61,990 nucleotides of DNA, from contig JAGBFR010000008.1 of NCBI GenBank assembly GCA_017936375.1, forward strand, positions 1 to 61,990. The letters are read 5' to 3'. The DNA comes from Clostridia bacterium. GTDB taxonomy: Bacteria > Bacillota > Clostridia > Christensenellales > Aristaeellaceae. Shown here one piece after another: positions 1 through 61,990 of the stretch. Below the pieces are notes generated by a model, which was not told the origin of the DNA, ran no database searches, and saw nothing but the letters and a program-made list of their open reading frames with translations. The position numbers and the translations under genes are program-made. Position 1 is the first letter of the stretch, and every line of letters begins with the position of its first letter.

Positions 1-1015
1 AATAGATGCCATCTTTCAATGTCACAATATGAATCTGTGATGTGATCTCATCCAGCCTTGTCAGCAGGATCAAAGCATTCTCCTGCGCATCGGATTCAAC
101 GATTAAACCGGGAACAGGCACACGATCCAGATCAAGCGCATTCTCCACAAGGAATACATCAGAGGCACCATGCGTCGAAATCAGTTCATCGAAGGGTTCA
201 GTTTCGAGCCGCTTCAGGAGTTCCTTTGACAGAGGTACGGGCATGGTATCCACCACATATATATCATCTTTTCCAGCTGCGAAAACGACACGCTTGATAT
301 ACAGGCAACCATTCTCGATTTTGCTATAGCTTGCATCTGTATCATATCCATAATTATAGGAACTATGGCTGCGCAGGGTATACCCTGGAAATAGATCGGC
401 TACGGATGCTTCCGTGATGGCCACCAGATCCTGTGCTGTCTCAGGTGTACCGGGGAGATCATCAAAATCGCCAATCCAAGTTAACAGATCATCATCTAAC
501 GTGAATGTAGCTTCGGCTACATGAGTGCCATCCGGATAGTACGACAGCTGATATTCATCAAGGATGACATGTCCCTGATATTCGGATGTTTTTCGCCAGC
601 CGCATTCCACCATATATTCACCATCGTAATGATAGGCAATGTAATCACCGTTCTTCCGGTTAACCAAATCAAATCCAAGTTCATCGGGATAGAATGAGCC
701 ATCAGAACGGGGTGTTGTGGTATCATGACGAACAAAAGCAATTTCCCATGTGCCATCCACCGGTGAAAACTGAGCTTCTGACTTCCACTCTCGGTTCACG
801 CAACGATAGTAATACATATGTCCCCCTGGGGAAATGATGGCCGCCATTGTGGAAGCGTCTGGCAGAGTGAAGAAGAAGCATTCTGCAAACTCCTCTGAAC
901 CTTGGGAGGAAACATACTGCTCCCACATCTCCTGTGGGAACTCGCTTTGTGCGCAAGCCTGTTGAGAGAATGCCAGTAGTAGCGCAGCGATGAGAGTAAA
1001 AAATGATTTCTTCAT
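1..1015 (-). CDS. Secreted protein of unknown function, 3' end beyond window
   Basis: Reading the minus strand from an ATG at 1015, the frame stays open for about 338 codons to the window edge, so the C-terminus is missing. The N-terminus is a clear signal peptide: MKKSFF, then a hydrophobic stretch, ending near AFSQQACAQS. The mature part is acidic and rich in Tyr, Trp and Asp, as expected for an exported beta-rich protein. I see no enzymatic motif and do not recognise the family. Codon use is less GC-rich than in the genes after 6.5 kb. A purine-rich stretch (AAGGAGAAG) lies just upstream of the start on the minus strand and serves as ribosome binding site. Existence of the gene is fairly sure; its function is unknown. 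Confidence 0.8.
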   Translation of the reverse strand, partial: MKKSFFTLIAALLLAFSQQACAQSEFPQEMWEQYVSSQGSEEFAECFFFTLPDASTMAAIISPGGHMYYYRCVNREWKSEAQFSPVDGTWEIAFVRHDTTTPRSDGSFYPDELGFDLVNRKNGDYIAYHYDGEYMVECGWRKTSEYQGHVILDEYQLSYYPDGTHVAEATFTLDDDLLTWIGDFDDLPGTPETAQDLVAITEASVADLFPGYTLRSHSSYNYGYDTDASYSKIENGCLYIKRVVFAAGKDDIYVVDTMPVPLSKELLKRLETEPFDELISTHGASDVFLVENALDLDRVPVPGLIVESDAQENALILLTRLDEITSQIHIVTLKDGIY

Positions 1016-1095
1016 GATGCTTCTCCTTATACGCGGGAATGAATGGTTATCTATGATAAATAACGCATCATGGCAATCTTTTCTTGCAAATGCTG

Positions 1096-1123
1096 AAAAA
1101 AGCCCGCCCCGGAGGGGGCGAGC
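1096..1123 (-). terminator. Intrinsic terminator
   Basis: On the minus strand GCTCGCCCC and GGGGCGGGC form a stem with a 4-base loop, followed by six T. It lies 50 bases downstream of the small ORF at 1175-1453 and would end its transcript before the secreted-protein gene. Confidence 0.7.
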
Positions 1124-1174
1124 GAGATAGGTCATGTATTAAGTTGATATAGCCTCCACGCAAACCAATGGGTG

Positions 1175-1453
1175 TTAAGTTGTTTGTTCAAAGACTGAAC
1201 CCGGAGTATAGGTTCTGATTACTTTCCCAGTAGCGGTATTGATCGTGACTGTAAACGCTTTTGCTGGCTGATCGAGATCGTCAAAGAAATGAATCACATA
1301 GATCGGGTCAGTCGTAGAGCCAGTTGCTTCGGTAGTACCATTCATCTTATACCATACACTGGTTTTATATGATAAGAGTGCCTGCCCCGAAGCAGAAAAA
1401 GCACCGGCTCGTGAAGAAGAAACTTTCGCAGCCGGGTTTTTCTGTATCAGCAT
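1175..1453 (-). CDS. Small PepSY-like protein or gene remnant
   Basis: This 92-codon reading frame has a C-terminal half (DPIYVIHFFDD, then FTVTINTATGKVI) that resembles one PepSY-type strand-helix-strand unit, in which a short beta hairpin ends in V-x-I-x-A/T-x-T-G-K. There is no convincing ribosome binding site, and an in-frame stop lies two codons before the ATG. No signal peptide is present, although PepSY units usually sit in exported or membrane proteins. A terminator follows it on the same strand, suggesting that a transcribed gene once ended here. I think it is either a short intracellular protein or, more likely, the surviving 3' end of a longer gene. Confidence 0.4.
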   Translation of the reverse strand: MLIQKNPAAKVSSSRAGAFSASGQALLSYKTSVWYKMNGTTEATGSTTDPIYVIHFFDDLDQPAKAFTVTINTATGKVIRTYTPGSVFEQTT

Positions 1454-1576
1454 TTGTTGTTACATATGTCTCTCCGAAAAGTCGGAAGAAAGTGACACAA
1501 ACAGTTGTTTTATAACAGAGCAATGGGCTGAGTGCGCTGGATTTCTATTACAAATGTAAATCATGTGAGCTAAAAG

Positions 1577-1605
1577 TTGACATATATGGACATCTGTGTT
1601 ATTCT
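1577..1605 (+). promoter_or_regulatory. Promoter of the ABC transporter operon
   Basis: TTGACA at 1577-1582 and TATTCT at 1600-1605, separated by 17 bases, fit a sigma-A promoter. It lies just before the palindrome at 1611-1641 and the GntR-type regulator gene. Confidence 0.6.
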
Positions 1606-1610
1606 TCCAA

Positions 1611-1641
1611 CTGTACTACTCGTATTAATACAGTGGTACAG
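1611..1641. promoter_or_regulatory. Palindromic operator for the GntR/YtrA-type regulator
   Basis: CTGTACTACT at 1611-1620 and AGTGGTACAG at 1632-1641 are inverted copies with one mismatch, around a perfect inner palindrome GTATTAATAC. It overlaps the expected transcription start, so binding would block the promoter at 1577-1605. Autoregulation by the downstream YtrA-like protein is inferred from position and from how that subfamily usually works. Confidence 0.55.
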
Positions 1642-1665
1642 CTTTCGAAGAAGGGAGGCAGAAAG

Positions 1666-2043
1666 ATGTTCCTTGTGAATCCAAAAAGCAAGCAGCCCCT
1701 GTACGAGCAGCTTGTGGAGCAGCTTCGCAGACAGCTGATCCTGGGCGGTATGGAGGCGGGTGCGGCCATGCCCTCCGTCCGGCAGCTTGCTACCGAGTTG
1801 GGTATCAATCCCAATACCATCCAGAAGGCCTACCGCCGTATGGAAGAGGAAGGCATGATCATCTCTGTGCCGGGCCGTGGGAGCTTCGTCAGCGACGACC
1901 TGGCGGATATGCTGAAGCGGCAGCGGGCGGAGCAGCTGGAACAAACCCGGAAGATGATCAGCTTGTGCCGGGAGATGGGACTTCCCAAGAACACCATTGA
2001 TGAAATTGTTGAGACCGTTTATAAGGAGGGAGACGCTTGTTAA
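1666..2043 (+). CDS. GntR family transcriptional regulator, YtrA type
   Basis: A 125-residue protein with an N-terminal winged helix-turn-helix (about residues 8-75: PLYEQLVEQLRRQL, MPSVRQLATELGINPNTIQKAYRRME, GRGSFV) and only a short helical tail, which marks the YtrA subfamily of GntR repressors. The ATG at 1666 is chosen over an upstream one at 1633 because GGGAGG precedes it at good spacing. The next gene starts inside its last codons (7-base overlap), so the regulator and an ABC transporter are translationally coupled. By analogy with YtrA of Bacillus it probably represses its own operon through the palindrome at 1611-1641. The inducer is unknown; cell-envelope stress or peptide antibiotics are the usual candidates. 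Confidence 0.88.
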   Translation: MFLVNPKSKQPLYEQLVEQLRRQLILGGMEAGAAMPSVRQLATELGINPNTIQKAYRRMEEEGMIISVPGRGSFVSDDLADMLKRQRAEQLEQTRKMISLCREMGLPKNTIDEIVETVYKEGDAC

Positions 2044-2924
2044 TTGTCAACCAGATCGATAAAAGTTTTGGAAAGAAGCGGGCCATTGCCGATCTTTCCC
2101 TGAGACTGGAGGAAGGGCATATTTTCGGCATGCTGGGTACCAACGGTGCCGGAAAGTCCACCCTTCTGCGTGTAATGACCGGCATCCTGAAGCCTGACCG
2201 GGGCAGTGTGCTGCTGGACACCATGCCCGTGTACGAAAATCCCTTGGCCAAGCAGGAGATTTGCTACCTGAGCGACGAGCCCACTTTCCTGCCTAACGCC
2301 AGCATTGCGGAAATGGGACGGATGCAGGCAGCTTACTATCCCAGCTTTGACAGCCAGAAGCTGAAGGAGCTGTGCCAGCGGTTCGCGCTGCCAATGAACG
2401 AGCGCATTACCAGCTTTTCCAAGGGCACCCAGAAGCGAGCACAGATCTGCCTTGGCCTTTCCCTGAACCCCCGGGTACTGCTCTGCGACGAAACCTTCGA
2501 CGGCCTGGATCCCGTCATGCGTGACAACTTCAAGCGGGTCCTTAGCCAGGAGACGATCGACCGGGGGCTGATTACAGTGCTGGCAGGCCATAACCAGCAG
2601 GAGATGGAAGACATCTGCGACAGCGTTGGTTTCCTTCACGAGGGCAAGCTGGTCTGCTCCGGCGACCTGGACTCCCTGCTCAGCGATGTGCACCGTGTGC
2701 AGCTGATCCCTGCGGAAAACGTGACGGACGAGCAGCTGGCCGCCTTCCGGCCTCTGCGCCTGCAGCGGCAGGGCCGCCTGTGCATGATGACCCTGCGTGG
2801 AGACCGTGCACAATTGGAAATGGAGCTTAATGAACTGAAACCCATGTTTATGGAGTTTTTGCCCCTCTCCCTGGAGGAAGTATTCATTCTGGAAATGGAG
2901 GATCGTGGTTATGCGCAGCAATAA
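2037..2924 (+). CDS. ABC transporter ATP-binding protein
   Basis: A 295-residue nucleotide-binding subunit with Walker A GTNGAGKST (residues 34-42), a signature-like SKGTQ (128-132) and Walker B LLCDETFDGLD (148-158). A 65-residue C-terminal extension beyond the usual ABC domain is typical of drug or bacitracin-type exporters such as YtrB. Translation starts at TTG 2037 behind a strong AAGGAGG at 2022-2028. It overlaps the regulator upstream and the permease downstream, so the three genes form one operon. It would energise the permease encoded next; substrate unknown. Confidence 0.9.
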   Translation: MLIVNQIDKSFGKKRAIADLSLRLEEGHIFGMLGTNGAGKSTLLRVMTGILKPDRGSVLLDTMPVYENPLAKQEICYLSDEPTFLPNASIAEMGRMQAAYYPSFDSQKLKELCQRFALPMNERITSFSKGTQKRAQICLGLSLNPRVLLCDETFDGLDPVMRDNFKRVLSQETIDRGLITVLAGHNQQEMEDICDSVGFLHEGKLVCSGDLDSLLSDVHRVQLIPAENVTDEQLAAFRPLRLQRQGRLCMMTLRGDRAQLEMELNELKPMFMEFLPLSLEEVFILEMEDRGYAQQ

Positions 2925-5043
2925 ACTGAATGCAACCCAGTTTCTTCTGAAAAGAAATTTGTTTATCGGCGTGATGGTATTTTTGATCGTGTTCTTCACG
3001 CTTCCCTTCTGGGGCCTGGCCAACATTCCCAATGCTAAGGAAAACATCATGACCTGGCAGGAGCCCGCTTACCAGGCAGAAAGCCTCAAAAACGTTGTTA
3101 CCAATGACCTTCTGAACTCCCAGAGCCTGGAAAGCTGGGTGGTTCTCTTTTGCGCACTGGGTTTCCTGACCGCCATGATGATGATGCGTCACCTGTTCAG
3201 CCGCCGTCAGGGTATGCTGCACGCCGCTTTGCCTGACAAGCGGGAGACCGACTTCCTGCGCAGGATCATCGGGTATGTGGTGTTGTGTCTGGCTCCCATT
3301 GTGCTGAACATGCTGCTCTACCTGCTGGTGGTGGCGGTGAACGGCCTGTTGCCTTATGTGGAATGGGGCAAGCTCCTGGCCAAGTTCGGCATGATGCTGC
3401 TTATCAACCTGTACGGCTTTGCCATTGGCCTGCTGGCCAGCGTGCTGACCGGCACCTACTGGGCCGCGCTGCTGGCCGGGGCTGTGCTTATCGTGGGCGC
3501 GGAAGGTCTGGCCTATCTGTGGAACTATCTGGCCGGCCGTTACCTGCATACCATGATCACCGGTGGCGTTGGCAAAACGCTCGTGCGCTACTCTCCGGCA
3601 TTTTCCCTCTACAAGGGCCTCTATCGCCCGGCAGAGTTTACCTGGGTACCCGCTATGCTGGGCATCGTCGCTGCCTTGGGGCTGAGCTTTATGCTCTACC
3701 GCATCCGCAAGGCGGAAGCCACCGAGCGCACGCTGGCTTTTGGTTGGCTGCACACCGTCATGGGCTTTATTCTGCCTCTCATGGGCGGCAGCATCGTGGG
3801 TATTGTGGTGTTCCTGTCCTTCTTGACGGAACTGAGCCTGATTATCGGCATGGTGCTGGGTGTACTCCTGACCTACTGGATCTGCAGAATGATTTTCAAC
3901 CAGCGGTTCTGCGGCATCCTTAAGCAGTGGTATCTGCCTGCGGCGGCAGCCCTGGTGCTGATCCTGGGCGTGGTGGTGCTTCACACCGATGTGTTCGGTT
4001 ACGACCACTTCATGCCTGAGAGGGACAAGCTGACCGCCATCTCTTATCGCCCCCAGAGCTACCACACCAACGAAATTGTCACCCTCACCAGCGACGAAGC
4101 ATTAGACGCTGCCTACGGCTGGTGCACTCTGATGCGGGACGAGGTGGACAGCATGGAAAACGGCATCTATGCTAACACGGCGGGTACGAGTATGAGTCGC
4201 GTAGCGGTGACCTACCACTTTGAGGGACGCACCATCCGCCGCATGTATCCCAATTCAGAGATCCGTAATGACGCGCAGCCTTACCTCCAGACCATCATTG
4301 ACAGCGATGACTACAAGCAGAGCCTGATCCGCGAGTTCCACTTAGCGGATGGCACCATCCAGAACGTGTATGTCAACACCAATGGCAGAATGTTCCGCAA
4401 TGACGAGCTCTTTACCGAGTTTGGCGTGATGCCCAGCTACATGAACTTGGATAAGGCGCGGGACGCTCTCACTATCGACAAGTGGATGAAGGCGCTGCGT
4501 GAGGATATCCAGAACCGCACACTTGCGGACAAGAAGATGGATCCCATTTTCAGCCTGTCTATCAGTACACGGGACGAGAAAACCGGCACTTCCGACTATA
4601 CCTCGGTGGATATCTACCCCTGCGATACCAATTTCCTCAAGCTGCTTCTGGGCGACAAGTGCCAGGATGTGATCGACTATGCCACCGGCGGTTATGCCGC
4701 AGACGAGGACGTGGTGGCCCTGCAGGTCACCTACAACTTGAGCCGCAAGGAAATGGCGGATAACGGCATCGATATGAAGAACGAGGTCAAGGCCATCAAG
4801 CTGGCTTCTTCCCCGGAAGAGGCAGTGGAATGGGTACGCTGCACCCAGAGCAGCCATGTGGGATCTTACTATTTCATGCCGGATTACGAGGACAAGAGCT
4901 TCAGCCGCCTGTACCTCTATCGCAAGAGCGAGCTGGAAATGAGCAAGACCTACAACAGTTTTGAGATCCCGGAAGATCTGACCCAGCTTTACACCATGGA
5001 AAACATTCCTGTAGGAATCGTTCGGGATTTTGTTGGGAAGTAA
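2911..5043 (+). CDS. ABC transporter permease with large extracytoplasmic C-terminal domain
   Basis: A protein of about 710 residues. The first half has roughly nine or ten hydrophobic segments (for example LFIGVMVFLIVFFTLPF near the start and LVLILGVVVLHTD near residue 350), in keeping with an ABC-2 type permease. The remaining 350 or so residues are hydrophilic and probably sit outside the membrane; they look like the domain often annotated DUF6449 in similar Clostridia permeases, but I assign that only tentatively. ATG 2911 is preferred over GTG 2905 because GGAGG at 2897-2901 is then nine bases away. The gene overlaps the ATPase by 14 bases. Likely role: export or sensing of an envelope-active compound, under the YtrA-like repressor. 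Confidence 0.85.
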   Translation: MRSNKLNATQFLLKRNLFIGVMVFLIVFFTLPFWGLANIPNAKENIMTWQEPAYQAESLKNVVTNDLLNSQSLESWVVLFCALGFLTAMMMMRHLFSRRQGMLHAALPDKRETDFLRRIIGYVVLCLAPIVLNMLLYLLVVAVNGLLPYVEWGKLLAKFGMMLLINLYGFAIGLLASVLTGTYWAALLAGAVLIVGAEGLAYLWNYLAGRYLHTMITGGVGKTLVRYSPAFSLYKGLYRPAEFTWVPAMLGIVAALGLSFMLYRIRKAEATERTLAFGWLHTVMGFILPLMGGSIVGIVVFLSFLTELSLIIGMVLGVLLTYWICRMIFNQRFCGILKQWYLPAAAALVLILGVVVLHTDVFGYDHFMPERDKLTAISYRPQSYHTNEIVTLTSDEALDAAYGWCTLMRDEVDSMENGIYANTAGTSMSRVAVTYHFEGRTIRRMYPNSEIRNDAQPYLQTIIDSDDYKQSLIREFHLADGTIQNVYVNTNGRMFRNDELFTEFGVMPSYMNLDKARDALTIDKWMKALREDIQNRTLADKKMDPIFSLSISTRDEKTGTSDYTSVDIYPCDTNFLKLLLGDKCQDVIDYATGGYAADEDVVALQVTYNLSRKEMADNGIDMKNEVKAIKLASSPEEAVEWVRCTQSSHVGSYYFMPDYEDKSFSRLYLYRKSELEMSKTYNSFEIPEDLTQLYTMENIPVGIVRDFVGK

Positions 5044-5048
5044 GGGAT

Positions 5049-5344
5049 GAATCAAACTACACTGAACGCGATGCTGTTGTCCGCCGAAACGAGGAATAGA
5101 GTTATCTCGATCATTGGTGTATTGAAGCTGATGTTGTTTTCACAACTGTCATCTGGTATTCTTCTCGAATGAAAAAAGAGGATGTGTCGTTTCAGATAAT
5201 TGTGACTCAGACCTACATGTTCCGGCAGGGACAAATGAATATGGGTTTGACATGTTGCTATATACTCCGAGAGGTCATGCCCACGTCAAACCGGATAGAC
5301 TTCTGTCTGAGACGATTATTCCACACTCTATATCCATATCGTAA
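5049..5344 (+). pseudogene. Possible decayed ORF (stop plus frameshift)
   Basis: Between the permease and the next gene, the frame beginning at 5049 reads like protein (YTERDAVVRRNEE, stop, then SYLDHWCIEADVVFTTVIWYSS and MKKEDVSFQIIVTQTYMF). Near 5231 the sensible reading moves to another frame (TNEYGFDMLLYTPRGHAHV, ending at a TAA at 5342-5344). One stop and one frameshift thus separate three plausible segments, and there is no ribosome binding site. I do not recognise the family. It may also be chance, since the region is AT-richer and has few stops. Confidence 0.3.
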
Positions 5345-5389
5345 AACTGACTGATGTAGTTAACAAATCAGAAGGGAGGCTTTACCCGT

Positions 5390-6010
5390 ATGAAAAAACC
5401 GCTCATCCTGCTTGCCGGTCTTGTAATCATCACCATGGTGGCTATTTCTACAATCATCATGCAGCCAGAAGACCGCATCAATCCGACAACTCAATCTGAC
5501 AATGTGGTGGATGTTGTGAATTTATCCGCTGCACTTCCCCAAGCAAAAGCTGCTTCGCTACAAAATCCTGCGGAAACAGTGCAGGGTGTTACCTATGAAC
5601 TTGAAGTAGAAGACGCTTTGATAACCCTGACGCTGCCAAGCGAATACGAAATGCTGCCAATTGAATGGATAGAGACACAATCGTTGCCAGAACGGTATGA
5701 GTTTTTGAATTCTGTAACTGGCAGCAAGTTTGGACTACATTCGGATTCTGATAATCAGAAGAATCAAGACATTCGTCTCAGTAAACTCCATGATCCAGCA
5801 AACAAATTTACTTCATTTTCGTTGACATGCAGTACATATCAAACATGGGCGTACTTTCACTACGATAACTGGAATCATGGGTTTTATGTAATTGCAGATA
5901 ACGGCTACGCCTATAACTTCTATCTGTCTCTCCCTGAGAATCAAGGACAGAACAGCCCGCCTGAAGAAGCATTGAAGATTCTGGAGACATTGCAGATAAC
6001 AGGGAAGTGA
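5390..6010 (+). CDS. Membrane-anchored exported protein of unknown function
   Basis: 206 residues with an N-terminal hydrophobic anchor (LILLAGLVIITMVAISTIIM, about residues 4-24) and a mixed alpha/beta soluble part outside the cell. Motifs such as GVTYELEVEDALITLTLP and the C-terminal EEALKILETLQI resemble small lipoprotein-like stress or spore-associated proteins, but no catalytic pattern stands out. GAAGGGAGG precedes the ATG at good spacing. A strong terminator follows at 6051-6094, so it is either a single-gene unit or the tail of the upstream operon. Composition matches the less GC-rich block around it. Confidence 0.78.
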   Translation: MKKPLILLAGLVIITMVAISTIIMQPEDRINPTTQSDNVVDVVNLSAALPQAKAASLQNPAETVQGVTYELEVEDALITLTLPSEYEMLPIEWIETQSLPERYEFLNSVTGSKFGLHSDSDNQKNQDIRLSKLHDPANKFTSFSLTCSTYQTWAYFHYDNWNHGFYVIADNGYAYNFYLSLPENQGQNSPPEEALKILETLQITGK

Positions 6011-6050
6011 TATGTAGCTGAACCGTAATAAACTATTGGCAAGGGATTTG

Positions 6051-6094
6051 AAAGAGCCGAGAATAACCATACGGTCACTCTCGGCTCTTTCATA
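6051..6094 (+). terminator. Intrinsic terminator, probably bidirectional
   Basis: AAAGAGCCGAGA at 6051-6062 pairs perfectly with TCTCGGCTCTTT at 6079-6090 around a 16-base loop. T-rich flanks occur on both strands. It closes the transcript of the exported protein ending at 6010. Confidence 0.75.
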
Positions 6095-6210
6095 TTGGTT
6101 TGCTTTGTCGTTGCTCACTCTTTGAAAAATGATAAAACACCCTTGACAAAAGAACTCGATCCGGGAGCGGCCCTTTTCCTATTCAACTGATAAACGGTTC
6201 ATCCGCTGGC

Positions 6211-6269
6211 GGCGGAGACCTCATCCGTCACGGCATGCGCCGTGCCACCTTCCCCATAGGGGAAGGTCA
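6211..6269. repeat. Dispersed palindromic repeat element, copy 1
   Basis: GACCTCATCCGTCA is followed by a small hairpin (CGGCATGCGCCGTG) and CCACCTTCCCC-ATA-GGGGAAGGT. The same three-part pattern occurs at 6386-6452, 15758-15989 and 38353-38405. The 6011-6523 interval has no gene that I can support; it holds this copy and an inverted copy. Confidence 0.75.
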
Positions 6270-6385
6270 TTTACTTTGCAGTACGCTGATCCAAATAGAC
6301 ATCGATTGATCGTATATCTTGTCCATTTGCACGGCTTCTTTCAAGAAGTATTTGAATCAGCGTAGCATCGTGATGATGACCATAC

Positions 6386-6452
6386 GACCTTCCCCTATGG
6401 GGAAGGTGTCGTCGCCTTCAGGCGGCGACGGATGAGGTCCCGCCCGCAGGCG
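6386..6452. repeat. Dispersed palindromic repeat element, copy 2 (inverted)
   Basis: ACCTTCCCC-TAT-GGGGAAGGT, then a hairpin around GTCGCCTTCAGGCGGCGAC and GGATGAGGTCCCGCCCGCAGGCG. It is the reverse complement arrangement of the copy at 6211-6269, so the two form a long imperfect inverted repeat about 110 bases apart. Confidence 0.75.
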
Positions 6453-6523
6453 ACCGCAACTCCGCATCCGGGTGACTGCTCTGTTAGTTCCCACCCGCCC
6501 GCCCAAGCGGCTTCCGCGCCCTC

Positions 6524-7678
6524 TCAGGCAGGGTGACGGCGGTGCGCCGGCTGCAGCATCCACCTCACCGCCAGCGCGCTGGGCACGGACAGCACCGCGA
6601 TCACCAGCACATACAGCGCGACATTCCTGATATAGTACACGCTCGGCAGGATCTTCATAAAGTCAAACCCGAACAGCTCCACATACAGCCCGTGAATCAG
6701 GTAGAATTCCAGCGTGATTCCGCCCATGAAGCGCAGCGCGCGATTGCCGATGCGCAGCTTCATCATCACCAGCAGGATAAACAAAACGAACGCGCCCGCC
6801 ACGCCGACCTGCGCAATCACGCACATCAGCCGGCGGAAGATCCGCTCATGCAGGTGCGGATTCCACTCGCAGTAATACCCGAAGTAATCCTGCGCAAACT
6901 GCGAATACGCATGCAGCCCCCAGATCGCCGCGATGCTCAGCGCCAGCAGCGGCAGATACGCCCGCTTCGCCGCACGGACAAAGCCCTGCTCATACTTGGC
7001 GAGGAACAAGCCCAGCGGGAAGAACGCCGCCGTGTTGTACCACCATTCGCCGCAGATGTACCAGTCGTTGTGATCGGTCGCGCAGCCGATCAGCACCCAC
7101 AGGAGGACGAGCGCCGTCGTTGAGGCGAGCGCCGCTCCCTCCCGCTTGAACATGCGGAAGCTGACATAGAACGCCAGATAAAACAGCGGCACTACCATCA
7201 CATACCACGCGTTGGGGTTCGCATGCCCGACGCCGGTGATGTAGAGGATCATGTGCAGCGCGCTGATCTTCTGGCCCATGAAGAGGCGCACGGCGAGGAA
7301 AATCCACCCCGTCACATAATACGCCGCCACCATCGGCAGCACTCTGCGCCGCACGAAGCCGTGCAGATAGTCCGGTTTCGCCTTCACGCTCTTGTACAGC
7401 CCATACCCCGAGCAGACGAGGAAGAACGCCACAAACCAGAATCCGCTCAGCACAAACGGCTCAAGCCCTGGGATGATCCAGCGCTTGTTGAGCCATGGAG
7501 CGCAGGTCTTCTGCGAGGCGTGGTGCAGCATGATGCACACGGCGAAAAAGCCCTGCCAGTGCTTGCACTGCTCAAGGGAGAGGAATTCCCCGTTCCATGC
7601 CTTCCGCCCACTCCATTTCGCGCCCCAGAGCAGCAGCAGCGCCGTCAGGGGATAGACGAGATATACCAGCTTGTCCAT
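6524..7678 (-). CDS. Acyltransferase 3 family membrane protein
   Basis: 384 residues with about ten membrane segments, matching the acyltransferase 3 (OafA/YrhL) family that transfers acetyl or other acyl groups to surface polysaccharides, teichoic acids or small molecules. The pattern KHWQGFFAVCIMLHHASQK near residue 40 contains the family's early His motif (here LHHAS), followed by FFLVCSGYGLYKS. The C-terminus (TLEFYLIHGLYVE, near residue 330) is also typical. Start ATG 7678 is preceded by GGAGAGCGCAT, and an extended -10 (TGCTATAAT) lies at about 7720-7731 on the minus strand. It stands alone, divergent from two GT-C-like genes, which suggests a shared surface-glycan theme. The acyl acceptor cannot be told. 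Confidence 0.85.
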   Translation of the reverse strand: MDKLVYLVYPLTALLLLWGAKWSGRKAWNGEFLSLEQCKHWQGFFAVCIMLHHASQKTCAPWLNKRWIIPGLEPFVLSGFWFVAFFLVCSGYGLYKSVKAKPDYLHGFVRRRVLPMVAAYYVTGWIFLAVRLFMGQKISALHMILYITGVGHANPNAWYVMVVPLFYLAFYVSFRMFKREGAALASTTALVLLWVLIGCATDHNDWYICGEWWYNTAAFFPLGLFLAKYEQGFVRAAKRAYLPLLALSIAAIWGLHAYSQFAQDYFGYYCEWNPHLHERIFRRLMCVIAQVGVAGAFVLFILLVMMKLRIGNRALRFMGGITLEFYLIHGLYVELFGFDFMKILPSVYYIRNVALYVLVIAVLSVPSALAVRWMLQPAHRRHPA

Positions 7679-7810
7679 ATGCGCTCTCCTTGTCCGGCGG
7701 CTGTGTGCCGCCCTGTCCGGTCATTATAGCACAGAATCGCCCGCCGCTCCCGCTTTCTTCCATATTCTGGTCCTCTTTCCCGCATATTCCGCCCGATTTT
7801 CCCGATTCCG

Positions 7811-7840
7811 TCGACAAATGCGCTGCAGCAGATGTATAAT
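7811..7840 (+). promoter_or_regulatory. Promoter of the tandem GT-like genes
   Basis: TCGACA at 7811-7816 and TATAAT at 7835-7840 with an 18-base spacer, 45 bases before the start codon of the membrane protein gene. Confidence 0.55.
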
Positions 7841-7884
7841 AGACTGATTCGTTCTCCCCCATCCTTGCTACCGAGGCGATGGTT

Positions 7885-9402
7885 ATGCATACCCGATATG
7901 ATTCTCCGCGCAGCCTTCTGCGCGCCTGCGCCGTGCTTACGGCGCTCTTCTTCCTCGCGGCGCACGGCTACCGCTGCCTCTCCCTGAGCTTCTCCGCCGA
8001 CGCCATGCTCATCAGCCAGACGGGCGACGCGCTCTATCAGGTCTCGCTCGGGCGCTTTCTGCAGCCGGTCTACTGGCTCGTCCGCGGCCATCTCACGGCC
8101 CCGCTGACCGTGGGTCTCTTTGCCTTCGCGTTCCTCACCGGGTCGGCATACCTGTGCGCCCGGCTCTTCGGGCTGACGCGGCTCTGGCAGCTGGCGCTCC
8201 TGTGCGGAATCCTCACGGCGAACGAGACGATGGCCGTCTCCTCGGCGGCCTATCTGCCGTGGATGGACGTCTATGCCCTCTCGCTGCTGCTCAATGTGCT
8301 GGGCGCGGCGCTCTTCTTCCGCGGCGGGGCAGCCTCGCTGCTGTGCATCCTCCCGCTGACCCTTTCCCTCGGGCTGTATCAGAGCTATCTGCCCGTCTTC
8401 TCCACGCTCGTCATCCTCGTCCTGCTCATGCGCCTGCTGCGCGGCGAATCCCCCTCCCTCGTCTGGAAACAGGGGCTCTCCGCCTGCGCGCTGATGGTCG
8501 TGTCGCTTCTGCTCTATGCGCTGCTTCTGCGGGGCGTCCTCGCCCTCACGGGCATGGAGGCCAATCACGACTATAACGGCGTGGGCAATGTCGCGCTGCC
8601 TGCGCTGAGCGCGCTGCCGCAGCTCCTCGCGGATACATACATGACCCCGCTGACCATGCTCTTCAGCCTGTCGGATACGCCGGCCATGATGTGGCATATC
8701 TCGCTCATCCCCGCGCCGCTCAATATCCTCTGCTTTGCAGCGGCGGGCGCGCTGCTTGCCCTCCGCCTGCGCGGCAGACGCGCCGGGGCTGTCCTGACGG
8801 CGCTTTTCCTCGTCGCCATCCTCCCGCTGAGCGTCAATTTCATCCAGTTCATCGCCGGCGGCACCTCCAACGGCCTGACCATCTACGCCTACAATCTGCT
8901 GTATCTGCTGCCCATGCTGTTCGCGCCGGATGCCGGCGGGCGGCTGCAGCGCCTCCTTGCTATATCCATCTGCGCGCTGCTCGCGTTCTTCCTCGCCGTC
9001 AATGTGCGCAATGCCAATCAGATGGCGGTCAAGCGCGATCTGGAGTTTTCCGCCACCACCTCCGCCATCTCGCGCATTCTCGACCGCGCAGAGCAGACGG
9101 AGGGCTATCTCCCCGGCGAGACGCCCGTGGTCATCGTCGGCATGCTCCCCTCCTCCGCGCTCGCGTTGGAGCGGCCGGGGCTGGAGGCCGTCGCGGACGC
9201 GCAGGGCATGCGCTACACCTATGCCGCCGCCTACGAGACCTCGACCTACTGGTATCTGCAGATGGCGCTCGGCGAGCGCATCAACCTCATCCCGCACGAG
9301 CAGCGGGTGAAGCTGGACAGCAAGGCCCGCCGCATGCCCGCCTATCCGGATGAAGGCTGCTGCCGGATGATCGGCGGCAGGCTCTATATCCGCCTGAACT
9401 GA
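7885..9402 (+). CDS. Polytopic membrane protein, GtrII-like glucosyltransferase domain
   Basis: About 505 residues with around eleven membrane segments and a soluble C-terminal part. The layout (first loop SADAMLISQTGD, LGRFLQPVYWLVRG, a late NVRNANQMAVKRDLEFSATTSAISRILDRAE followed by PVVIVGM) fits the family known as glucosyltransferase domain (Glucos_trans_II), GT-C fold enzymes that move a sugar from a lipid carrier to surface polymers. Two ATGs compete (7879 and 7885); 7885 has better spacing from GAGG at 7873. A paralogue follows 38 bases downstream and ends with the same M-P-A-Y-P-x-E-G-C-C motif. The sugar and acceptor are unknown. Confidence 0.82.
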   Translation: MHTRYDSPRSLLRACAVLTALFFLAAHGYRCLSLSFSADAMLISQTGDALYQVSLGRFLQPVYWLVRGHLTAPLTVGLFAFAFLTGSAYLCARLFGLTRLWQLALLCGILTANETMAVSSAAYLPWMDVYALSLLLNVLGAALFFRGGAASLLCILPLTLSLGLYQSYLPVFSTLVILVLLMRLLRGESPSLVWKQGLSACALMVVSLLLYALLLRGVLALTGMEANHDYNGVGNVALPALSALPQLLADTYMTPLTMLFSLSDTPAMMWHISLIPAPLNILCFAAAGALLALRLRGRRAGAVLTALFLVAILPLSVNFIQFIAGGTSNGLTIYAYNLLYLLPMLFAPDAGGRLQRLLAISICALLAFFLAVNVRNANQMAVKRDLEFSATTSAISRILDRAEQTEGYLPGETPVVIVGMLPSSALALERPGLEAVADAQGMRYTYAAAYETSTYWYLQMALGERINLIPHEQRVKLDSKARRMPAYPDEGCCRMIGGRLYIRLN

Positions 9403-9440
9403 GCCCTTTCCTCTCCGCGCCATGCAAAGGAGTGTTATCC

Positions 9441-10907
9441 ATGAAGCTGCCCGTCCTCTTCCGTGATCGCCGCGCCGCAAGGCAGACCGCGCTCTTTGCG
9501 CTGGCCGTGTTCTTCTGCGCGCATGCCTTCTGCTTCTTCAATCTCACCTATTCCGGCCCTTCGGTCTCGCTCAACGCCGCGAGCAGCGCCAACCAGCAGA
9601 TCGAGGGCGGCCTCTTCCTGCAGCCCGTCTATTTCTCGCTGCGGGGCGGCGTCGCCTCTCCCCTCTTCACAGGGCTGATCGCGGCGCTTTGCCTCGCCGC
9701 TGCGCTGCCCATGATTGCAGAGCTGCTGGGCATTGGCAGCGCCGCGCTGCGCCTCGCGCTGTGCGCCGCGCTCTGCTGTCATCCCTCGCTGACGGCGCTC
9801 TTTGCCGCGCAGCTCCACGTCGCGGACGCCGTCTGCCTGAGCCTGCCGCTGGTCTGCGCCGGCATGCTCTGCTGGCGGGCGCATCGCCTCGGCTTCCTGC
9901 CGGGCGCGGCGCTGCTGGCCGCCGCCATGGCGCTCGATGTGCATGCCGCCTCCTTTGCAATGGGCCTTGCGCTGCTCGCGCTCCTTGCGTCCCTTGCGGA
10001 CGGCATGACGCTGCGCTGCGCCGTCCTCCGTCTTTTGCATCTGGCGGCGATGACCCTGCTCGCCACCGCGCTCTATTCCATCGGGCTGGCCGTCATGCTG
10101 CGCATCGCAGATCTTGAGGCCTGCATCGAGCTCTATGCGCAGGGCCTCGCACAGACATGGCTCTACCCGCTCTCCACGCTCTTCGCCCCGCTGACGTACT
10201 ACGCCGCGCTCAATCCCGTGCTGCGCGCGCTGCTGCTGCTCGCCGGCGGCTGGGCTGCGCTCCGCCTTCCGAAGGCCGGGCTTTGCCGCCGTCTTCTGAT
10301 CCTCGCCGCCTGCGTGCTGCTGCTCCCCCTCGCGGTCAATCTGCCCGTGGTCAGCGCCTCGCCCGCCGATCAGCTGCGCCCCGCCTATGCGCTCATCGAC
10401 ACCGCCGTGCTCATGCTCGTCAGCCGCATGTCCTGCCGCTGCGCCGTCCCCATGCGCCGCACCGCAGCCGCCCTGATCGCCATCCTCGGCGTCAGCGGCG
10501 TCATCTTCTCCAATCAGGTTTACCTGAAGAAGAACCTCGAGTTTGAATCCACCCTCTCCTTCATGACCCGCGTCGTCGACCGCGCGGAGGACACCCCGGG
10601 CTATCAGCCCGGCCTTACGCCGGTGGCCATCGTCGGCACGCCGGAGGAATCCATCGTCGCCGCGCGTCTGGAGGGCTTTGATCACCTGACGGCGCTCCAT
10701 GCCGCCTCGAATACGCGCGCCGTCACCTCCTCCGACGACATGGTCGGCTATCTCTGGGAGATCATGGGCTACCCCGTCAATCTGATCAGCGATTACGACC
10801 GCAGCCTGCTTGAAGAGCAGGACGCCGTGCGCGCCATGCCCGCCTACCCCGCCGAGGGCTGCTGCGCGTTCGTGGGGGATGTGCTGGTCATCCGCCTCTC
10901 CCCATAA
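9441..10907 (+). CDS. GtrII-like membrane protein, divergent tandem paralogue
   Basis: 488 residues, same topology as the preceding gene and clearly related: FLQPVYFSLRGG, NQVYLKKNLEFESTLSFMTRVVDRAED, TPVAIVGTP and the closing RAMPAYPAEGCC. Start ATG 9441 has AAAGGAG at eight bases; an in-frame GTG at 9432 overlaps that site and is rejected. Aligning the first loops, the acidic residue in SADAM of the neighbour is Pro here and LGR becomes GGL, so residues expected near a GT-C active site have changed. The protein may have another substrate or be a non-catalytic partner of the upstream copy. A terminator at 10921-10961 ends the two-gene operon. Confidence 0.8.
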   Translation: MKLPVLFRDRRAARQTALFALAVFFCAHAFCFFNLTYSGPSVSLNAASSANQQIEGGLFLQPVYFSLRGGVASPLFTGLIAALCLAAALPMIAELLGIGSAALRLALCAALCCHPSLTALFAAQLHVADAVCLSLPLVCAGMLCWRAHRLGFLPGAALLAAAMALDVHAASFAMGLALLALLASLADGMTLRCAVLRLLHLAAMTLLATALYSIGLAVMLRIADLEACIELYAQGLAQTWLYPLSTLFAPLTYYAALNPVLRALLLLAGGWAALRLPKAGLCRRLLILAACVLLLPLAVNLPVVSASPADQLRPAYALIDTAVLMLVSRMSCRCAVPMRRTAAALIAILGVSGVIFSNQVYLKKNLEFESTLSFMTRVVDRAEDTPGYQPGLTPVAIVGTPEESIVAARLEGFDHLTALHAASNTRAVTSSDDMVGYLWEIMGYPVNLISDYDRSLLEEQDAVRAMPAYPAEGCCAFVGDVLVIRLSP

Positions 10908-10920
10908 TCAGGCACAGAAG

Positions 10921-10961
10921 AACGGCCCGTCCGCCAAAGCGCGCGGACGAGCCGTTTTTAT
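10921..10961 (+). terminator. Intrinsic terminator
   Basis: ACGGCCCGTCCGC and GCGGACGAGCCGT form a long stem with one bulge, followed by TTTTTA. It separates the plus-strand GT-like pair from the convergent AAC(3)-family gene. Confidence 0.75.
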
Positions 10962-10970
10962 ATATTCCCG

Positions 10971-11756
10971 TTATTCCCGCCACCACGCCGCCGGGATCTC
11001 GTCCCGGTCGAGGAAGCAGTTGATCTCATGCGCGAGCACCTTTGCCGTCACCTGATAGAGCGCCTCCGTGTCGCACAGGATGCACGGCGCGTCGCCCAGC
11101 TTCCCGCGCATGGCCGCGCCCGTCTCAAAGTAGCCGTCCATCAGCTTGTCAAAGTGATCGGAGACGTGCGGCTCCTTCGCGTTGTAGTGCCTGTTCTGCG
11201 GGGTATAGAGCTTTGTGCCGTCCGGGGCGATCACATAGTAATCCTCCGGCTGCTCCGCCAGCCGCTCCGGCACGTCGAGCATCTCCTCCACCGCGTGGAT
11301 GTAGGTGTTGCGCGCATGCGTCACGCCGACAAGCAGGATCTTCGCCCCGATCTCGCGCAGGCGGCCCCAGCAGCCCTCCGGCGCGCAGGGCGTTCGGCTC
11401 TTCTCCTCGCCCGCGACATACGCCGCGGCATCCGGGCCATAGGCCGCGATGGAGTGCGTCGGATGCAGCGAGCGCACCACGCCCGCCCGCTGCCGGAACA
11501 TATTGGGCAGGAGGCCCAGGTTGGACGGCTCCTTCGCCGGGTCAAAGACGTTGTACTGCGCGTTCATCTGCGCCCATGTGTGCGTGGGCAGCATGAGCAG
11601 GCCGGGGGCAAAGTATTCCATCAGCGCGTCAAGGACGGTATCCGCGCCGCCCTCCACAGCGCCGATCGCCTTCATCGAGGAGTGCATCATCACCGCGTCC
11701 GTGGGCTTAAGGCCCATGGCGCGCAGGTCGCTTATCAGGTCCTGTTTGGTATACAC
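10971..11756 (-). CDS. AAC(3) family N-acetyltransferase
   Basis: 261 residues, the usual length of the aminoglycoside 3-N-acetyltransferase (Antibiotic_NAT) family. Visible landmarks are DAVMMHSSMKAIGAVEGG near the N-terminus, LMLPTHTW, RSLHPTHSIAAYGPDA (about residues 95-110) and VGVTHARNTYIHAVEE, which carry the conserved His and Glu of the acetyl-CoA site. The family includes true resistance enzymes and many chromosomal members such as YokD with no known antibiotic substrate; nothing mobile surrounds this copy, so I would not call it a resistance gene. An extended -10 (TGCTATAAT, minus strand) lies at about 11808-11816. The gene is divergent from an AEC transporter. Confidence 0.85.
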   Translation of the reverse strand: MYTKQDLISDLRAMGLKPTDAVMMHSSMKAIGAVEGGADTVLDALMEYFAPGLLMLPTHTWAQMNAQYNVFDPAKEPSNLGLLPNMFRQRAGVVRSLHPTHSIAAYGPDAAAYVAGEEKSRTPCAPEGCWGRLREIGAKILLVGVTHARNTYIHAVEEMLDVPERLAEQPEDYYVIAPDGTKLYTPQNRHYNAKEPHVSDHFDKLMDGYFETGAAMRGKLGDAPCILCDTEALYQVTAKVLAHEINCFLDRDEIPAAWWRE

Positions 11757-11845
11757 GGGGTCTCCCTCGCTTTCCGCGGGCCGGGCCCGCTGTTTCCTGT
11801 CTTTTCATTATAGCACAGGAAGCACGCCAGCGCCAGCCACACGCG

Positions 11846-11874
11846 TTGACAGGGCGCATCACGCGTGATATAGT
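11846..11874 (+). promoter_or_regulatory. Promoter of the AEC transporter with palindromic operator
   Basis: TTGACA (11846-11851), 17 bases, TATAGT (11869-11874). The spacer contains the perfect 12-base palindrome ATCACGCGTGAT at 11858-11869, positioned so that a bound regulator would block RNA polymerase. No regulator gene is adjacent. Confidence 0.6.
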
Positions 11875-12005
11875 GAATCAAAACCGGCATGCTGCCGGCG
11901 GCATCACCGACCAAGTACCGTAAATCTCTTTCCTTTGCGAACGAGGCCGATGCTTATCAGATTTACATAACAAAGGCGCGTGCGCCGCACGCAGGAGGTA
12001 CCATC

Positions 12006-12926
12006 ATGCAGACCCTGACCGCCGTACTTGAAAAAGCGCTGCCCGTATTCGTCATGCTCGCCATCGGCATGCTCTGCCGCAGAAAACAGCTCATCTCCCG
12101 CGCGGGGATCGACGCCATGAAGAGCTTTGCCGTCAATATCACGCTGCCCGCTGTCATGCTCTCCGCCTTTGCGACGGCCAGCTACAGCCGTGAAAGCCTG
12201 ATCGTCCCGCTGGTCATCTTCGCCGTCTGCGTGCTGATGCTCGTACTGGGCCGTGTGCTCTGCGGCGTGATGAAGATCAGCGGCCGCCTCTCGCCCTATC
12301 TCGCCTCCGGCTTTGAGGCGGGCATGCTGGGCTACGCGCTCTTTGCGCTGCTCTTCCCGCAGGAGCCGACCTCCTCCTTCGCGATGGTCGATCTGGGACA
12401 GGTGCTTTTCGTCTTCACGCTCTATAAAGCGCTGCTCGCCGGGCAGGGCGGTCTGCGCGGCGTGATCCGCGAGGCCGCGCACGCCCCGACGGTCTGGGCC
12501 ATCGGCGCGGGCATCGTCATCGGCGCCAGCGGCCTGTATGCGGCGATGCAGCCCATCGGGCTTGCCCGCGTGCTCGATGCGGTGACGGACTTCGTCTCCG
12601 CGCCGACGAGCGCCGTCATCCTTCTAACCATCGGCTACGACCTCGTCCCGGCAGAAATCCAGTGGAAGAAGACCGCGCGGCTGGCTGTCCTCCGCCTCGG
12701 CGTGAGCGCGGCGGCGCTGCTGCTGGTGCTCCTCGTCGATCGCCTGCTGCTCGGCGTGATGATGCACCCCGGCGCGCTTGTGCTCATGTTCATCCTGCCG
12801 CCGCCGTACGTGCTGCCCGTCTTTGCGGACGTCGAAGAGGAACGCGCGGACGTCTCCTCCGCCCTGTCCTCGCTGACGCTCATCAGCCTGATTCTCTTCA
12901 TGCTGCTGACGGTCGTATACGCCTGA
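12006..12926 (+). CDS. AEC (auxin efflux carrier) family transporter
   Basis: 306 residues with about ten membrane segments arranged as two five-helix halves, starting VLEKALPVFVMLAIGMLCRRKQLIS and continuing with MKSFAVNITLPAVMLSAFA, the classic N-terminal half-signature of the AEC/BASS-like permeases (malate, malonate and organic-acid carriers in bacteria). The ATG at 12006 is preceded by GGAGG; upstream in-frame codons lack one. The promoter at 11846-11874 leaves a leader of about 120 bases, in which I see no riboswitch. The substrate is unknown; small carboxylates are the usual guess. It stands alone. Confidence 0.85.
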   Translation: MQTLTAVLEKALPVFVMLAIGMLCRRKQLISRAGIDAMKSFAVNITLPAVMLSAFATASYSRESLIVPLVIFAVCVLMLVLGRVLCGVMKISGRLSPYLASGFEAGMLGYALFALLFPQEPTSSFAMVDLGQVLFVFTLYKALLAGQGGLRGVIREAAHAPTVWAIGAGIVIGASGLYAAMQPIGLARVLDAVTDFVSAPTSAVILLTIGYDLVPAEIQWKKTARLAVLRLGVSAAALLLVLLVDRLLLGVMMHPGALVLMFILPPPYVLPVFADVEEERADVSSALSSLTLISLILFMLLTVVYA

Positions 12927-12945
12927 CAGCCCCGCGCTGCCTGCT

Positions 12946-13039
12946 CTGGGGCACAAAGTGGCAGGTAAATACGGTGTTTCTACACGTTTTGATTGATTAT
13001 GTAATAACACCTCTAAGAACTGCCACAAACTGCCCCCAG
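12946..13039. repeat. Imperfect inverted repeat in the gene-free stretch after the AEC gene
   Basis: CTGGGGCACAAAGTGGCAG at 12946-12964 faces CTGCCACAAACTGCCCCCAG at 13020-13039, with a 55-base AT-rich centre. The arms match except for one extra G and the central four bases. It may be a small non-autonomous element or a large RNA hairpin. The 12927-13233 interval otherwise holds only two terminators. Confidence 0.45.
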
Positions 13040-13067
13040 CGCGCATCGGGCAGGGAGGCACGAATAC

Positions 13068-13099
13068 AAACCCACCGGCACGAATGTCGGTGGGTTTTT
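13068..13099 (+). terminator. Intrinsic terminator
   Basis: AAACCCACCG and CGGTGGGTTTTT form a stem with a 10-base loop. An almost identical terminator stem occurs at 15641-15673. Confidence 0.75.
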
Positions 13100-13116
13100 C
13101 ATGCCCGATGTACAGA

Positions 13117-13152
13117 GAAAAAAGTCTCCAGCCGCCGCCGGAGACTTTTTTA
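13117..13152. terminator. Bidirectional intrinsic terminator
   Basis: AAAAAAGTCTCC and GGAGACTTTTTT enclose a GC-rich loop; A and T tracts allow function on both strands. It lies between the AEC gene and the 3' end of the LRR gene. Confidence 0.75.
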
Positions 13153-13233
13153 GGTATATGATCCTTTTATATCATCACATCATCGGAGCAGATCGCCGGC
13201 TGCGTGCCGTCCTCCTTTCTCACCGGAGACTGA

Positions 13234-15231
13234 TCACTCAGCGATGAACGCAATGCCGTTATTCTGCGCGAAGGTCTCGGCGTAGCTGCCGGCGGGCGCG
13301 GCGATCGCAAGATCAGCCGGGCAGCCTTCAAAGGCGCTGGGCGCGATGCCCGTCACGCTCGCGGGGATCTCGACGCGGATCAGATTCGCGCAGTTGGCGA
13401 AGGCCTTGTCGCCGATGGCCTCGCAGCCGTCCGGGAGGACGATCACATTGACCGGCACGCCGGAGAAGGACTCGGAGCTGATCACCGTCAGGGAGGCCGG
13501 GAGAATCATGGTCGTCTCCGCACCGGCTTCGATGTAGACGATGGTGTGGCCGTTCTCCTGCGCCCAGGTGTCGGCGTAGCTGCCCTCGTAGCAGCGGATA
13601 ACCAAACCGCTGTCGAATGCCCCTTCTGCAATCGCCGTCACGCTCTCCGGAATCGTAAGCTCCTCAAGCGCCGTGCATTTGACGAACGCTGCGCTCCCAA
13701 TCGTCGTCACGCTGCTCGGAATCTTAATCGAACTCAGAGCAGAACAGCCGTAGAACGCGCTGCTGCCAATCTCCTTAATGCCCTTCGGGATCACAACTTT
13801 ATTGAGAGAGACGCATCTATAGAAAGTATAGTCGCCCGTACTTTCAAGCGACTTCGAAAGCTGGACCTCTTTCAGATTCTCACATTCATCAAAGACACTT
13901 TTTTCAAGTTTGGTTACGGTATCAGGCATGATTACCTTCTCCGCACTTCCAGACCATATGAATGCATAAGAACAAATCGTGTCCACAAACTCGGGAATCT
14001 CGGCGACAACCAAGTCTCTATCAACATTGGTCAGACGGCATTCCCTGACTCCATCGGTTTCTACTACCTTAAGCCTGTACTGCGGGTAGCCGGGCGCGTA
14101 GAAACCATACTCCTGACTCGCCAGAAGCGCGGCGTTAGAATCAATCTCTGCAAACCATTTGATACCATCATACTTCGGATCGCCGAATGCACCGTCTTCA
14201 AACGAGACGATGTCAGAAGGCAGATGGATTTCCTTCAATGCATCACAATCAGCAAACGCCCGCTCTCCAACCGTTCTAAGGCTGGACGGAAGCTGAACAC
14301 TTTCCAGAGCGCTGCAGCCGAAAAATGCTTGCTTTCCAATAGACGTCACACCCTCAGGGATCACAAAACTGGTCAAACCCGTACAACCATAAAACCATCC
14401 ATTGCCAATCGCCGTGATGCTATCGGGCAGCACAATCTCGGACAGCGCGCTGCAGCCATCAAACGGCGAAAAACCAAGGCTGGACACCGAAGCCGGAATT
14501 ACGATGCTGGTCAGACTTGTACAGCCGCTGAAAGCAGAGCCGCCAATCGTCTGCAGAGATTCCGGAAGATTGACGCCGATCAGGCTTGTACAGTTTCTGA
14601 AGGCAGCATCGCCGATCTCCTTCAGAGACTCCGGCAGAGTAATTTCCGTCAACGCCTCGCAGTAGCCGAAAGCAGATTCACCAATCGTCTCCAACCCCTC
14701 CGGCAGATCGATGCTGGTCAGATCAGTATTGAAGAACGCGCTCTCTCCGATCGATTTCAGATTCTCCGGCAGCGTAACGCTGATCGAGCCACACCCCATA
14801 AACACTTCAGCATTCAGGTCTGTAACGCCGGCTGGCACCGTAAAACTCTGAAGCTCATGATTCGATGCGAAAGCGCCGACGCCAATCTCCGTCACGCCGT
14901 CGCCGCCAATGATCTCTGTAAGATCAGCGCAGCTATAAAATGCCTTTTCGCCGATGACCTTCACCGTAGACGGAATCGTGATCGTTTCCGTGTAATTCTT
15001 GCTGGCAAAGGCTCTCTCACCAATCTCCGTTACACCCTCTGGGATAACCACATGCGTCTCATTATAGTTATAAGACGCGATTTTGATGTTGTCTCCGTCA
15101 ATCTCAAACGTATAGCCCGGATAATCCTCCGGATCAAACGCCGCCATCGCCCCGACCGCGCACCCGCACAGCAGCATAAAGAGCATCATGCCCACCGCCA
15201 TACGCGCAAAAACAGACCGCTTCATCATCAT
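13234..15231 (-). CDS. BspA-type leucine-rich repeat surface protein
   Basis: 665 residues: a signal peptide (hydrophobic to about residue 30, likely cleavage after GAMA), then repeated units of the form G-x-x-x-I-G-x-x-A-F-x-x-C-x-x-L-x-x-I-x-I-P-x-S-V, the LRR_5/BspA type (for example YGCSALSSIKIPSSVTTIG). The array is interrupted near residues 330-400 and 530-560 by short inserts ending in a Y-A-x-x-x-x-Q-N-N-G-like strand (EGSYADTWAQENG, GSYAETFAQNNG), the usual end of such blocks. No sortase motif or membrane anchor follows the last repeat, so attachment is unclear. A good ribosome binding site (AAGGAGTGAC) precedes MMMKRS. Proteins of this kind bind host or bacterial surfaces; the ligand is unknown. 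Confidence 0.88.
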   Translation of the reverse strand: MMMKRSVFARMAVGMMLFMLLCGCAVGAMAAFDPEDYPGYTFEIDGDNIKIASYNYNETHVVIPEGVTEIGERAFASKNYTETITIPSTVKVIGEKAFYSCADLTEIIGGDGVTEIGVGAFASNHELQSFTVPAGVTDLNAEVFMGCGSISVTLPENLKSIGESAFFNTDLTSIDLPEGLETIGESAFGYCEALTEITLPESLKEIGDAAFRNCTSLIGVNLPESLQTIGGSAFSGCTSLTSIVIPASVSSLGFSPFDGCSALSEIVLPDSITAIGNGWFYGCTGLTSFVIPEGVTSIGKQAFFGCSALESVQLPSSLRTVGERAFADCDALKEIHLPSDIVSFEDGAFGDPKYDGIKWFAEIDSNAALLASQEYGFYAPGYPQYRLKVVETDGVRECRLTNVDRDLVVAEIPEFVDTICSYAFIWSGSAEKVIMPDTVTKLEKSVFDECENLKEVQLSKSLESTGDYTFYRCVSLNKVVIPKGIKEIGSSAFYGCSALSSIKIPSSVTTIGSAAFVKCTALEELTIPESVTAIAEGAFDSGLVIRCYEGSYADTWAQENGHTIVYIEAGAETTMILPASLTVISSESFSGVPVNVIVLPDGCEAIGDKAFANCANLIRVEIPASVTGIAPSAFEGCPADLAIAAPAGSYAETFAQNNGIAFIAE

Positions 15232-15305
15232 GTCACTCCTTCATCTCGTCCGCCCCATCGCGCCTTTTGGCCGCACCAAAACGGATCTCTGAATACCTTA
15301 ATATG

Positions 15306-15334
15306 ATTGTAGCACGTCAAATGACTTGTGTCAA
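15306..15334 (-). promoter_or_regulatory. Promoter of the LRR gene
   Basis: On the minus strand TTGACA (15334-15329), 17 bases, TACAAT (15311-15306), about 75 bases before the LRR start codon. It is divergent from the XRE regulator at 15403; TCACA and TGTGA half-sites at 15335-15353 could be a shared operator. Confidence 0.6.
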
Positions 15335-15402
15335 TCACATCTCGCTACTGTGACAAGGTTTTAGTTTTCCCGTATCCGGCCTACAATAGAGTGGGTGAGG
15401 AT

Positions 15403-15630
15403 ATGAAACAGGAATACAAAAAGTACTACGAGCAATTCGGGTTGAACGTCGTCTTCTACCGCAAGAAGAAGCGCCTGACGCAGCTGAATCTGGCGGAGCT
15501 GGTCGATATCGACCGGAGCCACATCAGCGCCATCGAGCTGGGCAATGTCGGCGTCTCGTTCGACGTGATCTTCAAGCTCTGCGAGGTGCTGGACATCACA
15601 CCAAAGCAGCTCTTCGATTTCAGGGATTAA
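15403..15630 (+). CDS. XRE family helix-turn-helix regulator
   Basis: 75 residues comprising little more than one Cro/C1-type helix-turn-helix (about residues 10-68: LNVVFYRKKKRLTQLNLAEL, DRSHISAIELG, FDVIFKLCEVLDITPKQLF). ATG 15403 follows GTGAGGA; the longer frame from 15328 would run through the promoter region. A TACAAT -10 box is at 15382-15387. It is divergent from the LRR surface protein, so it may control that gene as well as itself, but this is inferred from position only. A terminator follows closely. Confidence 0.82.
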   Translation: MKQEYKKYYEQFGLNVVFYRKKKRLTQLNLAELVDIDRSHISAIELGNVGVSFDVIFKLCEVLDITPKQLFDFRD

Positions 15631-15640
15631 GCCAATAGCA

Positions 15641-15673
15641 AAACCCACCGGCACGCACGTCGGTGGGTTTTTG
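15641..15673 (+). terminator. Intrinsic terminator
   Basis: AAAACCCACCG and CGGTGGGTTTTT with a 10-base loop, just after the XRE gene; near-twin of the terminator at 13068-13099. Confidence 0.75.
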
Positions 15674-15757
15674 ATATTCGGATTGTTTGCTGCGGCAGCA
15701 TCATTCTGTAATGAAAAGGAATTCTCTGTGCAGGCTGCGGACGCGCTGCGGCGCGGG

Positions 15758-15989
15758 AACCTCACCCGCCCCTTCGGGGCACCCTCCCCTCCCAGGGGAG
15801 GGCTTTGGGCTTTGCGCGATCCACCTCCCAAGCCTTCCCCTGTGAGGGGAAGGTGGCAGCCCATCAGGGCTGACGGATGAGGTTCCCCGCCCGCAGGCGG
15901 CTCATTCTCCTGCAAACAAAAAGACCTTCCCCGATGGGGAAGGTGGATGCCCGAAGGGCAGACGGATGAGGTCCCCGCCCGCAGGCGGA
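15758..15989. repeat. Cluster of three dispersed palindromic repeat elements
   Basis: Three units stand side by side: 15758-15809 (ACCTCACCCGCCCC, ACCCTCCCC...GGGGAGGG), 15823-15902 (CCTTCCCC...GGGGAAGGTGGCAGCCC, GACGGATGAGG, CCGCCCGCAGGCGG) and 15921-15989 (GACCTTCCCC-GAT-GGGGAAGGTGGATGCCC, GACGGATGAGGTCC, CCGCCCGCAGGCGG). Neighbouring units differ in the variable hairpin. There is no gene between 15632 and 15997. Confidence 0.8.
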
Positions 15990-15997
15990 TAGTTTGC

Positions 15998-16903
15998 TTA
16001 CAGCGCCGTCTTCTCCGCGCCGAACTTTGCCTCCCAGATCTCGGTGAGCTTCGTCACCGTGTCCGGGTCGGCGATCACGGAGGCGCTCATGCCGTTCGCC
16101 TTGCGGAAGGCAGAGACGGCCTTGCCCGTCAGCGAGCCAAAGGTGCCGCTGCGGATATTGCCGCTGTAATAGCCGAGGTCGCGCAGCATCTCCTGCAGGC
16201 GGATGACCTCCTCGCAGGGCTCCATACCCTCGTAGAGCGTACCTTCCCAGTAGAAGCGCTCGCTCACCACATCGCCGCAGAGCGTGCAGGTATGCTCGCG
16301 CGTGCCCTTCTTTTCGCCCGCCGGCTCGGCGGTGATCGTCCAGTCGGTGAAGACGTGCTCGAGCTTATCCAGCTGGCCGGTCTGCTCCTTATTGCAGCGC
16401 TGACAGACCTTCGTGCCCTTGCCGGTCTTGTGGCAGGTCGGCTCCTTCGCCACGCTGGTCAGCTTCCAGTCATGGCCGAGCTTCGGGATGCGCTCCGTCT
16501 TGGCCTTTCCGCAGCCGGTGCAGGTGTACGCGCCCTTGCCGTCCTGCGTGCAGGTCGGCTCCTTGACCACGGTCATCTCCGTGCTGTACTCGTGCTCGAG
16601 CATGTCGATGAAGTGGCGGATGGTGTTGCCGCAGGCGTTGCACACGCCGGTCTTGCTGCCCTTCTTGACGCAGGTCGGCTCGACGGTGATCGTCCACTCC
16701 GGGATATCGTGCGGCAGCTTGGGGATGTCGCGCTGCTCCCAGTGGTCGCAGTTGCGGCAGTAGCGGAATTCAAGGCCGGCCTCCATGCAGGTCGGGTTGC
16801 GCTTGGGCTTCCAGTGGCCGAATGTGCAGATATGCTCCGCCTGCGCACATGCGGCGATCATCAGCGCCGCCAGCAGCAGCGCAGCAAAAACACGCTTTTT
16901 CAT
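15998..16903 (-). CDS. Secreted CxxC-repeat protein with peptidoglycan-binding domain
   Basis: 301 residues: signal peptide (VFAALLLAALMIAACAQA), then five related units of about 40 residues, each with a C-x-x-C pair and a link such as EPTC-x6-G-x6-C-x-x-C followed by IPKLGH or KLEH. The last unit is followed by a peptidoglycan-binding domain (VIRLQEMLRDLGYYSG...TGKAVSAFRKANG, residues 225-285), which would hold it at the cell wall. ATG 16903 is used because GAGGAGCA lies upstream; a longer frame exists from 16945. The paired cysteines suggest metal sites or disulfides. I do not know a function. An extended -10 (TGCTATAAT) lies near 16960-16970 on the minus strand. Confidence 0.8.
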   Translation of the reverse strand: MKKRVFAALLLAALMIAACAQAEHICTFGHWKPKRNPTCMEAGLEFRYCRNCDHWEQRDIPKLPHDIPEWTITVEPTCVKKGSKTGVCNACGNTIRHFIDMLEHEYSTEMTVVKEPTCTQDGKGAYTCTGCGKAKTERIPKLGHDWKLTSVAKEPTCHKTGKGTKVCQRCNKEQTGQLDKLEHVFTDWTITAEPAGEKKGTREHTCTLCGDVVSERFYWEGTLYEGMEPCEEVIRLQEMLRDLGYYSGNIRSGTFGSLTGKAVSAFRKANGMSASVIADPDTVTKLTEIWEAKFGAEKTAL

Positions 16904-17002
16904 GATTGATATGCTCCTCTCGCGCGCCGCCTTCCCGCGGCGCATACCTTGCGTATCTTATATTATAGCATAACCTTGCCCGCCGCACAACAGGCAGCAT
17001 GC

Positions 17003-17722
17003 TCATCGCGCGTCCGGCAGCGCATGAACCAAGGCCAGCAGCTCGTCAAAGCCGCCCTGCGGGTAATCGCTCAGGTCGCGTCCCGCCTTGTTGATCAGGC
17101 AGGGCGTGAGCAGGTAGACCTGCATGCCCAGCTCGCGCGTCATCATATCCTCCGTCACGTCGTTGCCGATCATCAGGCACTCCTGCGGCGCGACGCCCAG
17201 CTTGCCCATGACCTCGCGGTAATACGCCGGATTGGGCTTGCAGCAGGTGGAGTTGTCATACGTCGTCACCAGCTCAAAGTCGTCTGCGCAGAGCCCCGCC
17301 CAGCGGATGCGGCTGAGCGTCGCCGCCGCGGGGAAGAGCGGATTGGTCGCCAGCGCGAGGCGGTATCCCTTTTCCTTCAGCAGGGCGACGACCTGCGCCG
17401 CGCGCGCGTCATAGCCGCAGCAGCCCTGCACCTGCTGGAATTCATTGCGGTAGAATTCGTCAAAGTACGGCTTGTGCGCCAGCGCCTTCTCGCCGTAGAA
17501 ACCGCAGAAGGTCTTCCAGAAGGCGTCCTCATTGACGCAGCTCCCGTCGTTTTTCACCATCGCAGCGACGCCAGCCCAGAGCGCCTTGAAGAGCGTCTCC
17601 GGCTCATAGCCAAGCGGGGCGATCTTCTTCGCCAGAAGGGAAAAGTATCCCTTCACAAATGTATCCTGATCCATCGGCAGCAGCGTGCCGTCCAGGTCAA
17701 ACAGCACCGTCGTCAGCTTCAT
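17003..17722 (-). CDS. HAD family hydrolase
   Basis: 239 residues with the HAD motifs in order: VLFDLDGTLLP with the nucleophile Asp (residues 6-16), ALATNPLF (motif II Thr, about 114-121), a Lys (CCKPNPAYY, about 150) and IGNDVTEDM (motif IV Asp pair, about 178). The cap insertion between motifs I and II points to subfamily I phosphatases such as phosphoglycolate phosphatase or nucleotidases. The substrate is not predictable. ATG 17722 has GGAGCA eight bases upstream; an ATG two codons earlier is too close to the ribosome binding site. Single-gene unit, divergent from marR. Confidence 0.85.
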   Translation of the reverse strand: MKLTTVLFDLDGTLLPMDQDTFVKGYFSLLAKKIAPLGYEPETLFKALWAGVAAMVKNDGSCVNEDAFWKTFCGFYGEKALAHKPYFDEFYRNEFQQVQGCCGYDARAAQVVALLKEKGYRLALATNPLFPAAATLSRIRWAGLCADDFELVTTYDNSTCCKPNPAYYREVMGKLGVAPQECLMIGNDVTEDMMTRELGMQVYLLTPCLINKAGRDLSDYPQGGFDELLALVHALPDAR

Positions 17723-17840
17723 ATCCATTGCTCCTTCCGCGCTCAGGCGCGCCCATCCATAAAGCCAGACCCGTCCGTATATCAGTATAGCAATCCGCCG
17801 CGCAGACTTCAAGCCCCCCGCCTCTTCTTCGGCGATTCAT

Positions 17841-17870
17841 TTGACAAGAACGATTCGGAAATGGTACAAT
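17841..17870 (+). promoter_or_regulatory. Promoter of the MarR regulator gene
   Basis: TTGACA 17841-17846, 18 bases, TACAAT 17865-17870. Confidence 0.65.
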
Positions 17871-17908
17871 ATAGTATCACCCCGTAAGAAAGAAAGGAGG
17901 CGTCCGCC

Positions 17909-18391
17909 ATGGTTCTGGATCCACGCTGTGAGCGGCTCGCCGCAAAAAGCAACCTCTACAGTACGCTCGTCGCCCGCGTAGCCGAGCAGCTCATCGAGCG
18001 CATGCTCGAGGAGGATGGCTGCGGCTATACCCTCTGCCTGACGGATTATAAATTCCTCTCGACCGTCGGCGCGTCGGAGTCCGGCACGGTCAGCATGACC
18101 GAGCTCGCCCGCCAGCTGCATCTGCATCCCTCCTCCGCCACGCGCCGCGTGCGCCATCTGCTCTCCTGCGGGCTCATCACCAAGACGCAGGACGAGACCG
18201 ACGACCGCCGCTATTTCGTCGCCCTGACCCCTGAGGGAGAGGCCCTGACCGCAAGGCTGGACGCTGAGATGCTCGCCATGACCAAGCGGATGTATACCTC
18301 CGTCAGCGACGAAGAGATGCAGACGGTGTATGCCTTTATGGATAAGTGCGTCTCCAGCCTCGCCTCCATGCTCGGCGAGACGATCGAGTGA
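17909..18391 (+). CDS. MarR family transcriptional regulator
   Basis: 160 residues with a central winged helix-turn-helix (about residues 63-120: VSMTELARQLHLHPSSATRRVRHLLSCGLITKTQDETDDRRYFVALTPEG). The D-x-R-x-x-x-V-x-L-T-x-x-G wing is diagnostic of MarR proteins, which usually sense small aromatic or oxidising compounds and repress efflux or detoxification genes. AAAGGAGGC precedes the ATG. No obvious target is downstream, as a terminator follows at 18408, so it may control the divergent HAD gene or act elsewhere. Confidence 0.87.
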   Translation: MVLDPRCERLAAKSNLYSTLVARVAEQLIERMLEEDGCGYTLCLTDYKFLSTVGASESGTVSMTELARQLHLHPSSATRRVRHLLSCGLITKTQDETDDRRYFVALTPEGEALTARLDAEMLAMTKRMYTSVSDEEMQTVYAFMDKCVSSLASMLGETIE

Positions 18392-18407
18392 CGTCCCCTC
18401 GCATTCT

Positions 18408-18437
18408 CCGGGCTCCGCATCTGCGGGGTCCGTTTTT
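18408..18437 (+). terminator. Intrinsic terminator
   Basis: CGGGCTCCGCA pairs with TGCGGGGTCCG (with G-U pairs) and is followed by TTTTTT; ends the marR transcript. Confidence 0.65.
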
Positions 18438-18461
18438 TCTTCATCCTCACGCAATATCACA

Positions 18462-18514
18462 ACGCACACCCCCGTCTCCGCGCATCGCGCAGGCTGAGGG
18501 TGTGCGTTCTTTTA
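18462..18514 (+). terminator. Second stem-loop between convergent genes
   Basis: ACGCACACCC and GGGTGTGCGT are perfect inverted copies with a 28-base GC-rich loop, followed by TCTTTTA. It lies between marR and the convergent membrane protein gene. Confidence 0.5.
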
Positions 18515-18528
18515 TTCTGTTCTTTGGG

Positions 18529-20082
18529 TTATTCCCCGACGCGCACGCCCGCCACGCCGAAGTAATCGGCCATGGCCTCGTTCGTCCACATCGTCCCGTC
18601 CACAAAGGCGGTGGGCTTGCCGGTGACGGTCTGCACCGTCCACGCGGGCAGGATGACCTCGTCCTCCTCGCCGGCCGCGAGGCAGAGCGCGTATTCATGC
18701 TTGAACTGCGCGATATACGCCGCCTGCGTGCCGTCCAGCTGGTCGCGCACGAGCTTTGTGTAATTCCCGATCTGCCCGCCGGCGAGGCACGCCAACAGCG
18801 CCGCAGCGGCCAGCACGCCAAAGAGCGCGCGCTTCCCCGCGAGCCATGCCCGCAGCTTTTGCGGGAATCGCCCGATGCACATCGCCAGCGCCAGCGGCAA
18901 AGCCACAAGCACATAGCAGTGGTACATATTGACCACGCGGCCCGACCCGGCATAGCCGGAGGAATACATGTGCGGGATGATCATCGCGCAGAGGATCAGG
19001 TACGTCCCCAGCAGCGTCGCCCATATCGGCGGCAGGGCGCGGCGCTTTTCGCCCGTCATCGCCCCGCAGAGGAGCGGCGTCACGAAAAGACAGATGGCCA
19101 GCAGCGGCGTTTTGACAGAGAAGCGCAGGAAGTAGCCCGCCGCGTCGCGCATCGTCCAGAGGATGGAGCCAAGCAGCCAGAGCATGCCGCTCTGGTGCGC
19201 GCCGTCCGTCTCCATGCGCACGCTGTTGCCCGGTGCGATGACCGAGAGCAGCAGACCCGCGCCGATGGGCAGCAGGAGGAGCGCCGTGCGGACAGCCGCG
19301 CGCAGCTGGCGCTTCTTTTCATATTCGCCGCCAATCTGCGCAGCCTCATACCCGGACATTCTGCCACGGACGATCACGCCGATCATCCCGGCGGCAGGCG
19401 TCTTGTGCGCCGCCCATGCGCGCTGCAGCGCCATCATGAAGAGCGCCGCCGCAGTCATCATCGCGGTGATGTAATTATCCATGCCCAGCGCAAAGAGCAG
19501 ACCGCAGCAGATTGCAGCCATGAGCCACAGCCGCGCGCCCCTTGTCCCGCTCTCGCTCAGCCTGTCGCAGGCCACAAGCGTCATGAGCGAGACAGCCTGC
19601 GCGCCCATGTAGAACCACGCGCCGTTGAACCAATAGACGCCCTCCACGATATCCGGCAGGAACATGAGCAGGCAGGCGCTCAGCACCATCGCCAGCCCCC
19701 GCGCAAGGCCCGCAGGCAGCGCCATGCGCCGCACGAGCATATGCCGCAGGAACACGAGCCACGCCGCCAGATTGAGCAGCAGCAGCAGCACGGCATGCCA
19801 GCCGTAGTGCTCCAGGGAAAAGACGATGGGATTGAGCGTCATGAGGATCACGCCCGTGACCGTGCCCTGCCAGTCTCGCCATGTGCGCAGCGCGTAGCTG
19901 AGCGCATCCTTGAGCACATGCGGCAGGCTGCCCGTCTGCACCCATGTCGGGTGCGTGTAGAGGGCGAAGGTGAAGTCGTCCGTCGCCGGATGCGCGGCGG
20001 GCGCGCCGAGGAAGAAGGGCAGGAGCACAAGCGCCCAGAGCGCCGTAATGAGCGGCCATTTATACCTTTTGATCGCCTTCAT
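18529..20082 (-). CDS. Polytopic membrane protein, GT-C/DUF6056-like
   Basis: 517 residues with about eleven membrane segments. The first external loop carries AAHPATDDFTFALYTHPTW; an Asp pair there is the usual catalytic landmark of GT-C fold glycosyltransferases, and the overall arrangement (GVYWFNGAWFYMGAQAVSL in the middle) matches the group I know as DUF6056. The C-terminal 80 residues are soluble (NYTKLVRDQLDG, VQTVTGKPTAFVDG). It probably adds or modifies a sugar on an envelope polymer, in keeping with the acyltransferase and GtrII-like genes 10 kb away, but that is inference. It is downstream of, and on the same strand as, the aldo/keto reductase (36-base gap), so the two may be co-transcribed. 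Confidence 0.75.
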   Translation of the reverse strand: MKAIKRYKWPLITALWALVLLPFFLGAPAAHPATDDFTFALYTHPTWVQTGSLPHVLKDALSYALRTWRDWQGTVTGVILMTLNPIVFSLEHYGWHAVLLLLLNLAAWLVFLRHMLVRRMALPAGLARGLAMVLSACLLMFLPDIVEGVYWFNGAWFYMGAQAVSLMTLVACDRLSESGTRGARLWLMAAICCGLLFALGMDNYITAMMTAAALFMMALQRAWAAHKTPAAGMIGVIVRGRMSGYEAAQIGGEYEKKRQLRAAVRTALLLLPIGAGLLLSVIAPGNSVRMETDGAHQSGMLWLLGSILWTMRDAAGYFLRFSVKTPLLAICLFVTPLLCGAMTGEKRRALPPIWATLLGTYLILCAMIIPHMYSSGYAGSGRVVNMYHCYVLVALPLALAMCIGRFPQKLRAWLAGKRALFGVLAAAALLACLAGGQIGNYTKLVRDQLDGTQAAYIAQFKHEYALCLAAGEEDEVILPAWTVQTVTGKPTAFVDGTMWTNEAMADYFGVAGVRVGE

Positions 20083-20118
20083 GCCGCTCCCCCCTTCGTA
20101 AGCTTCATGTCCATGGCC

Positions 20119-21126
20119 TTATGCGCCGAATTCCTGCGCGCAGCGCGCAAGCATCTCGCGGATGGGCAGCTGATACGGGCAGCGCGTCTCGCAAACGCCG
20201 CAGCCCACACAGTCGCTCGCCTTCTTGGCAAAGGTCGCATAGCGCGCCTTCGCCCAGTCCTCAAGGCCGTAGCGCTTGAGATAGCCCTCCATCAGGAAGA
20301 CGCCGCTGATGTTCACCCCGGCGGTGCAGGGCTGGCAGTAATTGCAGCGGCGGCAGAACTGGGTGCCCAGTTCCGCGCGGGTCTGCTCGATCTTCGCCAG
20401 TTCCTCCTGCGTCAGCGGGGAATTGTCATTCATCGCGGCGAGGTTCTGCTCGATCTCGCGCACGTCGTACATGCCCGGGATGACCACGGACACGTCCTTA
20501 TTCTGGCCGATGAAGCGCAGCGCGAGCGTCGCGTCCTCCAGCGCGCCGCCGGCCAGCGGCTTCATGCAGATGAAGCCCACGTTCTGCTCCGTGCAGCGGC
20601 GCATGAGGGCCTCGCCCTGCGTCTCCACGATGTTGTAGGGGAACATGACCGTCTCCACCCAATCAAGCTCCAGCGCGCGCTCAAAGACCTGCGCCAGATG
20701 CGCCGTCACGCCGATGTGACCGATCTTTCCGGCGGCCTTCGCCTCCAGCAGCGCCTCCAGCGCGCCGCCCGGGGCGGTCACGGTCTCAAGGTCCGCAAGG
20801 GACGGATTGTGAATCTGGTAGAGCTCAATGTGATCCGTGCGCAGATTGGCAAGGCTCGTCTCGATGTCCTTGGCCATGGCGTCCTTCGTGCGGGCCATGG
20901 ACTTGGTCGCCAGCACAAACTTATCGCGCAGCCCCTCAAGCGCCTCGCCGATGTACGCCTCGCTGACGGTATAGCCGCGCGCGGTGTCGATGTAATTGAC
21001 GCCCTCCGCCGCCATGCGCTCCATCAGCGCGCGCGTCGCTGCCGCGTCCACCTTCTGGATCGGGATGCCGCCAAAGCCCATGCGGGAAATGCGAAGGCCC
21101 GTCCTGCCCAAAGTCGTGTATTCCAT
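20119..21126 (-). CDS. Aldo/keto reductase with C-terminal ferredoxin-like domain
   Basis: 335 residues. The first 260 form an aldo/keto reductase barrel: LGRTGLRISRMGFGG, YIDTARGYTVSEAYIG (catalytic Asp and Tyr), FVLATKSMARTKD (Lys) and ELYQIHNPS (His position). The last 75 hold cysteines of iron-sulfur type: FCRRCNYCQPC near residue 262 and the closely spaced DCVGCGVCETRCPYQLP near residue 310. Such fusions are common in anaerobes and probably pass electrons through the clusters; substrates are mostly unknown. The ATG at 21126 is chosen because the promoter at 21227-21255 lies downstream of longer alternatives. Confidence 0.88.
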   Translation of the reverse strand: MEYTTLGRTGLRISRMGFGGIPIQKVDAAATRALMERMAAEGVNYIDTARGYTVSEAYIGEALEGLRDKFVLATKSMARTKDAMAKDIETSLANLRTDHIELYQIHNPSLADLETVTAPGGALEALLEAKAAGKIGHIGVTAHLAQVFERALELDWVETVMFPYNIVETQGEALMRRCTEQNVGFICMKPLAGGALEDATLALRFIGQNKDVSVVIPGMYDVREIEQNLAAMNDNSPLTQEELAKIEQTRAELGTQFCRRCNYCQPCTAGVNISGVFLMEGYLKRYGLEDWAKARYATFAKKASDCVGCGVCETRCPYQLPIREMLARCAQEFGA

Positions 21127-21226
21127 ATCTTTCCAGCTCCTTGCTTTCTGATTCTTCTGTTCTTTGATCCATGCTGCGGCGGCTGCGCGCCGCCCATCCG
21201 TGCGCGCCTGCCGCTGCGTTTCCTTC

Positions 21227-21255
21227 ATTATATCCTCTGGCGCGCCGCTTTGCAA
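21227..21255 (-). promoter_or_regulatory. Promoter of the aldo/keto reductase gene
   Basis: Minus strand TTGCAA (21255-21250), 17 bases, TATAAT (21232-21227). Confidence 0.55.
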
Positions 21256-21353
21256 TGCGCCCGATGCAAATCCCCCGGGCATAATTCGCCCGCCTTCCGG
21301 GCAGAATGATCCCGAGCAAACGCTCACACTATGAACGATGGAGGGACCTATTC

Positions 21354-21506
21354 ATGAACCAGACCATTCATTGCTCCGTTTCCACCTGCCGTCATCACAG
21401 CGCCAAGAATCTGTGCGAGCTGCAGGCCATCGACGTGCGCCCGAACTGCGACTGCCACTCCGGCAAGTGCGACGAGAGCATGTGCGGCTCCTACGCCAAG
21501 AAGTAA
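21354..21506 (+). CDS. DUF1540 small cysteine-rich protein
   Basis: 50 residues with seven cysteines in the DUF1540 arrangement (IHCSVSTCRHHS, NLCELQAIDV, then CDC, KC and MC). Proteins of this family are tiny, probably metal-binding, and widespread in Clostridia and Bacilli; some are linked to sporulation, but the role is unknown. ATG 21354 follows GGAGGG; an in-frame ATG at 21306 lacks a ribosome binding site and would add non-conserved sequence. A strong terminator lies right after it. Confidence 0.85.
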   Translation: MNQTIHCSVSTCRHHSAKNLCELQAIDVRPNCDCHSGKCDESMCGSYAKK

Positions 21507-21526
21507 GGAAAACCCATCATGAAAAG

Positions 21527-21562
21527 CAGGCGCTGCGTTCTCTCGCAGCGCCTGTCCTTATT
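21527..21562. terminator. Bidirectional intrinsic terminator
   Basis: CAGGCGCTGCG and CGCAGCGCCTG form a perfect 11-base stem; T-rich ends on both sides (TCCTTATT on plus, CTTTTC on minus) serve the DUF1540 gene and the convergent ychF, whose stop codon lies at its edge. Confidence 0.75.
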
Positions 21563-22658
21563 ACACGTTGAAGCGGAAGAGGGTCACGTCGCCGTCGTTC
21601 ATGACGTACTCCTTACCCTCGGAGCGGACGAGGCCCTTCTCCTTGCAGGCGACCATCGTGCCGTTGGCCATCAGGTCGTCGAAGGCGACGATCTCCGCAC
21701 GGATGAAGCCGCGCTCAAAGTCGGAATGGATCTTGCCCGCGGCCTGCGGCGCCTTGGTGCCCTTCTTGATCGTCCACGCGCGGCACTCGTCCGCGCCGGC
21801 GGTCAGGAAGGAGATGAGGCCCAGCAGATCGTAGCACTCGGAGATCAGGCGATCCAGGCCGCTCTTGCCGATGCCCAGCTCCTCAAGGAACATGGCCTTC
21901 TCCTCGTCGTCCATCTGGGCGATGTCCTCTTCGATCTTGGCGGAGATGACCAGCACCTTGGCGTTCTCCTCCGCGGCGATGGCCTTGACCTCGTTGACGG
22001 CGTCGAGCTCGTTCTCGTCCTTGCCCAGATCGTCCTCCTTGATGTTGCAGGCGTAGATCACCGGCTTCGTCGTCAGCAGGAACCACTCGCGCACGATCTC
22101 GCGCTCCTTGTCGCTCATCGGGCAGGTGCGCGCCGGCTGCAGGTTGTCCAGATGCGCCAGCAGGCGGTTGCCGATCTCGCTCTCCTCGGCGAACTTCTTG
22201 TCGCCGGTCTTGAGCATCTTGGTCGCGCGCTCGGCGCGCTTGGCGACGGACTCGCGGTCCGCGGCGATCAGCTCCAGGCTGATGGTCTCAATGTCGTGCT
22301 GCGGGCCGATGCTGTCCGCATGGCGGATGATGTCCGGATCCTCAAAGCAGCGCACGACGTGGACGATCGCGTCGCACTCGCGGATGTGGGAGAGGAACTT
22401 GTTGCCAAGACCCTCGCCGCGGCTGGCGCCCTTGACAAGGCCCGCGATATCGACGAATTCGATCACCGCCGGGGTCTTCTTCTTGGGATTGTACATCGCC
22501 TCGAGCTTGTCAAGGCGCTCATCCGGGACGGCGACAATGCCGGTATTGGGCTCGATGGTGCAGAAGGGGTAGTTGGCGGCCTCTGCGCCCGCCTTGGTGA
22601 TGGCATTGAACAATGTGGACTTGCCCACGTTCGGGAGTCCGACGACACCGAGTTTCAT
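21561..22658 (-). CDS. ychF: Redox-regulated ATPase/GTPase YchF (OLA1 family)
   Basis: 365 residues, the normal length of YchF. Motifs in order: G1 GLPNVGKST (residues 7-15), FCTIEPNTG, G3 DIAGLVKGAS (about 69-78), G4-like NIKEDD in place of NKxD, and a C-terminal TGS domain ending KEYVMNDGDVTLFRFNV. The altered G4 explains why this family prefers ATP to GTP. It binds ribosomes and acts in stress responses. ATG 22658 follows TCGGAGGA. It is convergent with the DUF1540 gene and divergent from ktrB. Confidence 0.96.
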   Translation of the reverse strand: MKLGVVGLPNVGKSTLFNAITKAGAEAANYPFCTIEPNTGIVAVPDERLDKLEAMYNPKKKTPAVIEFVDIAGLVKGASRGEGLGNKFLSHIRECDAIVHVVRCFEDPDIIRHADSIGPQHDIETISLELIAADRESVAKRAERATKMLKTGDKKFAEESEIGNRLLAHLDNLQPARTCPMSDKEREIVREWFLLTTKPVIYACNIKEDDLGKDENELDAVNEVKAIAAEENAKVLVISAKIEEDIAQMDDEEKAMFLEELGIGKSGLDRLISECYDLLGLISFLTAGADECRAWTIKKGTKAPQAAGKIHSDFERGFIRAEIVAFDDLMANGTMVACKEKGLVRSEGKEYVMNDGDVTLFRFNV

Positions 22659-22723
22659 ATATATTCCTCCGAAATCAATAATCCTGCGGATCAAAGTGCA
22701 TAGTTGGGTATTGTGACCATGCT

Positions 22724-22752
22724 ATTATAGCTGAAAGCCATCAGAAATTCAA
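22724..22752 (-). promoter_or_regulatory. Promoter of ychF
   Basis: Minus strand TTGAAT (22752-22747), 17 bases, TATAAT (22729-22724). Confidence 0.6.
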
Positions 22753-22830
22753 TCACTACGCGGAATTTGCGCAAATTCCTGCTCTTTTGCCGTCCGAATG
22801 CGGCGCGGCAGCGCGGCCGGCGAATGCCGC

Positions 22831-22859
22831 TTGCCATATTTCCGGCATTGTTGTACAAT
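22831..22859 (+). promoter_or_regulatory. Promoter of ktrB-ktrA
   Basis: TTGCCA 22831-22836, 17 bases, TACAAT 22854-22859. Confidence 0.6.
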
Positions 22860-22924
22860 GCTGGTAACCGCTCCCTTCCGCCCGTCAGGCGCGGACGGCT
22901 GCATTCCACCCGGAGGTTCCTGCC

Positions 22925-24286
22925 ATGCAGACACACTCACCCAAAGCGCACAGATCTCACCTGAGCCCCTCTGCGATGATCGCGCTGGGCTTTCTGCTGA
23001 TTATTCTGATCGTTGCCCTGCTGCTCATGCTGCCCGTCTCCTCCGCCGCTGGCGCATGGACGGACCCGCTCAGCGCGCTGTTTACGGCGACGAGCGCCGT
23101 CTGCGTGACGGGCCTTATCGTCGTGGATACGGCGACGCACTGGTCGCTCTTCGGGCGCATCGTGCTGCTCCTCGCCATCCAGATCGGCGGCCTTGGCGTG
23201 ATGACCGTGCTGGGCTTTGCCTCCATGCTGCTGGGCCGGCGCATCGGCCTGCGCCAGCGCACGCTGCTGCAGGAGAGCATCGCCTCCATGCAGATCGGCG
23301 GCGTGGTCCGGCTGCTGCGCCGCGCCGTTATCGGCACGCTGCTCATCGAGGGGCTCGGCGCGCTGCTGCTCAGCCTGCGCTTTGTCCCCATGCTCGGGGC
23401 CGTGCGCGGAATCGGCTATGCCGTCTTCCATGCCGTCTCCGCCTTCTGCAACGCAGGCTTTGACCTGATGGGCAGCATTTCCGGCCCGTTCACATCGCTG
23501 GAATCCTTCCGCGCCGATCCGCTGGTCAATCTGACCGTCATGGCGCTCATCCTGATCGGCGGCCTGGGCTTTGTCGTCTGGGATGATCTGGCCGAGCATC
23601 GCTTCCATTACAGGAAGCTGCGCCTGCATACGCGCGTCGTTCTGATCATGACCGCGCTGCTCACGCTCGTCCCCGCTGCGCTCTTCCTGCTCTTTGAGCG
23701 CTCCGGCTCCATGGCGGGCATGGGCGCTGTCGAGCGCATCCTCGCTTCCCTCTTCAGCGCCGTCACCCCACGCACAGCGGGCTTTGATACCATCCCCACA
23801 GGCGATCTCTCCCCTGCCGGCAGCATGCTCACCCTGCTGCTCATGCTCATCGGCGGCAATCCCGGCTCCACCGCAGGCGGCGCAAAGACGACCACCCTCC
23901 TGCTCGTGCTCCTGCTGACAGCCGCCGTGCTGCGCCGCCGGGAGGACGTCAACCTCATGGGCAGGCGCATGGAGCAGAGCGCCGTCCGCCGCGCCTGCGC
24001 CATCGTGACGCTCTATCTGTCCCTGTGCTTCATCTCCGTGCTCGCCATCTGCGCCATGCAGCCGGAGCTCCCGCTGCGCGATGTGCTGCTGGAGGTCTTC
24101 TCCGCAATCAATACCGTCGGCATGTCCACCGGCGTCACCCGCCAGCTCACCGCGCCGTCGCTGCTGGTGCTCATCGCGCTCATGTATATCGGCAGGCTGG
24201 GCAGCCTGACCTTCGTCCTCCTCCTTGCCGGAAGCCCGCATGCCGCCCCCGTACAATACCCGACAGACAAGCTGCTCGTCGGCTGA
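22925..24286 (+). CDS. ktrB: Trk/Ktr potassium uptake channel subunit KtrB
   Basis: 453 residues with eight membrane segments and four pore loops typical of the Trk/Ktr/HKT superfamily: ATSAVCVTGL, SAFCNAGFD, SAVTPRTAGFDT and NTVGMSTGVT, each carrying the selectivity-filter Gly. NPGSTAGGAKTTT marks the gating loop after the third pore. The protein imports potassium across the cytoplasmic membrane, sodium-coupled in some relatives. The regulatory subunit ktrA follows 22 bases downstream. GGAGG lies close before the ATG. Confidence 0.93.
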   Translation: MQTHSPKAHRSHLSPSAMIALGFLLIILIVALLLMLPVSSAAGAWTDPLSALFTATSAVCVTGLIVVDTATHWSLFGRIVLLLAIQIGGLGVMTVLGFASMLLGRRIGLRQRTLLQESIASMQIGGVVRLLRRAVIGTLLIEGLGALLLSLRFVPMLGAVRGIGYAVFHAVSAFCNAGFDLMGSISGPFTSLESFRADPLVNLTVMALILIGGLGFVVWDDLAEHRFHYRKLRLHTRVVLIMTALLTLVPAALFLLFERSGSMAGMGAVERILASLFSAVTPRTAGFDTIPTGDLSPAGSMLTLLLMLIGGNPGSTAGGAKTTTLLLVLLLTAAVLRRREDVNLMGRRMEQSAVRRACAIVTLYLSLCFISVLAICAMQPELPLRDVLLEVFSAINTVGMSTGVTRQLTAPSLLVLIALMYIGRLGSLTFVLLLAGSPHAAPVQYPTDKLLVG

Positions 24287-24308
24287 GACCCGCAGCGAAA
24301 GGAGACTT

Positions 24309-24959
24309 ATGAAATCCATTCTGATTATCGGCCTTGGCCGCTTCGGCCGCCATCTGTGCCGCAAGTTTATGAGCCTTGGCCATGAGGTCATGATCGTCGA
24401 CAGCAGCGAGGAGGCCGTCAATGCCCTCGCAGGCGAAGTCACCACCGCGCAGATCGCCGACTGCACGGATGAAAATGTCCTGCGTTCCCTCGGCGTGCAG
24501 AATTTCGACCTGTGCTTCATGTGCGTCGGCTCGGATTTTGCCAGCGGCCTGCTGATCACCTCCATGCTCCGCGAATTCGGCGCGCAGCGCGTCATCGCCA
24601 AGGCCAGTCAGGATATCCACGCCCGCCTGCTGCTGCGCAACGGCGCGGACGAGGTCGTCTATCCGGAGAAGGACAGCGCCGAGCGCATTGCCATGCGCAC
24701 CAGCGCGCAGCACGTCTTTGACTATATCGAGCTCAACGACGATTATTCCATCTATGAGATTCCGCCGCTGGAGGCATGGATCGGCCGCAGCATCCGTGAT
24801 TTGGATATCCGCAGCCGGTACCGCATCAACATCCTCGCCGTCAAAAACAACGAGGATCTGCAGCCGATGCCCGGCGCGGATTACGTCTTCACCGGCCGCG
24901 AGCATGTGCTCGCCCTCGCCAGCCATGAAGACGCTCAGCGCCTGATCCGGCGGATCTGA
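24309..24959 (+). CDS. ktrA: Potassium uptake regulatory subunit KtrA (TrkA family)
   Basis: 216 residues: an RCK_N domain with Rossmann motif ILIIGLGRFGRHLC (residues 4-17) and the acidic end of strand 2 (MIVDSSEE), binding ATP/ADP or NAD; then an RCK_C domain (residues 135-216; PLEAWIGRSIRDLDIRSRY, where cyclic di-AMP binds in homologues). It forms an octameric ring that gates KtrB. ATG 24309 has AAAGGAG at good spacing. Two-gene operon with ktrB. Control by c-di-AMP is known for relatives and only assumed here. Confidence 0.93.
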   Translation: MKSILIIGLGRFGRHLCRKFMSLGHEVMIVDSSEEAVNALAGEVTTAQIADCTDENVLRSLGVQNFDLCFMCVGSDFASGLLITSMLREFGAQRVIAKASQDIHARLLLRNGADEVVYPEKDSAERIAMRTSAQHVFDYIELNDDYSIYEIPPLEAWIGRSIRDLDIRSRYRINILAVKNNEDLQPMPGADYVFTGREHVLALASHEDAQRLIRRI

Positions 24960-25021
24960 CGCCGCGCCGGCAGCGCAGATGACAATTCGTCAACTTATTT
25001 TGCTTTTTTTGCGCAAAACTC

Positions 25022-25050
25022 TTGCGCACGCTTCCTCGCGGTGTTATACT
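25022..25050 (+). promoter_or_regulatory. Promoter of the aromatic amino acid operon
   Basis: TTGCGC 25022-25027, 17 bases, TATACT 25045-25050, 28 bases before the leader-peptide start codon. The AT-rich stretch just upstream could act as an UP element. Confidence 0.6.
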
Positions 25051-25078
25051 CTTTATCATCAAACAGGAGGTACGCCCT

Positions 25079-25153
25079 ATGTTCTCTTTCTCCTTTGCAC
25101 GATTTAGCGGCTATTGCTTTACGGGCTATAGTCTTGCTTTTGTGCGTGCATGA
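25079..25153 (+). CDS. Phe/Tyr-rich leader peptide of the aro operon
   Basis: A 24-codon ORF (ATG 25079, TGA 25151-25153) with a strong ribosome binding site (AGGAGG, 25065-25070). Six codons are Phe (positions 2, 4, 6, 9, 14, 21) and two are Tyr (12, 17), so a third of the peptide is the end products of the operon behind it. The intrinsic terminator at 25198-25226 comes 45 bases after its stop codon and 57 bases before DAHP synthase. This is the structure of ribosome-mediated attenuation: scarcity of charged tRNA-Phe or tRNA-Tyr stalls the ribosome and lets transcription read through. There is no T-box motif here. Confidence 0.78.
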   Translation: MFSFSFARFSGYCFTGYSLAFVRA

Positions 25154-25157
25154 GAAT

Positions 25158-25226
25158 TGGAGGGCTTTTCCTCCCGATATCTGACTTGTATCGTCAGGCT
25201 CCTGCCACACAGGCAGGGGCTTTTTT
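25158..25226 (+). promoter_or_regulatory. Attenuator region with intrinsic terminator
   Basis: GCTCCTGCC (25198-25206) and GGCAGGGGC (25212-25220) form the terminator stem, followed by six T. Upstream are two smaller hairpins, GGAGG-CCTCC (25159-25174) and CTGAC-GTCAG (25181-25197). Competing pairings between these arms (for example GGAG at 25159 with the CTCC of the terminator) could form an antiterminator, but I could not settle which. Confidence 0.65.
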
Positions 25227-25282
25227 CGTACCCATGAGCGATAAGCAGACATGACAAACCGTCAGAAGGAAGGATATGCCGT

Positions 25283-26296
25283 ATGATCATCATCATGAAG
25301 CCCCAGGCCACCGAGGAACAGATTTCAACCCTCAGCCAGTCCCTCATCGCGCAGGGCATGCAGATCCAGCGCAACGCCGGCGTGGGCTGCACCGTGCTGG
25401 GCGTCATCGGCGACGTCGCGCATCTTGACCCGCATGACTTTCTGATCCAGCCGGGCGTGGAGCGCATCATGCCCGTCTCCGAGCCGTTCAAGAAGGCGAA
25501 CCGCAAGTTCCACCCGACGGACAGCATCATCGACTGCAGCGGCGTGCCCGTCGGCGGGCGCAAGCTGGCGCTCTTCGCCGGCCCCTGCTCGGTGGAAAAC
25601 TACGACCAGATCACGGATACCGCGCTGAAGGTTCGCTCCTCCGGCGCAAACATCCTTCGCGGCGGCGCATATAAGCCGCGCACCTCGCCCTATGCCTTCC
25701 AGGGCCTCAAGCTCGAGGGCCTCGCCCTGCTCGAGCAGGCGAAGGAGATCACCGGCATGCCCATCTGCACGGAGATCATGAGCCCCAAGCTCGTCGAGGA
25801 ATTCGATCGCCGGGTCGACGTCATTCAGGTCGGCGCGCGCAACATGCAGAATTTCGATCTGCTTACCGAGCTCGGCCAGACGCGCAAGCCCATCCTGCTC
25901 AAGCGCGGCCTCTCCGCGACGATCAACGAATGGATCATGAGCGCGGAATACATCATGGCCGCCGGCAATCCGAACGTCATCCTCTGCGAGCGCGGCATCC
26001 GCACGTTTGAGACCTATACCCGCAATACGCTCGACCTCTCGGCCGTGCAGGCGGTCAAGCAGCTCTCGCATCTGCCGGTCATCGTCGACCCGAGCCACGC
26101 GACGGGCCTCAACTGGATGGTGGAGCGCATGTCCCTCGCCGCCATCGCCGCCGGCGCGGACGGCCTGATCATCGAGGTTCATAACAACCCGCCCTGCGCC
26201 CTGTGCGACGGCGCGCAGAGCCTCACCCCGCCGCAGTTCGCCCAGCTGGTGGGCAAGATCGCGGCGATGGCCCCGATCGTCGAGCGCACGCTCTGA
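25283..26296 (+). CDS. aroF: 3-deoxy-7-phosphoheptulonate (DAHP) synthase
   Basis: 337 residues. It condenses phosphoenolpyruvate and erythrose 4-phosphate, the first step of the shikimate pathway. An N-terminal ferredoxin-like regulatory domain (residues 1-70, IIIMKPQATEEQISTL) precedes a type I-beta barrel with AGPCSVEN, GGAYKPRTSPYAFQG, QVGARNMQNFDLL, LLKRG and IVDPSHATG, which hold the PEP and metal ligands (Cys in AGPCS, His, Glu and Asp). In Thermotoga-like relatives the N-terminal domain mediates feedback by Tyr or Phe. GAAGGAAGG precedes ATG 25283. It is the first structural gene behind the attenuator. Confidence 0.95.
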   Translation: MIIIMKPQATEEQISTLSQSLIAQGMQIQRNAGVGCTVLGVIGDVAHLDPHDFLIQPGVERIMPVSEPFKKANRKFHPTDSIIDCSGVPVGGRKLALFAGPCSVENYDQITDTALKVRSSGANILRGGAYKPRTSPYAFQGLKLEGLALLEQAKEITGMPICTEIMSPKLVEEFDRRVDVIQVGARNMQNFDLLTELGQTRKPILLKRGLSATINEWIMSAEYIMAAGNPNVILCERGIRTFETYTRNTLDLSAVQAVKQLSHLPVIVDPSHATGLNWMVERMSLAAIAAGADGLIIEVHNNPPCALCDGAQSLTPPQFAQLVGKIAAMAPIVERTL

Positions 26297-26502
26297 GCGG
26301 GCTGTGCCCGCCTCCTCTTCCGCCAGAGTCTGTACGAAGCGATACCCCGTCACACGCGGACGTCATCATGCAGATTCAACAACGCACGCTCTGAGCGGGC
26401 TGTGCCCGCCTCCTCTTCCGCCAGAGTCTGTACGAAGCGATACCCCGTCACACGCGGATGTCATCATGCAGATTCAACAGTGCGCTCTGAGCGGGCTGTG
26501 TC
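26285..26502 (+). repeat. Tandem direct repeat (about 98 bases, 2.2 copies) between aroF and tyrA
   Basis: Copy one begins inside the last codons of aroF (ACGCTCTGAGCGGGC at 26288), copy two at 26383-26480 and a partial third at about 26481-26502 (GCTCTGAGCGGGCTGTG). The unit contains the hairpin GCGGGCTGTGCCCGC. Copies one and two differ by only a few bases. Each full unit ends in a short frame that recreates the R-T-L-stop ending of aroF. This accounts for the 234-base gap before tyrA; no other gene is there. Confidence 0.85.
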
Positions 26503-26530
26503 TATTCCTATACAACATGAGGGATTCCGT

Positions 26531-27406
26531 ATGAAAATGATGTTTATCGGCCTTGGCCTGATCGGCGGCAGCATGGCGCTCGCCCTGCAGGGCTATCCGG
26601 ATCTTGAGCGCTATGCCGTCGACCCCAACGCATGGACGCGCTCGGAGGCGCTCCGCCGCGGGGCTGTGCGCGCCGCATGGAGCGACGTCGCCGAAGCGCC
26701 GCTGGAGGAGATGGATATCGTCGCCCTCTGCCTACACCCGCAGGCTGCTGCCGATTTTGTCCTCGCCCATGCGCGGCGCATCCGCCCCGGCGCGCTGCTG
26801 ACCGACGTGTGCGGCGTCAAGCGCCCGCTGCACGAGGCCGTCTCCTCGCTGGCAGACAGGCCGTTCGTCTACCTCGGCGGCCATCCCATGGCCGGGCGCG
26901 AGCGCGGAGGCTTTGCAAACGCCACGCCGGATCTCTTCCGCGGCGCGCATTACATCCTCACCCCGGATGAAACCGTTCCCGAGGCGAGCATCCGCCTGAT
27001 GGCGCGTATGGTCACCCACATGGGCTGCGCGGATATCGTCTACTCAAATCCCGAGGCGCATGACGAGCGCATCGGCTACACCAGCCAGCTCATGCATGTC
27101 ATGGCCCTCGCCCTGTGCGATCAGCATCTGCTCTTTGACAGCCACGGCTTTGAGGGCAACTCCTTCCGCGGCGCGACGCGCGTCGCCGCGCTGGACCCCA
27201 ACCTCTGGTGCGAGCTCTTCTGGGCCAACAGAGAGACGCTCGCCGATCTCACCGACGAGCTTGCCGGCCGCCTCGCCGAATACAGCGCGCTGCTGCGCGG
27301 CGGGGACAGGGAGGCGCTGCTTGATCGCCTCACCGTCTCCAGCGACCGCAAGAAGGAATTTGACCGCATGCAGGGCGCGCCCAGCGGGTCTCCCCTGTTC
27401 ACCTGA
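26531..27406 (+). CDS. tyrA: Prephenate dehydrogenase
   Basis: 291 residues: an NAD(P)-binding Rossmann domain starting MFIGLGLIGGSMALAL, then DIVALCLHP, TDVCGVKRP and GGHPMAGRERGGF (the conserved His/Gly-rich active-site loop that binds prephenate), and an all-helical dimerisation domain (YTSQLMHVMALAL, GFEGNSFRGATRVAALDPNLWCELFWAN). It oxidatively decarboxylates prephenate to 4-hydroxyphenylpyruvate for tyrosine. There is no fused chorismate mutase and no ACT domain. ATG 26531 is used because the longer frame runs through the tandem repeat; a GAGGGA lies nine bases upstream. Confidence 0.93.
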   Translation: MKMMFIGLGLIGGSMALALQGYPDLERYAVDPNAWTRSEALRRGAVRAAWSDVAEAPLEEMDIVALCLHPQAAADFVLAHARRIRPGALLTDVCGVKRPLHEAVSSLADRPFVYLGGHPMAGRERGGFANATPDLFRGAHYILTPDETVPEASIRLMARMVTHMGCADIVYSNPEAHDERIGYTSQLMHVMALALCDQHLLFDSHGFEGNSFRGATRVAALDPNLWCELFWANRETLADLTDELAGRLAEYSALLRGGDREALLDRLTVSSDRKKEFDRMQGAPSGSPLFT

Positions 27407-27430
27407 TCCCTGACGCAAGGAGGAAACGCC

Positions 27431-28498
27431 ATGCCCATCGTCCCCGTCTGTGCGCCCGCGCAGGAAAGCCGCTATGACATCCACATCGGCCATGGTCTGC
27501 TCTCCGCCTGCGCGCCGCTGCTCGCCCCCTATGCCGGGCGGAAGGCCGCCGTCGTCGCCGACAGCAACACCGCGCCCCTCTACGCCGATACGCTCATGGC
27601 GCAGCTGCGTATGGCCGGCGCACAGCCCGCGCTCATCACCCTGCCCGCGGGCGAGACGACCAAGTGCCCGGAGCAGCTTGCCGTCCTCTACGACGCCTTT
27701 CTCGATCTGCGCCTGACGCGCAAAGACGTGGTCATCGCGCTGGGCGGCGGCGTCATCGGCGACATCACCGGCTACGCTGCGGCGACGTACATGCGCGGCG
27801 TGCGCTTTGTGCAGGTCCCCACGACGCTGCTTGCGCAGGTTGATTCCTCCGTAGGCGGCAAGGTCGCCGTCAATCACCCGCGCGGCAAGAATCTGCTGGG
27901 CGCCTTCTACCAGCCCGAGCTTGTGCTCATCGACTGCGCCACCCTCGCCACGCTGGATACGCGCCAGATCGGCGCGGGCCTTGGCGAGGTGGTCAAATAC
28001 GGCTGCATCGCCGACGAAGCGCTCTTTACAAAGCTGGAGGCGCTCAGCCCCCGCGAGGCGCTCATGCCCGTGCTTGACGAGGTCATCGCTCGCTGCTGCG
28101 CGATCAAGGCGCGCTACGTCGCCGAGGATCCGCACGACCACGGCGTGCGCATGCAGCTCAATTACGGCCATACCCTCGCCCATGCGCTGGAAAACGGCAT
28201 GGGCTACGGCACGCTGCTGCACGGCGAGGCCGTCTCCATCGGCATGGTCAGCGCCGCCCGCTGGGGCGAGACGCTCGGCATCACGCCCTCCGGCACGGCG
28301 GAGCGCATCCGCGCGCTGCTGACGGCCTATCAGCTGATGACCGACGTCCCCGAATGCCTCACAGCCGAGTCCCTCGCCGCCTCCATGGCGCTGGATAAAA
28401 AGGCCGACGGCGCGAAGGTCAACACCGTCATCCTCACAAAAATCGGCGCATGCACCGGCGTGCCGCTGACCCCCGACCAGCTCAGGGCCATGCTCTGA
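27431..28498 (+). CDS. aroB: 3-dehydroquinate synthase
   Basis: 355 residues, standard AroB length. NAD-binding motifs GGGVIGDITGYAAATYMRG and VPTTLLAQVDSSVGGKVAVNHPRGKNLLGAFYQP, and zinc ligands in GLGEVVKYG (Glu), NYGHTLAHALE (His) and LHGEAVSIGM (His). It converts DAHP to 3-dehydroquinate, the second shikimate step. GGAGG lies before ATG 27431. It is 24 bases after tyrA in the same operon. Confidence 0.96.
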   Translation: MPIVPVCAPAQESRYDIHIGHGLLSACAPLLAPYAGRKAAVVADSNTAPLYADTLMAQLRMAGAQPALITLPAGETTKCPEQLAVLYDAFLDLRLTRKDVVIALGGGVIGDITGYAAATYMRGVRFVQVPTTLLAQVDSSVGGKVAVNHPRGKNLLGAFYQPELVLIDCATLATLDTRQIGAGLGEVVKYGCIADEALFTKLEALSPREALMPVLDEVIARCCAIKARYVAEDPHDHGVRMQLNYGHTLAHALENGMGYGTLLHGEAVSIGMVSAARWGETLGITPSGTAERIRALLTAYQLMTDVPECLTAESLAASMALDKKADGAKVNTVILTKIGACTGVPLTPDQLRAML

Positions 28499-28532
28499 GC
28501 GCCATGCAGCTTTCATTGCGGAGGTAATCCTC

Positions 28533-29822
28533 ATGAATAAAACCGTTCGCCCGTCCGCGCTGCAGGGCGTGCTGCGCGTCATTCCCAGCAAATCGGCCTC
28601 CCACCGCGCGGTGATGCTCGCCGCCATGGCGCAGGGCCAGACGCAGGTCGCCCCGCTTCAGCTCTCGCGCGACATTGAGGCGACGCTCGCCTGCGCCAAG
28701 GCGCTGGGCGTCTGCTCCGGCGCATCGCTCTCGCCCGCAGGCGCAAATGGGCTCGTGCGCGCGGCGATCACCGGCGGCGGCGCTGCCGTCTGCGGCATGC
28801 GCACGCTCGACTGCGGCGAATCCGGCTCGACGCTCCGCTTCTTCATCCCCCTCGCGCTCGACGGGCGCGGCCCGGTCACCTTCATCGGCCATGGGCGGCT
28901 GATGCAGCGGCCGCTCGACGTCTATGAGCAGCTCTTTGCCCCCCTCGGCGTGCGCTGGGAGAAGCAGGGCGACCGGCTAACCATCGAGGGCCGCCTCACC
29001 CCGGGCGAATACGCGCTGCGCGGGGATGTGAGCAGCCAGTTCATCACCGGCCTGCTCCTCGCCCTGCCGCAGCTGGACGGCGAGAGCACCATCCGCATCA
29101 CGACCAAGCTCGAATCCCGCGCCTATGTGGAGCTCACCCGGCGCATACAGGCCGCCTTCGGCGTCGTCTCCCACTGGGCGGATGAGCAGACCCTCGTCAT
29201 CCCCGGCTGGCAGAAGCCCGTCTCCCCCGGCAGCTTTGCCGTCGAGGGCGACTGGAGCCACGCGGCCTTCTACCTCGTCGCCGGGGCGATCGGGCGCGGC
29301 GGGCGCATCGCGCTCACCGGGCTGGACCCGGCCAGCACGCAGGGCGACCGCGCCATCTTCTCCCTCCTTAAGCAGATGGGCGCGCGCATCCACGAGGAAG
29401 AGGACGGCGTCATCGACGTGCACCCCTCCTCGCTGACGGGCGTCACCGCCAATGTCGAGCAGACGCCGGATCTCGTGCCCGCGCTGGCCGTCGCCATGGC
29501 CGCGGCGAAGGGCGAGAGCCGCATCACCGGCGCGGCGCGCCTTCGCATCAAGGAGAGCGACCGCCTGAGCGCGATGAAAAACGCCCTCTGCGCCGCCGGT
29601 GCGGACGTGACGGAGCTGCCCGACGGCCTGATCATCCGCGGCGGAGCGCCGCTGCACGCAGCGCTGATCGAGGGCTGCAACGACCACCGCATCGTCATGG
29701 CGATGGCCGCCGCCTCGGCGATCAGCGACGGCGACCTGACCCTCACCGACAGCGAATCCGTCGCCAAATCCGCGCCTGCCTTCTGGGCAGAGTTTGCATC
29801 CCTCGGAGGTACAGCGCTATGA
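28533..29822 (+). CDS. aroA: 3-phosphoshikimate 1-carboxyvinyltransferase (EPSP synthase)
   Basis: 429 residues with two similar halves. Landmarks: PSKSASHRAVMLAAM near residue 18 (shikimate phosphate binding), CGESGSTLRFFIPLA (about 93-107, usually written LxCGNSGTxxR), YALRGDVSSQFITGLLLALP, a late KESDRL motif and NDHRIVMAMAAAS. It joins PEP to shikimate 3-phosphate. The Asn-Ala-Gly-Thr stretch of class I enzymes is replaced by CGESGSTLR, as in class II-like enzymes; glyphosate sensitivity cannot be judged by eye. Its stop overlaps the start of aroC (ATGA at 29819), indicating coupled translation. Confidence 0.95.
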   Translation: MNKTVRPSALQGVLRVIPSKSASHRAVMLAAMAQGQTQVAPLQLSRDIEATLACAKALGVCSGASLSPAGANGLVRAAITGGGAAVCGMRTLDCGESGSTLRFFIPLALDGRGPVTFIGHGRLMQRPLDVYEQLFAPLGVRWEKQGDRLTIEGRLTPGEYALRGDVSSQFITGLLLALPQLDGESTIRITTKLESRAYVELTRRIQAAFGVVSHWADEQTLVIPGWQKPVSPGSFAVEGDWSHAAFYLVAGAIGRGGRIALTGLDPASTQGDRAIFSLLKQMGARIHEEEDGVIDVHPSSLTGVTANVEQTPDLVPALAVAMAAAKGESRITGAARLRIKESDRLSAMKNALCAAGADVTELPDGLIIRGGAPLHAALIEGCNDHRIVMAMAAASAISDGDLTLTDSESVAKSAPAFWAEFASLGGTAL

Positions 29823-30913
29823 GAGGACAATTCGGCGAGCACTTCAAGCTCTCCATCTTCGGCGAAAGCCACGGCCCGGCCATCGGCATGGTGATCGACG
29901 GCATCCCCGCCGGCACGGTGATCGATGAGGAGGCCATCGCCCGGGACATGGCCCGCCGCGCCCCCGGCAACGACCCCACCGCCACCACCCGCAAGGAGGC
30001 CGACCGGGTGAAGATCGTCTCCGGCCTGTTTGAAGGCCGGGCGACCGGCACGCCCCTGTGCGGCATGATTGAGAACACAAATACCCGCTCCGGCGACTAT
30101 GCCCAGCTGCGCACGCGCATGCGCCCCGGGCATGCGGACTATGCGGGCTTCATCAAGTACGGCGGGTACAACGACCCGCGCGGCGGCGGTCATTTTTCCG
30201 CCCGGCTGACCGCGCCGCTGGTCTTTGCCGGCAGCATCGCCCGCCAGATCCTCGCCGCGAAGGGCATTGAGATCGCCGCGCACATCGCCGCCATCGGCGA
30301 CGTCGCCGACACGCCCTTTGACCCGGTCAACGTGGACGCCGCCGCCCTGCGCGCGCTGCGCGAGCGCCGCTTCACCCTGATCGACCCGGCAAAGGAGGCG
30401 CCCATGCGCGCCTGCGTGGACGAGGCCCGGATGGCGATGGACAGCGTCGGCGGCATGGTCGAGTGCGCCGCGGTCGGCGTGCCGGCAGGCGTCGGCTCGC
30501 CCTTCTTCGGCTCGGTGGAGAGCGTGGTCAGCAGCCTGCTCTTCTCCATCCCCGCGGTCAAAGCTGTGGAATTCGGCGACGGCATGGCCCTGCCCCGCAT
30601 GCGCGGCAGCCAGTCCAATGACGCCATGGCCTTTGAGGACGGGCGCGTGCGCACCCTCACCAACCACAACGGCGGCGTGACCGGCGGCATCACCAACGGC
30701 ATGCCCGTCATCCTTCGCGCCGCGCTCAAGCCCACGCCATCCATCGCGCGCGAGCAGCGCACGGTGAATCTTGAAACCGGGGAGGACACGACCCTCTCCA
30801 TCACCGGCCGCCACGATCCCTGCGTCGTGCCGCGCGCAGTCGTCGTCGTGGAGAGCGCGCTGGCCATCGCCCTGTGCGATCTGATGATGGACGATCGCGC
30901 CGCCCGCCTCTGA
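29819..30913 (+). CDS. aroC: Chorismate synthase
   Basis: 364 residues, typical length. Signatures GESHGPAIGMVIDGIPAG near residue 13, RAPGNDPTATTRKEADRV, RSGDYAQLRTRMRPGHADYAG, RGGGHFSARLTAPLVFAG and, at the end, RHDPCVVPRAVVVVESALA. The enzyme removes phosphate from EPSP to give chorismate and needs reduced FMN. The ATGA overlap with aroA and the short gap to pheA place it inside the operon. Confidence 0.97.
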   Translation: MRGQFGEHFKLSIFGESHGPAIGMVIDGIPAGTVIDEEAIARDMARRAPGNDPTATTRKEADRVKIVSGLFEGRATGTPLCGMIENTNTRSGDYAQLRTRMRPGHADYAGFIKYGGYNDPRGGGHFSARLTAPLVFAGSIARQILAAKGIEIAAHIAAIGDVADTPFDPVNVDAAALRALRERRFTLIDPAKEAPMRACVDEARMAMDSVGGMVECAAVGVPAGVGSPFFGSVESVVSSLLFSIPAVKAVEFGDGMALPRMRGSQSNDAMAFEDGRVRTLTNHNGGVTGGITNGMPVILRAALKPTPSIAREQRTVNLETGEDTTLSITGRHDPCVVPRAVVVVESALAIALCDLMMDDRAARL

Positions 30914-30964
30914 TCCAAGCCCGCAGAGAAGATCATTCGCCCGCAGGCGATGAAAGGAGCCCAT

Positions 30965-32065
30965 ATGAAAGAGCTTTCCCAGTGCCGCGCCGAGCTCGAC
31001 GCCATCGACAGGCAGCTCGTCGCGCTGTTTGAGGAGCGCATGCGCGTCTCCCGCGACGTCGCGCTCTATAAGCACGCCAACCATATGAACATCCTCGACG
31101 CCTCCCGCGAGGACGCCGTGCTGCAGAGCCGCGCCGCCATGATCGGCGAGGACGTCCTGCGCCAGCCCACGATGGCGCTCTTCCGCGAGATCATGCGCCT
31201 CTCCCGCGAGGAGCAGCGCCGCATCATCGACGAGATCAATGCGTCGCAGACCGTCGCCTACATGGGCGTGCCCGGCGCGTTCGGCGAGAGCGCGGTCGTT
31301 GGCTTCTTCGGCGAGGACTGCGAGCGCGTGTATTACAAGACCTTTGAGGAGGTCATCTCCGCCGTCTCCCGGGGCGAGGTGAAGTACGGCGTGCTCCCGG
31401 TGGAGAACTCCTCCTCCGGCTCCATCACCACCGTCTATGACCTGCTGGGCAAGTATGCCTGCCACATCGTGGGCGAGCAGCTCGTGCGCGTGGAGCAGTG
31501 CCTGCTGGGTGTGCCCGGCGCGTCGATCAATGAGATCAAGACCGTCTACAGCCATGAGCAGGGCTTTGCCCAGTGCCCCGTCTTCCTCGGGGAGCATGAG
31601 GACTGGGAGCAGAAACCCTACTTCAACACGGCCATCGCCGCCAAGCATGTGAGCGAAATGGGCGACAGGCACAGCGCCGCCATCGCCTCCCGCCTCGCAG
31701 CGAAGCACTACGGCCTTGAGATCCTCGCGCCGGACATCCACTCCAAGGACGGCAACCACACCCGCTTCTTTGTCGTCAGCGCGTCGCCTGCGTCCATCGG
31801 CGTGCCGGATAAGGCGACGCTCACCTTCACCCTGCGCCACGAGCGCGGCACGCTGATGCGCGCGCTCTCCAGCTTCACGGCGCTGGGCATGAATCTGACG
31901 CATATCGAATCCCGCCCGCTCCGCAATGCCAACTGGGAATACTGCTTCTATGTCGACCTGTGCGGCAATGTCAGCGAGGAGAGCCTGCATCTGCTGCTGA
32001 GCTCCCTGACCGCCGACTGCGAGAATTGCCGCCTGCTGGGCGCATACCGCGCGGCAAAGGAGTAA
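30965..32065 (+). CDS. pheA: Bifunctional chorismate mutase/prephenate dehydratase (P-protein)
   Basis: 366 residues with three domains. Residues 1-90 are an AroQ-type chorismate mutase (ELDAIDRQLVALFEERMRVSRDVALYK). Residues 95-275 are prephenate dehydratase (VAYMGVPGAFGESAVVGFF, GVLPVENSSSGSITTVYDLL, DGNHTRFFVVS with the essential Thr). Residues 285-360 are an ACT domain (LTFTLRHERGTLMRALSSF, IESRPL); the ESRP motif binds Phe for feedback inhibition. It leads chorismate to phenylpyruvate. It also supplies prephenate for TyrA. ATG 30965 follows AAAGGAG. Confidence 0.95.
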   Translation: MKELSQCRAELDAIDRQLVALFEERMRVSRDVALYKHANHMNILDASREDAVLQSRAAMIGEDVLRQPTMALFREIMRLSREEQRRIIDEINASQTVAYMGVPGAFGESAVVGFFGEDCERVYYKTFEEVISAVSRGEVKYGVLPVENSSSGSITTVYDLLGKYACHIVGEQLVRVEQCLLGVPGASINEIKTVYSHEQGFAQCPVFLGEHEDWEQKPYFNTAIAAKHVSEMGDRHSAAIASRLAAKHYGLEILAPDIHSKDGNHTRFFVVSASPASIGVPDKATLTFTLRHERGTLMRALSSFTALGMNLTHIESRPLRNANWEYCFYVDLCGNVSEESLHLLLSSLTADCENCRLLGAYRAAKE

Positions 32066-32068
32066 CCT

Positions 32069-32566
32069 ATGGACAGGCATATCTTTCTCATCGGCATGAT
32101 GGGCTGCGGCAAGAGCACCATGGGCAGGCACCTCGCGTGCCTCACAGGCGCGGCGTGCCTCGACCTTGACGAGGAGATCGTCCGCCGCGAGGGGCGCACG
32201 ATTCCCGAGATCTTTGCCGACGCCGGCGACGCGGGCTTCCGCATCTTGGAGACAGCTGCGCTGCGCGCCGCGTGCGCCATGCCGCCGATGATCATCGCGA
32301 CCGGCGGCGGCGTCGTGACGCGCGAGGAGAATATCGACCTCATGCGCGAAAACGGCACGGTCGTCTGGCTCAATCGCCCGCTGGAGGAGATCATCGCCTG
32401 CGTGCAGCAGGATAACCGCCCCAAGCTCGCCGGCAACAAGGAGGAGCGCATGCGCACCCTCTACGCCCAGCGCGAGGCGCTCTATACGCGTGCCGCGCAC
32501 ATCGTCTTTGACAACAGCGCGCCGCCGGAGCAGGCGGCGAAGGCGCTCGCCGATACGCTGCGCTGA
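32069..32566 (+). CDS. aroK: Shikimate kinase
   Basis: 165 residues: P-loop GMMGCGKST (residues 9-17), DLDEEIVRREGRTI (shikimate and Mg contact Asp), GGGVVTREEN (Walker B-like region with shikimate contacts), and a lid region with RPKLAGNKEERMRTLYAQREALYTRAA. It phosphorylates shikimate. The start is three bases after the pheA stop, with AAAGGAG inside the pheA end. It is the last gene of the operon; aroD/aroQ and aroE are not in the window and must be elsewhere. Confidence 0.93.
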   Translation: MDRHIFLIGMMGCGKSTMGRHLACLTGAACLDLDEEIVRREGRTIPEIFADAGDAGFRILETAALRAACAMPPMIIATGGGVVTREENIDLMRENGTVVWLNRPLEEIIACVQQDNRPKLAGNKEERMRTLYAQREALYTRAAHIVFDNSAPPEQAAKALADTLR

Positions 32567-32594
32567 GTTTCTATCTCTGTTACCAAATAATAAA

Positions 32595-32628
32595 TGCCGT
32601 CAGGTTCCGCCCTGACGGCACTTTTTTC
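32595..32628 (+). terminator. Intrinsic terminator of the aro operon
   Basis: TGCCGTCAGG and CCTGACGGCA form a perfect stem with a 6-base loop, followed by CTTTTTTCTT. Confidence 0.8.
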
Positions 32629-32629
32629 T

Positions 32630-33205
32630 TTATCTTTTATGCTTCCCCGTGTAGTGGTGCTCATGCGTATGCCTGTGCGCCTCGATGCTGTGGCGCAGCA
32701 TCTCCATCCACTTTCGCGGGAAGAAGAAGCTGATCCCCCACGCGAGGAGCACGCCGATCGCCGTGTCGACAATGCGATTGACGGCGTAGCTGACATAGGT
32801 CGCCGCCGGCGTGCTGAAGAGCAGGATGCACAGCACCACGCCGCCCGGATGCAGCCCGCCCGCCCAGCAGACCCTGCAGGCGAGATTGAGCAGCACCACG
32901 CCGACGAATGTCAGCGGCACCAGCCAGAGCGACGGGGATCCGTCCGGCCTAATAAAGAGATACGCCCGGAAGAGCAGCATGCCCAGCAGGCCGCCGATCG
33001 CCGTGCCGACGAGGCGGTTGCCGCCGTGCAGGCGGGAATCCTCCATCGTCTCGCCCATGCCGAAGATCACGCCGATGCAGGCGAACGCCGGGCTCCTCCC
33101 CGGGGCCAGCCATGCATAGAGCAGCGCGCAGAGCGCCGCCGCCAGCGCCATCTTCGTCGTGCGCACGTCGAGGCGCAGGTTAAGGATTCGCGTCGTCTCC
33201 CTCAT
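32630..33205 (-). CDS. FUSC/aromatic acid exporter (ArAE) family membrane protein
   Basis: 191 residues with about five membrane segments, resembling the membrane half of the ArAE/FUSC proteins (MALAAALCALLYAWLAPGRSPAFACIGVIFGMGETMEDSRLHGGNRLVGTAIGGLLGMLL). The G-x-x-R-x-x-G-T-x-x-G-G pattern is the family's hallmark. The large soluble half of longer homologues is absent; the end is a His-rich tail (EAHRHTHEHHYTGKHKR). ATG 33205 has GGGAG at ten bases; the GTG at 33214 is too close. It sits convergent to the aro operon, and the family name invites a link to aromatic acids, but many members have unrelated or unknown substrates. Confidence 0.78.
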   Translation of the reverse strand: MRETTRILNLRLDVRTTKMALAAALCALLYAWLAPGRSPAFACIGVIFGMGETMEDSRLHGGNRLVGTAIGGLLGMLLFRAYLFIRPDGSPSLWLVPLTFVGVVLLNLACRVCWAGGLHPGGVVLCILLFSTPAATYVSYAVNRIVDTAIGVLLAWGISFFFPRKWMEMLRHSIEAHRHTHEHHYTGKHKR

Positions 33206-33238
33206 GCGCTGCACACTCCCTTCCTTCGCCGCCCCGCC

Positions 33239-35137
33239 TTACAGGCCGAGCTCCGCATGCGCCTTGTCGATCGCGTCGTTCCACGCCCGCACATTCTCAG
33301 GCCGGTCCGGCGCGCCGCAGCTCTTACAGGGCTTCAGGCCCGTGTACGGATAGACCGTCAGGCGGCTGTAGGTGATGCCCGTCAGCGGCAGATACGCGCT
33401 GCGCACGGTGGAGCAGTTCGCATCCGCGTGGTAGCGCTCGCCGCCGTCGGGGTTATAGTAGACCGGCGCGTCGCCCGGCGTCTCCGCCAGCCGCCTGCCG
33501 TCGTCGTCCCAGACGATGAGCTTGATGTTCTTTTCGTACTTCAGGTTGTCCCAGATCCATTCGTGGTTGTATCCGTCCGCATTCTCCTTGCGCTGCACGC
33601 GGATGCAGCCGTGCGAGGCGCGCTGACCCAGCGCGGATTCGCAGACGGAGTAATCGTGATAGCCCTCGCTGCTGACGATGGAAGGAACGAGGTGGATGAG
33701 GTCGCCGCCGTTGAAGCGGATCGCCTGATCGCACCAGAGATTGCCCGACCAGAAGCCGCCCGTCGCGCTGCACATCAGGAATTCGCCGGAGGCCGTCTCG
33801 CAGAAGCCCTCGTTCCCGCCGGTCGTCGTGCCGGTGGAGACGAGCAGCGTGGTCATCAGCTTCCCATTCCTGTAGATGTACAGGCGCTGGGTCATCTTGT
33901 CCACGATCAGGCCGTATTCCTGATTGGGCGTGACGGTCTTGATGCGCTTGTCGCGCACCCAGCCCTGCTCCAGTTCATCGTAGTCGTTGTAGGCCTCGAT
34001 CTTCGTCCAGCCGTCGCGCCGCTCAAGCACCTTGACCGCGACGGATTCGCCGTAAAAGTAGCCCCTGTGCGGGGAGTACGTCTTGCGCTCGCCGTCCGGC
34101 CCGTCGGAGAGGTAGATCTTCTCCTTCTGGTCGACGTCCAGCACCGTGATGTCCGCCGTCAGCCGCGCCCATGCCGCCGCCTCGTCATAGGGATCAAACT
34201 CCCCGAACCAGCCGGAGGCGATGGCGCTCTTCGCCGTCTCGAGCATGGCCTGCGCCTGCTGCTCGGCCTTCGCCTGGGCGTTGATCTGCGCGGCGATCTT
34301 CCTCGCCTGAATATCAGCGGCGAGGCTGCGCTGGGTGCCCGCGTCCGCCTCGCCGGTCTGTTTGAGGCCCTTGCTCTTCTGGTAGGCCTTTGTCGCCGTC
34401 GCGGTCGCCTTGCCGTATTTACCGGCGCAGTCCCCGTCGTAGAAGCCGAGGTCCTTGAGCGACTGCTGATAGGCGGCCACGCTGCCGCCCTCCGAGCCCA
34501 TGCCCATGCGCGTGCCGACAAGGCCCTCCTGCAGCACGCCATAGCCGCGGATGGAGGGATCGTCGAGCTTATAGGTATAGCGGGCAACGACCGTCGGCTC
34601 CGGGCCGAGGATCTTATTGTTGCCCTCGATGGTGTGCACGGTGTAGCTGCCATCCGCATCCTGCGTGACGAACTCCACAATGCCCACATGGTCAAGCCGG
34701 TTGTACTGATACCATTCGATGTAGATCAGGTCGCCCGGCTGCGGGATATACGGGCGCTCCGCCACGGACACGCCGTCGCTGAGGTAGAATTGCTCGCCCT
34801 CATTGCCCAGCATGCCGGAGGTGGTGATATAGCGCCCCTGCTGGGCGAACCACTCCGCGCCCTCGTCGCAGCTGGTCTGCATCGGGTAGTCGTTGTCGAG
34901 CATCGACAGGCCGTAGAGCTCGTCCGCCCGGCTGACGCACCAGGAGACAAACTCCGAGCACCACTCGCCGTAGGCATTCCCGCCCCACTCGCCGTATTTC
35001 GTATAGCCGCCCTTGGTGGCGCTGTATTCCAGCTCGCTCACCGCCACGGCGAGCAGCGTCTGTGCGCGCTGGTCGGCCATGGCCGACGCGCCGCACAGCA
35101 GCGCAAGGGCAAGGATCAGCGCAATCAGGTGCTTCAT
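33239..35137 (-). CDS. CHAP and L,D-transpeptidase (YkuD) multidomain cell-wall protein
   Basis: 632 residues, exported (signal peptide to about residue 20, GASAMA). Domains in order: a CHAP-type amidase/endopeptidase (residues 40-175; Cys60 in GEWCSEFVSWC, His149 in DHVGIVEF, then TIEGN), a peptidoglycan-binding domain (215-270), a helical linker, an SH3-like stretch (about 330-400) and a YkuD L,D-transpeptidase (about 405-560) with ASHGCIRV around Cys510. The tail (YHADANCSTV, GLKPCKSCG) resembles an Ada-like or small Cys-containing module. It would both cut and crosslink peptidoglycan. ATG 35137 is chosen since the ATG two codons earlier touches the ribosome binding site GGAGG. Confidence 0.86.
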   Translation of the reverse strand: MKHLIALILALALLCGASAMADQRAQTLLAVAVSELEYSATKGGYTKYGEWGGNAYGEWCSEFVSWCVSRADELYGLSMLDNDYPMQTSCDEGAEWFAQQGRYITTSGMLGNEGEQFYLSDGVSVAERPYIPQPGDLIYIEWYQYNRLDHVGIVEFVTQDADGSYTVHTIEGNNKILGPEPTVVARYTYKLDDPSIRGYGVLQEGLVGTRMGMGSEGGSVAAYQQSLKDLGFYDGDCAGKYGKATATATKAYQKSKGLKQTGEADAGTQRSLAADIQARKIAAQINAQAKAEQQAQAMLETAKSAIASGWFGEFDPYDEAAAWARLTADITVLDVDQKEKIYLSDGPDGERKTYSPHRGYFYGESVAVKVLERRDGWTKIEAYNDYDELEQGWVRDKRIKTVTPNQEYGLIVDKMTQRLYIYRNGKLMTTLLVSTGTTTGGNEGFCETASGEFLMCSATGGFWSGNLWCDQAIRFNGGDLIHLVPSIVSSEGYHDYSVCESALGQRASHGCIRVQRKENADGYNHEWIWDNLKYEKNIKLIVWDDDGRRLAETPGDAPVYYNPDGGERYHADANCSTVRSAYLPLTGITYSRLTVYPYTGLKPCKSCGAPDRPENVRAWNDAIDKAHAELGL

Positions 35138-35211
35138 GAACATCCTCCGAAAATCAAGATCTATCTGATAAGACGGCGCTTACCCGCCTTTTCTTGCATC
35201 TCAGCCGCAGA

Positions 35212-35925
35212 TCAGAGAATTGTCTGCGCCTCCTGCGCCCATGCCGCCTCGTCGAAGCTGCGCCACGGGGCTGCGTCTCGCGGCGGCGGCGCGTCAAAGT
35301 GCATCTCTTCCTTTTTGGTCGGGTGTACGAGGCCCAGATGCGCGCCCCAGAGGGCGATCTGCTGCCCGGGCTTTCCCCCGCCGTAGCGCGCATCGCCCCA
35401 GATGGGCACGCCCGCCGTGGAGAGCTGCACGCGGATCTGATGCGAGCGCCCGGTGTAGAGCTTCACCCGCAGGAGCGAGAGTCCCTCCGCCTGCGCGCAG
35501 CGGGCAAAGCGGAGCTTGGCGTCCTTCGCGCCCGGCGTCCCCTCCGGCACGGAGCGGACGGTGTTCGTCCGCTCGTCCTTGAGGAGCCAGTCGTTGAGCT
35601 CCCCCTCCGGCGCAGCCGCGCCCTGCACGGCGGCGACGTACTGGCGCGCGAGCGTCTTTTTGCGCACCTGCTCGCTCAGCCTGTCCGCCGCCTTGCTCGT
35701 GCGCGCGAGCACCACCAGCCCGCCCACAGGCCTGTCCAGCCTGTGCACAAGGCCCAGGTACACCGCACCCGGCTTCTGGTACTTTTCGGCGATATACGCC
35801 TTCATCGTGCTGTGCAGGTCGGGGTCGCCGCTGGCGTCCGCCTGCGTGGGCATATTCGGGGGCTTGACGACCACGAGGAGATGATTGTCCTCGTAGACGA
35901 TCCCGACGCCGTGATAGAATTCCAT
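35212..35925 (-). CDS. RluA family RNA pseudouridine synthase
   Basis: 237 residues. Motifs: DNHLLVVVKPPNMPTQ (strand preceding the core), VHRLDRPVGGLVVLART with the catalytic Asp (about residue 64) and the C-terminal LYTGRSHQIRVQLSTAGVPIWGDARYG. There is no S4 domain, so it is one of the short RluA-type enzymes (similar to RluC/RluD cores or YtzG-like). It isomerises uridine in ribosomal or transfer RNA; the target position cannot be told. It starts 12 bases after the methyltransferase gene on the same strand, so the two are an RNA-modification pair. Confidence 0.9.
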   Translation of the reverse strand: MEFYHGVGIVYEDNHLLVVVKPPNMPTQADASGDPDLHSTMKAYIAEKYQKPGAVYLGLVHRLDRPVGGLVVLARTSKAADRLSEQVRKKTLARQYVAAVQGAAAPEGELNDWLLKDERTNTVRSVPEGTPGAKDAKLRFARCAQAEGLSLLRVKLYTGRSHQIRVQLSTAGVPIWGDARYGGGKPGQQIALWGAHLGLVHPTKKEEMHFDAPPPRDAAPWRSFDEAAWAQEAQTIL

Positions 35926-35937
35926 AAACGCCTCAGA

Positions 35938-36819
35938 TTACTTCTTTTCCCAGCGTCCGCTGGTTCCGCAGGGCAGCACGCCGCCGGCCGTCACCGGCAG
36001 GCAGAGCTCGTCCGCCTTCACCTCGCCGCCAAAGCGGGAAGTCACGCACATGTCGACCATGTTGCCCAGCACGCTCGCCTGGAAGCCCGTGGTGTAGCCG
36101 TTGAGCAGGAAGAACAGCGGATCCTCGCACAGCGCCTCGCTCGCCGCCTTCACAAGGCCGTAAAGCTCGTTTTCCAGCTTCCACACCTCGCCGCCCGGGC
36201 CGCGCCCGTAGCTCGGCGGGTCCATCAGGATGCCGTCATAGAAATGGCCGCGCCTCGCCTCGCGCTGCACAAACTTGAGCGCGTCGTCGATGATCCAGCG
36301 GGTGCTCTCCTCCGGCAGGCCGGAGAGCTCGCGATTCTCCCTCGCCCACTGGACCATGCCCTTCGCCGCATCGCAATGGCAGACCTGCGCGCCCGCCGCG
36401 GCGCAGGCCATCGTCGCGCCGCCGGTGTAGGCAAAGAGATTGAGCACGCGCACGGGACGGCCCTCCGCCCTGCGCTGCTGCACGAGGCCGTTCATCCAGT
36501 CCCAGTTCGCCGCCTGCTCGGGGAAGAGGCCCGTGTGCTTGAAGCCCGTCGGACGGACGTAGAACTTCAGATCCTTATCGACGCTGCGGTATTCGATCTC
36601 CCAGCGCTCGGGCAGCCTTGCAAAGAATTCCCAGCTGCCGCCGCCCTTCTCGCTGCGGTGATAGTGCGCCTGCGCCTTGCGCCAGAGGGAGGGATCGCGC
36701 GCCGGCCAGATGGCCTGCGGGTCCGGGCGGCGCAGATACACGTCGCCCCAGCGCTCCAGCTTCTCGCCGCCGCCGCAATCGAGCACCTCATAATCCTGCC
36801 ACTTATCTGCAATAAACAT
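35938..36819 (-). CDS. SAM-dependent methyltransferase, RlmI/RlmL-like
   Basis: 293 residues with a class I Rossmann core: VLNLFAYTGGATMACAAAGA (motif I, about residues 125-144), CDAAKGMVQWARENREL (motif II acidic residue), WIIDDALKFVQRE and the catalytic DPPSYGRGPGG (about residue 200). The layout is that of 23S rRNA m5C/m2G methyltransferases without a PUA domain. Upstream residues (VYLRRPDPQAIWP, HYHRSEKGGGSWEFF) are characteristic of the small Clostridia group. Followed at 12 bases by an RluA-type gene. Substrate inferred only as RNA. Confidence 0.87.
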   Translation of the reverse strand: MFIADKWQDYEVLDCGGGEKLERWGDVYLRRPDPQAIWPARDPSLWRKAQAHYHRSEKGGGSWEFFARLPERWEIEYRSVDKDLKFYVRPTGFKHTGLFPEQAANWDWMNGLVQQRRAEGRPVRVLNLFAYTGGATMACAAAGAQVCHCDAAKGMVQWARENRELSGLPEESTRWIIDDALKFVQREARRGHFYDGILMDPPSYGRGPGGEVWKLENELYGLVKAASEALCEDPLFFLLNGYTTGFQASVLGNMVDMCVTSRFGGEVKADELCLPVTAGGVLPCGTSGRWEKK

Positions 36820-36852
36820 GGTTTACCTCATCAATCAAAATCCATCTGCATG

Positions 36853-36912
36853 ACTGGGGCTTTGCCCCATACCCCACCAAAGGGCTTTCCGATCGCCCTT
36901 TGGAAACCTTCG
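36853..36912. repeat. Intergenic hairpin repeat
   Basis: GGGGCTTTGCCCC followed by CACCAAAGGGCTTTCC and GCCCTTTGGAAACC makes two adjacent hairpins. Strings of this type recur in gut Clostridia intergenic regions; only this copy is in the window. The 36820-36954 gap holds nothing else. Confidence 0.5.
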
Positions 36913-36954
36913 GTCCACATGATAGACGACAATCATCCACACGAGATTTCAGTC

Positions 36955-38259
36955 TCAGAAGAACCGCTTGAGCTTTTCCTTCTGCCCTTCCATCATATCA
37001 GAAAGCACGCCTTCTGTATAGAGCAAATCCACGCCCGTGAGCGCCGGATCGCACTCCATCGCCTCGCGCAGCGCCCTGCGGTCGCCCGTCGCGCCCGCGC
37101 CGGCATAGAGCAGATTGCACAGGCTCAGCTGGCTCATGATGTCCTCCAGCTCAATGGGCAGGGAGACAGGCCTTCCGTGCGCGCCGTTTTCATCGACCGT
37201 CGCCGGGCCCTCGACAAAACGCCCCTCGGCCACGCCGGGCACCGCCCCGTCGCAGGGCATGCACAGGCTCTTCACCTCGCACGCGCCCATGCCCCAGAGC
37301 GCACGCAGGATCTCCACCGGCCGCGTGGAAGACAGGCCGCTCGTGCGGATCTGCCCCCACGCCTTCACGCCGTCCGGGCTGAGCGGGCCATGCACTGTCA
37401 GCAGCGCCAGATTGCGCTTGCGCAGCTCATAGTCCGCAAGGCCCACGCCGGAGAGGAGCACCGTCTTGCGCGGGCTCAATTCCGTATCCGCCAGCAGCTC
37501 GTACTGCATCGCGCGCTCGCCCGCGGGGATCGCGTCGTACCAGTCGATATACTGCGCAGCGAGCTCCTCGCGCGGGTCCTCCTTGATCTCCTTCTTGCAG
37601 CGCGGGATCAGGTCGCGGCCCTTTTTGTCGCGCAGCTGCGTCACCCAGCTAAAGTTATTGAGGCCCGCGCATTCGACGGAAAGCTCCTCTTCCTTTTCGC
37701 CGAGATAGAGCGCAAGACGCCTGGCCGTCTGCTCCGTCACGCCGCTCACGCCCAGCGTGCGCACGCCGCAATAGCGCTGCGCACACTCGCAGGCACGGGC
37801 CATCTGCATGCCGCCAAAGCCGCTGTCGCAGAGGATCAGCGGCGCGCCGGGGCATTCCTCAGCCATCTGCTCCGCCATATCCGTCACGAAATCGAGCACG
37901 CGCAGCGTCTGCATCGCGCCGCCTACGCCGCCGCGCAGGCGCACCTGCTTGCCAAGGCCCACGCTGTCCAGCAGCTCGTAGTCCTTCTTCCACGCCTCCT
38001 CATCGAGGAAATCGGCGCAGAGGATCACCGCGTCGGCGGAGAAGGCCGCCTTCTTCAGCTGGGTCGTGTAGTAGAAGCGCGCCTCCACGCCGAAGCCGCG
38101 GGCCAGCGCCTGCGCGCCGCGGGCGGAGAGCTCTGCCATATCCAGATCCGCGTCCACCATCCATACCTCGCACGGCATGCGGTAGCGGACGAAGAGATCC
38201 TCAAAGATGGCGGGGGCAAAGTGATAGGAGCCCGCGCCGGCAATCACGATCTTTTTCAT
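36955..38259 (-). CDS. Glycoside hydrolase family 4-like protein with altered active site
   Basis: 434 residues. The N-terminal GAGSYHFAPAIFEDL and VWMVDADLDMAELSA are the NAD-binding start of GH4 enzymes (6-phospho-glucosidases, alpha-galactosidases, galacturonidases), and RGGVGGAMQTLR plus GLNNFSWVTQL are family-like too. Two positions look wrong for a standard enzyme: the C-N-P motif reads C144-D145-S146, and the metal-binding His of G-x-N-H is Asn202. Both usually bind the Mn ion and substrate. Either the metal site has been rebuilt or the protein does other chemistry. ATG 38259 gives the conserved start; an ATG two codons earlier is possible, and neither has a strong ribosome binding site. 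Confidence 0.75.
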   Translation of the reverse strand: MKKIVIAGAGSYHFAPAIFEDLFVRYRMPCEVWMVDADLDMAELSARGAQALARGFGVEARFYYTTQLKKAAFSADAVILCADFLDEEAWKKDYELLDSVGLGKQVRLRGGVGGAMQTLRVLDFVTDMAEQMAEECPGAPLILCDSGFGGMQMARACECAQRYCGVRTLGVSGVTEQTARRLALYLGEKEEELSVECAGLNNFSWVTQLRDKKGRDLIPRCKKEIKEDPREELAAQYIDWYDAIPAGERAMQYELLADTELSPRKTVLLSGVGLADYELRKRNLALLTVHGPLSPDGVKAWGQIRTSGLSSTRPVEILRALWGMGACEVKSLCMPCDGAVPGVAEGRFVEGPATVDENGAHGRPVSLPIELEDIMSQLSLCNLLYAGAGATGDRRALREAMECDPALTGVDLLYTEGVLSDMMEGQKEKLKRFF

Positions 38260-38282
38260 ATCCATAATCCGCTTTCTAAATA

Positions 38283-38405
38283 AACCCTCCCCTTTGGGGG
38301 AGGGTAACCGAAGGACGGACAGGATCCCCAAGGCAGCCATGATCGCCGCCCCAGGACCTCATCCGTCATGCCTTCGGCATGCCACCTTCCCCATCGGGGA
38401 AGGCA
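38283..38405. repeat. Dispersed palindromic repeat elements
   Basis: ACCCTCCCC-TTTG-GGGGAGGGT at 38285-38307 and GACCTCATCCGTCA, ATGCCTTCGGCAT, CCACCTTCCCC-ATC-GGGGAAGGC at 38353-38405. Same family as those at 6.2, 6.4 and 15.8 kb; they fill the gap between ileS and the GH4-like gene. Confidence 0.75.
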
Positions 38406-38415
38406 ATTTTTGTTC

Positions 38416-41400
38416 TTACGCCTTGCGGACGGAGAGCGTCGCGTCGACGCCGTTGATGCTCCAGTCCTTCGCATAAGCGCCCTCGGCGGCCTCGCCGAAG
38501 ACGACCTCCAGCGCGAGCACACCGTTCTTGATCGTCTCCACATTCTCCGCGACGATGGCGGCGAGCTTCTCGTCCGCGGTCTTCACGGTGACGAGGATGC
38601 GGTCGGTCACCTCGAAGCCGGCCTCCTTGCGCATGGTCTGCAGCTTGGAGATGACCTCGCGGGCGAAGCCCTCGGCGATCAGTTCCTCGGTCAGGTTGGT
38701 GTCCAGCGCGACGGTCACATCGCGGTCGGTCGCCACGACATAGCCCGGCTTCTTCATCGGGCTGGTGAGGACGTCGTCCTTCTCCAGCTCCACCTGCGTG
38801 CCGTCGAGCTCAAAGGTCAGGAGGCTCCCGGCCTCAAAGTTCTTGACGACCTCGTTGCCGTCCAGCGTGGAGAGCTTTTCGCCGATCGCCTTGAGCAGCT
38901 TGCCGTACTTGCGGCCCAGCGTGCGCATCTGCGGCTTGAGCTGATAGGTCATGAAGGCGGTGGTGTCGTCGGTGAACTCGACGGCCTTGACGTTGAGCTC
39001 GTCCTCGGCCAGCTCGCACAGATCCTGCGGGAACTCCGCGCCGGAGACGACCATCTTCGCCAGCGGCTGGCGGACCTTGAGGCCGCTCTCGGCGCGCGCG
39101 CCGCGGCCCTGGATGACGACCTCCAGCAGCTTCTTCATGTTCTCCTCGAGCTCGGCGTCGATCATGCTCTCGTCGCAGACCGGGAAGTCGGTCAGATGCA
39201 CGGAGATCGGCGCGTCCGGATTCACGGAGCAGACGAGGTTGCGGTACATATTCTCCGCCATGAACGGGGTGAACGGCGCAGTCAGGCGGGCCATGGTCTC
39301 AAGGATGTGGTAGAGCGTGGCGAACGCGGCTTCCTTGTCGCCGGCCATGCCCTTGCCCCAGAAGCGCTCGCGGCTGCGGCGGACATACCAGTTGGACAGA
39401 TCGTCCACGAAGTCCACCATCTCGCGGGAGGCCTCGGTGATGCGGTAGTTCTCCAGATGCGCATCCACGTTCTTGACGAGCGTGTTGAGGCGGCTGAGCG
39501 CCCACTTGTCCATCAGGGAGAGCTCCACATTGGCCAGCGGATGCGCCTTCGGATCGAACTGGTCGATCTCAGCGTACAGGATGAAGAACGCATAGGTATT
39601 CCACAGGGTGCCCATGTACTTGCGCTGGGACTCCTCAATCGCCTTGGCGTGGAAGCGCTTGGGCAGCCACGGCGCAGCGTTGTTGTAGAAGAACCAGCGG
39701 ACGGCGTCGGCGCCCTGGGCGTTGAGCACATCCCACGGATTGACGACGTTGCCGATGTGCTTACTCATCTTGCGGCCTTCCTTGTCCTGCACATGACCCA
39801 TGACCACGCAGTTCTCAAACGGGTTGGTGTCAAACAGGCAGGTGGAGATCGCCAGCAGCGTGTAGAACCAGCCGCGGGTCTGGTCGATGGCCTCGGAGAT
39901 GAAGTTCGCCGGGAAGCGGCGCTCAAACTGCTCCTTGTTCTCGAAAGGATAGTGCCACTGCGCGAACGGCATGGAGCCGGAATCGTACCAGCAGTCGATG
40001 ACGTCCTTGACGCGGTGCATGTCCTTGCCGCACTTTTCGCAGGTGAGGACGACCTCGTCGATGTACGGACGATGCAGCTCGATGTTCGGGTCGACGTTGT
40101 GGCCGAGCTTCACCAGCTCCTCGCGGCTGCCGATGACGTGGATATGACCGCACTCGCAGGTCCACACCGGCAGCGGCGTGCCCCAGTAGCGCTCGCGGGA
40201 GAGGCCCCAGTCATGCACGCCCTCGAGCCACATGCCCATGCGGCCTTCCTTGATGTTGTCCGGCATCCAGTTGACCGCGCGGTTGTTCTTGATCAGCTGA
40301 TCGCGAACAGCGGTCATCTTGATGTACCAGGTCGGGCGCGGATAGTACAGCAGCGGGTTATCGCAGCGCCAGCAGAACGGATAGTCATGCGCGAACGGCA
40401 CGGCGGCGAACAGCAGGCCGCGCTCCTTGAGGTCCTCAAGGATCAGCTTGTCGGCGTCCTTGACGAACACGCCCGGCCACTTGGTGTCCTCTGTCATGCA
40501 GCCCTGGGTGTCGACGAGGTTGATGAACGGCACGTCGTTTGCCTGGCAGACGCGGTTGTCGTCCTCGCCGAACGCCGGCGCGATGTGAACGATGCCGGTA
40601 CCGTCGCTCATGGTGACGTAGTCGTCCGCGACGACGAACCAGGCCTTCTTGTCGAGCTTGCCGACGGCGAAGTCAAACAGCGGCTCGTACTCCATGCCGC
40701 AGAGCTCGCGGCCCGGCATCTCGGCGACGATCTCGATCTCCTTGTCCGGATAGATCGCGTCGATGAGCGCCTTGGCCATGATGATGGTCTGGCCGTCCAC
40801 ATGGAACTTGGCATAGGTATCGCGCGGGTTCACGCACAGGGCGAGGTTAGAGGGCAGGGTCCACGGGGTGGTCGTCCACGCGAGGAGGTAGGTGTTCTCC
40901 TCACCCTTGACCGCAAAGCGGACGTAGGCGGAGGTCTCCTTCACATTCTTATAGCCCTGAGCGACCTCGTGAGAGGACAGCGCGGTGCCGCAGCGCGGGC
41001 AGTACGGCGCGATCTTATGGCCGAGGTACAGCAGGCCCTTCTTGTGGATCTCCTTGAGGGACCACCACTCGGACTCGATGTAGTTGTCCTCGTAGGTGAC
41101 GTACGGATCTTCCATATCCGCCCAGAAGCCGACGCGCTCGGACATCTCTTCCCACTCGGTCTTGTACTTCCAGACGGACTTCTTGCACTCCTTGATGAAC
41201 GGCTCGATGCCGTACTTCTCAATCTGCGGCTTGCCGTCCAGGCCGAGGATCTTCTCGACCTCCAGCTCGACCGGCAGGCCATGGGTATCCCAGCCGGCCT
41301 TGCGCAGCACGTCAAAGCCCTTCATCGTGCGGTAGCGCGGGATGATATCCTTGATGGCGCGGGTCTCGACATGGCCGATGTGCGGCTTGCCGTTGGCCGT

Positions 41401-41544
41401 GGGCGGGCCGTCAAAGAAGGTAAAGGCAGGCGCGCCGCGGCGCAGCTCAACGGTCTTCTTGAAGACCTCGTTTTCCCGCCAGAACTTGACAATCTCTTCC
41501 TCGCGCGCGACGAAGTTCATGTCCGTCGATACTTTCTGATACAT
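38416..41544 (-). CDS. ileS: Isoleucyl-tRNA synthetase, type 2 (eukaryote-like)
   Basis: 1042 residues. HIGH is intact at residues 55-58 (GKPHIGHVE). The second signature is KMSKH at 592-596 (GRKMSKHIGN) instead of KMSKS, and the long C-terminus without a zinc-finger tail is that of the IleS2/eukaryote-like group. Such enzymes are naturally little inhibited by mupirocin. The editing domain (TYLLAWTTTPWTLPSN, about residues 235-250) is present. It charges tRNA-Ile. Regulated by the T-box leader directly upstream. Confidence 0.96.
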   Translation of the reverse strand: MYQKVSTDMNFVAREEEIVKFWRENEVFKKTVELRRGAPAFTFFDGPPTANGKPHIGHVETRAIKDIIPRYRTMKGFDVLRKAGWDTHGLPVELEVEKILGLDGKPQIEKYGIEPFIKECKKSVWKYKTEWEEMSERVGFWADMEDPYVTYEDNYIESEWWSLKEIHKKGLLYLGHKIAPYCPRCGTALSSHEVAQGYKNVKETSAYVRFAVKGEENTYLLAWTTTPWTLPSNLALCVNPRDTYAKFHVDGQTIIMAKALIDAIYPDKEIEIVAEMPGRELCGMEYEPLFDFAVGKLDKKAWFVVADDYVTMSDGTGIVHIAPAFGEDDNRVCQANDVPFINLVDTQGCMTEDTKWPGVFVKDADKLILEDLKERGLLFAAVPFAHDYPFCWRCDNPLLYYPRPTWYIKMTAVRDQLIKNNRAVNWMPDNIKEGRMGMWLEGVHDWGLSRERYWGTPLPVWTCECGHIHVIGSREELVKLGHNVDPNIELHRPYIDEVVLTCEKCGKDMHRVKDVIDCWYDSGSMPFAQWHYPFENKEQFERRFPANFISEAIDQTRGWFYTLLAISTCLFDTNPFENCVVMGHVQDKEGRKMSKHIGNVVNPWDVLNAQGADAVRWFFYNNAAPWLPKRFHAKAIEESQRKYMGTLWNTYAFFILYAEIDQFDPKAHPLANVELSLMDKWALSRLNTLVKNVDAHLENYRITEASREMVDFVDDLSNWYVRRSRERFWGKGMAGDKEAAFATLYHILETMARLTAPFTPFMAENMYRNLVCSVNPDAPISVHLTDFPVCDESMIDAELEENMKKLLEVVIQGRGARAESGLKVRQPLAKMVVSGAEFPQDLCELAEDELNVKAVEFTDDTTAFMTYQLKPQMRTLGRKYGKLLKAIGEKLSTLDGNEVVKNFEAGSLLTFELDGTQVELEKDDVLTSPMKKPGYVVATDRDVTVALDTNLTEELIAEGFAREVISKLQTMRKEAGFEVTDRILVTVKTADEKLAAIVAENVETIKNGVLALEVVFGEAAEGAYAKDWSINGVDATLSVRKA

Positions 41545-41568
41545 CGTGAGTTCCTCACTTTCGGTAGA

Positions 41569-41893
41569 AATATAAAAGCAGCCTTATCCCATTGGGACGA
41601 GGCTGCTCGCGGTACCACCCAAATTAGCGCAGTGCGCTTTCCACTTCCGAACCCGTCCGCAAAGCATCCTGCTTTTGCGCACGCGGCCGATCGTATTGAG
41701 CATCCATCTGCACTCACTTCATTAAGCCGTAACGTGGCGATCCGTCTCCCCCTAACGGCCATAGCACACCGCTCAGGGAAGCCGCTGCGCAGGTGATCCC
41801 ATACCCCTCTCCCCGTCCGGAATTGCACCAGTCTCCGGCTCTCTGCGCGCTTTGAAGGGCAGCGTCCTGCGTCATTCGCGTTTGACGATATTC
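41569..41893 (-). ncRNA. T-box leader of ileS
   Basis: On the minus strand GGGTGGTACCGCG (41622-41610), the core T-box, is followed by the terminator AGCAGCC...GGCTGCTTTT (41605-41569). Upstream, GGGATCACC holds an ATC Ile codon at 41797-41795 in a plausible specifier position, so uncharged tRNA-Ile should favour read-through. The leader begins just after the promoter at 41900-41928. Confidence 0.9.
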
Positions 41894-41899
41894 TCAGAT

Positions 41900-41928
41900 A
41901 TGATACTCGCTTTTTCCGGATTTGTAAA
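41900..41928 (-). promoter_or_regulatory. Promoter of the ileS T-box leader
   Basis: Minus strand TTTACA (41928-41923), 17 bases, TATCAT (41905-41900). Confidence 0.55.
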
Positions 41929-41968
41929 GGGTTTTTGGAAATTTCACGCGGTTTGCGTGCCGTTGCAG

Positions 41969-42988
41969 TCACTCAAGATCCTCCGCATGGACATAAACGG
42001 AGCCATGTCCATCCCCGACGATGCGCCACTTGCTGTTGTATTCGCCGATGACGCGCACCTCGGTTCCGCCCATGCGCTGCGTGACCGTGCCGCCACCGCC
42101 GTCGTAGGGCATGCGGCTGACCTTGACCCATTCCCCATCGCCCCGCAGACGCATGGGGATCGTCGAATCGACGACCTGCTCGATCGCCTCGCCGAAAGTC
42201 AGGAAATCCGTACTGATCCACAGCCCCGCGTCGCCCACATATACATGCGCCCAGCCATCCTGGATCTCGCGGATCGTGAGCAGCGTGCCACTGTAGAGGC
42301 TGCCCGCGCGCGATCTTGATGTGGACGGTCCCTCGCGCAGGTTCACGCGGTCGCCCGGGTTCTTCGGGCTGACGGCGGCGACGGGATACTTCTTTTCCAG
42401 CTGCACAGCCTCCTCCAGCGAGCGCGGGAGCTTGTCATAGTCAAGGTTGTTTGCATCGCGGAAGAAGGCGTAGTACACACGGCGGCTCTGCGTCTGCTCG
42501 CCTGCCGTCTGTGTCACATCCGCATAGCACTCGCCAAACGCCGCCGAGAAGCAGTCGCCGTCCTGCTCTGCACGCTCATAGCGCATGAGCACCCAGTCAG
42601 GATGGCTCTCCGGGTCGGGCAGCTCGGCGAAATCCCATCGCTCGCTCACGCCGTTCCTTTCAATGCGTACGCGGCAGTGCATCGCGTCCTGCGCCTCAAG
42701 GGACACCCAGCTTCCCTCTTCAATTTTCATGCCGCCGCTGAAGGACTCCCACTGCCCGTTTCCAATCGGATCGACCAGGAGGTAATGCCCGTTAAAGCCC
42801 AGTGTATCGACCAGAAGGAAGCGCGTGCCGGATGCCTCCACGCATCCGGCTGCAAAGCCGATGGTGCGGCCAAAGCCAAAGCTTTCGTGATTGCTCACAT
42901 CCATCTGCTCAAGCGGCACGCTGTCCGCCAGCGCAGGCACACACAAGAGCGCCAGCAGCGCAGCCAGCGCAAATCCCCTTCTGATCAT
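41969..42988 (-). CDS. Secreted SH3-domain protein
   Basis: 339 residues with a signal peptide (FALAALLALLCVPALA). Residues about 215-275 form a bacterial SH3 domain (DRVNLREGPSTSRSRAGSLYSGTLLTIREIQDGWAHVYVGDAGLWI) and a second, weaker one covers 285-338 (VIGEYNSKWRIVGDGHGSVYVHAEDL). The first 200 residues are beta-rich and unrecognised. SH3 domains of this kind bind cell-wall peptides. It is 32 bases downstream of another secreted SH3 gene, on the same strand, so they form a pair. No enzyme domain is visible. Confidence 0.8.
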   Translation of the reverse strand: MIRRGFALAALLALLCVPALADSVPLEQMDVSNHESFGFGRTIGFAAGCVEASGTRFLLVDTLGFNGHYLLVDPIGNGQWESFSGGMKIEEGSWVSLEAQDAMHCRVRIERNGVSERWDFAELPDPESHPDWVLMRYERAEQDGDCFSAAFGECYADVTQTAGEQTQSRRVYYAFFRDANNLDYDKLPRSLEEAVQLEKKYPVAAVSPKNPGDRVNLREGPSTSRSRAGSLYSGTLLTIREIQDGWAHVYVGDAGLWISTDFLTFGEAIEQVVDSTIPMRLRGDGEWVKVSRMPYDGGGGTVTQRMGGTEVRVIGEYNSKWRIVGDGHGSVYVHAEDLE

Positions 42989-43020
42989 GTTTCATCCTCC
43001 TGTTATTCGGAGGCCGCCTG

Positions 43021-43905
43021 TTACAGACCGTCCTCCATCACGTTGTCAGTTCGGATCAGCTCCGCGACGAACGCCTCGATCGCCCACTTGCTGCTGTCCT
43101 CCAGCGTCCCGGCGCCGATGTTGATGACCGCATAGCCCTGATGCACGGGCTGCCCGGCATACATGAGCGCCAGCTGCTCGGGGAAGGCGGTAAAGATCGC
43201 CTCATTCCATCCCTCGCCCTCGCCGTAGAGACCAAAGTACACGCGCAGGCGGTCGCCGTCGATCCACTCCGCGTGGCTCATGTTCGCGCAGCCGTATCCA
43301 AGCGGTCCACCCGGCTCATTCATGTAGAAATAGCCGTTCTCATGCGGCTGATACTGTGCCTCCAGCGTCTCCACCTCGCGGCCGAAGAGGCGCTTCACCT
43401 CGCGCTTGGCGAGCACGTCCGTCAGCCTGTATCCATACTCCGGCAGATCGCTGCCCATGAAGACGGAGCGCTTGTTGTACCACATATACCACAGCGCCAT
43501 CTCCACCAGCTCCTGATCGGATACATTCCCGCCGGTGAAGCCCGTCACCCCCGTGATGGCAATGCCGCTGAGGAAGGCGTTGATCTCCGCCCGCGCCGCG
43601 CGGCTCACCGCCGCCGCCGTGCCGGGCGCCGCCTCCTGCGCGCGCAGGTAGTTCTTCAGCGCATAGCCCGTCTGATTCTCATACGCGATGTGGAGGAATT
43701 TATTCTCCGCCTCGCCCAGATACACGACCTTCGCTCCCAGCGGGATGCGGTCCAGCTCCGCCGCCTTCGTATTCGGCTCCCCGCGCAGGGTGATATACTC
43801 CTCGCAGCGCACAACCTTCATCTCGTCGCCGATCATCTCCGCCCCGGCGATCAGGGGCATCAGGCACAGCGCCGCCAGCGCAATCAGCAGCATAAATCGC
43901 TTCAT
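43021..43905 (-). CDS. Secreted protein with N-terminal SH3 domain
   Basis: 294 residues: signal peptide (LIALAALCLMPLIAGA), an SH3-like domain at about residues 28-90 (EYITLRGEPNTKAAELDRIPLGAKVVYLGEAENKFLHIAYENQTGYALKNYL) and a 200-residue C-terminal part with no motif that I know (QELVEMALWYMWYNKRSV; YGCANMSHAEWIDGDRLRVYFGLYG). First gene of a two-gene unit with the secreted protein at 41969. A cell-wall location is likely from the SH3 domain; a role is not predictable. Confidence 0.78.
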   Translation of the reverse strand: MKRFMLLIALAALCLMPLIAGAEMIGDEMKVVRCEEYITLRGEPNTKAAELDRIPLGAKVVYLGEAENKFLHIAYENQTGYALKNYLRAQEAAPGTAAAVSRAARAEINAFLSGIAITGVTGFTGGNVSDQELVEMALWYMWYNKRSVFMGSDLPEYGYRLTDVLAKREVKRLFGREVETLEAQYQPHENGYFYMNEPGGPLGYGCANMSHAEWIDGDRLRVYFGLYGEGEGWNEAIFTAFPEQLALMYAGQPVHQGYAVINIGAGTLEDSSKWAIEAFVAELIRTDNVMEDGL

Positions 43906-44092
43906 CGCAGCATCCTCCGTATAACCGTCTCAGCGGGAGCCCATCTCTGCGCTCCTGCTTCATTGGAAATCCTTTCCATCAGTATAGCGGATTCGCCGCC
44001 CGGCGTAAAGCCCCGATCAGCCTCTCTGTATACATGACGATACCGCAGCCCGGGAATTTCACGCGGACGGGGTTTTCCATTCATTTCGCCCT

Positions 44093-44121
44093 TTGACAAA
44101 GCGCATCCCCTGTGCTATGAT
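44093..44121 (+). promoter_or_regulatory. Promoter of the cobalamin-riboswitch operon
   Basis: TTGACA 44093-44098, 17 bases, TATGAT 44116-44121, directly before the riboswitch. Confidence 0.7.
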
Positions 44122-44135
44122 AGCCGCAAGTACAT

Positions 44136-44320
44136 AGAGCGTCCGCGGTGTCCGGGGTGGCTGTCCATGCCCGGGTGAAAAGGGAAGCAGGTGCAAGTCC
44201 TGCACGAACTCGTCGCTGTAAGGCAGGAGTTCTGCGCCACCATGTCACTGGGCAATCGCCCGGGAAGACGGCGCAGAGCGGCGATCGCCAAGTCAGAAGA
44301 CCTGCCGGGGATGAATGTTG
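44136..44320 (+). ncRNA. Cobalamin riboswitch
   Basis: Conserved elements appear in order: GGTGAAAAGGGAA, GCAGGTGCAAGTCCTGCACG, CGCTGTAA, GTCACTGGG, CCCGGGAAG and the B12 box-like AAGTCAGAAGACCTGCC at 44291-44307. The terminator at 44376-44409 provides the off state when corrinoid is plentiful. Confidence 0.93.
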
Positions 44321-44375
44321 TGGGGCCACGAGTCATTGGCTGAAACATGCACGTCCGCTGCGAACGGCTTATTTC

Positions 44376-44409
44376 CGGACCCATGCTTTTTTGCGTGGGT
44401 CCGTTTTTT
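44376..44409 (+). terminator. Riboswitch-controlled terminator
   Basis: GGACCCATGC and GCGTGGGTCC form a stem with a 6-T loop, followed by GTTTTTTG, between the riboswitch and the first gene. Confidence 0.8.
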
Positions 44410-44504
44410 GGAATGACCGCCTTTCGGGCGCATGAGCGCATGCCGCATCTCTCTGTTGCTGCCGCCATGCACCCATCGACCAACGAAAGAAAGGACGTAT
44501 CCCC

Positions 44505-44906
44505 ATGAACAAGAAGACCCTCAAAACGATCCTCGGCGCAGCGCTCATCGCGCTCCTCGCCCTCGCCATGACCTTTGTCTACCTGACCTTCGGCGAGAAG
44601 GCCGTCGAGGGCAGCAAGAGCATCACGATCGAGGTCGTCGACTCCGCTGCCAAGTCCACCGTCTACAGCCTGAAGACCGACGCGCAGTACCTCCTGCAGG
44701 CCATGGAGGAGGCCGAGGGCCTCACCTTCTCCGGCACGGAGGGGCAGTTCGGCCTGATGATCGACACCGTTAACGGTGAAAAGGCCGATTACAGCGTCGA
44801 CGCCTCCTACTGGAGCTTCAATGTGAACGGCGAATACTGCAACTACGGCGCAAGCGAACAGCCCGTGGAGGACGGCGACGCATTCTCCATCGTCTACACC
44901 AAATGA
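44505..44906 (+). CDS. Membrane-anchored DUF4430 (transcobalamin C-like) protein
   Basis: 133 residues: an N-terminal membrane anchor (ILGAALIALLALAMTFVYLTF) and an external beta-grasp-like domain (residues 38-133) with VDSAAKSTVYSLKTDAQYLLQAMEEAEGLTFSG, YWSFNVNGEYCNYGASEQPVEDGDAFSIVYT. The W-x-F/Y-x-V-N-G-E...G-x-x-x-x-x-V-x-D-G-D motif marks DUF4430, related to the C-terminal corrinoid-contact domain of human transcobalamin and intrinsic factor. Behind a cobalamin riboswitch, with an ECF S component overlapping by four bases, it most likely captures corrinoid outside the cell. That function is inference. Confidence 0.88.
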   Translation: MNKKTLKTILGAALIALLALAMTFVYLTFGEKAVEGSKSITIEVVDSAAKSTVYSLKTDAQYLLQAMEEAEGLTFSGTEGQFGLMIDTVNGEKADYSVDASYWSFNVNGEYCNYGASEQPVEDGDAFSIVYTK

Positions 44907-45433
44907 GCCGTCGCTCTCCCGCGCGGGATGTAGCGACCGTCGGGCTGATGGTCGCGGTCATCGAGGTATGCAAGCTCTTCATGCAGGGGCTGCCCAATAT
45001 CGAGATGACCAGCTTCCTCATCATCCTCTTCACGCTGCATTTCGGCCCGCTGGTCATCTACGCCGTACCCGTGTTCATCCTCATCGAGGGCATGATCTAC
45101 GGCGTCAATCTCTGGTGGATCATGTATCTCTACGCATGGCCGCTGCTGGCGCTTACAACGCATCTGCTGCGCCGCAATGACTCCGCTTTCTTCTGGGCGG
45201 TGTTCTCCGGCTGCTTCGGCCTGCTCTTTGGCCTGCTGTGCGCGATTCCGTATTTCTTCATCGGCCTTGCCGGCGGCGGGGTTTCGCAGGGGCTGACGCA
45301 GATGTTTGCCTGGTGGGTCGCCGGCATCCCGTATGACCTGCTCCACGGCGCAGGCAATTTCGCGCTGATGCTCGCGCTCTATCGCCCGATCTCCTCGCTG
45401 CTGCGGCGCATTCCGCAGATCACAGCACGCTGA
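44903..45433 (+). CDS. ECF transporter S component, probably corrinoid-specific
   Basis: 176 residues with six membrane segments (VATVGLMVAVIEVCKLFMQGLP, FLIILFTLHFGPLVIYAVPVFILIEGMIYG, ...). The layout with short N-terminus and G-x-x-N-W-W region fits an S component of energy-coupling factor transporters, which binds a vitamin and docks on a shared EcfA/A'/T module (not in the window). Its ATG overlaps the stop of the DUF4430 gene, so both are translated together. The cobalamin riboswitch upstream argues for B12 or a precursor. It is not a close match to BtuC-type permeases. Confidence 0.85.
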   Translation: MSRRSPARDVATVGLMVAVIEVCKLFMQGLPNIEMTSFLIILFTLHFGPLVIYAVPVFILIEGMIYGVNLWWIMYLYAWPLLALTTHLLRRNDSAFFWAVFSGCFGLLFGLLCAIPYFFIGLAGGGVSQGLTQMFAWWVAGIPYDLLHGAGNFALMLALYRPISSLLRRIPQITAR

Positions 45434-45445
45434 GGAGGGATACGC

Positions 45446-45688
45446 ATGCGCGAATCATCTCATGCCTTTTTTACCAATACCGCCTGCCGGTACTACCCCT
45501 GCCATGAGGGAATTGAAGAGATCAACTGCCTCTTCTGCTTCTGTCCGCTCTATCGCCTGCCCCACTGTCCCGGCAGCCCGGTGGAGCTTGAATCGGACGG
45601 ACGCGTCATCCGCGACTGCTCCCTGTGCACCTATCCCCATCAGGCAGAGAACTATGAAGCCATCATGGCATGCCTTGCCGCACGGTGA
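45446..45688 (+). CDS. Cysteine-rich small domain protein
   Basis: 80 residues with nine cysteines: C14, C19, C28, C31, C33, C41, C58, C61 and C76 (YYPCHEG, NCLFCFCPLY, LPHCPG, DCSLCTYPH). The pattern resembles the family called cysteine-rich small domain (PF04071-like), probably metal-binding and often beside cobalamin genes. GAGGAGGGA precedes the ATG; it is 12 bases after the S component and the last gene of the riboswitch unit. A role in corrinoid remodelling or metal supply is only a guess. Confidence 0.82.
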   Translation: MRESSHAFFTNTACRYYPCHEGIEEINCLFCFCPLYRLPHCPGSPVELESDGRVIRDCSLCTYPHQAENYEAIMACLAAR

Positions 45689-45697
45689 TCGCCTGCC

Positions 45698-45726
45698 AAA
45701 GCCCGCACGCCCTGTGCGGGCTTTTT
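45698..45726 (+). terminator. Intrinsic terminator
   Basis: AAAGCCCGCAC and GTGCGGGCTTTTT with a 5-base loop; ends the corrinoid unit. Confidence 0.8.
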
Positions 45727-45735
45727 CTGTGCGGC

Positions 45736-45764
45736 TTGCCATTTTCCCCGTCAGCCGCTATAAT
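45736..45764 (+). promoter_or_regulatory. Promoter of rarA
   Basis: TTGCCA 45736-45741, 17 bases, TATAAT 45759-45764. Confidence 0.65.
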
Positions 45765-45801
45765 GAAGCGGTATATCATCACCACGCTTGGAGGTTGTCC
45801 C

Positions 45802-47112
45802 ATGCAGGATCTGTTTTCCCATCAGGAGGCGGCGCTCAGCCCGCTCGCCGACCGCATGCGCCCGCGCACGCTCGATGAATTCATCGGGCAGACGCACATC
45901 GTCGGCCCCGGCCGCCTGCTGCGCCGCGCCATCGAGGCGGACAGGATGACCTCCTCCATCTTCTATGGCCCGCCGGGCTGCGGCAAGACGACCCTCGCCT
46001 CCATCATCGCCGGGACGACCAACTCCGCCTTCGTCCAACTCAACGCCGTCACCAGCGGCGTCGCCGACGTGCGCAAGGTCATCAAGGAGGCGCAGGACCG
46101 GCGTTCCCTCTACGGGCAGGCGACTTATCTGCTGCTGGACGAGTGCCACCGCTGGAACAAGGCGCAGAGCGATTCCATCCTCCCCGCCATCGAGCGCGGC
46201 GTGGTCCGCTTCATCGGCTCCACGACGGAGAATCCGCTCATCTCCATGACCCCGGCCATCGTCAGCCGGTGCCGCATCTTTGAATTCCGCCCGCTGGAGG
46301 AGGCCGATGTTCTCACAGCGCTCTCCCGCGCGCTCTCCGACACGGAGCGCGGCTTCGGCGGGAAGGCCATCGCTCTTGATCCCGATGCGGCGCACCACAT
46401 CGCCCGCATTGCCAACGGCGACGTCCGCTCCGCCCTCGGCGCGCTGGAGCTCGCCGTACTGACCACTGAGCCCGACAAGGACGGCGTCATCCATATCACC
46501 CTCCCCGTCGCGGAGGAGTCCATTCAGAAGCCGGTCATCCGCTGCGACGAGTCGCTTTATTACGACATGCTCTCCGCCTTCTGCAAGAGCCTGCGCGGCA
46601 GCGATTCCGACGCGGCGCTGGCGTGGTTCGCCCGGCTGCTCTATGCCGGCGTCGATCCGCGGCTCATCGCCCGGCGCATCATCGCCCATGCCAGCGAAGA
46701 CGTGGGCCTCGCCAACCCGACCGCCATGCTGCAGGCCGTCGCCGCCTCGCAGGCGCTTGAGTCCGTTGGCCTGCCGGAGGCGCGCCTCCCGCTTGCGCAG
46801 GCGATCATCGCCGTGTGCGAGAGCCCCAAGTCCAACTCCGTCTCCGCCGCGCTGGACGCCTGCGTCGCCGATGCGGAGCACGGCGGCTTTGGCGCAGTGC
46901 CGGTGCACCTGCGCGATACGCACTACAAGGGGCACGAGCGCCTCGGCTCCGGCAAGGCGTATAAGTATCCCCACGACTACCCGGGGCACTGGGTCGCGCA
47001 GGACTACATGCCGCCGGAGCTTGCGGGCCATCGCTACTACATCCCCTCCGATCAGGGGCAGGAGCTCAAGCTGCGCGAGCGGCGCAGGCTGCGCGGGCTG
47101 AGCGACGAATGA
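45802..47112 (+). CDS. rarA: Replication-associated recombination protein A (AAA+ ATPase)
   Basis: 436 residues. It begins RMRPRTLDEFIGQTHIVGPGRLLRRAIE, typical of RarA/MgsA. Walker A GPPGCGKTT (56-64), Walker B LLLDECHRW (about 105-113), sensor 1 GSTTENP, Arg-finger region VSRCRIFEF, and the C-terminal tetramerisation part (DVGLANPTAMLQAV, LPLAQAIIAVCESPKSNSV) ending HYYIPSDQGQE. It acts at stalled replication forks. ATG 45802 has GGAGG; longer in-frame starts overlap the promoter. Single-gene unit. Confidence 0.96.
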   Translation: MQDLFSHQEAALSPLADRMRPRTLDEFIGQTHIVGPGRLLRRAIEADRMTSSIFYGPPGCGKTTLASIIAGTTNSAFVQLNAVTSGVADVRKVIKEAQDRRSLYGQATYLLLDECHRWNKAQSDSILPAIERGVVRFIGSTTENPLISMTPAIVSRCRIFEFRPLEEADVLTALSRALSDTERGFGGKAIALDPDAAHHIARIANGDVRSALGALELAVLTTEPDKDGVIHITLPVAEESIQKPVIRCDESLYYDMLSAFCKSLRGSDSDAALAWFARLLYAGVDPRLIARRIIAHASEDVGLANPTAMLQAVAASQALESVGLPEARLPLAQAIIAVCESPKSNSVSAALDACVADAEHGGFGAVPVHLRDTHYKGHERLGSGKAYKYPHDYPGHWVAQDYMPPELAGHRYYIPSDQGQELKLRERRRLRGLSDE

Positions 47113-47167
47113 TTGCCAGCATGATCGATAAATACAGAATGCCTTTTTCCATCCCAGGGAAAGGGAT

Positions 47168-48385
47168 ATGGAAAAGATATCAAGGAGCAACTCCCCAATG
47201 ATGACCGCTTTGCTGATCGTGATCTTTCTGATTTTTATTGGCGTCGGCCTTCCGGATTCCGTGCTGGGCACGGCATGGCCGGCAATGCGGCTTGATCTTG
47301 GCCTTCCCATTTCCTTTGCGGGGTATATCACCTCTGCCGTCAGTGCCTGCACCGTTGTATCCAGTCTGTTCAGTTCAAAGCTGATCAATCGCTTTGGAAC
47401 CGGTTTGGTGTCCGCCATCAGTACAGGTATGACGGCGCTCGCATTATTGGGCTACGCCGTCAATCAACACGCCCTATTCCTGTTTCTGTTGGCCATCCCG
47501 CTGGGGCTTGGCGCGGGCACCATCGACACCGCACTGAATAATTTTGTCGCCACCCATTACAGTGCCTCGCGGATGAACTTCCTGCACTGCTTTTATGGCC
47601 TTGGCATCGCCATGAGTCCCTATATCATGTCGCTTGCTCTGGAAAACAGCGGCAACTGGCGCAAGGGCTATTTAATTGTTGCCCTCATCCAGCTGGCTCT
47701 GACGGCCATCGCATTCCTTTCCCTTCCGCTGTGGAAATATGCGCGCAGGAAAGATTTGGAAGAACAGGCCGAAGAATGTCGTTCCCTGTCCCTCATAGAA
47801 CTGCTGAAGCTGCCAGCAGCACGCGCAAGCTGTCTGGCATTTTTCACCTCATGCGGGCTGGAGCTGTGCGCAGGCTCCTGGGCCAGCAGCTATTTTGTCA
47901 GTGCTCAGGGACTGACTGCTGATGCTGCCGCCCGTTCCGCCATGATGTTCTATGTTGGCCTGACGCTCGGGCGCTTCCTGTCCGGCCTGCTCGCCCCTCA
48001 TCTGGGACGGCGCAGGCTGCTGCGCATTTGTTTGCTGATCCTGCTGATCGCAGTTCTGCTGTTCATACTGCCTCTGACAGCGGGCTTCTGCGCCGGGGTT
48101 CTTCTATTGATTGGTCTGGGGATCGGTCCAGTCTTCCCGAATCTGACTCACCTTACGCCAGACCTTTTCGGAAAGGATATATCACAGTCTGTCATGGGTG
48201 CACAGCAAGCGTCCTCCTATGTCGGCGTTATGACCATGCCGTGGCTGTTCGGCTTGCTTGCGCAGCGTTTTTCCGCAGCTCTGCTTCCTGCTTATTTATT
48301 GGCACTATTGATGCTGTATGCCGCATCGCTCCTGCTGCTCTTCCGCAAAGCAAATCACACAAATAAACCCATGTCGATCATCTGA
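47168..48385 (+). CDS. MFS transporter
   Basis: 405 residues with twelve membrane segments. The first half (LIFIGVGLPDSVLGTAWPAM, FAGYITSAVSACTVVSSLFSSKLINRFG) and the G-x-x-x-D/R-x-x-x-R-R element between helices 8 and 9 (LLAPHLGRRRLLRI) are MFS features; the GLPDSVLGTAWP start is the one found in FucP/sugar or unknown-substrate exporters of Clostridia. Base composition is less GC-rich than neighbouring genes, so it may be acquired. GGGAAAGGG lies before the ATG. It follows rarA by 55 bases with no terminator between. Confidence 0.85.
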   Translation: MEKISRSNSPMMTALLIVIFLIFIGVGLPDSVLGTAWPAMRLDLGLPISFAGYITSAVSACTVVSSLFSSKLINRFGTGLVSAISTGMTALALLGYAVNQHALFLFLLAIPLGLGAGTIDTALNNFVATHYSASRMNFLHCFYGLGIAMSPYIMSLALENSGNWRKGYLIVALIQLALTAIAFLSLPLWKYARRKDLEEQAEECRSLSLIELLKLPAARASCLAFFTSCGLELCAGSWASSYFVSAQGLTADAAARSAMMFYVGLTLGRFLSGLLAPHLGRRRLLRICLLILLIAVLLFILPLTAGFCAGVLLLIGLGIGPVFPNLTHLTPDLFGKDISQSVMGAQQASSYVGVMTMPWLFGLLAQRFSAALLPAYLLALLMLYAASLLLLFRKANHTNKPMSII

Positions 48386-48501
48386 TTGTTTTCTGAATTT
48401 GAACAAATCCATATCGGATATATCAGTCCATCTGTGATGTGTTACTTTCCCGCGTTTCGGGCTATGATAAATGTGATCATACCGCAACGGAGGGGACACG
48501 C

Positions 48502-48873
48502 ATGCTCGTCTCGCACAAGACCATTGGACGCAATATCCGCAGCGCGCGGCAGGAAGCCGGCCTCACGCAGGAGCAGACCGCAGAGCGCCTGCGTCTCTCT
48601 CAGCTGCACTTTGGCCGTCTGGAGCGCGGCGAGCGCCCGGCCTCCCTTGAGCAGCTGGCGCATATCGCGTCCGTCCTCGGCGTGACGACCGCCTCCCTGC
48701 TCAACGGCTCGGTGATGGACGAATGCTTTGACGCCGTGCCCGGCGACAATGCGCAGTCCCTCGCGCAGAGCATCGCCGCGCTGGCCAACGGCTGCTCGCC
48801 CAAAGCGCGCGCGCTGATGCTCACGCTCTGTCAGGCCGTCGCCGAGAGCGACAAGGAGAGCGACGCGCGGTAA
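48502..48873 (+). CDS. XRE family transcriptional regulator
   Basis: 123 residues: HTH at about residues 10-66 (IRSARQEAGLTQEQTAERLRLSQLHFGRLERGERPASLEQLAHIASVLGVTTASLL), then a 55-residue tail. ATG 48502 follows GGAGGGG. A paralogue at 61385 shares NIRSARxxAGLTQxQ and HxGRLERG. The target is unknown; no other gene shares its transcript, because a terminator follows. Confidence 0.85.
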   Translation: MLVSHKTIGRNIRSARQEAGLTQEQTAERLRLSQLHFGRLERGERPASLEQLAHIASVLGVTTASLLNGSVMDECFDAVPGDNAQSLAQSIAALANGCSPKARALMLTLCQAVAESDKESDAR

Positions 48874-48890
48874 ACTCCATAAAATACACA

Positions 48891-48923
48891 CAGGGCTGCG
48901 AAGCAGATCACAGCCCTGTTTTA
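48891..48923 (+). terminator. Intrinsic terminator
   Basis: CAGGGCTG and CAGCCCTG with a 12-base loop, followed by TTTTATTG. Confidence 0.7.
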
Positions 48924-49006
48924 TTGCGTTTATTGAGCCATAGCGCCTGCGCGCAAAAGCGGCAAATCAGGCAGACTTTGGCGGCCATGAAGGCGGGCAC
49001 GGTCTC

Positions 49007-49912
49007 TTACCAGCCGAGCCTCCTGTAATAGTCGAGGAAATTGTCGCCCGCGATGCGCGCTATGGCCTCCTCGCTGTAGCCGCGCCTGCGCAGCCCGTCG
49101 ATCACCAGCGGAACGCCGGCGGGGCTGGAGCAGTCGTCCGGCCAGACCTCGATGCCGTCAAAGTCGCTGCCGAAGCCGACGTGGCGATCCGCGCCGAGCT
49201 GGCACATGTAGTCGATATGCGTCACGATGTCCTCCGCGACGGCCTTTCCCGTATCGCCGAGGAACCACGGGTAGAAATTCACGCCGATCCAGCCGCCGCG
49301 CTGCACCATCGCGCGGATCTGGTCATCGGTCAGATTGCGGAAATGATTGCGAAGCGCCTTCGCGCAGGAATGAGAGGCCAGCGGCGGCTGGCTGTGGTGA
49401 TCCACGATGTCCCAGAAGCCCGCCTCGTTGAGGTGGCTGGTGTCCACGGCAATCTTATGCTCCGCCATGCGGCGCAGCAGCTCCCAGCCGCGGGGCTTGA
49501 TGCCCTCCTTGCTGCCGTGCTTGGCAGGATGGCCCATCTCGTTTTCGTTGTTCCATGTCACGCCGGACATGCGCACGCCGTAGCCGTAGAATTCATCCAC
49601 GCGCTCCACCTTGCCCTCGAAGATCTCGCCGCCCTCGACGGACAGGAGGATCTTGACCTTGCCCTCCTCAGCGTCAAGCGGCGAGTTTGCCTTCTCCCAG
49701 CCTTCCTCACGGGAGAGGCGGCAAAGCTCGTTGTACTGCGCGATCGCCCGCTCGTACGGGTGGTCGCTCATTCCCTTGCTGCCGGCGAAGAGCGCGCAGG
49801 TCTGCAGGCTCACACCGCCCTGCACCATGTGCTCCATCGTCACACAGGGCGTCTCGTCCTTATGAAAGACACGCATATTCAGCGTATCACAATGCGTATC
49901 GCAGATAATCAT
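49007..49912 (-). CDS. Membrane dipeptidase (peptidase M19, renal dipeptidase family)
   Basis: 301 residues. ICDTHCDTLN near the start (His-x-Asp metal ligands; here DTHCDT), LSVEGGEIFEG (Glu), AVDTSHLNEAGFWDIVDHH (His), SHSCAKAL (His) and GFGSDFDGI (Asp) are the M19 metal and substrate residues in order. It cleaves dipeptides, possibly D-containing wall dipeptides. ATG 49912 is chosen as AAGGAGGGA precedes it; a start 13 codons earlier lacks a site. Single gene with its own promoter. Confidence 0.93.
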   Translation of the reverse strand: MIICDTHCDTLNMRVFHKDETPCVTMEHMVQGGVSLQTCALFAGSKGMSDHPYERAIAQYNELCRLSREEGWEKANSPLDAEEGKVKILLSVEGGEIFEGKVERVDEFYGYGVRMSGVTWNNENEMGHPAKHGSKEGIKPRGWELLRRMAEHKIAVDTSHLNEAGFWDIVDHHSQPPLASHSCAKALRNHFRNLTDDQIRAMVQRGGWIGVNFYPWFLGDTGKAVAEDIVTHIDYMCQLGADRHVGFGSDFDGIEVWPDDCSSPAGVPLVIDGLRRRGYSEEAIARIAGDNFLDYYRRLGW

Positions 49913-49939
49913 CGGGAAATCCCTCCTTCGGATTCTCCA

Positions 49940-49968
49940 AGTATAGCGCAAACAGAGATTGAAAGCAA
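49940..49968 (-). promoter_or_regulatory. Promoter of the dipeptidase gene
   Basis: Minus strand TTGCTT (49968-49963), 17 bases, TATACT (49945-49940). Confidence 0.55.
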
Positions 49969-50044
49969 TTCCAGAAAACGCCTCTTGCAGAAATGATAAA
50001 ATTCAGATAAAATATAGATAGATTATCGAAAGGAGGATTCTGCT

Positions 50045-50314
50045 TTGATCAATATCCGTCCGGTATCCGATCTTCGCAACAGATTCCCGGAGATCGAAAG
50101 CCTTGTCCATCAGGGAAATCCCGTCTACCTCACCAAGAACGGATACGGCTCCATGGTCGTTCTGAGCCTTGAGCAGTACGCAGCGCTGACGGAAGATGTC
50201 GAGCTCAAGCTGGACGAAGCCGACCGCGCCGCCGCTGCCTCCGACGTCCGTCATACCGAAGAAGAAGTCTTTGGCAAAGTGAGGGCCAGGATCCATGGAA
50301 AGCAAACGCTATAA
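50045..50314 (+). CDS. Type II antitoxin, Phd/YefM family
   Basis: 89 residues. The N-terminal INIRPVSDLRNRFPEIESLVHQGNPVYLTKNGYGSMVVLSLEQYAAL is the Phd/YefM DNA-binding fold; the C-terminal tail (EVFGKVRARIHG) is where such antitoxins hold their toxin. Translation starts with TTG 50045 behind AAAGGAGG. It overlaps the toxin gene by 20 bases, so both are coupled. It should bind its own promoter and be released when it is degraded. Confidence 0.88.
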   Translation: MINIRPVSDLRNRFPEIESLVHQGNPVYLTKNGYGSMVVLSLEQYAALTEDVELKLDEADRAAAASDVRHTEEEVFGKVRARIHGKQTL

Positions 50315-50609
50315 GCTTCGTTTTCTTCCCCTGTTTGAAGAGGATTTGATTCAGATTGTCGATTACATCACCGATCAGCTTCAGAATCCCCAAGCCGCAG
50401 ACGCGCTGGTTGACGCCGTACAGAGGGCCATTCAGGAAAGGACGACCTGTGCCGAAGCCTTTGAGCCATACCATTCTGCCAAAGAGCGTCAATACCCATA
50501 CTACCGCATCTATGTCCGGAATTACACCATTTATTATGTCGTCATTGGCGATGTGATGGAGGTACGACGCATTCTGTATAACAAGCGGGATCTGCGAAAA
50601 TCCCTATAA
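50295..50609 (+). CDS. Type II toxin, RelE/ParE superfamily
   Basis: 104 residues of the RelE/ParE fold: LRFLPLFEEDLIQIVDYITDQL, then PYYRIYVRNYTIYYVVIGDVMEVRRILYNKRDLRKSL. The Arg-rich end fits ribosome-dependent mRNA cutting or gyrase targeting; ParE and RelE types cannot be told apart here. The antitoxin lies upstream and overlaps. Confidence 0.88.
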   Translation: MESKRYKLRFLPLFEEDLIQIVDYITDQLQNPQAADALVDAVQRAIQERTTCAEAFEPYHSAKERQYPYYRIYVRNYTIYYVVIGDVMEVRRILYNKRDLRKSL

Positions 50610-50620
50610 TCCCGTTTAAG

Positions 50621-50651
50621 CGAAACCGGAAGAATTCTCCGGTTTCGTTCG
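50621..50651 (+). terminator. Likely terminator after the toxin gene
   Basis: GAAACCGG and CCGGTTTC with a 9-base loop; the T tract is short (GTTCGTC), so it is weak. Confidence 0.4.
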
Positions 50652-50679
50652 TCATATACGCAAAGGAGGGAACGCAGCC

Positions 50680-51357
50680 ATGCGAAAACTGCTCTTGCTC
50701 ATTCTGCTGCTGTGCGCGCTCGCCGCATCCGCCCATGCCGAAACGCGCAGCTATACCTATGGTGGCAGCGGCCACGATATCCTCTACGATGCCGCGGTCA
50801 GCGCAGACGGGCGCATCATCCTGACCGGAACAACCGACTCCTCCGACGGCACGCTCTCCTCGCGCACCAAAGCCGGGCGCAGCGGCTGGGCGCTTTGCAT
50901 TGACACGCAGGGGAACGTGCTCTGGAATTTCTGTACGCGCCGTGGTTCGCATGATTCACTGCGCTATCCGGTGTTTCTGGAGGACGGCAGCGTCGCCATG
51001 CTGCTGGACACCTCGCACAGCGGGCTGTACGAGGTCGAGTGGATCCTCCTTGACAGAGACGGGAATCAGCTGGATCGGAAGATCCTTGACAGCCGGGGCA
51101 CGCCGTGGCTGGTGCGCTCGGACGGCGTTTATCATGCTGACCATAGCGGCTATATCGTCCGTGCGCTGAACAAGAAGACCACCGAACAGCTGAGCCTGCT
51201 CTATACGTTTGACGGCGATCTGATTGGTGAAGCGGATGATGTGGAGGAGGAATTCTTTCCGGCCCCCATTCTGCCTGACGGCACGCGCATCACCATTCAA
51301 AACGACGATGATCTGCCGCTGGATGTGACGGTCATCTTCGAATCCGCTGCGCCTTAA
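50680..51357 (+). CDS. Secreted beta-propeller-like protein of unknown function
   Basis: 225 residues with signal peptide (KLLLLILLLCALAASAHA). The mature part repeats short strands such as GGSGHDILYDAAVSADGRIILTGTTDSSDG and GWALCIDTQGNVLWNF, which look like two or three blades of a propeller (the G-x-D...D-G-x-x-x-x-G pattern). The protein is shorter than a full propeller. GGAGGG lies before the ATG. Alone between a toxin-antitoxin pair and a strong terminator. Confidence 0.75.
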   Translation: MRKLLLLILLLCALAASAHAETRSYTYGGSGHDILYDAAVSADGRIILTGTTDSSDGTLSSRTKAGRSGWALCIDTQGNVLWNFCTRRGSHDSLRYPVFLEDGSVAMLLDTSHSGLYEVEWILLDRDGNQLDRKILDSRGTPWLVRSDGVYHADHSGYIVRALNKKTTEQLSLLYTFDGDLIGEADDVEEEFFPAPILPDGTRITIQNDDDLPLDVTVIFESAAP

Positions 51358-51383
51358 TCGCCGTCGTCATCCACTGTAAACAG

Positions 51384-51421
51384 ACATCCGCCCCCGGTTC
51401 CCCGGGAGCGGATGTTTTGTT
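51384..51421. terminator. Bidirectional intrinsic terminator
   Basis: ACATCCGC and GCGGATGT flank a GC-rich inner hairpin (CCCCGG-CCGGGA); T tracts occur on both strands. It serves the secreted protein gene and the convergent serS. Confidence 0.7.
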
Positions 51422-51428
51422 TATGGAA

Positions 51429-52724
51429 TTACTTCTTCACGGCCGGAACGATGACTTCCTTGCCGCCCATGTACGGACGCAGGGCCTCCGGGATGCGGAC
51501 GGAGCCGTCGGCGTTCAGGTTATTCTCCAGGAACGCGATCAGCATGCGGGGCGGCGCCACGCAGGTGTTGTTGAGGGTGTGGGCAAAGTACTTGTTGCCC
51601 TCCTTGCCCTTGACGCGGATGCCGAGGCGGCGGGCCTGCGCATCGCCCAGGGTGGAGCAGGAGCCGACCTCGAAGTACTTCTGCTGGCGCGGGCTCCAGG
51701 CCTCGACGTCGCAGGACTTCACCTTCAGGTCAGCCAGGTCGCCGGAGCAGCACTCGAGCGTGCGGACCGGGATATCGAGGCTGCGGAAGAAATCGACGGT
51801 GTTCTTCCAGAGCTGGTTATACCAGTACATGGAATCCTCCGGATTGCAGACGACGATCATCTCCTGCTTTTCGAACTGATGGATGCGGTAGACGCCGCGC
51901 TCCTCGATGCCATGCGCGCCGACCTCCTTGCGGAAGCACGGAGAGTAGCTGGTCAGGGTCTGCGGCAGCTCGTCCTCGGTGAGGATGGTGTCGATGAACT
52001 TGCCGATCATGGAGTGCTCGGAGGTGCCGATCAGGTACAGATCCTCGCCCTCGATCTTGTACATCATGTTCTCCATCTCCGCGAAGGACATGACGCCCGT
52101 CACAACGCCGGAGCGGATCATGTACGGCGGGATGCAGTAGGTGAAGCCGCGATCGATCATGAAATCGCGCGCGTAGGACAGGCAGGCGCTGTGCAGGCGC
52201 GCCACGTCGCCCATCAGGTAGTAGAAGCCGTTGCCGGAGGTCTTGCGGGCGGAATCAATGTCGATGCCGGCGAGCTTCTCCATGATCTCCACATGATACG
52301 GGATCTCAAAATCCGGGGTGAACGGCTCGCCGAAGCGCTCGATTTCCACATTCTCGCTGTCGTCCTTGCCGATCGGCACGGACGGATCGATGATCTGCGG
52401 GATCACCTGCATGCGCTTCTTGATCTCCTCGGCGTACTGCTCCTCAAGGACCTCCAGCTGCGCGAGCTGCTCGGCAATCTCAGCGACCTTCGCCTTGGTG
52501 GCCTCGGCCTCTTCCTTCTTGCCCTGCTTCATCAGACCGCCGATCTCCTTGGAGAGCACCTTGCGCTGATTGCGCAGGGAGTCGGCCTGCTGCATGGCCT
52601 CGCGGTTCTTGCGGTCAAGGTCGATGACCTCGTCGACCAGGTGCAGCTTGGCGTCCTGGAACTTCTTCTTCATGTTCTCGCGCACGACGTCAGGCGTCTT
52701 GCGGATCAGATTGATATCGATCAT
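51429..52724 (-). CDS. serS: Seryl-tRNA synthetase
   Basis: 431 residues. An N-terminal coiled-coil arm (about 25-100: KKKFQDAKLHLVDEVIDLDRKNREAMQQADSLRNQRKVLSKEI) that binds the long variable arm of tRNA-Ser, then the class II core with motif 2 (SYSPCFRKEVGAHGIEERGVYRIHQFEKQE) and motif 3 (NNTCVAPPRMLIAFLEN, usually G-x-x-x-A-x-x-R). It charges tRNA-Ser and tRNA-Sec. GGAGAG precedes the ATG. Controlled by a T-box leader. Confidence 0.96.
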   Translation of the reverse strand: MIDINLIRKTPDVVRENMKKKFQDAKLHLVDEVIDLDRKNREAMQQADSLRNQRKVLSKEIGGLMKQGKKEEAEATKAKVAEIAEQLAQLEVLEEQYAEEIKKRMQVIPQIIDPSVPIGKDDSENVEIERFGEPFTPDFEIPYHVEIMEKLAGIDIDSARKTSGNGFYYLMGDVARLHSACLSYARDFMIDRGFTYCIPPYMIRSGVVTGVMSFAEMENMMYKIEGEDLYLIGTSEHSMIGKFIDTILTEDELPQTLTSYSPCFRKEVGAHGIEERGVYRIHQFEKQEMIVVCNPEDSMYWYNQLWKNTVDFFRSLDIPVRTLECCSGDLADLKVKSCDVEAWSPRQQKYFEVGSCSTLGDAQARRLGIRVKGKEGNKYFAHTLNNTCVAPPRMLIAFLENNLNADGSVRIPEALRPYMGGKEVIVPAVKK

Positions 52725-52787
52725 ATCTCTCTCCCTTTCTGAATGCCGGTTTCCCGGCCGCTTTCCATATCATTCCCGGGTAAACAA

Positions 52788-53015
52788 AAGGAGCCCTCAT
52801 CCTCATGGGACGAAAAGCTCCGCGGTGCCACCCAAATTGCCGCCATGACAGCGGCCTCTTTTTGCGCCGTAAGGGAGCGCAGCCCGCGGACTCGTCGCCC
52901 GCCGCATCAGGAGAGCGGATCCGCAGCCTCCGGCCCTGCCTCGCACCGACCGGCAGGTCTCTTGAGCCTTATGCAGCGTATTTTCTCCCTGCTCCCCGAG
53001 GGGAGCGCGCGTATG
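52788..53015 (-). ncRNA. T-box leader of serS
   Basis: Minus strand GGGTGGCACCGCGG (52833-52820) is the T-box; the terminator stem GGAGC...GCTCCTTTT follows (52822-52788). Stem I lies upstream, but I could not place the Ser specifier codon with certainty. Confidence 0.85.
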
Positions 53016-53024
53016 CATGCGGTT

Positions 53025-53053
53025 ATTATAGCAAATACCCGGTTTTTTTGCAA
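53025..53053 (-). promoter_or_regulatory. Promoter of the serS T-box leader
   Basis: Minus strand TTGCAA (53053-53048), 17 bases, TATAAT (53030-53025). Confidence 0.65.
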
Positions 53054-53121
53054 CAGGGGATTTGCTTTTCTTTCAGGAGAAGAATAAGGAGCCGTCGGTT
53101 TTACCCGGCGGCTCCAATCCA

Positions 53122-54747
53122 TCAATCCTCGATATAGAGCATATACGCCTCGTACGGGCGCAGGCCCTTCCCCGGCGCGCCGTCGTTAGAGATCAGCACC
53201 TTCGCCCCGGCAAACGCCTCCGGGATCTCAAACGGCGCGTCCTCCGCCGTGAAATTGGCGGCCACCAGCAGATGCGCATGCCCCAGATCGCGCGTGTAAG
53301 CAAAGACCTGCTCATCCTCCGGGCAAAGGAGCGTGAAGCTGCCCTCGCGGATGACCGCATATTCCTTGCGCAGGGCGATGAGCTTCTGATAGGCATAGAA
53401 GACGGAATCCGGATCCGCCAGCGCCGCCTCGGCGTTGATCACGCTGTAATTCGGATTGACCGGCAGCCACGGCTCGCCCGTGGTGAAGCCCGCGTTCTCC
53501 CCGGCCGTCCACTGCATGGGCGTGCGCGCATTGTCGCGGCCGCGTGCGTAAATCTTCTCCATCACGGCCTCCGGCGCCTCGCCCTCCGCCGTGCGCTCGG
53601 CGTAGAGATTGAGGATCTCCACGTCGCGGTAGCTTTCAAGCGGCAGGCGGATATTGGTCATGCCCAGCTCCTCGCCCTGATAGACGTAGGGCGTGCCCTC
53701 CATGCCGTGGAGCATCGTCGCCAGCATCTTGGCGGACTTGACGCGGTACGCTCCGTCGTCGCCCCAGCGGGAGACGATGCGCGGCAGATCGTGGTTATCC
53801 ATGAAGAGGCTGTTCCAGCCCTTGCCGTGCAGCCCGTGCTGCCAGCGCTCCATGCAGGCCTTGAACTTGGGCAGGGACAGCGGGATCGCCTCCCACTTGC
53901 TCTTGCCCTCCTCCTGATCCAGACAGATGTGCTCGAACTGGAAGACCATGCTCAGTTCGCTGCCGTCCGGCGCGCTGTAGAGCTTGGCCCGCTCCACGTC
54001 CGCGCCCCACGCCTCGCCCACGGTAACCAGCCCCTCCTCGCAGAAGGCCTCGCGGGAGAGCTCGCGCAGGAATTCATGCAGCTTCGGTCCGTTGCCGGTG
54101 ATGAAGTTGTCCGGCTCCTTGGCGATCTGGTCGATGACGTCCAGCCTGAAGCCCTCCACGCCCTTCTCCACCCAGAAGCGGATGAAGCCATAGAGCCCGC
54201 GGCGCATGTCGGGATTCTCCCAGTTGAGATCCGGCTGCTCCGGCGCGAACTGATGGAAGTAATACTGCCCCAGATGCGGCACATACGCCCACGCCGAGCC
54301 GCCGAAGGCCGCGCGCATGTCATTGGGCGGGCAATCCGGCTCGCCGTCGCGCCAGACATAGTAGTCATGGTACGGATTGTCCTTGGACTTAATCGCCTCG
54401 CGGAACCACGGATGCTGATCCGAGCTGTGATTGAGCACCAGATCCATGATGATGGAGATGCCGCACTTCTTCGCCTCGGCGATGAGCGCCTCCATGTCCT
54501 CCATCGGGCCGAACATGGGATCAATCGCGCAGTAGTCGGAGATGTCGTAGCCGTTATCCTTCTGCGGCGAGGCAAACACAGGAGAGAGCCAGATGCCGTC
54601 GATGCCCAGCTTCTGCAGGTAGTCAAGCCGGCTTATGACCCCCTTCAGATCGCCGACGCCGTCTCCGTTCGTATCCTGAAAGCTCTTGGGATAAATCTGA
54701 TAGAGCACAGCGGACTTAAACCATCCGCGCTTCGTCTTGTCAAGCAT
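53122..54747 (-). CDS. Alpha-glucosidase, GH13 (oligo-1,6-glucosidase type)
   Basis: 541 residues. The GH13 motifs are clear: DLVLNHSSDQH (region I), GFRLDVIDQIAKEPDN with the nucleophile Asp (region II), VGEAWGAD with the acid/base Glu (region III) and FMDNHDLPRIVSR (region IV). MQWTAGENAGFTTG and the N-terminal WFKSAVLYQIYPKSFQDTNGDGVGDLKG fit the subfamily of oligo-1,6-glucosidase, dextran glucosidase or trehalose-6-phosphate hydrolase. No signal peptide, so the substrate is imported. ATG 54747 has GGAGG. Divergent from a LacI-type regulator that probably controls it. Confidence 0.92.
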   Translation of the reverse strand: MLDKTKRGWFKSAVLYQIYPKSFQDTNGDGVGDLKGVISRLDYLQKLGIDGIWLSPVFASPQKDNGYDISDYCAIDPMFGPMEDMEALIAEAKKCGISIIMDLVLNHSSDQHPWFREAIKSKDNPYHDYYVWRDGEPDCPPNDMRAAFGGSAWAYVPHLGQYYFHQFAPEQPDLNWENPDMRRGLYGFIRFWVEKGVEGFRLDVIDQIAKEPDNFITGNGPKLHEFLRELSREAFCEEGLVTVGEAWGADVERAKLYSAPDGSELSMVFQFEHICLDQEEGKSKWEAIPLSLPKFKACMERWQHGLHGKGWNSLFMDNHDLPRIVSRWGDDGAYRVKSAKMLATMLHGMEGTPYVYQGEELGMTNIRLPLESYRDVEILNLYAERTAEGEAPEAVMEKIYARGRDNARTPMQWTAGENAGFTTGEPWLPVNPNYSVINAEAALADPDSVFYAYQKLIALRKEYAVIREGSFTLLCPEDEQVFAYTRDLGHAHLLVAANFTAEDAPFEIPEAFAGAKVLISNDGAPGKGLRPYEAYMLYIED

Positions 54748-55180
54748 TTCGCCTGCCTCCTTCTGCGGCCATGCCGCACGATTGCATGCATATGATTTCG
54801 CCGAAAAAAAGACGCAGCCCTTCTTTTCCGGCAAAAAACATGCCTTGAGAAGCGGCGGCGCCCGCGAAAGGGGAGTTACCATCCATGGCAGGCCCGTTAT
54901 CCGCCGGTTCAGAGCGGAGAGGGAAGCGCATCGACGGCACAAATGCGAAATCCCCGAAACAACCACTTTTCAGCAAGATTTCGCTTTGTTTCGCTTAACG
55001 GCAGTATACTGCGATCCACACGCCCCGTCAATAGAAAGATTCATATATACAAGGGAATTTTCATTTTCGTTCGTGTTTTTCCTGCCCGCTTCTCTTGTTT
55101 TTCCCATCCGGCATCTCATTCTGTCACGCCATATCGAAATTATTCGAAACTATTCGATTTATTCATCTCAGGAATTATGT

Positions 55181-55209
55181 TTGCCTTTTTTCGTTCATCG
55201 TTGTATAAT
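55181..55209 (+). promoter_or_regulatory. Promoter of the LacI-type regulator gene
   Basis: TTGCCT 55181-55186, 17 bases, TATAAT 55204-55209. The divergent gap 54748-55299 is AT-rich and has three TATTCGA-like words at 55140-55157 and a small inverted repeat CATTC...GAATG at 55219-55234; either may be an operator. No gene is in this gap. Confidence 0.65.
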
Positions 55210-55299
55210 TATCACAACCATTCTGGGCGGAATGAACGACCTGTTCCGCACAGAGCGAAACACTTCGCGATCATCACACAGGAAAAGAAGGAATCCGAA

Positions 55300-56292
55300 T
55301 TGGCAAAGCTCGATGACATCGCCCGGGATCTGGGCATCTCCAAGGGCACGGTCTCCAAGGCGCTCAACGGCGCAGACGACATCAGCGAAGCAACCCGCAA
55401 AGCTGTCCTGCAGAAGGCGGTGGAGCTGGGCTACACCCGCGTATCCAAGGCCTCAGCCGGCATCCCGATCTGCATCTTCGTGGAAAACATGGCCTATCGT
55501 CAGGCAGAGGACTTTGGCTATGAAATCATCATGGGCTTCCGCCAGATCGCAGAGCCCCTCGGCTTCCGCCCCGACGTCATCGACCTGACGCCTCAGATGC
55601 AGCGGGAGATGAGCTACGACCAGTACATGCTGCTGCACGGCTACCGCGCCGCGCTGTTCATGGGCCTTACGCATGTGGATCCATGGCTCAAGGGCTTTGA
55701 GACCTGCCGCACGCCAGTCGTGCTCTATGACAATCACGTCGTGGGCAATCCCGTCGTCGCGCACGTGGGCGTGGACAACGACGAGGGCATGCGCCTGATC
55801 GTCACCCATCTCAAGGCCCTCGGCCACAGGAAGATCGGCTACCTCTCCACCCCGCTGGGCAATTATGTCTACAAGCAGCGCTATCGCTCCTTCTTCCGCG
55901 CGCTGTATGAAAACGGCCTGCCCTCCTCCCGCACGCTGGCCGGCACGTCGCCCTATACGGCGGAATGCCTCAACAAGCATCTCCCCCGCCTGCTCTCGCA
56001 GGGCTGCACGGCCATCGTCTGCTGCAATGACCTGCTCGCCTCCAGCGTCATGATGCACTGCGCAGAGCTGGGTCTGCGCGTCCCGGCGGATGTGAGCGTC
56101 ATCGGCTTTGACGACATCCCGATGAGCCGCTACGTCACCCCGCCGCTGACGACCATCCGGCAGAACCGCCTTGAGATCGGCAAGAGCGCGTTCTACGCCC
56201 TCTCCAGCCTGATCAACGAGGTGCGCATCAGCACCCATCTGCTGCATGCGGAGCTCGTCGAGCGCAGCTCCAGCGCGCAGGCAAAGAAATAA
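55300..56292 (+). CDS. LacI family transcriptional regulator
   Basis: 330 residues from a TTG start behind GAAGGAA; the conserved frame begins there (AKLDDIARDLGISKGTVSKALNGADDISEATRKAVLQKAVELGY is the LacI headpiece). The rest is a periplasmic-binding-like sensor domain (residues 60-325; MGLTHVDPWL, VVLYDNHVVGNPVVAHVGVDNDEG, GHRKIGYLSTPLGN, IGFDDIPMSRYVTPPLTTIRQN). Longer in-frame ATGs upstream would cover the promoter and are rejected. Likely represses the divergent GH13 gene in response to a sugar. Confidence 0.9.
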   Translation: MAKLDDIARDLGISKGTVSKALNGADDISEATRKAVLQKAVELGYTRVSKASAGIPICIFVENMAYRQAEDFGYEIIMGFRQIAEPLGFRPDVIDLTPQMQREMSYDQYMLLHGYRAALFMGLTHVDPWLKGFETCRTPVVLYDNHVVGNPVVAHVGVDNDEGMRLIVTHLKALGHRKIGYLSTPLGNYVYKQRYRSFFRALYENGLPSSRTLAGTSPYTAECLNKHLPRLLSQGCTAIVCCNDLLASSVMMHCAELGLRVPADVSVIGFDDIPMSRYVTPPLTTIRQNRLEIGKSAFYALSSLINEVRISTHLLHAELVERSSSAQAKK

Positions 56293-56310
56293 TCGTCCGC
56301 CAATCAGCGC

Positions 56311-56349
56311 GGGCCGCCTCTCCATCCCTGAAGAGGCGGCCCGTTTTTT
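56311..56349. terminator. Intrinsic terminator
   Basis: GGGCCGCCTCT and AGAGGCGGCCC form an 11-base stem, followed by GTTTTTT; ends the LacI gene just before the convergent ORF. Confidence 0.78.
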
Positions 56350-57277
56350 ATCGGTTCATGCACATGAGCGCCATCGCAAAGAGCATCGTCATCATCCCCG
56401 CGAACAGCAAGGCCTGAATCTTCTCACGCTCCAAGAGACTCGACGACATATCCTTCAGCACCTCGCCCAGGAAGCTCAGTTTTTCCCCCAGCTGCCAGCA
56501 CAGGTACCTGCAGCACAGCTTTGCCGTGCGCGCATACCACACTGCCGCGCGCAGCAGATGGAGCCTGCGCAGATGCAGCAGGAAGAGCGAAGAAGACGCA
56601 TCCCACGCATGAAGCAGCAGCAAACGCCGCGCCTGCATCTCCTCAATCTGCGTAAGCCCCTCCTCCATCTGCGGTTCTTCCTCGCCCATGGCCACCACCT
56701 GCTCATACAGGGCGGCAGCCTCCTCGGGCTGCCTGCGCGTGCGCAGTCTCGCCGCATGAATCATCAGCCCGGAGCGGATGTGATGCGGAATACGCGCCCC
56801 GCCTTCTTCCCCGCAGGCCCTCATCATCTGATATGCCCGCTCAAACCAACGGTATCGCTCCTTAGACCACTCGGTGACCGCGCAGTAAAAGCACAGCGTC
56901 ACCGCAGCGCTGCGAAGCAGGCTCTGCTGTGCGCCATCAAGACTGTGCAGCAACTCGACAAGCAGCGCATGATACGTCTGATACGCAGCCTTCCGCGTGC
57001 GCCTGCCCCGGATGCCCGTCATCGTGATCTCAAAGAGCCTGCCTGCATCATGGAACGTCCTAAGCGCCTCGTCGTCCTGCGCCTCCAGCAGCCAGCCGAC
57101 GGACGCGCGCAGCGCTCCGGTCACGGCCTCCTGCAGATCGTCCTCTTTTTCGAATATCCTGACCAGCCAGCCCCTGAGGATGTAGAATTGCGCGTCATCC
57201 TTCAGTGTTCCGCCTTCTCTCGGCCCGATTTTAACCTTCTTCTGCTCTTCGTAAGAGCGTCCGGTCTCTCTCTCCAT
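56348..57277 (-). CDS. Alpha-helical protein of unknown function with C-terminal membrane segment
   Basis: 309 residues, mostly helical, with repeated patterns rich in Ala, Leu, Arg and Glu that suggest TPR-like or other helical solenoid units (EAAALYEQVVAMGEEEPQMEEGLTQIEEM) and a hydrophobic end (IQALLFAGMMTMLFAMALMCM) that may anchor it on the inner side of the membrane. There is no signal peptide, catalytic motif or known domain that I can name. AAAGGAGGAC precedes the ATG. It stands alone between the LacI gene and the DegV gene. Confidence 0.72.
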   Translation of the reverse strand: MERETGRSYEEQKKVKIGPREGGTLKDDAQFYILRGWLVRIFEKEDDLQEAVTGALRASVGWLLEAQDDEALRTFHDAGRLFEITMTGIRGRRTRKAAYQTYHALLVELLHSLDGAQQSLLRSAAVTLCFYCAVTEWSKERYRWFERAYQMMRACGEEGGARIPHHIRSGLMIHAARLRTRRQPEEAAALYEQVVAMGEEEPQMEEGLTQIEEMQARRLLLLHAWDASSSLFLLHLRRLHLLRAAVWYARTAKLCCRYLCWQLGEKLSFLGEVLKDMSSSLLEREKIQALLFAGMMTMLFAMALMCMNR

Positions 57278-57382
57278 GCGTCCTCCTTTGCCTGTCCGCA
57301 GTGTTCCTTCCTGCGATATAGACGGACATGCACATGGAGATCTTCCCTGATTTTTCCATTTTCTTCATCGAGTGGGACGCAA

Positions 57383-57411
57383 ACAGCCCCGGCTGTTTCT
57401 GCCGGGGCTGT
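57383..57411 (-). terminator. Intrinsic terminator after the DegV gene
   Basis: On the minus strand ACAGCCCCGGC and GCCGGGGCTGT form a stem with a 7-base loop, followed by TTG; the T tract is short. Confidence 0.6.
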
Positions 57412-57423
57412 GAATGATGATGC

Positions 57424-58272
57424 TTACTGCGCGATAAAGAGCACGCCAAGCGTGCCCGGGCCGCAGTGGCTGGAGATCACGCCGCCCGCGCGGGTGATGT
57501 GGATCTCCTCAAAGCGGCCAAGGGACTCGAGATACGCCTTCACCGCGTCGATATCCTCCTGCGTACAGCCGGAATGGGTGATGAACACGCGCTCCGGCCT
57601 CGCCGCGAGCAGCTCCGCCTCCATATCCTTGACGTATGCGAGGATCGCATGGGACATCCTGCCGCGGTATTTCTTCTCCGGCTGCATCCGGCCGTCCTTC
57701 ACGCTGATGCGCGGGTGCAGCTTCAGCGCGCTGCCCGCCAGCGCCGCAACGCCGCTGCAGCGGCCGCCGCGGTAGAGATAGGTCAGCGTGTCGACGACAA
57801 AGCTCGCGCGCACGAGCGGGATCAGCGTCTCCATCCGCGCGGCGATCTCCGCGCGGCACGCGCCGTCCAGCGCCATCTGCGCCGCCTCAAGCACCAGCAG
57901 ACCGCCGCCGGTGGAGAGATTCTGCGTGTCGATCACGGTGATCCTGTCCTCCGCCTCAAGCTCCTGCGCCGCAAGGCGGAAGACATTGCCCGTCGTGGAC
58001 ATGCTGCCGGAGATGGAGAAGCAGACGACGTCGCTCCCATCCTCCAGTACGGCAGAGAAAGCCTTCATGCCATCCTCAATGGAGATGGCTGCCGTCTTGG
58101 GCGTCGCCTTGTTGGCGTCCGACCACGCGTAGATTTCATCCGGCGTGATGCTCTTCCCGTCCAGATAATCCTCCTCGCCGAGAATGACGTGAAGGGGCAC
58201 AATACCAATCTGATATCGTTCAATCATCTCCGGCGAGAGGTCGCACGTGCTGTCCGCAATGATCCTGACCAT
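57424..58272 (-). CDS. DegV family fatty-acid-binding protein
   Basis: 282 residues. Starts MVRIIADSTCDLSPEMIERYQIGIVPLHVI, the DegV opening; SGSMSTTGNVFRLA is the Ser-Gly-x-x-S/T-T-x-x-x lipid head-group site, and VDTLTYLYRGGRCSGVAALAGSALKLHPRISVKDGRM is the second conserved part. Family members bind a single fatty acid and in some species hand it to a fatty acid kinase (FakB). ATG 58272 has GGGAG seven bases before it; three earlier in-frame ATGs are less well placed. Confidence 0.92.
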   Translation of the reverse strand: MVRIIADSTCDLSPEMIERYQIGIVPLHVILGEEDYLDGKSITPDEIYAWSDANKATPKTAAISIEDGMKAFSAVLEDGSDVVCFSISGSMSTTGNVFRLAAQELEAEDRITVIDTQNLSTGGGLLVLEAAQMALDGACRAEIAARMETLIPLVRASFVVDTLTYLYRGGRCSGVAALAGSALKLHPRISVKDGRMQPEKKYRGRMSHAILAYVKDMEAELLAARPERVFITHSGCTQEDIDAVKAYLESLGRFEEIHITRAGGVISSHCGPGTLGVLFIAQ

Positions 58273-58310
58273 ATCCATACTCCCATCCATATCAGAATTC
58301 AATCGATCAT

Positions 58311-58339
58311 ATTATACGCATCGCACCGCGTTTTGTCCA
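58311..58339 (-). promoter_or_regulatory. Promoter of the DegV gene
   Basis: Minus strand TGGACA (58339-58334), 17 bases, TATAAT (58316-58311). Confidence 0.6.
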
Positions 58340-58439
58340 CCGATTCGATTGACTTTAGAAACATTTTTGCAACAATTTAGCGCAGCACACAGCAAAGCCG
58401 CCCTTTCGGACAAAGGACGGCCCTGCAATATTCAATAGA

Positions 58440-58967
58440 TCATGCCCTCTTCCGCAGCGCTGCGCAGACAGCCTGCGGCACATCATCGCGGTTCTCCGGC
58501 GTCACCTCAATCAGCGCGACCGCAGGATGCTCGCGGATAAAATCCGCCCAGCCCGACTTGTGCTTCCTCATGGCAATCAGCATGGGCGTATCCCCATCAA
58601 GGCAGGTGCGCAGCGCCTCATGATATGCATGCGCATCGCGCTCCAGCCGCCCGCATTCGTCGATGACGATCACATCCGCGCCGCTCTCCCGCGCGGCGTG
58701 CAGCAGTGAAACGCCCAGCGTGTCAAACAGCGCCGTCACCCGCGCCCTGTCCTCCACGGGCAGGGCGGCGAGCAGCGTTCCCTGTTCATCGCTGCCGTAG
58801 GGGCGCATATACAGGTTTCTGGGCATAACGCCGCTCTCCCCGGGGCTGTATGTCTGTAATCCCCGAGCCGCGCCGCCAGAGAGCGCGAGCGCCGCCCGCA
58901 GCGCTGTGCTCTTGCCCACGCCGATTTCGCCCGTGAGCACGACGTGCCGCTTCCCGTGTTCCATCAT
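58440..58967 (-). CDS. Nucleoside-triphosphatase, THEP1 family
   Basis: 175 residues with a P-loop (GEIGVGKST, about 14-22), Walker B VIVIDECGRLE (about 98-108) and a CxxxxDGD...MLIAMRKHKSGWADFI end. This is the THEP1/NTPase_1 layout. The role in bacteria is unknown; in some genomes it sits with molybdenum cofactor genes, as here. ATG 58967 follows GGAGG at nine bases. Divergent from the nucleotidyltransferase-IMPase gene with overlapping promoter regions. Confidence 0.85.
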   Translation of the reverse strand: MMEHGKRHVVLTGEIGVGKSTALRAALALSGGAARGLQTYSPGESGVMPRNLYMRPYGSDEQGTLLAALPVEDRARVTALFDTLGVSLLHAARESGADVIVIDECGRLERDAHAYHEALRTCLDGDTPMLIAMRKHKSGWADFIREHPAVALIEVTPENRDDVPQAVCAALRKRA

Positions 58968-59026
58968 CCGAATACGCCTCCCGCGGGCTTCTGCCAAACG
59001 CACATCCGCCCATCCTTATCCCGTCA

Positions 59027-59055
59027 ATTCTATCGCGCCTCGCCCGTCTTGTCAA
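59027..59055 (-). promoter_or_regulatory. Promoter of the THEP1-like gene
   Basis: Minus strand TTGACA (59055-59050), 17 bases, TAGAAT (59032-59027). Only 14 bases separate it from the divergent promoter at 59070. Confidence 0.65.
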
Positions 59056-59069
59056 CGCCGCGGCGCCGC

Positions 59070-59099
59070 TTGACAGCCCATGTCGGCGGCTGATACAAT
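59070..59099 (+). promoter_or_regulatory. Promoter of the MobA-like/IMPase fusion gene
   Basis: TTGACA 59070-59075, 18 bases, TACAAT 59094-59099. It fixes the start codon at 59134, because an earlier in-frame ATG lies inside the promoter. Confidence 0.7.
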
Positions 59100-59133
59100 G
59101 CAGACATCGACACAGAAAACGAGGTACACTGCC

Positions 59134-60477
59134 ATGACGCTTGGCTTTCTTCTGATGAGCGGCGGTCATTCCAGCCGCATGGGCACGCCCAAGGCGCTGC
59201 TTGATATCGGCGGCGAGACGCTGCTTTCGCGCATCGCTCGCGCGGGCGCCGCTTTCCCCGAGCGGATTCTCTCTGTCAACGACCCGTCCATCCCCACGCC
59301 GGAGGGCTTTGCCCGCGTCGAGGACGTCTACACGGACTGCGGCCCCATGGGCGGCCTGCACGCCGCGCTTAAAGCCGCCTCCTGCGATGCGCTCGTCGTC
59401 GCCCCGTGCGATTCGCCGCTCTACAGCGCCGAAGCCGCCGCCTTCCTCGCCGCACAGATGGAGGAAGGCCTTGACGCCGTGCTGCCTGAGGATGCGGACG
59501 GCCGCGTCCACCCGCTGATGGGCGTATATGCCAAATCCTGCCTGCCCGCGCTGGGCGCACATCTTGACGCCGGGAAATTCAAGCTCATGCGCATGCTCGA
59601 TACGCTGAATGTGCGCCGCGTGCGCATGCCTGAGGCGATCGGCGAGCGCATCTTCGAAAACCTCAATACCCCGGAGGACTACCGTGCCCTTCGGCTGGAC
59701 GCGCTGCGCCCCGGGCTTGAGGCCATCGCCCGTGAGGCTGGCCGCATCATCCTCAGCTTCGGCAGCTACGACGTCGAGCAGAAGGAGGGGCACGCCAACT
59801 TTGTCACCAGCGTCGACAAGGCTGTCGAGGATTATCTCTTTGATGCGCTGCCGCGCCTTGTGCCCGGTTCCGCCTTCATCGGCGAGGAGCAGGAGAATGA
59901 CGCGCTGACCGACGCGCCGACATGGGTCATCGACCCGGTCGACGGCACGACCAATCTCATCCACGACTGCCGCTGGTCGGCAGTCTCCATCGCCCTTTTG
60001 GAAAACAAGACGCCCGTGATCGGCCTTGTCTATCAGCCGTGGAGCGGCGAGCTCTTCTGGGTGCGCATCGGCGGCGGCGCGCAGCTCAATGGCCAGCCCA
60101 TCCGCACATCGCAGCATCCCTTCCCCACCGCGCTGGTCGCCTTCGGCACATCGCCGTATCACGCCGATCTGGCGGAGGCCAGCCTGCGCGCGGCGCTCGC
60201 CTTCCTGCAGCGCTGCGCGGATATCCGACGCGGCGGCTCCGCCGCGCTGGATCTGGCGTACGTCGCCTGCGGCAGGCTGGACGTTTACTTTGAATTGACG
60301 CTCAAGCCGTGGGACTTTGCCGCCGGCGCGCTGCTGGTCACGGAAGCCGGCGGGCGGTTTATCAATCCGCTGGGCGATCAGGTCGTGCGCTTTGGCAGCT
60401 CGCAGGGCGTGCTCGCGGCAAACGCAGGCTGCGCGCAGGAGGCGCTGGCAGTGCTGGAGGAGGCGCTTTCGCAATGA
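59134..60477 (+). CDS. Fusion of a MobA-like nucleotidyltransferase and an inositol-monophosphatase-family phosphatase
   Basis: 447 residues. Residues 1-190 are an NTP_transf_3 domain: LLMSGGHSSRMGTPKALL (6-23, NTP loop with Lys20), DCGPMGGLHAAL (68-79), APCDSP (90-95, metal Asp) and the closing FENLNTPEDY typical of MobA. GTPK rather than GxDK is more like MocA or PucB, which use CTP or act on molybdenum cytosine cofactor. Residues 200-447 are a full IMPase domain: FVTSVDKAVEDY, GEE (250-252), DPVDGTTN (267-274), RGGSAALDLAYVACGRLDVYFE and PWDFAAGALLVTEAGG, with all metal ligands. The frame is uninterrupted. It overlaps a GNAT gene. Confidence 0.9.
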   Translation: MTLGFLLMSGGHSSRMGTPKALLDIGGETLLSRIARAGAAFPERILSVNDPSIPTPEGFARVEDVYTDCGPMGGLHAALKAASCDALVVAPCDSPLYSAEAAAFLAAQMEEGLDAVLPEDADGRVHPLMGVYAKSCLPALGAHLDAGKFKLMRMLDTLNVRRVRMPEAIGERIFENLNTPEDYRALRLDALRPGLEAIAREAGRIILSFGSYDVEQKEGHANFVTSVDKAVEDYLFDALPRLVPGSAFIGEEQENDALTDAPTWVIDPVDGTTNLIHDCRWSAVSIALLENKTPVIGLVYQPWSGELFWVRIGGGAQLNGQPIRTSQHPFPTALVAFGTSPYHADLAEASLRAALAFLQRCADIRRGGSAALDLAYVACGRLDVYFELTLKPWDFAAGALLVTEAGGRFINPLGDQVVRFGSSQGVLAANAGCAQEALAVLEEALSQ

Positions 60478-60926
60478 AAACGCCCCTCATCGTCCCCATC
60501 ACGGAGGATAACATCGCAGCAGCAGGCAGCATTCATTCCCTATCCTGGCAGGAATCCCACCGCAGCTTCTGTTCGGCAGCATTCATCGCAAAACACACGC
60601 CGCAGGCGCAGACCCTCTATCTTCAGCGCGAGCTTGCCTCGGGCAAGAAGGGATTCATGATCATTGACGAGGTTCCCCTTGGCATTGTCACCATCCATGG
60701 CAGTCTGATTGAAAACCTCTACATATTGCCGGAACACCAGAGAAGAGGCTATGGATCCATGCTGCTGGAGTTCGCCATTGAGCAATGTGCTTCCGTGCCT
60801 ACGCTCTTTATTCTATCCAACAATGACGACGCGAGAAGACTCTACGAACGAAGAGGCTTCAGATCAACAGGTCGTATCAACAAGCTGACGGATACGCTTG
60901 ACGAGTGCGAGTATGCGCTGAGATGA
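60474..60926 (+). CDS. GNAT family N-acetyltransferase
   Basis: 150 residues; the acetyl-CoA motif is LYILPEHQRRGYGSMLLEFAI (about residues 82-102; R/Q-x-x-G-x-G), followed by NNDDARRLYERRGFRSTGR. ATGA overlap with the fusion gene, so both are coupled. The substrate is unknown; a small metabolite or a ribosomal protein N-terminus is possible. Confidence 0.88.
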   Translation: MKTPLIVPITEDNIAAAGSIHSLSWQESHRSFCSAAFIAKHTPQAQTLYLQRELASGKKGFMIIDEVPLGIVTIHGSLIENLYILPEHQRRGYGSMLLEFAIEQCASVPTLFILSNNDDARRLYERRGFRSTGRINKLTDTLDECEYALR

Positions 60927-60975
60927 TGCGCGTCCGCCTGCGGGCGGGGACCTCGTCCGTCCTCTTCATCCTTAG

Positions 60976-61019
60976 AATAAATAAAGAACGCTGACATCCA
61001 TCAGCGTTCTTTATTTATT
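60976..61019. terminator. Bidirectional intrinsic terminator
   Basis: AAATAAAGAACGCTGA and TCAGCGTTCTTTATTT form a long perfect stem with a 6-base loop between the GNAT gene and the convergent XRE gene, whose stop codon overlaps it. A degenerate GGCGGGGACCTCGTCCGTCC at 60945-60962 resembles the dispersed repeat. Confidence 0.8.
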
Positions 61020-61271
61020 CTCTTCTTCCGATTCAAGCAGCCAATCCACTCTCACGCCCAACACCTTTGCCAGAATCGGAACCTCAAAATCCTGCACCAG
61101 CCTCGTCTGGCCTTCCAGTCTGGACATGCTGGTATCACATATATCCATTCCTTCACTCTGGAGCATGGCAACCAATTCCTTCTGCTTGATTCCCTTGCTC
61201 ATCCTTATTCTGGCGACCTTTACGCCAACAATGTTGCGCGATCCAATTGGTGTCTTACGCGGCTTTGACAT
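61011..61271 (-). CDS. XRE family helix-turn-helix regulator
   Basis: 86 residues with one HTH (about 15-75: VGVKVARIRMSKGIKQKELVAMLQSEGMDICDTSMSRLEGQTRLVQDFEVPILAKVLGVRVDWLL). ATG 61271 is chosen over a GTG three codons earlier because GGGGTGAAG then serves as ribosome binding site. Divergent from another XRE gene across the palindrome at 61314-61334, so the two may cross-regulate. Confidence 0.78.
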   Translation of the reverse strand: MSKPRKTPIGSRNIVGVKVARIRMSKGIKQKELVAMLQSEGMDICDTSMSRLEGQTRLVQDFEVPILAKVLGVRVDWLLESEEENK

Positions 61272-61308
61272 ATACTTCACCCCACGAGAAGTATATAAGT
61301 ATCAAAGC

Positions 61309-61337
61309 TTGATATAATGCGGAATTCGCATTATAAT
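61309..61337 (+). promoter_or_regulatory. Promoter of the right-hand XRE gene with operator palindrome
   Basis: TTGATA 61309-61314, 17 bases, TATAAT 61332-61337. The spacer is filled by the perfect palindrome ATAATGCG-GAATT-CGCATTAT (61314-61334), and a related half (GAATTTGCATTAT) follows at 61350-61362. Confidence 0.7.
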
Positions 61338-61384
61338 AATCTTATTGCTGAATTTGCATTATTTTTTATCAGGAGGCGCTGCAT

Positions 61385-61756
61385 ATGCGCATGAGCATAA
61401 AAATCCTTTGTCAAAACATCAGGAGCGCAAGAAAAAAAGCAGGACTGACGCAGCAGCAGGCTGCTGATCTTGTTGGACTGTCCCTTCTCCATTACGGTCG
61501 CCTTGAGCGTGGGGATCGCAACATTTCACTGAGCCATCTCGAAAACATGGCCAACGCGTTTAACGTCTCACCCTACGCATTGCTTGACGGCTGTTTTCCC
61601 GCCCCACAGCTTAACACGCCTGTCGATCAGCAAGCAGGCTATCAAACCGAAAAACTTTATTCGATCATCAGGCAGTGCACACCTGAAGAACAGACTCTCT
61701 GCTTTGATTTATGTGAGCGAATCGCGCGAGGAAATCGCACACACATCTCATATTGA
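61385..61756 (+). CDS. XRE family transcriptional regulator
   Basis: 123 residues: HTH at about residues 10-68 (NIRSARKKAGLTQQQAADLVGLSLLHYGRLERGDRNISLSHLENMANAFNVSPYALLDG) plus a tail ending CERIARGNRTHIS. GGAGG lies eight bases before the ATG. Close relative of the regulator at 48502; both have 123 residues. Probably autoregulated through the palindrome in its promoter. Confidence 0.85.
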   Translation: MRMSIKILCQNIRSARKKAGLTQQQAADLVGLSLLHYGRLERGDRNISLSHLENMANAFNVSPYALLDGCFPAPQLNTPVDQQAGYQTEKLYSIIRQCTPEEQTLCFDLCERIARGNRTHISY

Positions 61757-61802
61757 TTGATGATGCGCACGCCGTGACGGATGAGTATCCGGGTAACATT
61801 CA

Positions 61803-61834
61803 GCGGCCTCCCGTTTCCGGGAGGCCGCTTGTTT
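61803..61834. terminator. Intrinsic terminator
   Basis: GCGGCCTCCCG and CGGGAGGCCGC form an 11-base stem with a 4-base loop, followed by TTGTTTT; separates two convergent genes. Confidence 0.78.
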
Positions 61835-61861
61835 TATGCAGTTATGACGCGATCAGGGGAA

Positions 61862-61990
61862 TCAGGCCTCGGCCTTGCGGATCTGGCACAGACCCTCCTT
61901 GTACGGCGGGAAGCCGGAGATCGGGTCGAAGTCGCGGGAGACCAGCTCGTTGACGTTCGCCTGAGACCAGCCGTGGAACATATCCATGCA
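61862..61990 (-). CDS. Molybdopterin-dependent oxidoreductase, C-terminal end only
   Basis: 42 codons in frame from the right window edge to a TGA at 61864-61862. The peptide (MFHGWSQANVNELVSRDF, DPISGFPPYKEGLCQIRKA) matches the end of the molybdopterin dinucleotide-binding domain of PhsA/PsrA/DmsA-type oxidoreductases, where W-x-x-A-N-V-N-x-L and D-P-I-S-G-x-P are conserved. The gene starts outside the window. It supports a molybdenum or tungsten theme for the nearby nucleotidyltransferase fusion. Confidence 0.75.
   Translation of the reverse strand, partial: CMDMFHGWSQANVNELVSRDFDPISGFPPYKEGLCQIRKAEA

Follow-up and report, generated by a model that had tools for sequence, protein, structure and literature searches.

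The aromatic operon of a gut clostridium is preceded by a leader that is, in all likelihood, a ribosome-controlled transcription attenuator upstream of aroF, sensing the supply of phenylalanine and tyrosine; this reading draws on sequence comparison and predicted RNA structures. The window, the whole stretch of 61,990 nucleotides that was analysed, comes from the genome of a Candidatus Ventricola relative within the Clostridia. Its closest named records are Candidatus Ventricola, with an aroF identity of 89-90%, and also Clostridia bacteria; Ventricola is placed in Clostridia, Bacillota (NCBI taxonomy). A leader open reading frame (ORF) sits between a promoter and an intrinsic terminator, with the genes of the order aroF-tyrA-aroB-aroA-aroC-pheA-aroK all lying 3' of it. 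The promoter, the 24-codon ORF with six Phe and two Tyr codons, its ribosome site and the downstream aro, tyr and phe genes had been described in a sequence-only reading of this DNA, and sequence and Pfam confirm them. The attenuator reading proposed there is supported by comparison with relatives and by predicted structures. The locus comprises the following features.

25022-25050, forward strand: promoter TTGCGC-17 nt-TATACT, from the sequence; 18/20 genus loci match it in spacing and position.
25065-25070, forward strand: Shine-Dalgarno sequence AGGAGG of the leader ORF, from the sequence.
25079-25153, forward strand: leader ORF of 24 codons, MFSFSFARFSGYCFTGYSLAFVRA followed by a stop; present in 20/20 genus loci with upstream sequence.
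25096-25102, forward strand: region 1 (codons 6-8), forming the 5' side of the outer 1:2 helix; 97.9% of cells paired.
25109-25133, forward strand: inner helix of hairpin 1:2, 25109-25118 with 25124-25133; 96.0% of cells paired, 5/10 pairs changed on both sides.
25140-25154, forward strand: region 2, of which 25140-25146 pairs with region 1 and 25142-25154 with region 3.
25159-25174, forward strand: hairpin 3' of the stop codon, predicted by folding and enclosed by the antiterminator; its sequence varies between relatives.
25181-25197, forward strand: small hairpin CUGAC...GUCAG beside the terminator; 72.2% of cells paired, weaker support.
25198-25226, forward strand: intrinsic terminator from the scan, 25198-25206 with 25212-25220, T run 25221-25226; 99.4% of cells paired.
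25199-25210, forward strand: region 3, CUCCUGCCACAC, the 5' arm and loop of the terminator, which pairs with region 2; 93.5% of cells paired.
25283-26296, forward strand: aroF, DAHP synthase with a ferredoxin-like domain, first gene of the operon (Pfam).
26531-32566, forward strand: remainder of the operon, tyrA, aroB, aroA, aroC, pheA and aroK (Pfam).

The promoter sequence is conserved between genus loci: T(T/G)GNNN-16 or 17 nt-TATANT occurs 27-38 nt upstream of the leader in 18/20 of them, and a simple promoter scan of the region left the leader promoter uncalled. Downstream, pheA encodes a chorismate mutase-prephenate dehydratase and aroK a shikimate kinase, as identified by Pfam. The trpE gene (PF04715) was not found in 27/29 genus genomes, including all nine with a completeness of 90% or more and a contamination of 5% or less, nor in the window's own genome, the assembly of which is 81% complete. 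Since trpE was not found in these 27 genomes, Phe and Tyr, and not Trp, are probably what the aromatic operon supplies, an output that would match the codons of the leader. A tandem repeat with a 98-base unit (2.2 copies, 95% matches, window 26285-26500) begins in the end of aroF and occupies most of the gap between aroF and tyrA.

Comparison within the genus covers 20 loci, including that of the window; L023, with 64 nt of upstream sequence before a contig end, was left out of the leader counts. Leader ORFs upstream of aroF were expected in relatives, and one is present at each of the 20 loci, with a purine-rich site visible 5' of it. The ORF of the window devotes 8/24 codons to Phe and Tyr and reaches a Phe/Tyr score of 5.0 (-log10 binomial), a score of at least 3 being reached by 1.0% of upstream regions when shuffled and by 0% when reverse-complemented. 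This cut-off passes 19/20 genus loci, the conserved leader of L027 falling below it; in L028 the best-scoring ORF differs from the conserved leader, and L019 has a longer ORF. Searches against NCBIfam with the window leader and three other leaders returned no family at E ≤0.5.

The aromatic codons are conserved in relatives, as the attenuator reading had anticipated. All 20 genus leaders share the pattern RF-x-(G/S)-(Y/F). For the codon table L029 was dropped as out of register, while L024 and L025 are out of register after an indel. Among the 19 in-register leaders, codon 9 is TTT (Phe) in every one, codon 12 is Tyr or Phe in every one (TAT 17, TTC 2), codon 8 is CGA (Arg) in every one, and codon 4 is TTC in 17. 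Across aroF at the 20 loci, CGA accounts for 8/379 Arg codons and TTT for 44/180 Phe codons. Synonymous identity is 0.84 in the leader versus 0.64 in aroF, and no 23-codon window of aroF, out of 312, reaches the value of the leader. Because synonymous sites are frozen and the rare CGA and TTT codons are kept, the RNA itself, beyond the peptide, appears to be under selection. The Phe/Tyr codons also differ in their third base along the leader (window 25082-25129 = codons 2-17): across the genus, codons 9, 12, 14 and 17 are U-ending in 56/58 cases and codons 2 and 4 C-ending in 29/29, and aroF favours the C-ending forms. The U-ending bias could reflect pairing or slower decoding.

Comparison of the RNAs recovers the classical 1:2 / 2:3 / 3:4 scheme. 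Across the 20 leaders, hairpin 1:2 and the terminator jointly have 97.7% of cells paired versus 38-51% in slid versions, and 9/26 pairs are changed on both sides, a number reached by 0/500 shuffles. This covariation lies in the inner 1:2 helix and in the terminator helix, where 4/9 pairs are changed on both sides in the 20-leader alignment. The outer helix, the part of hairpin 1:2 that competes for region 2, has seven pairs with one-sided changes only and none changed on both sides. An alternative 1:2 register (25096-25101 with CGTGCA) was dropped, its covariation being not above shuffles. The terminator had been called a strong intrinsic one. A simple scan does find a terminator-like stem at 25196-25222 with a T tail, but its count (1 found versus 0.9 expected in 1601 bases) does not exceed chance, and the weight of the terminator therefore comes from its conservation and not from the scan. 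Its 5' arm and loop (CUCCUGCCACAC) are almost invariant while the 3' arm varies, which suggests that the 5' arm and loop have a second pairing partner. The region 3 motif, searched as CTCCTGCCACAC-N0-4-GGC, occurs once in the genome, and a generic repeated terminator as the source of the conserved 5' arm was therefore rejected.

Folding of transcripts that end 5' of the terminator 3' arm, with a ribosome covering the 5' part, yields GUGCGUGCAUGAG as the partner. This stretch (25142-25154) lies in region 2 and comprises codons 22-24, the stop codon and the next base. The antiterminator together with the small hairpin has 86.9% of cells paired in the 20 sequences versus 22-45% in slid versions. 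Covariation of 2:3 is no higher than in shuffles (91/500 reach it), as little can be expected from a near-invariant helix. The test for a mutually exclusive antiterminator comes out in favour of the earlier reading: the pairing is predicted and its sequence conserved, though within the genus energy by itself does not set it apart from shuffles. The helix of the window contains mismatches, and shuffles equal it in energy (p 0.41); p<0.05 is reached in 1/18 genus loci and 0/2 paralogue loci. Synonymous recodings of the leaders form 2:3 in 579/1200 cases, so that the peptide alone makes this pairing about half likely, and a mean of 18% of them give the ORF a fold no worse than that of the native sequence.

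The predicted antiterminator shares bases with the terminator and depends on the position of the ribosome. With the ribosome at codon 17, at least half of the antiterminator is predicted in 18/20 genus sequences; the count is 15/20 at codons 4 and 14, 14/20 at codon 6, 9/20 at codon 12 and 7/20 at codon 9. It falls to 0/20 in the absence of a ribosome and with the ribosome at codon 21 or 25. Among stalls at codons 4 to 17, predicted 2:3 pairing thus has its minimum at codons 9 and 12, which are the aromatic codons with the strongest conservation. In the window sequence 2:3 is predicted for every stall codon examined between 4 and 17; L027 and L028 do not form it, and for L021, L024 and L029 the automatic placement of region 2 misses by a few bases. 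When the whole terminator is present, the equilibrium folds of 16 sequences favour the terminator even with a stalled ribosome, so the switch must be kinetic. As a whole, the case within the genus rests on conservation and state dependence, not on energy.

Leader-peptide attenuation needs a ribosome that keeps pace with RNA polymerase. When Phe-tRNA and Tyr-tRNA are charged, the ribosome would reach the stop codon and cover region 2, upon which terminator 3:4 would form and transcription would stop before aroF. When they are scarce, the ribosome would stall on the Phe/Tyr codons and hold hairpin 1:2 open; region 2 could then form 2:3 with the 5' arm and loop of the terminator, and transcription would continue into the operon. 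In the absence of a ribosome, hairpin 1:2 would form and the terminator would win. Comparison shows the ORF, the conserved aromatic codons, hairpin 1:2, the terminator and a conserved potential for 2:3; translation of the leader, stalling of the ribosome and the change in read-through are what we infer from them.

Aromatic residues are not the only ones conserved in the genus: Arg8 is kept in 19/19 leaders, Gly11 in 17/19 and Val22 in 17/19. Such conservation would suit an arrest peptide, in which free Phe or Tyr is captured by the nascent chain itself and the ribosome halts; the sensor would then be the residues, and not codon supply. TnaC, which binds Trp, is a precedent. However, these three residues are largely frozen at synonymous sites and lie within paired arms, and can therefore be explained by RNA pairing, while the leaders of other families keep their richness in Phe and Tyr in very different sequences. 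We regard an arrest peptide as improbable. Codon 9 (UUU), unpaired in the model of hairpin 1:2 and terminator and yet invariant in the 19 in-register leaders, could alternatively belong to a ligand- or protein-binding RNA element to which the ORF is secondary. A cobalamin riboswitch is the only element in the window to reach its Rfam gathering score, which leaves room for an undescribed class. We nevertheless consider a binding element very improbable, given that all 20 genus loci retain the ORF with its ribosome site and aromatic codons and that Phe/Tyr-rich ORFs recur in 45/88 loci of the class in very different sequences. It is hardly credible that the ORF, which has its own ribosome site and stop codon and a terminator between it and aroF, is a short protein gene with an ordinary terminator and no part in regulating aroF, as the last stretch of the ORF can base-pair with the 5' arm of the terminator and both are conserved, the Phe/Tyr codons fit the products of the operon, and a simple scan calls no promoter in 25154-25282, a weak point since that scan missed the leader promoter too.

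To place the attenuator more broadly, the class Clostridia was sampled: 107/148 genomes have a DAHP-synthase match, and one upstream region was taken from each of 89 genomes, 88 of which were long enough (L132 was dropped for too little upstream sequence). A leader was called where a Phe/Tyr-rich ORF with a ribosome site scored at least 3, the level reached by 1.0% of shuffles. Such an ORF is found in 45/88 DAHP-synthase upstream regions, spanning 25/45 families. A terminator follows the leader in 35/45 of these loci versus 1/135 shuffled spacers, and leader and terminator occur together in 21 families; a terminator-like hairpin is also present in 13/43 regions that lack a called leader. In a second, 'order' set, which contains the same-genus paralogue loci L098 and L099, the same-family loci L030, L097 and L100, and two loci each from two genomes, 10/21 have leaders and nine of these a terminator. 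Among loci from beyond the genus, 22/35 of the class set and 7/9 of the 'order' set have an antiterminator pairing that outperforms shuffles at p<0.05.

Parts of this diverse group share short motifs. The peptide core G-Y/F-F/L occurs in 19/53 distinct leaders versus a mean of 6.2 and a maximum of 14 in 500 shuffles. AUGAG or GUGAG stands in the partner strand in 15/44 class and order loci, as a raw count; Ventricola has GCAUGAG. The shared peptide core and the RUGAG core hint at common descent without proving it. Searching for the core motif before other genes gave three genus matches outside leader positions, each with three mismatches, as many as the hits of the reversed-pattern control may have. 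The second DAHP synthase of the genus (L089-L096) has a different Phe/Tyr leader of its own in 7/8 loci, 4/7 with a terminator; counting L098 and L099 of the same genus, where no leader was called, the total is 7/10. An example of these leaders is MARSTFAYFYGLYPFGLTGCLRCGA, and TGCL occurs in 5/7.

Aromatic genes in Bacillota are usually tied to T-boxes and TRAP, and leader peptides had been taken to be rare here. This view has to be corrected, as in the sampled Clostridia leader peptides are commoner than T-boxes before DAHP synthase. A T-box directly precedes DAHP synthase in 8/44 class loci that lack a called leader; these 44 comprise 43 of the 88 and L132, with 11/44 scanned at the stricter gathering cut-off only, and among class loci with leaders the T-box scan covered L116 alone. 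We hold it to be an evenly balanced proposition that Phe/Tyr leader-peptide attenuation is the main and ancient control of DAHP synthase in Clostridia, with one attenuator family diversified across many families, parts of it keeping the G-Y/F-F/L peptide core and the RUGAG antiterminator core, and T-boxes in the minority.

The mechanism itself is of a kind already known, similar candidates are found in two papers, and what is new is the breadth in Clostridia. The enteric pheA leader (PheL) has a Phe-rich short ORF, overlapping 1:2, 2:3 and 3:4 pairings and a terminator. The window leader resembles it in its Phe-rich short ORF, overlapping pairings and terminator before aromatic genes; unlike PheL, it also has Tyr codons, precedes a whole shikimate operon and has no match to Rfam Phe_leader, which was not among the seven window matches at E ≤5. 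Phe_leader is a gamma-proteobacterial family. Upstream of aroF in Acholeplasma, the uORFC-13-1 motif (24 sequences, from one genus or environmental; PMC8632094) likewise has a short ORF with at least one Phe codon, a promoter, a terminator, aroF downstream and a proposed attenuation; it differs in that the available text of PMC8632094 mentions another paired substructure and names neither Tyr codons nor an antiterminator. A study of five genomes including Clostridium novyi lists two uORFs at shikimate genes as candidates, with Phe and Tyr codons (PMC6429828). Like the window leader, this pair consists of Phe/Tyr leader ORFs at shikimate genes; the genome of origin, mechanism and breadth are not given in the available text. 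Leader-peptide attenuation in Bacillota is also represented, in the text available, by the Leu-rich attenuator of ilv-leu in Staphylococcus aureus (PMC5794164) and the His leaders of hisS/hisZ in bacilli (PMC2965389), which differ in their amino acids, their genes and their class, Bacilli. Judged by titles and the starts of abstracts, searches of an open-licence library turned up no paper that describes such Phe/Tyr attenuators at aroF throughout Clostridia, and a term search of the available text of PMC11109978 and PMC2494555 finds no mention of aroF or DAHP.

According to the available text of PMC13323073, runaway transcription is assigned to Bacillota at the level of the phylum, a classification unfavourable to attenuation driven by ribosomes. 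If Phe/Tyr attenuation were indeed the ancient main mode, transcription and translation would have to be coupled in Clostridia, or some form of pausing would have to stand in for coupling. Were a switch read by the ribosome widespread at the entry step of the shikimate pathway, coupling in Clostridia would become directly testable, and there would be a mechanism by which gut Clostridia adjust Phe and Tyr synthesis.

T-box leaders, which read uncharged tRNA directly, are the alternative solution for amino acid genes, and a TRAP-regulated leader is a series of spaced GAG/UAG triplets. The T-box covariance model (RF00230) has no match at 25022-25282, and a T-box at the leader locus is thus rejected. 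As the sequence-only reading had stated, two T-boxes lie elsewhere in the window, at 41590-41885 (-) and 52803-52997 (-), before ileS and serS; they score 68.8 and 82.8 bits, under the Rfam gathering score of 93 bits. The genome has 14 T-box matches at E ≤0.001, and the nine examined (seven outside the window, two inside) precede leuA, seven tRNA-synthetase genes and an ABC transporter gene. The earlier suggestion that this genome uses both strategies is borne out, with T-boxes at these genes and a leader at the aromatic operon. The T-box before the transporter gene (L006:1501-1748, minus strand), which encodes a PF04392 ABC substrate-binding protein, shows UGG in the likely specifier loop when read by eye; together with the missing trpE, this would fit Trp import in a Trp auxotroph. 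The cobalamin riboswitch of the window lies at 44129-44323 (+) and scores 120 bits.
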